A stretch of DNA of 24,216 nt from an uncultured Bacteroidales bacterium (GTDB lineage Bacteria; Bacteroidota; Bacteroidia; Bacteroidales; UBA932), in assembly GCA_934725285.1 (NCBI GenBank), contig CAKVBK010000019.1:1-24216 (forward strand), in the 5' to 3' direction. Below are positions 1 to 24,216 of this stretch, one piece after another. The notes below the pieces were generated by a model. The model made no database searches. It saw only the letters and a list, made by a program, of their open reading frames with translations, and was not told the origin of the DNA. Each line of letters opens with the position of its first letter. Position 1 is the first letter of the stretch. A program made the position numbers and the translations under genes.

Positions 1-653
1 GGCTTTTCTTTAGCCCTGACCTTGTCCACGTCCTCCTGAACCAGAGGCACAAGGCTCTCGAATGTCATTCCGCTCCAGAGTTTCTCCGACAGCCAGTTCT
101 TCATGTTGGCGTTGGTGAATCCCAGCACGGCGACCTTCAGTCCGCCTTTCTTGTAAATCTTGTACAAAGGGAAATACGGCTTTCCGTTGTCGGTGCGGAT
201 GGCGTTGCCTGCCAGAAACGGAATTCCGTAGGACTCAAGATCTCGTGCGATGCGGTCATAGACCTTATGGCCAGTCTCGATGTCGTGGTTGCCGACGGTG
301 ATGGCATCGTAGCCCATGTAGGCCGCCAGACGAGGATAGACGTGAGGCGAAAGAGTATCGACATAGTTGAAGTAGTACGTGGCGTTGTCTCCCTGAAGGC
401 AGTCCCCGGCGTCAACCAGCAAGACATTATCCGCTCCGGCCACCGACCGGACGCTGTCCACGATGGTCTTGACGGCAAAGAGCGACTTCTTCACTCCTCC
501 ACCGACGTAGGTGGAATCGAAATAGCATCCATGCACGTCGTTGGTAGTCAGAATCTGGAGGACATAGTCCCCGTCCTTGGGTCCCGAGCCGCAGCCGGCC
601 AGCAAAAATCCGGCGGAAGCGACGGCGATGATAGACTTGAATATTCCTTTCAT
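1..653 (-). CDS. 5'-nucleotidase/2',3'-cyclic phosphodiesterase-like metallophosphoesterase lipoprotein, partial (3' end outside window)
   Basis: The first 217 residues of a secreted calcineurin-like phosphoesterase of the UshA/5'-nucleotidase family, which removes phosphate from nucleotides or related esters outside the cytoplasm. Residues 1-21 form a lipoprotein signal peptide ending in the lipobox LLAGC (Cys21), so the protein is probably membrane anchored. The metallophosphoesterase blocks are in order: TNDVHG (Asp39, His41), VDAGDCLQG (Asp84) and VGNHD (Asn122, His123, Asp124), giving the usual two-metal site. The later metal-binding histidines and the C-terminal substrate domain lie beyond the left edge. 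The ATG sits 3 nt after the stop of the upstream barrel gene, so the two are very likely co-transcribed and perhaps translationally coupled. The substrate cannot be told from the fragment. Confidence 0.9.
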   Translation of the reverse strand, partial: MKGIFKSIIAVASAGFLLAGCGSGPKDGDYVLQILTTNDVHGCYFDSTYVGGGVKKSLFAVKTIVDSVRSVAGADNVLLVDAGDCLQGDNATYYFNYVDTLSPHVYPRLAAYMGYDAITVGNHDIETGHKVYDRIARDLESYGIPFLAGNAIRTDNGKPYFPLYKIYKKGGLKVAVLGFTNANMKNWLSEKLWSGMTFESLVPLVQEDVDKVRAKEK

Positions 654-656
654 ACC

Positions 657-1910
657 TTATAAATATATTTCAAAATTCCTTTGTCTGCGTGAGCCGCCCG
701 AAGCCTTGGCCGCCTTCTTGGAGTTCATAGCGCGCCCAAGGTCAAAAATGACGCTCAGCTTTTGCTGGCTGCCATGAAATCCGTCACCGGTGAAATGGAA
801 CACGGCGGAAAGCCTCAGACGCATGAAATCAGCGATGTATGGCTGCCAGTAAATCTCCGCCCGGTCATAAAATCCGGAATGCCTCCAACTCCCGCCTTGG
901 TCACTGATCCGGTAGAACGGACTTCCGGCGTACAGATCCGGCCCAAGCATATTTCCGCCAGCGTCTATAGTGAAGTAGTACGGCATCTGCCCTGTACCAT
1001 AGTAGGAGTCATTCAGGACACCCAGTTTCTTGTACCCGAGGTTCAGCGTCAGCAACCCGCCGAACGCCGGCTCAAGCCCCGTCTCGTTGATCCTGTCCTG
1101 ATGTATTCCTTGAATATAGCTGAGTTTGGCGTTCCAACGAAGGTCTCTCCTCCCTGCGGTCAGCGACACGAAAGGCGAGACAAGGACATTGTCCACCACG
1201 CCCTTGTATTCAAGAGTGTTGGCGAAGTGGTACATGGTCGCGGTCCATCCGGCGCGCAGGAAATCTCCCGCAAGGACGTAATTGCCGTAAGTGAATATCT
1301 GGAATCGCTCCCTGCGCCCGTGTCCGATCATCCCCATCCAGTCCAGACCGGCCTCGCAATAGCCTTTACGGGTCTCATACTTCAGAAGCAAGCCTTCTAT
1401 GTTATTGTCATAGAATTGGTTCACATCGGAGATAAACAGAGACGGGACCAGATCGGTCTTAACAGGATCCTCCGACCAGTCGGGATGGCCGGAACCGAAA
1501 ACGGAATTCCGACGCGGGAATATTCCCGCCACAAGATTGAACCTCTCACTTCCGCGCCGGCTTTCAAGGCCGTACCAGAACGTCATCTCACGGAATAGCC
1601 CTATGTTCTGAAGATCCTTGTCGCTCTCGGACACCGGAGCCTCGCCCATATTCTTCATCACGTCTATTCCGAGCGTCAACCGATGGGAAAAACGTCCGCC
1701 TTCCACCTTGACGCCGACCGACGGAGTCAGCCTCGCGGCGTGGACTGTGCCGGATGTCTCGAACTTGTTGTCAGAGCCGTCATATTCCCGGTTGTCAAAA
1801 TAGTACTGGAAATCAGCTCCGTAGGTAAAGGAGACCTTTTGTTGGGCACGGGCGGCCAAAGCCGATGCCAGAAGCAGTGTCATTACAATTATGTTCTTTC
1901 TCATATTCAT
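657..1910 (-). CDS. Predicted outer-membrane beta-barrel protein of unknown function
   Basis: A 417-residue protein with a Sec signal peptide (hydrophobic ITVMTLLLAS-like core, cleavage near ALAARAQ, about residue 22) followed by alternating polar/aromatic stretches rich in Tyr, Trp, Phe and Gly, typical of an outer-membrane beta-barrel. I recognise no named family; it resembles the many Bacteroidota barrel proteins annotated as hypothetical or porin-like. The end is basic (RRQRNFEIYL) rather than the classic terminal Phe. Two Met codons lie at the start (MNMRKN); the second, at 1904, leaves a more standard signal peptide. It is the first gene of an operon with the phosphoesterase, which suggests, without proving, a role in passing or handling phosphorylated compounds at the outer membrane. 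Confidence 0.7.
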   Translation of the reverse strand: MNMRKNIIVMTLLLASALAARAQQKVSFTYGADFQYYFDNREYDGSDNKFETSGTVHAARLTPSVGVKVEGGRFSHRLTLGIDVMKNMGEAPVSESDKDLQNIGLFREMTFWYGLESRRGSERFNLVAGIFPRRNSVFGSGHPDWSEDPVKTDLVPSLFISDVNQFYDNNIEGLLLKYETRKGYCEAGLDWMGMIGHGRRERFQIFTYGNYVLAGDFLRAGWTATMYHFANTLEYKGVVDNVLVSPFVSLTAGRRDLRWNAKLSYIQGIHQDRINETGLEPAFGGLLTLNLGYKKLGVLNDSYYGTGQMPYYFTIDAGGNMLGPDLYAGSPFYRISDQGGSWRHSGFYDRAEIYWQPYIADFMRLRLSAVFHFTGDGFHGSQQKLSVIFDLGRAMNSKKAAKASGGSRRQRNFEIYL

Positions 1911-1950
1911 TGGCCACGTAAGGAAAAATTCCGCCTTCGAGGCATTAATG

Positions 1951-1958
1951 CAAAATTA
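1951..1958 (-). promoter_or_regulatory. Putative -7 element for the barrel/phosphoesterase operon
   Basis: On the minus strand this reads TAATTTTG, a perfect match to the Bacteroidota -7 consensus TAnnTTTG. It would put the transcript start about 35-40 nt before the ATG at 1910. No clear TTTG -33 box is seen at the right distance, so the assignment rests on the -7 element and its position in the divergent intergenic gap. Confidence 0.45.
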
Positions 1959-1970
1959 CTGAATATTTTG

Positions 1971-1978
1971 TAATTTCG
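1971..1978 (+). promoter_or_regulatory. Putative -7 element for the GSCFA gene
   Basis: TAATTTCG matches TAnnTTTG at all but one position and lies only 7 nt before the ATG at 1986. If used, transcription would start at or within a few bases of the start codon, giving a leaderless or near-leaderless mRNA. No good -33 box is visible. Confidence 0.3.
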
Positions 1979-1985
1979 CACCCGT

Positions 1986-2858
1986 ATGGAAGGACTCAAA
2001 CTACAGACTCCGGTGGAAGCCGGCCGAAGCAAAGTCAGCATCTCGCTGAAAGACAAGATATTCGTGCTCGGAAGCTGCTTCGCCGACAACATCGGCAGGA
2101 AAATGGTGGATCTGGGGTTCGATGTCTGCGTCAACCCGTTCGGGACCATCTACAACCCCGTCTCGGTCTGCAATTCCATCGCGCGTCTGTCCTCAGGTGT
2201 CCCGTTCACCGAGAGCGAGTGCGTCCAGATGGGCGCCGGAGCCGGCCTTGTCTGCTCTTTCAGCCACCACACCTCCTTCGCCCGCCGCACAGAAGGCGAG
2301 TTCCTGAATGTCGCCAACACGGCTCTGGAGGAAGCCTCGCGCCGCTGGAAAGCCGCCTCCAAAGTCATCATAACCCTCGGCACAGCGTGGATCTATGAAT
2401 ATGCCCGCTCGGGTGAGGTCGTCTCGAACTGTCTAAAAATCGATGCGAAAGAGTTCTCCCGCCGCAGACTTTCCGTCCGTGAGTCTTCGACGCTGCTTAT
2501 GAATATGATCGCCCGGCATCCGGACAAGGAGTTCATCTTCACGGTCTCCCCTATCCGCCATCTCAAAGACGGAGCGCACGGCAACCAGCTGAGCAAGAGC
2601 ACGCTCCTGCTTGCTTTGGACGAGGTTTTGGCAAAGTTTCCGGACCGCTGTGACTATTTTCCGGCCTATGAGATCGTGCTCGACGAGCTTCGGGACTACC
2701 GCTTCTATTCCCCCGACATGGTTCATCCTTCGGAGCAGGCCGTGGACTACCTCTGGAACAGGTTCGTGGGGTTCGCCGTTCCTTCGGCCGAGATCACGGA
2801 ACTTGATGCAAGGCGCAAGGATTTTCTGCGCTCGCAGCATCGCCCTATTCATAAATAA
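1986..2858 (+). CDS. GSCFA domain-containing protein (SGNH-like)
   Basis: A 290-residue protein carrying the family-defining GSCFA motif at residues 29-33, inside the stretch VLGSCFADNIG, plus a late Asp-x-x-His pair (SPDMVHPS, Asp244 and His247). These fit the nucleophile-side block and the Asp/His block of an SGNH-hydrolase-like fold. GSCFA proteins are common in Bacteroidota and Alphaproteobacteria; their substrate is not established. No signal peptide or membrane segment is visible, so it is probably cytoplasmic. The gene stands alone, divergent from the barrel operon and followed by the SusC promoter region. The ATG at 1986 is the first Met in frame and agrees with the usual short lead before GSCFA. 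Confidence 0.92.
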   Translation: MEGLKLQTPVEAGRSKVSISLKDKIFVLGSCFADNIGRKMVDLGFDVCVNPFGTIYNPVSVCNSIARLSSGVPFTESECVQMGAGAGLVCSFSHHTSFARRTEGEFLNVANTALEEASRRWKAASKVIITLGTAWIYEYARSGEVVSNCLKIDAKEFSRRRLSVRESSTLLMNMIARHPDKEFIFTVSPIRHLKDGAHGNQLSKSTLLLALDEVLAKFPDRCDYFPAYEIVLDELRDYRFYSPDMVHPSEQAVDYLWNRFVGFAVPSAEITELDARRKDFLRSQHRPIHK

Positions 2859-2915
2859 ATTAATGCGTTAATCGTTTTTATGTTTGCATATTCAAGCAAA
2901 TAGGCGACAAATTTC

Positions 2916-2946
2916 TTTGATTTTTCAACCTAAAACGTTAAATTTG
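2916..2946 (+). promoter_or_regulatory. Bacteroidota-type promoter for SusC/SusD pair 1
   Basis: TTTG at 2916-2919, a 19-nt spacer, then TAAATTTG at 2939-2946: an essentially perfect match to the -33/-7 pattern used by the primary sigma factor of Bacteroidota. The expected start near 2950 leaves an untranslated leader of about 90 nt before the SusC ATG at 3044. Confidence 0.75.
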
Positions 2947-3043
2947 CGTCACTTGATTCTAAGCGCACCAAACTACGCCGTCAAGATTACCACCAAAGGG
3001 GAGAAATTTAACAAACCAACAGTTAATACAAAACCATTAGTAA

Positions 3044-6000
3044 ATGAAAAAGAATCGCACTTACAGAGTAAACGCCTTTCTCATGATGCTGTTGGCGGGA
3101 TCGCTGTCATTCAGCGTTGCCGCTGCCGCCTCTGAGTCCGGCCTACTGCCCGCGGCGGCCGCTCAGCAGCAGCCCGTCAAGGGAACGATCGTCGATGTCA
3201 ACGGCAACCCGATTCCGGGTGCAAGCGTGATGATCCCTGGCACAACGACAGGAACCGTCACCCTGGTTGACGGAACATTCTCACTCAACATCGCCGAAGG
3301 CACCACCGTCGAAGTCGGCTGCCTCGGCTACACTACCGTAAAGATCAACGCCAAGAACGGCATGAAGGTCGTCCTCAAGGAGGACAGCGAATATCTTGAC
3401 GAGGTTGTCGTTGTCGGTTTCGGAACGCAGAAGAAAGTCAATATGACCGGAGCTGTGGCAGCGGTTGACGTTGACAAGACATTCGGAAGCAAACCTATCA
3501 CGGATGTGTCCAAGGGTCTCCAAGGCGTTGTCCCTGGCCTCAACATCACGTACACGTCAAATGATATGGGCACGACTCCTACTATGAAGATTCGTGGAAC
3601 CGGCTCCATCAATGGCGACAACACCCCGCTGATTCTCCTCGATGGTGTGGAAGTGCCAGACCTGTCCTTCGTCAACCCTGACAACATCAAGAGCATATCC
3701 GTTCTCAAGGATGCCGCCTCAGCCTCCATCTACGGATCACGAGCCGCCTGGGGTGTCGTCCTCATCACTTCCAAGGATGGTTCAGCGGTAAAAGACAAGG
3801 TCTCCATCACATATTCCAACAATTTCTCCTGGAACCAGCCAATCGGTCTGCCTAAGTACATCACAGACAAGGAAGGCATCCTCGCTCAGCTTGAGGAAGG
3901 CATCCTCGCTCAAAAGAACACCGACGGAAAGGACATCGAGGCGTTCGGTATGTACTACAACAAAATGGCTCCGGGAATCACCAAATGGTTTGACAATTAC
4001 AGCGGCAACCTCGACAATCCTGTGTACACATACGGAGAGGATTGGGAGATCATCGGCGGCACACCATACTATTACAGGGTTTCCGACCCTAACAAGGAGA
4101 TGTTCAAAACATCATTCTCGCAGACTCATAATCTGAGCATAAACGGCAACACCGGAAAGACCAACTACAATATAGGCCTCGGCTACACCAAAAATGAGGG
4201 CAACCTCAAAGCCGCGAAGAAGAATGACATCGAGCGTTACAACGTCAACATTTCCACAAACAGCCAGATCAAGGATTGGCTCAACATCGGAACCAAGCTT
4301 ATGTACGTGGAAAAGGAATTCGAGTACCCTAACGGCTACGAGACCAGCAACGGCACTTCTAATATGCTTTATTATGTTATGCGTTTCCCTACATTCTTCC
4401 CGTTCGGCATCTCAGACGGCAGCAAGCTGCCTGACGGCACTTACGCAAGTGCGAAGGCCGCGACCGGAGAAGGCTTGTATTTCCGTCACGGAAACGGATA
4501 TCTGGCCAACAGGGATGTATGCTCGTCCAACGATCAGTATCTTTCCCTTGGCGGAAACATCAGAATCAACATCGCCCCGGGTCTGTCTTTCTACGGAGAC
4601 TACACACGCGGCCGCTACAACTATGAGAACAGGAGCATTCAGACTCCATTCTCTGTCGCCAACTGGTCATTCCCGTCAAAGTACACATTCCCGACCGATA
4701 ATATGAGCCGTGCGTTCGTCAGCAAAGTGATGAACACCTACAACGCCTACTTCGACTACATATTCAGCATCCGTGAATCCCACAACTTCGCCTTGAAGCT
4801 CGGTGCGAACGCTGAGGATTTCAAGTATGACAATCAGTCAATCTCTGTCAATGGTGTGATGTACCCTGACCTTCCTACCCTGAACCTTACCGAAAAGAAC
4901 AAGGAAGCGACAGTCAATGAAGCTCTCAGGCACAGGGCCACCGCCGGTTTCTTCGGAAGGATCAACTACAATTACAAAGAGAAATATCTTCTTGAACTGA
5001 ATGGACGTTACGACGGATCATCATCATTCCGTCCAGGGAAACAGTGGGCGTTCTTCTCTTCTGCTTCGGCCGGTTACAGAATCTCAGAGGAGAATTTCTG
5101 GCAGAACATCAAGCCTTATGTCCCTTCCCTGAAACTCAGAGGATCTTACGGCTCTGTCGGAAACCAGGCTCTTACCTCCTTCTATCCGTACATCCCTCTT
5201 ATGGCTTCCGAGACTGTCAACTGGATCGGCACCGACCTCAACAAGAAGACCTCGGCTGAGACTCCTGACGCCATCAATGCGGATATGACGTGGGAAAAGA
5301 TCCGCACATTGGATTTTGGATTTGACGCCGGATTCCTCAACAATGATCTGAACGTCACATTCGACTGGTATGTCAGAAGGAACATTGGTATGCTTGTCGC
5401 CGGAAACGAAATCATACGCTACGCTGGTATCGCCACCGCTCCTCTTGAGAACGGTGGTAACCTCAGGACAACGGGATGGGAGCTTCAGATTGACTACAAC
5501 CACGCTTTCAGCAAGGACTTCGCCGTCTACGGGACATTCACAATGGCTGATTCCCGTTCCGAAATCACAAAGTGGAACAACACGACCGGAGCTCTCCAGA
5601 GTTGGTATGAAGGCAAGCAACTTGGCGAAATCTGGGGATTCGAGACCGACAGGTACTTCAACACTTCCGATCTGAACTCAGACGGCACCCTTAAGGAAGG
5701 AATTCCTGACCAGTCGTATCTGCAGAACGGCTCGTTCCGTTTCGGCGCCGGCGACATCAAATACAAGGATCTGGACGGCAGTGGCAAGATAGACAGCGGC
5801 AAGGGAACAATTGACGATCACGGAGACCTCAAGCGTATCGGAAACGCCCTCCCAAGATATGAGTACTCACTCCGCCTTGGCGCGATGTTCAAAGGCTTCG
5901 ATTTCGAGATCCTCTTCCAGGGTGTAGGCAAACGTGATATGTGGACAAACTCCTCTCTCTTCATTCCTCACGCTGCAAGCGCCCAGATGAACATCTTCGA

Positions 6001-6412
6001 AAATCAGCTTGACTACTGGACAGAGGACAATCAGGACGCCAGATTCCCACGTCCTTACATCAACGCATCCCTCGGCTCACTTTCAGGACTTCCAGGAAAC
6101 TCCGGCATCAACAACTATGCGCCTCAGACCAAGTACCTCAACAATCTGGCCTACCTGAGAGTCAAGAACCTGACCTTCGGATACACGATTCCTCAGAACA
6201 TAACCAGAAAACTTTATGTAGAGAAACTCCGTGTTTACTTCAGCGCGCAGAACCTGCTTACATTCGACCACATTGACGGAATAATGGATCCAGAGGCTAC
6301 CGGCGGAACCACAGCTGTCAGCAAGTACAACAACGGTATCGACCTTAACTACGCTGGTCGCACAATGCCGTTCAACCGTCAGTGGAGCTGCGGTGTTCAA
6401 ATAACATTCTAA
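3044..6412 (+). CDS. SusC/RagA-type TonB-dependent outer-membrane transporter (pair 1)
   Basis: A 1122-residue outer-membrane importer that, with its SusD lid, binds and takes up oligosaccharides, peptides or other large nutrients using TonB energy. In order: signal peptide (about residues 1-40, with an Ala-rich cleavage zone), a carboxypeptidase-regulatory-like Ig-fold domain (about 44-115, starting VKGTIVDVNGNPIPGAS), the SusC hallmark DEVVVVGFGTQKK (about 119-131), a plug domain (about 135-250, with KIRGTGSI and YGSRAAWGVVLITS), and a long beta-barrel ending in a terminal Phe (GVQITF). No N-terminal STN signalling domain is present, so direct sigma/anti-sigma signalling is not expected. 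It is the first gene of an operon, with SusD starting 1 nt after its stop. The first residues nearly match those of the SusC at 11091-14312. The substrate cannot be inferred. Confidence 0.97.
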   Translation: MKKNRTYRVNAFLMMLLAGSLSFSVAAAASESGLLPAAAAQQQPVKGTIVDVNGNPIPGASVMIPGTTTGTVTLVDGTFSLNIAEGTTVEVGCLGYTTVKINAKNGMKVVLKEDSEYLDEVVVVGFGTQKKVNMTGAVAAVDVDKTFGSKPITDVSKGLQGVVPGLNITYTSNDMGTTPTMKIRGTGSINGDNTPLILLDGVEVPDLSFVNPDNIKSISVLKDAASASIYGSRAAWGVVLITSKDGSAVKDKVSITYSNNFSWNQPIGLPKYITDKEGILAQLEEGILAQKNTDGKDIEAFGMYYNKMAPGITKWFDNYSGNLDNPVYTYGEDWEIIGGTPYYYRVSDPNKEMFKTSFSQTHNLSINGNTGKTNYNIGLGYTKNEGNLKAAKKNDIERYNVNISTNSQIKDWLNIGTKLMYVEKEFEYPNGYETSNGTSNMLYYVMRFPTFFPFGISDGSKLPDGTYASAKAATGEGLYFRHGNGYLANRDVCSSNDQYLSLGGNIRINIAPGLSFYGDYTRGRYNYENRSIQTPFSVANWSFPSKYTFPTDNMSRAFVSKVMNTYNAYFDYIFSIRESHNFALKLGANAEDFKYDNQSISVNGVMYPDLPTLNLTEKNKEATVNEALRHRATAGFFGRINYNYKEKYLLELNGRYDGSSSFRPGKQWAFFSSASAGYRISEENFWQNIKPYVPSLKLRGSYGSVGNQALTSFYPYIPLMASETVNWIGTDLNKKTSAETPDAINADMTWEKIRTLDFGFDAGFLNNDLNVTFDWYVRRNIGMLVAGNEIIRYAGIATAPLENGGNLRTTGWELQIDYNHAFSKDFAVYGTFTMADSRSEITKWNNTTGALQSWYEGKQLGEIWGFETDRYFNTSDLNSDGTLKEGIPDQSYLQNGSFRFGAGDIKYKDLDGSGKIDSGKGTIDDHGDLKRIGNALPRYEYSLRLGAMFKGFDFEILFQGVGKRDMWTNSSLFIPHAASAQMNIFENQLDYWTEDNQDARFPRPYINASLGSLSGLPGNSGINNYAPQTKYLNNLAYLRVKNLTFGYTIPQNITRKLYVEKLRVYFSAQNLLTFDHIDGIMDPEATGGTTAVSKYNNGIDLNYAGRTMPFNRQWSCGVQITF
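3871..3912 (+). repeat. 24-nt-period imperfect tandem duplication inside SusC 1
   Basis: An identical 18-nt stretch (GGAAGGCATCCTCGCTCA) occurs at 3871-3888 and again at 3895-3912, exactly 24 nt apart, giving the in-frame residue repeat EGILAQLE / EGILAQKN. The reading frame is kept, so this looks like a small in-frame duplication just after the plug domain. Confidence 0.8.
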
Positions 6413-6413
6413 T

Positions 6414-8228
6414 ATGAAAATGATTGATTATATGAAAAAGACATTATACTCGTTCGCACTGATCGCCATTGCTGCGATAGGATTGAGCGGTTGCTCAGAC
6501 TACCTGAACAAAATGCCGCTTGACAGCAACTCAGATGCGACAAACTGGACTTCGGAAGCGTCCATCAAGACTTTCTCTTGGAAGTTCTACAGTTATATGA
6601 GCTCAATGAGCTACGGCAGTGGTTGGACAAAGGGACAATACCACTCTGAAGGACTTACCGATGATTATGCAAGCGCCACATTCACTGAATTCACAAAGAA
6701 TATTCCGAACTCCTCTAGTTCCTGGAACACTCCTTACGATCGAATCCGTGAGGCCAATATTCTTCTTAACCGAATCGATCAGGTTCCAGGGCTGACAGAG
6801 ACTGTCAGCAATCATTGGAAAGGAGTGGCAAGGTTCTTCCGCGCCCTGTATCATTTCGAGCTTGTAAAGACATACGGAGACGTTGTGTGGGTGGACAGCG
6901 AGGTTGACTTCACAAAAGAGGAGAACAGAATGCGCGCCCGTGACTCCAGAACATCGGTGATGGACAACGTTGTAGCCGACCTTGAGTTTGCAATGGACAA
7001 CTGCTACGATCCTTCCAAGGCAGACGACAATACTGTGAACAATATGGTTGCCGCCGCGTTGTTGTCAAGAGTCGCTCTCTATGAAGCCGCTTGGGAGAAA
7101 TACCATAAAGTTTCCGGCGGACATCCAGACCAGTTCTACGCAAAGGCTAAATCCGCCGCCGCCAAGGTCATTGACAGTGGAAAATATGAAGTCACCGACA
7201 ACTACAAAGGTATGTACACTTCACTTTCACTTACCGGCAGCAAAGAGGTTCTTCTTTACAAGATCTACACAATAGCCAACATCAACGGAGGCAAGGTTAC
7301 CCTTGGACACTCTCAATATGGCTACCTCGTAGCCTCAACCCCTACCTGGGGATTGACCAAGAGCGCTGTCGAGAATTATGCTATGTCAAATGGCCTTCCT
7401 GTACATATGGTGCCGTCTTATAATGACAAGACGATGGAAGGCGTGTTCGGCAACAGGGACAAGCGTCTGACCGAAACTGTCTGCAAGGATGTTCTTCCTG
7501 TCATCGGTATGACATATTCAGAAGGCATTAACTCAACAACCGGCTACTGGACTTGGAAATTTGTTGACTGGTCAAAGAAATCCGAATATGAAGGTAAAGG
7601 AACTTGGAATGGTCCTTCGAATGACACTGACGGTCCTATCTTCCAATACTCCGAGGTCCTTGAGAACTATGCCGAGGCTTGCGCCGAACTGGGCCAGATA
7701 ACCCAGGCCGACCTTGACAAGTCCGTCAACCTCCTTAGAACAAAGCACGGTGGAATTCCTGCCCTGACCTTGGTCGGGACAACCGGATGCTCTGTCAATG
7801 GAACAGCGATCACGAAAGACCCGAAGGACGCTTCCGAGAATGTCCTTCTTCAGGAACTCCGTCGTGACCGTCGCAGCGAGCTTATGGCAGACGGATTCCG
7901 AAACGCAGACCTTATGCGTTGGGCTCTTGGAAAGAATCTCGACACAAAACTCAATCCAGATGGTTATGTCGGCGCATCCAAAGAAGTCCTGGAGGCCTAC
8001 AGCAAGACCGTCAAACTGCCTGTTGTAGATAATAAGCAGACAACTTGGGATGATGTCGAGAAATCAAACTTCTTCGTGAACGGCTACAAGTCACCTTATA
8101 ACACAGCTGCCTCCACAGGCACCGGAGCCAAGGTTGACAGAGTCTGGGACGACAAGTACTATCTTGAGCCAATCCCAGCCGGTCAGAGACTTCTTGACGA
8201 GAACCTCTCGCAGAATCCTGGCTGGTAA
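6414..8228 (+). CDS. SusD/RagB family nutrient-binding lipoprotein (pair 1)
   Basis: A surface lipoprotein of the SusD/RagB family, which forms the hinged lid over its SusC partner. The full open frame is 604 residues. The lipobox is GLSGC, with the lipidated Cys at residue 27 of the longest frame. Three Met codons occur at the start (6414, 6420, 6432); the one at 6432 (MKKTLYSFALIA) gives the most typical 20-residue lipoprotein signal, so the true start may be there. Further on are the SusD features of a helical TPR-like body (for example ARFFRALYHFELVKTYGDV), ELRRDRRSELMADGFRNADLMRW and the C-terminal YLEPIPAGQ...NPGW ending. The 1-nt gap to SusC indicates one mRNA. The strong hairpin just downstream ends the operon. 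Ligand unknown. Confidence 0.96.
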   Translation: MKMIDYMKKTLYSFALIAIAAIGLSGCSDYLNKMPLDSNSDATNWTSEASIKTFSWKFYSYMSSMSYGSGWTKGQYHSEGLTDDYASATFTEFTKNIPNSSSSWNTPYDRIREANILLNRIDQVPGLTETVSNHWKGVARFFRALYHFELVKTYGDVVWVDSEVDFTKEENRMRARDSRTSVMDNVVADLEFAMDNCYDPSKADDNTVNNMVAAALLSRVALYEAAWEKYHKVSGGHPDQFYAKAKSAAAKVIDSGKYEVTDNYKGMYTSLSLTGSKEVLLYKIYTIANINGGKVTLGHSQYGYLVASTPTWGLTKSAVENYAMSNGLPVHMVPSYNDKTMEGVFGNRDKRLTETVCKDVLPVIGMTYSEGINSTTGYWTWKFVDWSKKSEYEGKGTWNGPSNDTDGPIFQYSEVLENYAEACAELGQITQADLDKSVNLLRTKHGGIPALTLVGTTGCSVNGTAITKDPKDASENVLLQELRRDRRSELMADGFRNADLMRWALGKNLDTKLNPDGYVGASKEVLEAYSKTVKLPVVDNKQTTWDDVEKSNFFVNGYKSPYNTAASTGTGAKVDRVWDDKYYLEPIPAGQRLLDENLSQNPGW

Positions 8229-8251
8229 CAGACGCCTAAATCTATTATAGC

Positions 8252-8285
8252 AAGCGTGGCCGAGGATAGCTCGGCCACGCTTTAT
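8252..8285 (+). terminator. Rho-independent terminator after SusD 1
   Basis: A perfect 13-bp stem, AAGCGTGGCCGAG / CTCGGCCACGCTT, with a 5-nt GATAG loop, followed by TTATT. It starts 23 nt after the SusD stop codon, as expected for the end of the plus-strand operon. Confidence 0.85.
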
Positions 8286-8303
8286 TCTTATGAATCACCA
8301 GTC

Positions 8304-8907
8304 TCAAATAAGTGACTTAATCCGTTCAGGTGACAGCCCGGCGACCTGAGCTATCTGTTCGACAGGCATGCCAAGCGCCAGCAAAGACTTCGCGACATCT
8401 GTCATAGCTGCATCGCGCCCCTCTGCTCTACCCTCGACTCTACCTTCGGCCTTTCCTTGCTCAACACCGTACTTAAAGCCATCTTAATGTCCAGTTCTAT
8501 AGCCTTGCTGCTTGGCGCCCTCTATGTAGGGGCGAATCTCTTTCTCTGTCAACATAACACTGAAATAGTTATCAATCTCGTTGTCGTCCAGGCCGCTTAC
8601 ACGCATCGCCTTCTCCAATCTGCCAAACCGCTCATCATCCTTAGACCTCGACTTGGCAAAGACAGCGAAATTCCCGAATATTCGGCACCATCCAGCAACG
8701 GGACTGTCATATTCATCGGTGTAGTGCATGATCCTCGGTAGCTCAAGGAGGTAGAACGAAATCTGATCGCCCAATGGCTCTGAGGTGTCAACTTCCTGAA
8801 TGCGGTAATGGTAGAGAATCTTGCCCCCGGTGAATCCGGATGGGCATCCTCGTAGTTCATGATGCAGATCACATTCTTTGGATATTCTTTGGCACAGCCG
8901 TAAGGTA
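8304..8907 (-). pseudogene. Decayed PD-(D/E)XK nuclease family transposase / Rpn-type gene (C-terminal part)
   Basis: The remnant of a gene of the Rpn/PDDEXK_2 transposase-like family. Read on the minus strand, from about 8907 one frame gives KNVICIMNYEDAHPDSPG. At the C run at 8824-8828 the frame shifts by one, and the next frame continues as GGKILYHYRIQEV, then GDQISFYLLELPRIMHYTDE and KSRSKDDERFGRLEKAMRVSG. An in-frame TAA at 8484-8486 interrupts it. After this the same frame reads on as DGFKYGVEQGKAEGRVEGR and ends with LAGMPVEQIA-type text (LALGMPVEQIAQVAGLS) at the TGA at 8304-8306. The charged Gly/Glu/Arg-rich tail is typical of the family. The N-terminal half with the nuclease residues is missing, and a stop closes the frame just upstream. 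It is therefore non-functional, with at least one frameshift, one nonsense change and an N-terminal truncation. Confidence 0.8.
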
Positions 8908-9165
8908 ATTATCTTTGAATTAACATATCGATGAATATGGGTGACAGATGGAATGGACGACATTTTTAGACTTAAGTGTCGTCCATAACCAACATAAGGA
9001 GTGTTTCGATGACAATTTCCGGCGAAAATGTCGTTCAACCTCTCATATGTCTGCCACCATTGACAGGAGGCCTGTTTCATGCACGAAGATCATGGCGAAT
9101 CAAGAGTCGTACTCCAGAAGTAGTTTTCCTATACCAAAATAAGCCGCACTTGTTGGCCTCTCCAC
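8908..9165. other. Unassigned intergenic stretch upstream of the pseudogene
   Basis: No protein family is recognised in any frame. The open stretches on both strands are short, composition-driven and without recognisable motifs. It may be the lost N-terminal end of the neighbouring pseudogene plus other scrambled insertion debris. It contains the inverted repeat at 8953-8986 and runs up to the terminator of the SusC/SusD pair 2 operon. Confidence 0.5.
8953..8986. repeat. Perfect 10-bp inverted repeat with 14-nt loop
   Basis: ATGGACGACA at 8953-8962 and TGTCGTCCAT at 8977-8986 are exact reverse complements separated by 14 nt containing five T. It is not placed after any intact gene, so it is not an obvious terminator. 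It could be an element end, an operator or a leftover hairpin of a mobile element. Confidence 0.75.
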
Positions 9166-9169
9166 GCAA

Positions 9170-9198
9170 AAGAGGACGGCCAAGCAGACCGTCCTCTT
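9170..9198 (-). terminator. Rho-independent terminator of the SusC/SusD pair 2 operon
   Basis: AAGAGGACGG (9170-9179) pairs perfectly with CCGTCCTCTT (9189-9198) around a 9-nt loop. On the minus strand the stem runs directly into a short T tract (CTCTTTTGC). It starts about 22 nt after the stop codon of SusD 2 (9220). Confidence 0.8.
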
Positions 9199-9219
9199 CG
9201 GCATCAAAGAATCAATTGA

Positions 9220-11073
9220 TTATTGCTGGTCGGAATCCCACCAGACGTTGATTGTCCAGGCATCTTCAGCGGCGTTCCACTGATCCAATGACGTGTCGGC
9301 TCCCGGAACCTGTTCTCCAATTGCACTCAAGTTCTTGGAGTTGTAGTTCAGCTCGTGTGAGCACTGAATCCAGCGACGGAACTGCTTGCCGTCAGGAATA
9401 GCCTGTGTCGCCTTTACGACTTGTGAATGATATGCCGGGATTCCCCATCCGAGGAAATATTCCGGGTTGAAGTCGTAACGACGCATATCATTCCAGATCT
9501 CTACCGAGAAATGAAGAGCGATACGCTTCTGAGTCAGAATCTTGCCAAGAGTAAGATCACCGGAAGTTCCTATACCGTTTGCAAGGAAGTTGTCCATTTC
9601 TCCTTGGCTCATAGGCCTGAAAGAAGGGCAATCCGCAAGATTCTGGTCACCGCTGACCCAAGACTGGAGAGACACATTCATCTGTTCCATACTTGCTTTG
9701 ATTCCTTCCTTATAAGCTTCATACGCTCCAGATTTGTCGCCCTTGTTGAAAAGAACCTCGGCCTTGATGAAGCAAGCCTCTGAATATGTTCCGATATAGG
9801 TCGGAGAAGACACTCTCGTATAAAAAGAGCCAGACTCTTTAGATTCATCGTATTTATTGTTTCTTCTATAAAGAAGGTCTGATGCGGCCGCATAACCCTT
9901 TGATGTGCTGGTACACTCGACATAAACCGTATCTCCCAGTCTTGATTGCTCTTCAGAATCAATCCACCATCCGGATTTCTTACCGCCATAGTTGGCTCTG
10001 AGCGGACCGCCTTGGAAATTAGGACAGGCATCTGATGTCATGTCAACACCAAGAGAGCGTCTCCAATCGCCATCCCATTTAATCTCTTTTACCGTCTTGT
10101 CTGATTTCTTTGACAGCACCCAAGGAATGATTCTGTCAGCGCGAGGATCCTCTACACCATAACCAGCGAAATTGGTAAGGTTGTCATAGAGCATCTTCGT
10201 CACCATATAACCGCCATTCATTCCACAGACAGAGTATAACGGAGAGTAATCAACCGGCTCGTCCCAACCAAGATTGTCGTGCGTCGCGCTGTTGTCATCA
10301 GTGTGCCATACAACTGTATTGTCAGAATTGCTCTGCGGTCCTTTGGCAAGAGCCGCGAGTATCGCATCAGCATCGTATTTACCCTCGCTGTAGCTTCCAG
10401 CCTGTTTTTTAGAGAGCTTCACACAGTAGCGCGCCTTTAGCAAGTTGCCAAGCTTGATCCACTTGTCGACATCACCATTGTTCCAGGAATCGCCTTCCGA
10501 CAAAGCAGGAAGAGCTGAGCCCTGCGGCTTTGCAAGAAGTTCCAGTCCCTCATCAATGTCTTTCAGGCATCCGAGATAGATGGTCTTTCCATTGTCATAT
10601 TCAGGAAGGGCATACTGGCCGCAAGCCTGAGTGTATGGCATTTCTCCATAAATGTCTGTCATCAGCATAAAGCCATAGGCATTGATGATTTTGGCGGCTC
10701 CCGCATAGTGCCATGCCTCTGCGTCGATAGCTTTCTGGTACATATCGTCCACGTTGCAGGCAGCGCCGCAGAACCACCACTGGTAAGGAGTCGTCACAAC
10801 ACTTGATGTCGGATACCACAAAGACATATTCCAGTATGTGCCACCTCCGTAATATCTTGTCCAGTCCCCCATCGACATACTTGAACGCCATGCCGCGAAC
10901 TGAGTCGCACTGTTTGTGTAAAACTCAATATGAGCCAAACGGGATTGATAAGGGGCCGTGTCACTTGTCGGATTCTCCGGATCCTCATTGACGTTCAACC
11001 AGCTATCGCACGAAGAGAGTGTCAACCCCACAAGGCCGACGCCACTCAATAATATGGTTTTTAATATTTTCAT
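9220..11073 (-). CDS. SusD/RagB family lipoprotein, SusD-like_2 type (pair 2)
   Basis: A 617-residue surface lipoprotein partner of the SusC encoded just upstream. The signal peptide ends in the lipobox LTLSSC (Cys22). The mature part begins DSWLNVNEDPENPT, the typical opening of the SusD-like_2 (SusD and RagB outer-membrane lipoprotein) branch. It continues with a helical TPR-like body (AKIINAYGFMLMTDIYGEMPY, split here as AKIINAYGFMLM and TDIYGEMPY; KWIKLGNLLKARY; GTYSEACFIKAEVLFNKGD) and the late ILTQKRIALHFSVEIWNDMRRY block. It ends in an aromatic/acidic WWDSDQQ. The start lies 17 nt after the SusC stop, so the pair is one operon. This branch differs from that of the SusD at 6414-8228, so the two pairs are not simple recent duplicates. 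The ligand is unknown. Confidence 0.95.
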   Translation of the reverse strand: MKILKTILLSGVGLVGLTLSSCDSWLNVNEDPENPTSDTAPYQSRLAHIEFYTNSATQFAAWRSSMSMGDWTRYYGGGTYWNMSLWYPTSSVVTTPYQWWFCGAACNVDDMYQKAIDAEAWHYAGAAKIINAYGFMLMTDIYGEMPYTQACGQYALPEYDNGKTIYLGCLKDIDEGLELLAKPQGSALPALSEGDSWNNGDVDKWIKLGNLLKARYCVKLSKKQAGSYSEGKYDADAILAALAKGPQSNSDNTVVWHTDDNSATHDNLGWDEPVDYSPLYSVCGMNGGYMVTKMLYDNLTNFAGYGVEDPRADRIIPWVLSKKSDKTVKEIKWDGDWRRSLGVDMTSDACPNFQGGPLRANYGGKKSGWWIDSEEQSRLGDTVYVECTSTSKGYAAASDLLYRRNNKYDESKESGSFYTRVSSPTYIGTYSEACFIKAEVLFNKGDKSGAYEAYKEGIKASMEQMNVSLQSWVSGDQNLADCPSFRPMSQGEMDNFLANGIGTSGDLTLGKILTQKRIALHFSVEIWNDMRRYDFNPEYFLGWGIPAYHSQVVKATQAIPDGKQFRRWIQCSHELNYNSKNLSAIGEQVPGADTSLDQWNAAEDAWTINVWWDSDQQ

Positions 11074-11090
11074 AATTGTCTGAATGAATA

Positions 11091-14000
11091 TTAGAATGTC
11101 AGATTAACGCCAAATGTCATTCCTGCGGTTGATGGCACTCCGCAGTAGTCAAATCCTACGGATGAGGATCCACCGACACCCGCTCCGGCAGCGGCAACCT
11201 CAGGGTCACCATTGTAGTTTGTTATCAGAAGCAGATTGTTGGCAGAGGCCGAAACAGATGCCCTCTTGATAAAACCAACCTTCTTTAAAATGTTCTGAGG
11301 CAATTCATAATTGATGGAGATCGAACGAAGTCTCAACAAGTTCACTTTCGTGATGTAATTGGCGGCCTCGACGGTATAATAGTTCGTGTAGTAGTTCTTT
11401 ATGATATTGTAGCCACTCATCTCGTTTCCGTTGAAGACATAAGTCTTGTCCGCTTCCCAAGTATTGCTGACCGGCTCGCCCGCACTGTTGACACCGGTTA
11501 TTGTCAATGCCTGGTTCCTGATGTCTCCGGAGAACTTGCTGGTTCCGCTGACATCCATAGCGTACTGCGTACCGTTCACAACATCACCTCCAACTCTGAA
11601 TTCCCACAGCATATTGAATGACAGGTTTTTCCATGTCAATGTATTATTAAGGCCACCGGTGAATTTCGGCTCACGGTTTCCGACCTCGAACAATGTCTTG
11701 TTATCGTATGTCGGCATTCCATTCTTGTCCAGAATGACGTTTCCATCATCGTCTCTATACCATTTCTTACCGGCAATGGCCATAAAGTTCCCGTTGTTGA
11801 ACGACGCCGCCTGCATGCCCGCATACTGAACATCCGTAACGTACATCACGTCAAGTCCTTGCGGAAGATTGCCGATTGTACCGCGGTTTCCTGCCATATT
11901 CAGGCCGACATCCCATCTGAAGTCCCTTGTCTCGACCGGAATTCCGGAAACTGTAAGTTCCATACCTTTATTATAGACATTACCGGCATTCATAGAGAAG
12001 AAGATATACCCTGTTGACTGAGGACCGCGAGGGCTGAGGATCTGGTCATACGAATCGTTTGTATAATAAGCGTAATCAAAGCGCAGCCTGTTGTTCAAGA
12101 AACTCATCTCAAGACCTATTTCCGTTGATTTCGTCATCTCAGGCCTCAAGATAGGATTGCCCTTTGACCAAGTGTTGCCGACTCCGACCTTACCGCCGAG
12201 ATAGACACCTGTAGGCCAAAGTGTAGTGGCAGTCTCATAAGGATTCGTGTCCTTGCCCACCTTCGCCCAAGACACACGGAGTTTACCATAAGACAAGGCC
12301 GTGTTCTTTGGAAGCAATTCTGTAAACACAAATGAACCGCTTACCGAAGGGTAAAAATAAGAACGATTCTCCTTCGGAAGAGTCGAAGTCCAGTCATTAC
12401 GTCCGGTGACGGTCAGGAAAAGCATGTTCTTCCATGAAGCCCGGAACTCTCCGAAGATACCGGCAAGCCTTTTCAGCGAAGCGGCGTGCTTGAACTGTTT
12501 GTTGTTTGTTGTCGTGTTGGCATAAGAGAAGAAGTCCGGGACCGAGAAGTTCCAAGCCATCTTGTAGTTGCTGTCTGTCTTGGTGTCATCCAGCTGCGCT
12601 CCCAAAAGCAGATTCAGATCGAAATCTCCGAACTGTTTGTTCATATTCGAGATAAAGTTGTGGGAAAGGTATCTGAAATGCGATGTATTGTCACTCATCA
12701 TACCTTTCTGCCAAACCTGTTTGATGGCTCCGTTGGCAGCTATTCTGTTGGATGCCGTCTGAGTATAGGAGTCCACACCTGCCTTGTACTGAACATACCA
12801 CCACTTCGCGATGTCAGCCTTGACACTGACGCTGCCGGTGAAACGCTCGACATTGTCGTACATGTGGTTCTTGTTCACAAGCCAATAAGGGTTGTCCCTC
12901 TCCTCCCAAGGGTCCAGCCTGTTGTCAAACATACGATACCGTGTGCCATCATCGTTCAGATAGTGCTTCATGTCATCAAACGGAGACCAGTTATACACAG
13001 CATAAAGAGCACCGGTACCTGAAGAGCCGTAAAGCGCGGCGCCTGTCAGCGTCCTGTCCGTGTGAGCGTCAGAATATGCGGCGCTGGCGTTGAACGTGAA
13101 TATTCCCACCTTTTGCTCTCCGTTGAATCTGAATGAATATTTGGTATAACCCGTATTCGGGACGATACCATCCTGATCATAGTAGGAGCCAGAAAGGTAG
13201 AAATTGCTGTTCTTCGTACCTCCAGAAATGCTTAGGCTTTCGTCCAGGATCGTGCCGCCCTGAAAGAAATCACCGATGTTATCGTAAGTCTTGGCATCAG
13301 ATCTTTCTCCCCATGAGGTGTAAGCAAAGTCATTGAACGTCGTACCTGTGTACTTCTTTGAAGCATCATAATTATCCTGCATGTAACCTCTTGTATACTC
13401 CTTTTGAACCTTAGGAAGATTGGTCGCCCAAGAAGTGGAGAGTTTGGAATTAAGATTAACTTCAATCCGGCCGTCCTTGCCTTTCTTTGTGGTGATGAGA
13501 ACCACACCGTTCGCGGCGCGTGATCCGTAAAGCGCGGAAGCCGCGGGACCTTTAAGGATCGACATGCTTTCGATGTCCTCCGGATTTATGTCCATCACAC
13601 GGTTGGATGAGGTTGTGGCTGATCTCATGCTTCCATCAAAGGCTGAGTTGCCGACAACATTCGTTGAGTTGTCGTAGATGATTCCGTCCACGACAAACAA
13701 CGGTTGGTTATCTTTGCCTTCAGAGCCGGAAGTTCCACCACGAAGGATGATCTGAGCTCCGGATCCGGCCGCGCCTGAGGACTGGGTGATGTTCACACCG
13801 GCGATCTTGCCGGACAGAGAGCTGATCGCGTTGGCGGTCTTGTTCTTCATGAGCTCGGAGGCGTTGATGTCCTCGACGGCGTAACCGAGAGACTTCCTTT
13901 CCCTCTTGATACCGAGGGCGGTCACAACAGACTCGTCAAGAAGCTCGTTGTCTTCGGAGATCGTGACATTGAGCGGCAGGCCTTCGTAGACAACCTCAAC

Positions 14001-14312
14001 CGTCTTGTAACCGATGCTTGAGAATACAATCGTGGCGCCAGGTGCCACATTTGAAAGAGTAAAGGTTCCATCCGGATTGGTCAGAGTACCATTCGAGGTG
14101 CCTTTCACCATTACACCGATGCCGACCGTACCTTGACCGGAAGCGTCGATGACTTTTCCGGTTACAGTGCGGTTCTGTTGCTGAGAGGCGGCTGCCTCTG
14201 ACAACGAACCAGCCTTGGACTCAGATGCGAGCGAGGTCGTTCCGGCCAGGAAAGAACCTGCCAGCATCATCGCGAGAAAGGCGTTCGTCCTGTAAGTGCG
14301 ATTTTTTTTCAT
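11091..14312 (-). CDS. SusC/RagA-type TonB-dependent outer-membrane transporter (pair 2)
   Basis: A 1073-residue SusC importer. In order: signal peptide (about residues 1-30, MKKNRTYRTNAFLAMMLAGS), a Gln-rich linker, a carboxypeptidase-regulatory-like domain (about 48-120, VTGKVIDASGQGTVGIGV), the SusC box DESVVTALGIKRERKSLGYA (about 126-145), a plug with ILRGGTS and MSILKGPAASALYGSRAANG, then the beta-barrel ending GVNLTF with the terminal Phe. No STN domain is present. The box type (VVTALGIKRE) differs from that of the other SusC (VVVGFGTQKK), placing them in different SusC subgroups although their first 13 residues differ at only one position. It is the first gene of the minus-strand operon; codons 2-4 contain an A8 run. 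The substrate is not predictable. Confidence 0.97.
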   Translation of the reverse strand: MKKNRTYRTNAFLAMMLAGSFLAGTTSLASESKAGSLSEAAASQQQNRTVTGKVIDASGQGTVGIGVMVKGTSNGTLTNPDGTFTLSNVAPGATIVFSSIGYKTVEVVYEGLPLNVTISEDNELLDESVVTALGIKRERKSLGYAVEDINASELMKNKTANAISSLSGKIAGVNITQSSGAAGSGAQIILRGGTSGSEGKDNQPLFVVDGIIYDNSTNVVGNSAFDGSMRSATTSSNRVMDINPEDIESMSILKGPAASALYGSRAANGVVLITTKKGKDGRIEVNLNSKLSTSWATNLPKVQKEYTRGYMQDNYDASKKYTGTTFNDFAYTSWGERSDAKTYDNIGDFFQGGTILDESLSISGGTKNSNFYLSGSYYDQDGIVPNTGYTKYSFRFNGEQKVGIFTFNASAAYSDAHTDRTLTGAALYGSSGTGALYAVYNWSPFDDMKHYLNDDGTRYRMFDNRLDPWEERDNPYWLVNKNHMYDNVERFTGSVSVKADIAKWWYVQYKAGVDSYTQTASNRIAANGAIKQVWQKGMMSDNTSHFRYLSHNFISNMNKQFGDFDLNLLLGAQLDDTKTDSNYKMAWNFSVPDFFSYANTTTNNKQFKHAASLKRLAGIFGEFRASWKNMLFLTVTGRNDWTSTLPKENRSYFYPSVSGSFVFTELLPKNTALSYGKLRVSWAKVGKDTNPYETATTLWPTGVYLGGKVGVGNTWSKGNPILRPEMTKSTEIGLEMSFLNNRLRFDYAYYTNDSYDQILSPRGPQSTGYIFFSMNAGNVYNKGMELTVSGIPVETRDFRWDVGLNMAGNRGTIGNLPQGLDVMYVTDVQYAGMQAASFNNGNFMAIAGKKWYRDDDGNVILDKNGMPTYDNKTLFEVGNREPKFTGGLNNTLTWKNLSFNMLWEFRVGGDVVNGTQYAMDVSGTSKFSGDIRNQALTITGVNSAGEPVSNTWEADKTYVFNGNEMSGYNIIKNYYTNYYTVEAANYITKVNLLRLRSISINYELPQNILKKVGFIKRASVSASANNLLLITNYNGDPEVAAAGAGVGGSSSVGFDYCGVPSTAGMTFGVNLTF

Positions 14313-14356
14313 TTAACAGAATTTGTATAGAAGTGAATAAAAATGAGCTTTGCACA

Positions 14357-14387
14357 TAAATGTATTAACAATTTCCCATAAGTGCAA
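14357..14387 (-). promoter_or_regulatory. Possible promoter for SusC/SusD pair 2
   Basis: On the minus strand TACATTTA (14364 to 14357) matches TAnnTTTG except for the last base, with TTG 20 nt upstream (14387 to 14385). Transcription would start roughly 35-40 nt before the ATG at 14312. The match is only moderate. Confidence 0.35.
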
Positions 14388-14511
14388 GAAAAATTTGAAC
14401 TATCATCATAAAAGAAGGCATTTTTTGTCAGGCTCCCCCTTGGCAAAAGGCGTCATGACCAAGCGTCCGCTCTGCCTTTGATCAATCCACATCAAACCTC
14501 AAGGAAAAAAG

Positions 14512-14542
14512 TTTCAAGATAGGAGAAAATTTCGTATTATTG
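14512..14542 (+). promoter_or_regulatory. Possible promoter for the DUF4011-helicase gene
   Basis: TTTC at 14512-14515, a 19-nt spacer and TATTATTG at 14535-14542 match the Bacteroidota -33/-7 pattern with one mismatch in each box. The expected start near 14547 would leave a leader of about 35 nt before the ATG at 14583. Confidence 0.45.
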
Positions 14543-14582
14543 CAAAATTGAGATAAAAGCGTCAAAACGAGTCTATTTGCCT

Positions 14583-17500
14583 ATGGAACTGAAAGTCCGC
14601 TTACTGTATTTGCCGGTGATTAATTTCGCGATGCAGCAGAACCACGTCCCGGTAATCCGGGAAGTCAAGCTGTGCAACACATCAGAGACAGCCATCGAAG
14701 ACATTTCCATTGAGATCTCCTTCGAGCCGGACTTCGGTGCCGTTTACAAGACGCACATAGAAAGCATATCTTCTGGATGCGAAGAGACGGTCTCACCTGT
14801 GCCGATTGTGTTTTCCACACGATTTTTCGCAAACTTGACGGAACGCATCAGCGGGAGCATACATCTGGCGGTATCATCCGGCGACATGGAACTGTTCAGC
14901 GAAACTTATCCCATTTCTGTTCTCACATATAATGAATGGTGCGGCACTCAGATCCTTCCCGAGATTCTCGCCGCTTTCTCTGTACCCAATCACCCGGAAA
15001 TACCGTCCTTGACAAGAAGGGCCGCTGAAATACTCGGGGACTGGACTGGATCGCCTTCATTGGACGAATATCAGCAGCGTGATCCCAACAGGGTGAAACT
15101 CCAGATGGCAGCCGTGTACGAAGCCATCGCCGAGAAAGACATCATCTACAGCGCGCCGCCGGCAAGTTTCGAGAAGACCGGACAGAAGATCCGGCCGGTG
15201 GATGAGGTCATCGGCAAAAGATTGGGGACATGCCTGGACATGACAATGCTGTACGTCAGCTGCCTTGAATCCATAGGCCTCAATCCGATCGCGGTTCTGA
15301 CGCCCGGCCACTCCATGGCAGGGTGCTGGCTCATAAAGGATTCCTTTCCCGACAGTGTGAACGACGACCCTTCGATGCTCACCAAAAGATCCGCCGCGGG
15401 AATCAACGAGATCCTGCTTGTCGAGACAACATGTATGAACGCCGGATGCCATGCTTCATTCGACAAAGCATGCCAGTCAGCCGACAACACGCTCGTTTCC
15501 TCCGGTGATGTCACATTCATTGACATTCATCGTTCCAGAATCTCACAGATCAGGCCTCTTCCGCTCAGGGCCCATAACGGTGACGGATTCGATGTCGAGG
15601 AGGACCCTATGGGCCGAAGGTGCAAGGCCCCGGAAAACCTGACAATAACCGACATCCATAATGAAACCAAGACAGCGATCGGCAAACTCATGGTGTGGGA
15701 GAGGAACCTTCTGGATCTCACTTTGAGAAACAACCTTCTGAACACAAGGGCCACGAAAAATACCCTGCCGATAATCTCCACCAACATCGACAAGCTGGAG
15801 GATTCTTTGGCGGACAATCAGGATTTCAGACTCCTTCCTATGCCGCAGGACTGGAACGGAAAACTGCTTGACGGGAAACTTTACCAGACCATCAACGCCG
15901 AGGATCCGCTGTTCAAAGTTGTGGAGGAAGAGCTTTCGCTCCACCGTCTCCATACTTACCTTGATGATATTTCCTTAAAACTAGGACTGACACATTTGTA
16001 CAGGACTTCAAGGACTGCGCTTGAAGAGAACGGAGCGAACACTCTCTACCTCGCTCTTGGTTTGTTGAAATGGTACGAGACGCCGGCCAGCGTGAAAGAG
16101 ATCTATGCTCCGATCCTCCTGATGCCTGTCGAGTTGGTGAGAAAATCAGCGGCTACTGGCTATTTGCTCAGAAGACGTGGCGAGGATACCATGCTCAACA
16201 TAACCCTTCTGGAGTTTCTACGCCAGGAATTCAGCATCACGATAAACGGTCTCGATCCTATTCCAGTGGATGCCAAGGGCGTGGACGTGCCACAGGTGCT
16301 CAACATAATCCGCAAGGGAATAATGGAACAGCCACGCTGGGACGTGGTCGAGCAGGCCGTAATCGGCAATTTTTCATTCAGCAAGTTCATAATGTGGAAT
16401 GACATACACAACAATCAGGAGGAAATATGCGGCGGCAAGATCGTTTCCAGCCTTGTGTCCGGAATGATTGATGAGAGCCTGAGCGAGACGATTCCTGAAG
16501 AGAGCGACCTGGATGAAAAATTCAAGGCAGGAGACATCAAGCTGCCTATCAGCGCGGACTCATCACAATTGGAAGCCATCAACGCCGCGATGGAAGGAAG
16601 GAGTTTCATCCTTCACGGCCCTCCTGGAACAGGCAAGTCCCAAACGATCACGAACATAATAGCAAACGCCATTTACAACGGGAAGAAAGTCCTTTTCGTG
16701 GCAGAGAAAATGGCGGCCCTGGAAGTCGTGCAGAACAGGCTTGAAGCCATCGGGATCGGTCCCTTCTGTCTGGAACTTCATTCCAACAAGACAAAGAAAA
16801 CAGCTGTTATCGAACAACTTAACAGAGTGACAGAGGTGATCCGGAAAGAATCCGGGAAGGAATATGCCACCGAGGCCAGAAGCATCAACGCCGTGCGCAA
16901 GGAGATGAACGCCTACGTCAGTGCGCTGCACAGACCCCGCGCCCTGGGATGGTCGCTGTACGACTGCTTCTCAGGCTACTATGCCATAGATGAAGAATGC
17001 CCTGCCATCAAGTTTCAGATTCCGAAAATGTTCAGGGTGACAGCTGAAGAGATTTCCTATGCTCAATCTCTCATTCCGGAATTCATCACGGCATGCGGGA
17101 TTGTAGGAAACCCTGCGGGCCATCCGCTTCTTGGAATATCGATTACCGAATATCCGGCAGACATCGACAAGGCGTTCAAAGGTCTTGATGAGCTTGGCGC
17201 ATGCTGCGGGAAGCTGTCACCTCTGACGCTAAAGGTAATGACATGCCTTTTCAACGCCCAGAACGATTCATTGAGCCTCAAAAATCTCAAAGCCTTGTCG
17301 GAAACAGCCAGGGCGATACTCTCTTCAATGAATATGTACGCAGAAATCCTGTCCCTGAGCGACGAGGGCAGCATCAGCGATGTCGAGGACGCTTGCAGGC
17401 ACGGAGAGAAACGTGATGCGGCCAAAGACGCCATCCTTCGGAAATATGACGGAAGCATCCTCTCACTGGACACTGCCGTTTTCGACAGGGAGTGGCGCAT

Positions 17501-19724
17501 GTCTGAGGCGAAAAGCTTCATACCGAGGTACTTCTCGCGGAATAAACTGCTGAGGATTCTCCGGACATATTCAAGGAAAAGGGTGAAGCCTTCCCCGAAA
17601 TCAGTTCTTCCGTTGTTGGGGAACATCGCCGAATACCAGGCCGAGCAAGCCTTTCTTGATGAGAAGGCATCGTCTGACAAGTTTCTTGAGGAGATATTCA
17701 AAAAAGATAATTGCGATTGGAACGCCATCGCCGGGAACTGTGGCAGAGCGAGAGATATGTACGCTTCCGCTGAAAGTTTTGCCGACAAGAACTCCGGCAT
17801 CACCGACGCGAGGGAAACATTGGCAGGGCTGTTCGCTGCTGACGCCGCCGGGTTCATAAGGCGCAATGAAAAGGTCCTCAGAGAGTTTGTCGAAGCCTTT
17901 GACTCGATGGAAACATCTCTGCGCTCGGCGCGGGAGGTGTTCGCGTCGGATGTGGTGGATGATTCAACATGCGGGTGGCTTGCCGCCACGAGGGACAAAT
18001 GCGCGCTATGGATAAGCGGAAAGGCGGCACTGCGAAACTGGATGTTGTACAACATAGCCAAAGCAAAACTGGACAAGGCAGGCTTTCCTGAGGTTGCCCG
18101 CCAGGTCGAGTCAGGAGCCATTCCGGCCAAAGCCGTTCCAGACGCGTTCAAAAAGGGACTGTACAAAACGTATGCGGAATATATCATTTCACATAAACGT
18201 GACCTCCGCATTTTCCACGGCCTGATGTTCGAGGAAAAGATTATGCGCTTCCGCAGTCTATGCAAGGATTTCGAGCGCCTGACACGCAAGGAGATATTCG
18301 AGAAACTGGCATCGAATCTTCCTGACATCCAACAGGAAGCTTCCCAAAATCCAGAGATCGGCATTCTCCAAAAGAACCTCAAGAACAGATGCCGTGGACT
18401 CTCTCTGAGGAAATTCTTTGACATGATTCCGAACCTTTTGCCACGGCTGTGCCCATGCATGCTGATGAGTCCTATCTCCGTGGCGCAATATCTTGATGTC
18501 AAGAGGGATAAGTTCGACCTCGTGATCTTTGACGAGTCATCCCAGATGCCGACTTGCGAGGCAGTCGGGGCTATCGCCAGAGGCAAAAGCATAATAGTCG
18601 TCGGAGACCCCAAGCAGATGCCTCCGACCAACTTCTTCACAATGAAGACATTCGACGAGGACAATCCCGAAGTCGAGGATCTGGAGAGCATCCTGGACGA
18701 CTGCTTGGCACTCTCCCTCCCGTCGAAATACCTCAGGTGGCACTACCGCAGCAAACACGAGAGCCTTATCGCATTCAGCAACTGCAAGTTCTACGGCAAC
18801 AAGCTTTTCACATTCCCATCGACAGATGACCTGACAACCAGAATCATCCACCAGCACGTGGAAGGTGTCTACGAAAGGGGCGGCAACAGGCAGAACCGGG
18901 CTGAGGCCGAAGCAGTCATAGCAGAGATAAAGGCTCGTCTCAAAGATCCGGCACTCTCCAGAATGAGCATCGGTGTGGTCACGTTCAACAATAGACAACA
19001 ATCTCTGATTGAGGACATGCTGACAGAATTGTTCACCGCTTGCCCGTCATTGGAGAAGACCGCGATGTCTTGCAAGGAGCCGATATTCGTGAAGAACCTT
19101 GAGAACGTTCAAGGTGACGAGCGTGATGTCATCCTGTTTTCCGTGGGCTACGGTCAAGACAGGAACGGCAAGGTGCTGCTGAATTTCGGACCACTTAACC
19201 GCGAAGGTGGAGAAAGGAGGCTTAACGTCGCTGTGTCCCGTGCCAGGTACGAGATGAAGGTTTTCTCCACCCTGATGTCGGATCAGATAGACTTGCGCCG
19301 CTCGTCGGCCGAGGGAGTCGCATGCCTCAAATCATTTCTTGAATATGCCGAGAAAGGACGGTCCACACTTCTGTACAGCTCGGCCTCCTCTTCAAAGCCA
19401 GCCGATGGGTTCGTGGAGGAAGTGGCCTCAGAGCTCAGGAAATCAGGGGTTGACGTCAGGACCAATGTCGGCTGCTCTGGCTACCGGGTAGACATAGGTG
19501 TTGTCAATCCGGGACACAACTCGGACTACATTCTCGGAATCCTGTGCGATGGCTATGGTTACTATGCATCCAAATCCGCCAGAAACCGCGAGATCATCCA
19601 GACAGGCATCCTTGAGTCCCTCGGATGGAAAATAACAAGAGTCTGGTCCACGGAATGGTGGAACGACAAGCATGAGGCACTGAGAAGGTTGACCGGCGAG
19701 ATCCAGGCCGCAATCACCTCTTGA
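14583..19724 (+). CDS. DUF4011-helicase-Vsr (Hhe-type) putative antiphage protein with transglutaminase-like domain
   Basis: A 1713-residue multidomain protein. Residues 1-105 look like a beta-rich Ig-like region. About 115-335 is a transglutaminase/protease-like domain with a possible triad of Cys217 (GTCLD), His243 (PGHSM) and Glu281 (LLVETT). DUF4011 begins near 368 (RNLLDLTLRNNLLNTR at 374-389). The SF1 helicase core has Walker A GPPGTGKS (679-686), a long mostly helical insert (about 750-1280), Walker B DLVIFDESSQ (Asp1317, Glu1318), GDPKQMPPT (1341-1349), WHYRS (1386-1390) and RLNVAVSRAR (1546-1555). The C-terminus (about 1590-1713) resembles the Vsr/MTES_1575 nuclease, with YRVDIGV (Asp1637) and CDGYGYY...GWKITRVWSTEWW. 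This order fits the Hhe class of predicted single-gene defence systems acting on foreign DNA. No partner gene is present. The ATG at 14583 is preferred over an in-frame TTG 6 nt earlier. The end overlaps the convergent serine dehydratase gene by 11 bp. Confidence 0.9.
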   Translation: MELKVRLLYLPVINFAMQQNHVPVIREVKLCNTSETAIEDISIEISFEPDFGAVYKTHIESISSGCEETVSPVPIVFSTRFFANLTERISGSIHLAVSSGDMELFSETYPISVLTYNEWCGTQILPEILAAFSVPNHPEIPSLTRRAAEILGDWTGSPSLDEYQQRDPNRVKLQMAAVYEAIAEKDIIYSAPPASFEKTGQKIRPVDEVIGKRLGTCLDMTMLYVSCLESIGLNPIAVLTPGHSMAGCWLIKDSFPDSVNDDPSMLTKRSAAGINEILLVETTCMNAGCHASFDKACQSADNTLVSSGDVTFIDIHRSRISQIRPLPLRAHNGDGFDVEEDPMGRRCKAPENLTITDIHNETKTAIGKLMVWERNLLDLTLRNNLLNTRATKNTLPIISTNIDKLEDSLADNQDFRLLPMPQDWNGKLLDGKLYQTINAEDPLFKVVEEELSLHRLHTYLDDISLKLGLTHLYRTSRTALEENGANTLYLALGLLKWYETPASVKEIYAPILLMPVELVRKSAATGYLLRRRGEDTMLNITLLEFLRQEFSITINGLDPIPVDAKGVDVPQVLNIIRKGIMEQPRWDVVEQAVIGNFSFSKFIMWNDIHNNQEEICGGKIVSSLVSGMIDESLSETIPEESDLDEKFKAGDIKLPISADSSQLEAINAAMEGRSFILHGPPGTGKSQTITNIIANAIYNGKKVLFVAEKMAALEVVQNRLEAIGIGPFCLELHSNKTKKTAVIEQLNRVTEVIRKESGKEYATEARSINAVRKEMNAYVSALHRPRALGWSLYDCFSGYYAIDEECPAIKFQIPKMFRVTAEEISYAQSLIPEFITACGIVGNPAGHPLLGISITEYPADIDKAFKGLDELGACCGKLSPLTLKVMTCLFNAQNDSLSLKNLKALSETARAILSSMNMYAEILSLSDEGSISDVEDACRHGEKRDAAKDAILRKYDGSILSLDTAVFDREWRMSEAKSFIPRYFSRNKLLRILRTYSRKRVKPSPKSVLPLLGNIAEYQAEQAFLDEKASSDKFLEEIFKKDNCDWNAIAGNCGRARDMYASAESFADKNSGITDARETLAGLFAADAAGFIRRNEKVLREFVEAFDSMETSLRSAREVFASDVVDDSTCGWLAATRDKCALWISGKAALRNWMLYNIAKAKLDKAGFPEVARQVESGAIPAKAVPDAFKKGLYKTYAEYIISHKRDLRIFHGLMFEEKIMRFRSLCKDFERLTRKEIFEKLASNLPDIQQEASQNPEIGILQKNLKNRCRGLSLRKFFDMIPNLLPRLCPCMLMSPISVAQYLDVKRDKFDLVIFDESSQMPTCEAVGAIARGKSIIVVGDPKQMPPTNFFTMKTFDEDNPEVEDLESILDDCLALSLPSKYLRWHYRSKHESLIAFSNCKFYGNKLFTFPSTDDLTTRIIHQHVEGVYERGGNRQNRAEAEAVIAEIKARLKDPALSRMSIGVVTFNNRQQSLIEDMLTELFTACPSLEKTAMSCKEPIFVKNLENVQGDERDVILFSVGYGQDRNGKVLLNFGPLNREGGERRLNVAVSRARYEMKVFSTLMSDQIDLRRSSAEGVACLKSFLEYAEKGRSTLLYSSASSSKPADGFVEEVASELRKSGVDVRTNVGCSGYRVDIGVVNPGHNSDYILGILCDGYGYYASKSARNREIIQTGILESLGWKITRVWSTEWWNDKHEALRRLTGEIQAAITS

Positions 19725-20928
19725 AGACACTGAAATTCTTTGCCAGGCCTCCGGCGCTCGTCTCCTTGTAAAGGGACGGAAGATCTTTTCCGGTCTGCTT
19801 CATCACTTCCACCACGTGATCGAAAGACACACGGTGCTTGCCGTCAGAAAACGCGGCGTAGAGATTGGAATCCAACGCACGAGTGGCGGCAAAGGCATTC
19901 CTTTCGATGCAAGGGATCTGCACAAGACCGCAGATCGGATCGCATGTCATGCCCAGATGATGCTCAAGGCCCATCTCGGCCGCATATTCAATCTGAGAAG
20001 GACTGCCGCCGAACAGCTGGCACGCCGCGGCCGAGGCCATGGCACACGCCACACCGACCTCTCCCTGGCAACCGACCTCAGCCCCGGAGATCGAAGCGTT
20101 CCGCTTGACTATGTTGCCTATAAGGCCTGCCGTAGCCAAAGCATGAAGCATCCTCGTGTCCTTGAACTCATGGCCTTTCGCCAAATGGTAGAGGACTCCC
20201 GGCATAACCCCGCTCGATCCGCATGTCGGAGCCGTAACGATGATTCCTCCGGAGGCGTTCTCCTCGCTGACAGCCAATGCGTAAGCATATACTAGTCCTC
20301 GGGTCTGAAGCGTCTGCTTGTAACCGGTGGCCTTGACATAATAGGTAGGAGCCTTCCTCGGCAAGTTCAAAGGGCCCGGCAGGACACCCTCGTGATCAAT
20401 TCCTCTCTCTACTGACGCCTTCATCGCCTCCCAGACCTCCTGGAGATAGTCCCAGATGTCCGGGCCCTCGCAAAGGTCCACATATTCCCAATAGTTGCGT
20501 CCTTTGTCCTCGCACCACTTCTGAATCTCGGCAAGATGGTTCATCTCATAGACATCCGGAGTCGAGAAACGATCGTCAGGCTTGCCTTCCGACAGGGCTC
20601 CACCCCCCACGCTGTAGACAGTCCATTCATCGGTCTGCCTTCCTTCCGGATCAAAAGATCTGAAGCACATTCCGTTCGGATGAAACGGGAGGAATATCTC
20701 CGGCTTCCACACAATTCTGACAGGAGCGATCGGCTGCAGGACCTCGATGATGGCCACATCCGTCATGTGGCCCTTGCCTGTGGCGGCCAGGCTGCCATAA
20801 AGAGTCACCTCGAAAGAGGCGGCATCCAGATGCCTCTCGGCAAAATCCTTGGCCGCCTTGTTTGGTCCCATTGTATGGCTGCTGGACGGGCCCTTCCCTA
20901 TTCTGTATAGCTCTTTGAGTGATTTCAT
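19714..20928 (-). CDS. sdaA: L-serine ammonia-lyase (iron-sulfur serine dehydratase)
   Basis: A 404-residue single-chain enzyme that converts L-serine to pyruvate and ammonia in the cytoplasm using a [4Fe-4S] cluster. The N-terminal beta domain contains the signature GPSSSHTMGP (residues 13-22). The alpha domain contains APTCGSSGVMPG (Cys236), then Cys287 (VGCQGEVG), Cys329 (MTCDP) and Cys340 (IPCIERN). The spacings 287-329 (42) and 329-340 (11) match the three cluster ligands of the known Fe-S serine dehydratases. The length is normal for the fused type. It starts 27 nt after the DUF4886 gene stop, so the two may share a transcript. Its last 11 bp overlap the end of the helicase gene on the other strand, leaving no room for a separate terminator. 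Confidence 0.96.
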   Translation of the reverse strand: MKSLKELYRIGKGPSSSHTMGPNKAAKDFAERHLDAASFEVTLYGSLAATGKGHMTDVAIIEVLQPIAPVRIVWKPEIFLPFHPNGMCFRSFDPEGRQTDEWTVYSVGGGALSEGKPDDRFSTPDVYEMNHLAEIQKWCEDKGRNYWEYVDLCEGPDIWDYLQEVWEAMKASVERGIDHEGVLPGPLNLPRKAPTYYVKATGYKQTLQTRGLVYAYALAVSEENASGGIIVTAPTCGSSGVMPGVLYHLAKGHEFKDTRMLHALATAGLIGNIVKRNASISGAEVGCQGEVGVACAMASAAACQLFGGSPSQIEYAAEMGLEHHLGMTCDPICGLVQIPCIERNAFAATRALDSNLYAAFSDGKHRVSFDHVVEVMKQTGKDLPSLYKETSAGGLAKNFSVFKR

Positions 20929-20955
20929 AATTCTCGTTCGTTTATTCCGTCTTCC

Positions 20956-21870
20956 CTACCATGCGTTGACCGCCTTGACCGCACATTTCTGACACAGACG
21001 GGCCTCCTTACGGGTTATGCTGTACTCGGTGTCTCGAAGAAGATAGCCGTTCCCTTTGACAGACTTGCCGAGAGTCGGCCTGATCAATGCCTCGAACCAT
21101 GTGCATGCCGCTATGTAGCGGCCGAACTGGCGGGTAAGATGATAACCGTCCCTGGTAAGCTGGTAGACCTTGCTGGTCGCAGGCACTTCGTCTTCATTGT
21201 TCAGCCATGTTCCTCGGGCTATCTGGATGGCATCACCGCTCGGAATGACCACAGGGATGCACAATTCCTCCGAAGCTCTTCTCACGCAGGACACGATGCC
21301 ATTGTACATCTTGTCCTGGTCGTTGCCGTACAGTTTGAACATGCTATGAACCGAATTGGAGGCGTATGCCCATGTCTCATGCCAGACTATGCTCACGCGA
21401 GGGTTCAGAGCCTCCTTTCTGATGATGTCCACAAGGCGCGGGATCCATTCCTCATAGGTCTCGTAAAGACCTGTGCGTCCGGAAGTCTCCTGTATGGTTA
21501 TGATGTCCCATGGCTCGTCCTTCAGACCGTCAAGAATGGTCGCCTTCTTGCTGACAATTTTCCAATGGTTGCGTGTAGACTTGGAGTAGGTGTACTCATC
21601 AAGTCCTTCCGCATATTCCTTGCAATGCCTCTCAAGGGAGCATCCGCCGATATAAAGCCTGGCCACTATGACGTTGTGGATACCGGCCGCCTCAAGGAGT
21701 CCCGGTAGGTATTCAGTGCCATCGTCTGAAAAACTATTGCCGACCGCCAGTATCCTCAGCGTGTCAGGAGAGGACGGAAGCGGATAATTTCCTTGCCCGC
21801 CTCGGGCGCTTGCGACGACGAGCGCCGCAAACATGAAAACCAAGCAGAAAAAATGTCTCATTTGATTCAA
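20956..21870 (-). CDS. DUF4886 family secreted SGNH-like hydrolase
   Basis: A 304-residue protein with a Sec signal peptide (about residues 1-25, hydrophobic CLVFMFAALVVA, cleavage near SARGG) and a DUF4886/SGNH-like domain. Visible blocks are ILAVGNSFSDDG (Ser46 as the likely nucleophile, residues 40-51), RLYIGGCSLE (71-80), IITIQETSG (123-131) and the late DGYHLT (Asp241, His244) matching the Asp-x-x-His block of SGNH hydrolases. In Bacteroidota such proteins are often secreted esterase-like enzymes; the substrate is unknown. Two Met codons (MNQMRHFF) make the start at 21870 or 21861. It sits just ahead of sdaA in the same direction, although no functional link is obvious. Confidence 0.88.
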   Translation of the reverse strand: MNQMRHFFCLVFMFAALVVASARGGQGNYPLPSSPDTLRILAVGNSFSDDGTEYLPGLLEAAGIHNVIVARLYIGGCSLERHCKEYAEGLDEYTYSKSTRNHWKIVSKKATILDGLKDEPWDIITIQETSGRTGLYETYEEWIPRLVDIIRKEALNPRVSIVWHETWAYASNSVHSMFKLYGNDQDKMYNGIVSCVRRASEELCIPVVIPSGDAIQIARGTWLNNEDEVPATSKVYQLTRDGYHLTRQFGRYIAACTWFEALIRPTLGKSVKGNGYLLRDTEYSITRKEARLCQKCAVKAVNAW

Positions 21871-21919
21871 ATTTTGACCGCTAAGTTACTACTTTCTACC
21901 TTATTTTAAAGAATATTGC

Positions 21920-21927
21920 TACATTTG
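21920..21927 (+). promoter_or_regulatory. Putative -7 element for the gpsA-like gene
   Basis: TACATTTG is a perfect match to TAnnTTTG and lies 60 nt before the ATG at 21988, predicting a leader of about 50-55 nt. No well-spaced TTTG -33 box is seen. Confidence 0.45.
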
Positions 21928-21946
21928 TCAGCCGATTCAATATAAC

Positions 21947-21963
21947 GGCAAGGCTTCCTTGCC
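21947..21963 (+). other. Short hairpin in the predicted 5' leader of the gpsA-like gene
   Basis: GGCAAGG (21947-21953) and CCTTGCC (21957-21963) form a perfect 7-bp stem with a 3-nt loop, 24 nt ahead of the start codon. It has no following T run, so it is not a terminator. It might affect translation or mRNA stability. Confidence 0.5.
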
Positions 21964-21987
21964 ACATTTATTTGAATATATTCAGAC

Positions 21988-23040
21988 ATGAGAAAAACAA
22001 TAACTATCATTGGTTCAGGCATGATGGGCTCTGCCCTGGCCTTTCCGGCATTCGAGAACGGCAACGAAGTAAGACTTGTCGGTACCCCCCTTGACAAAGA
22101 GATCATAGACGAGTGCAAGCGTTCTGGCAAGCACCCGAAATTCGACAGACCTTTCCCGAAAGGTGTTGAATATTTCCAGTTCGAGGACTGGCGTGAAGCC
22201 GTCAAGGGGGCGGACTTCGTCATCGGAGGAGTGTCTTCATTCGGTGTCGACTGGTTCCTCAACGAAGTCCTGACCTACCTCGATCCTGCAATGCCTGTGC
22301 TTTCCGTGACCAAGGGACTCATCAACCTTGAGGACGGGACATTGATCTCATACCCGGCTTACTGGGAGACGGAGCTCCTGAAGAAAGGCATCAGCAGGGA
22401 GGTGAACGCTATCGGTGGCCCATGCACGTCCTACGAGCTTGTGTTCCACGACCAGACAGAGGTGGCGTTCTGCGGAAAGGACACCGGTGTCATCAAGATG
22501 ATGAAAGAGGCCATGCAGACATCGTACTACCATATCTCCACGACCAACGATGTGATCGGCCTTGAAAGCGCCGTGGCGCTCAAGAACGCCTATGCACTCG
22601 GAATAGCGCTGACGATCGGTCTCGTGAACAGGCAGCACGGAGCCGAAGCCGGACTCCACTACAACTCCCAGGCAGGAGCGTTCTATCAGGCCACAAAGGA
22701 GATGACGAAACTTCTCAGGCTTCAGGGAGCCGACGAGGACAGCACAGTTCTCGGCATCGGTGACCTCTACGTCACCGTCTACGGCGGAAGGACCAGAAAA
22801 ATCGGCATTCTGCTGGGCGAAGGCAAGACCTACGATGAGGCTCTGAATATCCTCGCGGGCGTGACGCTCGAATCCCTGGTTGTCGCCCGCCGCGTGGCGA
22901 AGGCCATCTACCGCAAGGCCGAGCTCGGCATGGTTGACCTCGCCGAATTTCCGCTGATGACACACGTCAACGATGTCCTTGACCATGGCAAGGACGCTGA
23001 GCTTCCTTGGGATTCATTCACGTTCGACAACACAAAGTAG
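21988..23040 (+). CDS. gpsA: NAD(P)-dependent glycerol-3-phosphate dehydrogenase family protein (divergent GpsA)
   Basis: A 350-residue cytoplasmic dehydrogenase of the GpsA family, which reduces dihydroxyacetone phosphate to sn-glycerol-3-phosphate for phospholipid synthesis. The N-terminal Rossmann motif is IIGSGMMGSALAFP (Gly9, Gly11, Gly14). The VTKGL segment (Lys109) and ALKNAYALGIA (Lys199) occupy the places of the two active-site lysines of GpsA, and GIGDLYVTVYGGRTRKIG with GVTLESL matches the C-terminal family blocks. It departs from the usual pattern: GGPCTSYELV replaces the common SGPSFA-type block, and the post-Lys segment lacks the usual G-x-N box. It is therefore a divergent branch whose exact substrate is less sure. 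It is monocistronic and ends in the bidirectional terminator shared with dnaK. Confidence 0.85.
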   Translation: MRKTITIIGSGMMGSALAFPAFENGNEVRLVGTPLDKEIIDECKRSGKHPKFDRPFPKGVEYFQFEDWREAVKGADFVIGGVSSFGVDWFLNEVLTYLDPAMPVLSVTKGLINLEDGTLISYPAYWETELLKKGISREVNAIGGPCTSYELVFHDQTEVAFCGKDTGVIKMMKEAMQTSYYHISTTNDVIGLESAVALKNAYALGIALTIGLVNRQHGAEAGLHYNSQAGAFYQATKEMTKLLRLQGADEDSTVLGIGDLYVTVYGGRTRKIGILLGEGKTYDEALNILAGVTLESLVVARRVAKAIYRKAELGMVDLAEFPLMTHVNDVLDHGKDAELPWDSFTFDNTK

Positions 23041-23076
23041 TCTATCCGCTGAACGCGGTTCAAACAATCAGACAAA

Positions 23077-23112
23077 AAAAAGAGGAGCGGCCTTTCGGTC
23101 GTTCCTCTTTTT
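23077..23112. terminator. Bidirectional terminator between gpsA and dnaK
   Basis: A 16-bp stem (23077-23092 pairing with 23097-23112, two G-T wobbles) around a TTTC loop. A runs flank it on the left and T runs on the right, so it can end transcription in both directions. It lies between the two convergent stop codons at 23040 and 23153. Confidence 0.88.
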
Positions 23113-23152
23113 CTATCGTCATCCGCCCCATTGATGAGCGGACATATTCATA

Positions 23153-24216
23153 TTACTGCTCGTCCGGGCCTTGATCGTCAGGACCATTCTGAGGGCCCTG
23201 CGGGCCGGCCTGAGGACCGTAAGGGTTCTGAGGACCCTGCTGGGCACCAGTCTGTGCGGCGCGGTTCATGTCCTCTGAAGCGGCGTTCCAAGCCTTGGTC
23301 AACTCCTCGGTGTAGCGGTCGATGTCAGAGATGTTCTGATTCTTGACAGCCTCCTTGAGGGAGCCGAGGGCAGATTCGATGGCTGACTTCTTGTCAGAAG
23401 GAATCTTGTCGCCATAGTCCTTCAGATTCTTGTCTGACTGGAAGCAGAGAGCATCGGCGTTGTTGATCTTGTCAACCTTCTCCTTTGCCTCCTTGTCGGC
23501 GGCTTCGTTGGCCTTCGCCTCGTCACGCATCCTTTGGATCTCATCGTCAGACAAACCAGATGATGCCTCGATCCTGATGTTCTGCTCCTTACCTGTGGCC
23601 TTGTCCTTCGCGGACACGTTCAGGATACCGTTGGCGTCGATGTCGAAGGTAACCTCGATCTGAGGTATTCCTCTCGGAGCCGGAGCGATTCCGTCAAGAT
23701 GGAACAGACCGATCTCCTTGTTGTCCTTTGCCATAGGACGCTCGCCCTGAAGGACGTGGATCTCAACTGAAGGCTGGTTGTCAGCCGCCGTGGAGAACAC
23801 CTGTGACTTGTGGGTAGGAATAGTCGTGTTGGACTCGATGAGCTTTGTCATCACACCGCCAAGGGTCTCGATACCGAGTGACAGCGGAGTGACATCAAGC
23901 AGAAGGACATCCTTCACGTCACCTGCGAGCACTCCACCCTGGATTGACGCGCCGATGGCCACAACCTCATCAGGGTTTACGCTTCTGTTAGGCTCCTTTC
24001 CGAAGAACTCCTTGACAAGTTCCTGAACCTTAGGGATTCGTGTGGAACCGCCGACGAGAAGAACCTCGTCAATGTCTGAAGCGTTCAGACCGGCATCCTT
24101 GAGCGCCTGACGGCAAGGCTCGATGGATCTCTGGAACAAGTTGTCGCAAAGCTGCTCGAACTTGGCTCTGGTAAGAGTCTTTACAAGGTGCTTAGGAATT
24201 CCGTCAACCGGCATGA
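23153..24216 (-). CDS. dnaK: Chaperone DnaK (Hsp70), C-terminal part (5' end outside window)
   Basis: The last 354 residues of the Hsp70 chaperone, which folds proteins with DnaJ and GrpE in an ATP-driven cycle. The fragment opens in the ATPase domain ([14 protein letters not shown], then LTRAKFEQL and [15 protein letters not shown]). It continues through the linker region ([19 protein letters not shown]) and the beta-sandwich substrate-binding domain (up to [16 protein letters not shown]), then the helical lid (about 24 kb to 23.3 kb). The final 30-odd residues are a Gly/Pro/Gln-rich tail ending [10 protein letters not shown]. The usual acidic EEV(K/D)-type C-terminal end is absent. The Met at 24214 is internal; the true start is upstream of the window. 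Confidence 0.97.

What the first reader, a model, noticed from the sequence alone, without database searches (positions are those of the whole stretch)
14583..19724. Single-gene Hhe-type (DUF4011-helicase-Vsr) defence candidate with an N-terminal transglutaminase-like domain
One 1713-residue protein joins a beta-rich N-terminus, a transglutaminase-like domain with a Cys217/His243/Glu281 triad, DUF4011, an SF1 helicase with all main motifs intact (GPPGTGKS, DESSQ, GDPKQ, SRAR) and a Vsr/MTES_1575-like nuclease end. The DUF4011-helicase-Vsr order is that of the Hhe class of predicted antiphage genes (recalled from the literature). The papain-fold domain at the front is little discussed and may be a protease, a peptide-binding module or a switch.
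Basis: partly seen in the sequence, partly recalled or inferred. Interest (0 to 1): 0.72.

Follow-up and report, generated by a model that had tools for sequence, protein, structure and literature searches.

The report
ProA-family anti-phage helicase with protease-like domain
The gene is a real, patchily distributed gut-bacterial gene of an already named anti-phage protein family (ProA) that joins a protease-like front end, a DNA helicase and a DNA-cutting end; the family is known, but what its well-preserved protease-like site does is not.

Summary
Window 14583-19724 (+) encodes one intact 1713-aa protein: an Ig-like N-terminus (1-114), a transglutaminase/PNGase-type papain fold (about 120-323), DUF4011, an SF1 helicase and an MTES_1575 (Vsr-like) nuclease domain. 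AlphaFold2 of residues 1-370 is confident (pLDDT 91). Cys217/His243/Glu281 occur in 120, 119 and 120 of 121 aligned sequences, window included, and in four Pseudomonadota relatives.

The family label needs correcting: not Hhe (777 bits, cut-off 2000) but NCBIfam 'anti-phage protein ProA' (1987 bits, cut-off 1500). A transglutaminase-SF1 helicase-Vsr fusion, with protein cleavage proposed, was printed in 2013 (PMC3710099). So this is a new member of a known kind.

Two peculiarities: the window's clade lacks the C-terminal DUF3320 that most listed relatives carry, and the window alone has Asn1668 where all 198 other aligned sequences with a residue have Asp, so its nuclease may be weakened.

The gene is patchy (7 of 199 and 28 of 99 genomes), which argues against a housekeeping role. 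The 7 other window ORFs scanned show no defence match, and type I methylase genes are not enriched near homologues. Anti-phage activity of this copy is inferred from its family.

The parts
14583..19724 (+). ProA-family gene, 1713 aa, single ORF; divergent from the upstream SusC gene, convergent with the downstream serine dehydratase gene (11-base tail-to-tail overlap)
   Evidence: NF058533, 1987 bits, cut-off 1500
14583..14924 (+). N-terminal Ig-like beta-sandwich, residues 1-114
14940..15551 (+). Transglutaminase/PNGase-type papain-fold domain, residues 120-323
15231..15233 (+). Cys217, candidate nucleophile
   Evidence: 120 of 121 aligned sequences, window included (1 gap); invariant in the 67 rows of A1
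15309..15311 (+). His243
   Evidence: 119 of 121 (1 Arg, 1 gap); invariant in A1
15423..15425 (+). Glu281, candidate third residue of the triad (Asp in L072)
   Evidence: 120 of 121 (1 gap)
15705..16220 (+). DUF4011, residues 375-546
   Evidence: PF13195 2e-46
16557..16790 (+). SF1 helicase RecA1 region (AAA_11 659-736), Walker A GPPGTGKS at 16617-16640
   Evidence: conserved
18531..18545 (+). Walker B DESSQ, residues 1317-1321
18714..19265 (+). SF1 helicase RecA2 region (AAA_12 1378-1561)
   Evidence: PF13087 1.7e-16
19410..19700 (+). MTES_1575 (Vsr-like) nuclease domain, residues 1610-1706
   Evidence: PF18741 1.8e-28; all 35 rows of A4 hit MTES_1575, 20 of 35 hit DUF559 and 17 of 35 hit RAP at E<=0.1
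19584..19586 (+). Asn1668 (codon AAC); Asp in all 198 other aligned sequences with a residue at this column (2 gaps of 201); possible loss of nuclease function

Best explanation
The gene encodes a one-protein anti-phage system of the ProA family. Most likely mechanism (inferred): the SF1 helicase, with DUF4011, engages invading or abnormal DNA and uses ATP to switch the protein on; the C-terminal Vsr-like nuclease cuts that DNA; the N-terminal papain-fold Cys-His-Glu site acts as a peptidase or amidase that is a second effector or a switch. Shown here: the protein, its folds, conservation of the papain-fold triad and helicase motifs in the family, patchy distribution, and plasmid carriage of relatives. 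Not shown: phage resistance by this copy, what is sensed, and the reaction and substrate of the papain-fold site. In this copy the nuclease may be weakened (Asn1668), and DUF3320, whose winged-helix part PMC3710099 proposes to recognise DNA, is missing.
For: NCBIfam ProA equivalog 1987 bits over residues 14-1711, cut-off 1500. PADLOC candidate family PDC-S37 at 1134 bits. Triad in 120/119/120 of 121 aligned sequences and in all 4 Pseudomonadota plasmid relatives aligned (33-36% identical). The fold is transglutaminase-like with pLDDT 91. Blocks over residues 121-330 (0.62-0.76 mean commonest-residue frequency) are about as conserved as those over 361-570 (0.57-0.85), against 0.26-0.46 for 811-1200. 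Patchy: 28 of 99 genomes over cut-off in a sample of the genus of L011; 7 of 199 at E<=1e-150 in a sample of the family of L008; both samples contain their known carrier at the centre. L008 (58-59% identical) has the gene after a type I restriction gene (REase_I 973 bits) and a gene matching candidate family PDC-S02 (226 bits). Of five plasmid regions viewed, three have genes of types often seen in defence islands (judged by recall) within about 6 kb: ThiF and WYL (L117), multiubiquitin and exonuclease (L119), exonuclease and YhaN (L120).
Against: No PADLOC hit in the 7 other window ORFs scanned, of 12 listed; neighbours are SusC/SusD pairs, serine dehydratase, DUF4886 and Hsp70. Type I methylase genes are not enriched near homologues: 1 of 43 loci, about 0.5 expected. 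Of the five plasmid regions, L116 has no defence neighbours apart from a reverse transcriptase and L118 carries no annotation. In P. aeruginosa a DUF4011 gene is a core flanking gene found in every isolate (PMC10250203, passages read; I did not test which DUF4011 family it is). The window's own residues 1-370 miss Transglut_core. Asn1668 may inactivate the nuclease. L064 lacks the papain-fold domain, so it is not indispensable.
Confidence: 0.6

Rival explanations
1. The papain-fold domain is not an enzyme but a peptide- or protein-binding sensor or scaffold; the helicase-nuclease does the work alone, as in family members without the domain.
For: L064 has DUF4011-helicase-nuclease with no papain-fold match upstream, and the PDC-S37 model aligns only from residue 368. 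Transglutaminase-like folds also serve as binding modules (recalled).
Against: Cys, His and Glu are kept in at least 119 of 121 aligned sequences and across phyla; the Asp at the Glu position in L072 is chemically conservative, as expected for a catalytic acid.
Confidence: 0.3
2. The protein is a chromosomal DNA repair or genome-maintenance helicase-nuclease rather than a defence gene.
For: No PADLOC hit in the 7 window neighbours scanned; no methylase enrichment; in one Bacteroides clade it sits beside rpsA; a DUF4011 gene is core in P. aeruginosa (PMC10250203).
Against: No match at E<=1e-150 in 192 of 199 family-level genomes, many probably incomplete; no match over cut-off in 71 of 99 of the Bacteroides sample, at least four of which have partial or split copies (G014, G029, G080, G093); relatives on mobilizable and conjugative plasmids; NCBIfam names the family anti-phage.
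Confidence: 0.2
3. This copy is decaying: it lacks DUF3320 and carries Asn1668 in the nuclease, so it may be non-functional or act only through helicase and papain-fold domain.
For: Asn1668 is unique among the 199 aligned sequences with a residue there; no convincing DUF3320 remnant in the window.
Against: The frame is open over 1713 codons, and P0002-P0004 (91-83% identical) have 1712-1715 residues. On the tree DUF3320 was lost in at least two separate clades (one member of the window clade, P0005, is cut at its front), and a 1718-aa Acinetobacter plasmid protein also ends without it (length-based).
Confidence: 0.25

Closest known systems
Anti-phage protein ProA (NCBIfam NF058533)
   Same: Match above the curated cut-off, papain-fold front included
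   Different: The match stops at model position 1707 of 1903; the DUF3320 end is missing
HEPN-transglutaminase-SF1 helicase-Vsr-wHTH giant proteins (MTES_1575 group, PMC3710099)
   Same: Transglutaminase-like domain, SF1 helicase and MTES_1575 nuclease in one chain
   Different: No HEPN domain found by Pfam and no DUF3320/wHTH end in the window protein
PDC-S37 (PADLOC candidate)
   Same: DUF4011-helicase-nuclease part, 1134 bits
   Different: The model aligns from residue 368 on, so it does not cover the papain-fold domain
Hhe (NF042953 / PDLC02194)
   Same: DUF4011 name, helicase and Vsr-like end; partial match, best stretch residues 1026-1706
   Different: Far below the curated cut-off (777 of 2000 bits)
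Yeast PNGase and transglutaminases
   Same: Papain-type core fold over about residues 120-323 (PNGase)
   Different: Glu in place of the usual Asp as third triad residue (usual residue recalled); no sequence-level PDB match
Stand-alone homologue of ProA residues about 15-320 (about 400 aa) in Bacteroides
   Same: Same module by profile comparison (probability 98.1) with aligned Cys and His; an LETT motif like the window's VETT is seen by eye only
   Different: No helicase or nuclease; N-terminal hydrophobic segment

Membership tests
ProA (NCBIfam NF058533) | Score above curated cut-off of 1500 bits | tested here: met
   1987.3 bits, residues 14-1711
ProA (NCBIfam NF058533) | Whole model covered, DUF3320 end included | tested here: not met
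   Model positions 1-1707 of 1903; no convincing DUF3320 remnant. The curated cut-off, which decides membership, is still passed.
ProA (NCBIfam NF058533) | Anti-phage activity | not testable with these tools
   No experiment; the source paper was not found in searches
Hhe (NCBIfam NF042953) | Score above curated cut-off of 2000 bits | tested here: not met
   777.1 bits
PDC-S37 (PADLOC) | Match to the PADLOC model | tested here: inconclusive
   1133.9 bits over residues 368-1711; no cut-off given
Papain fold, transglutaminase-like superfamily | Papain-type fold around C217/H243 | tested here: met
   Model and PNGase/3kd4 matches over 120-323; predicted, not solved
Papain fold, transglutaminase-like superfamily | Conserved Cys-His-acid triad | tested here: met
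   120/119/120 of 121
Papain fold, transglutaminase-like superfamily | Pfam Transglut_core match of the window's own sequence | tested here: inconclusive
   No hit for the window row; 37 of 67 aligned members hit at E<=0.1
HEPN-TGase-helicase-Vsr-wHTH group (PMC3710099) | HEPN domain | tested here: not met
   No HEPN among 17 Pfam families at E<=0.1; a diverged HEPN could be missed
HEPN-TGase-helicase-Vsr-wHTH group (PMC3710099) | C-terminal wHTH (DUF3320) | tested here: not met
   No DUF3320 hit; the protein ends after the nuclease domain
MTES_1575 nuclease | Domain match above gathering score | tested here: met
   98.9 bits, cut-off 38.2
MTES_1575 nuclease | Residues near-invariant in these homologues all present | tested here: not met
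   Asp1637 and Asp1656 present; position 1668 is Asn, Asp in all 198 others with a residue

The most novel reading that the evidence does not exclude
ProA is a helicase-gated cysteine peptidase: DNA engagement by the SF1/DUF4011 core licenses a papain-fold Cys-His-Glu enzyme that cleaves phage or host proteins, so that the main effector of some members is proteolysis and not DNA cleavage. The window's branch, with DUF3320 missing and Asn1668 in the window's nuclease, would be a natural case that leans on the peptidase.
Probability: 0.2. Interest if true: 0.65.

Novelty: new member of a known kind. Interest (0 to 1): 0.33.

Why it matters
The family and the defence guess are known. What is open is the role of the papain-fold site, which the alignments here show is kept with few exceptions in relatives from several phyla. 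Members that lack DUF3320 (window clade, a roughly 1550-aa clade, the Acinetobacter plasmid protein) or the papain-fold domain (L064) are natural deletion sets that would make the role of each module directly testable.

Tried and rejected
Hhe membership: rejected on score. DUF3320 remnant downstream or in the 198-aa ORF at 8484-9080: the weak tblastn hits (best E 0.003 with 44 query segments) were judged chance after blastp (E 0.021, 22% over 100 columns). Split-off DUF3320 gene behind L058 and L066: no match at E<=1e-3. Defence-island enrichment by type I methylase (PF02384): not found. Empty-site comparison: the window's flanking genes lie on different contigs in the nearest genomes or are missing there, so it was dropped. 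PDB sequence search with profiles of residues 1-370 (best E 1.4) and 352-656 (best E 0.41): nothing significant; the nuclease profile gave RAP-domain proteins (2.2e-4) and 3hrl, 'endonuclease-like' (0.005). Foldseek's transglutaminase 2 rows have low TM-scores (about 0.2) and either large rmsd over many columns or about 121 columns, perhaps the beta-barrel part, so I rest the papain fold. Viral contigs: no match to the exact peptide patterns used; 1 of 50,697 phage records matches (MT836269.1, 11.4 kb, 47% identical, unannotated), not followed. The neighbour scan used 136 of 143 immediate neighbours; the 7 longest were dropped for size, and its output lists only the 25 commonest families. DUF4011 structure: not obtained. 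Source paper for the name ProA: not found in ten searches of the open-licence library. Papers seen: passages of PMC3710099 and PMC10250203, a term search without hits in PMC13092281; all others as search listings only.

Full report
Observation. The frame at 14583-19724 (+) is intact and encodes 1713 residues. Pfam finds DUF4011, SF1 helicase domains and the MTES_1575 nuclease domain. The gene stands alone: the SusC gene upstream is divergent and the serine dehydratase gene downstream is convergent, overlapping tail to tail by 11 bases.

Family. NCBIfam NF058533, 'anti-phage protein ProA', scores 1987 bits against a cut-off of 1500; Hhe scores 777 against 2000. PADLOC ranks PDC-S37 (1134 bits) above Hhe (547). 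In a spread of 40 of 295 plasmid records, 16 rows are annotated Hhe and match only residues 1128-1700 (one from 1150). So the protein is ProA, not Hhe. The publication behind the name ProA was not found in the held library. The fusion of a transglutaminase-like peptidase with SF1 helicase and Vsr nuclease (there with HEPN and wHTH domains), and a guess that it cleaves proteins, is in PMC3710099 (passages read).

What is particular here. Most of the 120 best-listed homologues, of 7922 found, run to about 1900-1950 residues and end in DUF3320. Among 201 aligned sequences, 19 (window included) have fewer than 100 residues beyond the window's end, some of them cut by contig ends. The window clade (5 tips, support 1.0) and a clade of about 1550 residues (9 tips, support 1.0) are separate on a FastTree tree, each among relatives with long C-terminal extensions, so the domain was lost at least twice if it was not regained. 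An Acinetobacter plasmid protein of 1718 residues also ends there. The window has no convincing DUF3320 remnant. In the nuclease domain, Asp1637 and Asp1656 are present but position 1668 is Asn (codon AAC); all 198 other aligned sequences with a residue there have Asp, the nearest relative P0002 included. Whether Asp1668 is catalytic was not tested.

Distribution and setting. In a sample of 99 genomes of the genus of L011 (Bacteroides), 28 pass the ProA cut-off; at least four more hold partial or split copies. In 199 genomes of the family of L008, 7 have a match at E<=1e-150, one of them partial, and the six genomes nearest by a GSCFA protein are not among the seven. Both samples include the carrier they were centred on, and the genomes may be incomplete. 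PADLOC found nothing in the 7 other window ORFs scanned, of 12. The nearest genomic relative, L008 (58% identical), has a type I restriction gene and a PDC-S02-like gene directly upstream. As a general test, 94 type I methylase matches (fragments counted apart) were found in 43 genomes; only L008 shows one within the fetched flanks, judged by a methylase motif search of flank ORFs. With 20 kb of flank and a mean genome of 3.8 Mb, about 0.5 would be expected by chance (my arithmetic). So patchiness supports an accessory role, while general defence-island enrichment is not shown. tblastn finds relatives on 295 of 72,556 plasmid records at E<=1e-50, 53 of them with at least 80% of the query covered in one place. 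Of five plasmid regions viewed, three have defence-type genes nearby (L117, L119, L120), one is unannotated (L118) and one looks chromosomal (L116).

Mechanism. Most likely the helicase/DUF4011 core senses or translocates on invading DNA, the Vsr-like domain cuts it, and the papain-fold site provides a peptidase or amidase activity as second effector or switch. Only folds, conservation and distribution are shown; the steps are inferred. One locus (L064) lacks the papain-fold domain, with no match upstream at E<=0.01, so helicase plus nuclease can exist without it.

Side observations. A reverse transcriptase of retron type (best PADLOC model RT_III-A in the 4 scanned) lies directly behind the ProA gene in opposite orientation in 10 of 80 loci from Bacteroides, Dysgonomonas, Tannerella and Apibacter, 9 of them within 51 bases and one at 349. 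Pairwise identities of RT and ProA over 11 loci (the 10 plus L077, where the RT is 2 kb away; 55 pairs, not independent) correlate at r = 0.98, while neighbours differ among the loci read. The ten lie in one 16-tip part of the tree (support 0.46). No retron RNA family of Rfam reached its threshold in five such loci. In 12 of 80 loci, all titled Prevotella or Prevotellaceae, a radical SAM gene lies directly upstream. A stand-alone homologue of ProA residues about 15-320 occurs in at least 54 of 99 Bacteroides genomes (my hand count of the listed rows, a truncated list; some rows have stops inside the match).

Verdict. A real, well-described member of a known anti-phage family, with a clade-level loss of DUF3320 and a window-only change in the nuclease.

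Noticed in passing
L007:15792-16859, L011:16003-17133, L013:6052-7218, L020:8474-9559, L027:15780-16862 and five more loci: A reverse transcriptase of retron type, with a hydrophobic N-terminus in those read, sits tail to tail behind the ProA gene in 10 of 80 loci, and RT and ProA diverge in step (r = 0.98 over 11 loci); possibly a two-gene unit. None in the window.
   Followed up: partly
L055:9163-9942 and 11 other Prevotella-type loci: A 259-267-aa radical SAM protein directly upstream, same strand, in 12 of 80 loci (L055's own Pfam score is just below the gathering cut-off); PMC10250203 also reports a radical SAM gene by the DUF4011 gene of P. aeruginosa.
   Followed up: partly
L081:7789-8982 (-): Stand-alone homologue of the Ig plus papain-fold module with an N-terminal hydrophobic segment; such matches are listed for at least 54 of 99 Bacteroides genomes.
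   Followed up: partly
window 8484-9080 (-): 198-aa ORF with a weak PDDEXK_2 match (2.3e-4, below cut-off) between two oppositely oriented SusC/SusD pairs; perhaps a transposase-like remnant.
   Followed up: no
window 3044-8228 (+) and 9220-14312 (-): Two SusC/SusD pairs pointing towards each other, typical glycan-uptake genes of Bacteroidales.
   Followed up: no
L116 (NZ_OY725931.1): A record called 'plasmid 29' of Bacteroides finegoldii carries rpsA, ftsK, trxB and glutamine synthetase genes and looks like a chromosomal contig.
   Followed up: no
phage record MT836269.1: An 11.4-kb unannotated 'Bacteriophage sp.' record encodes a ProA homologue (47% identical) over nearly half its length; perhaps a bacterial contig misnamed.
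   Followed up: no
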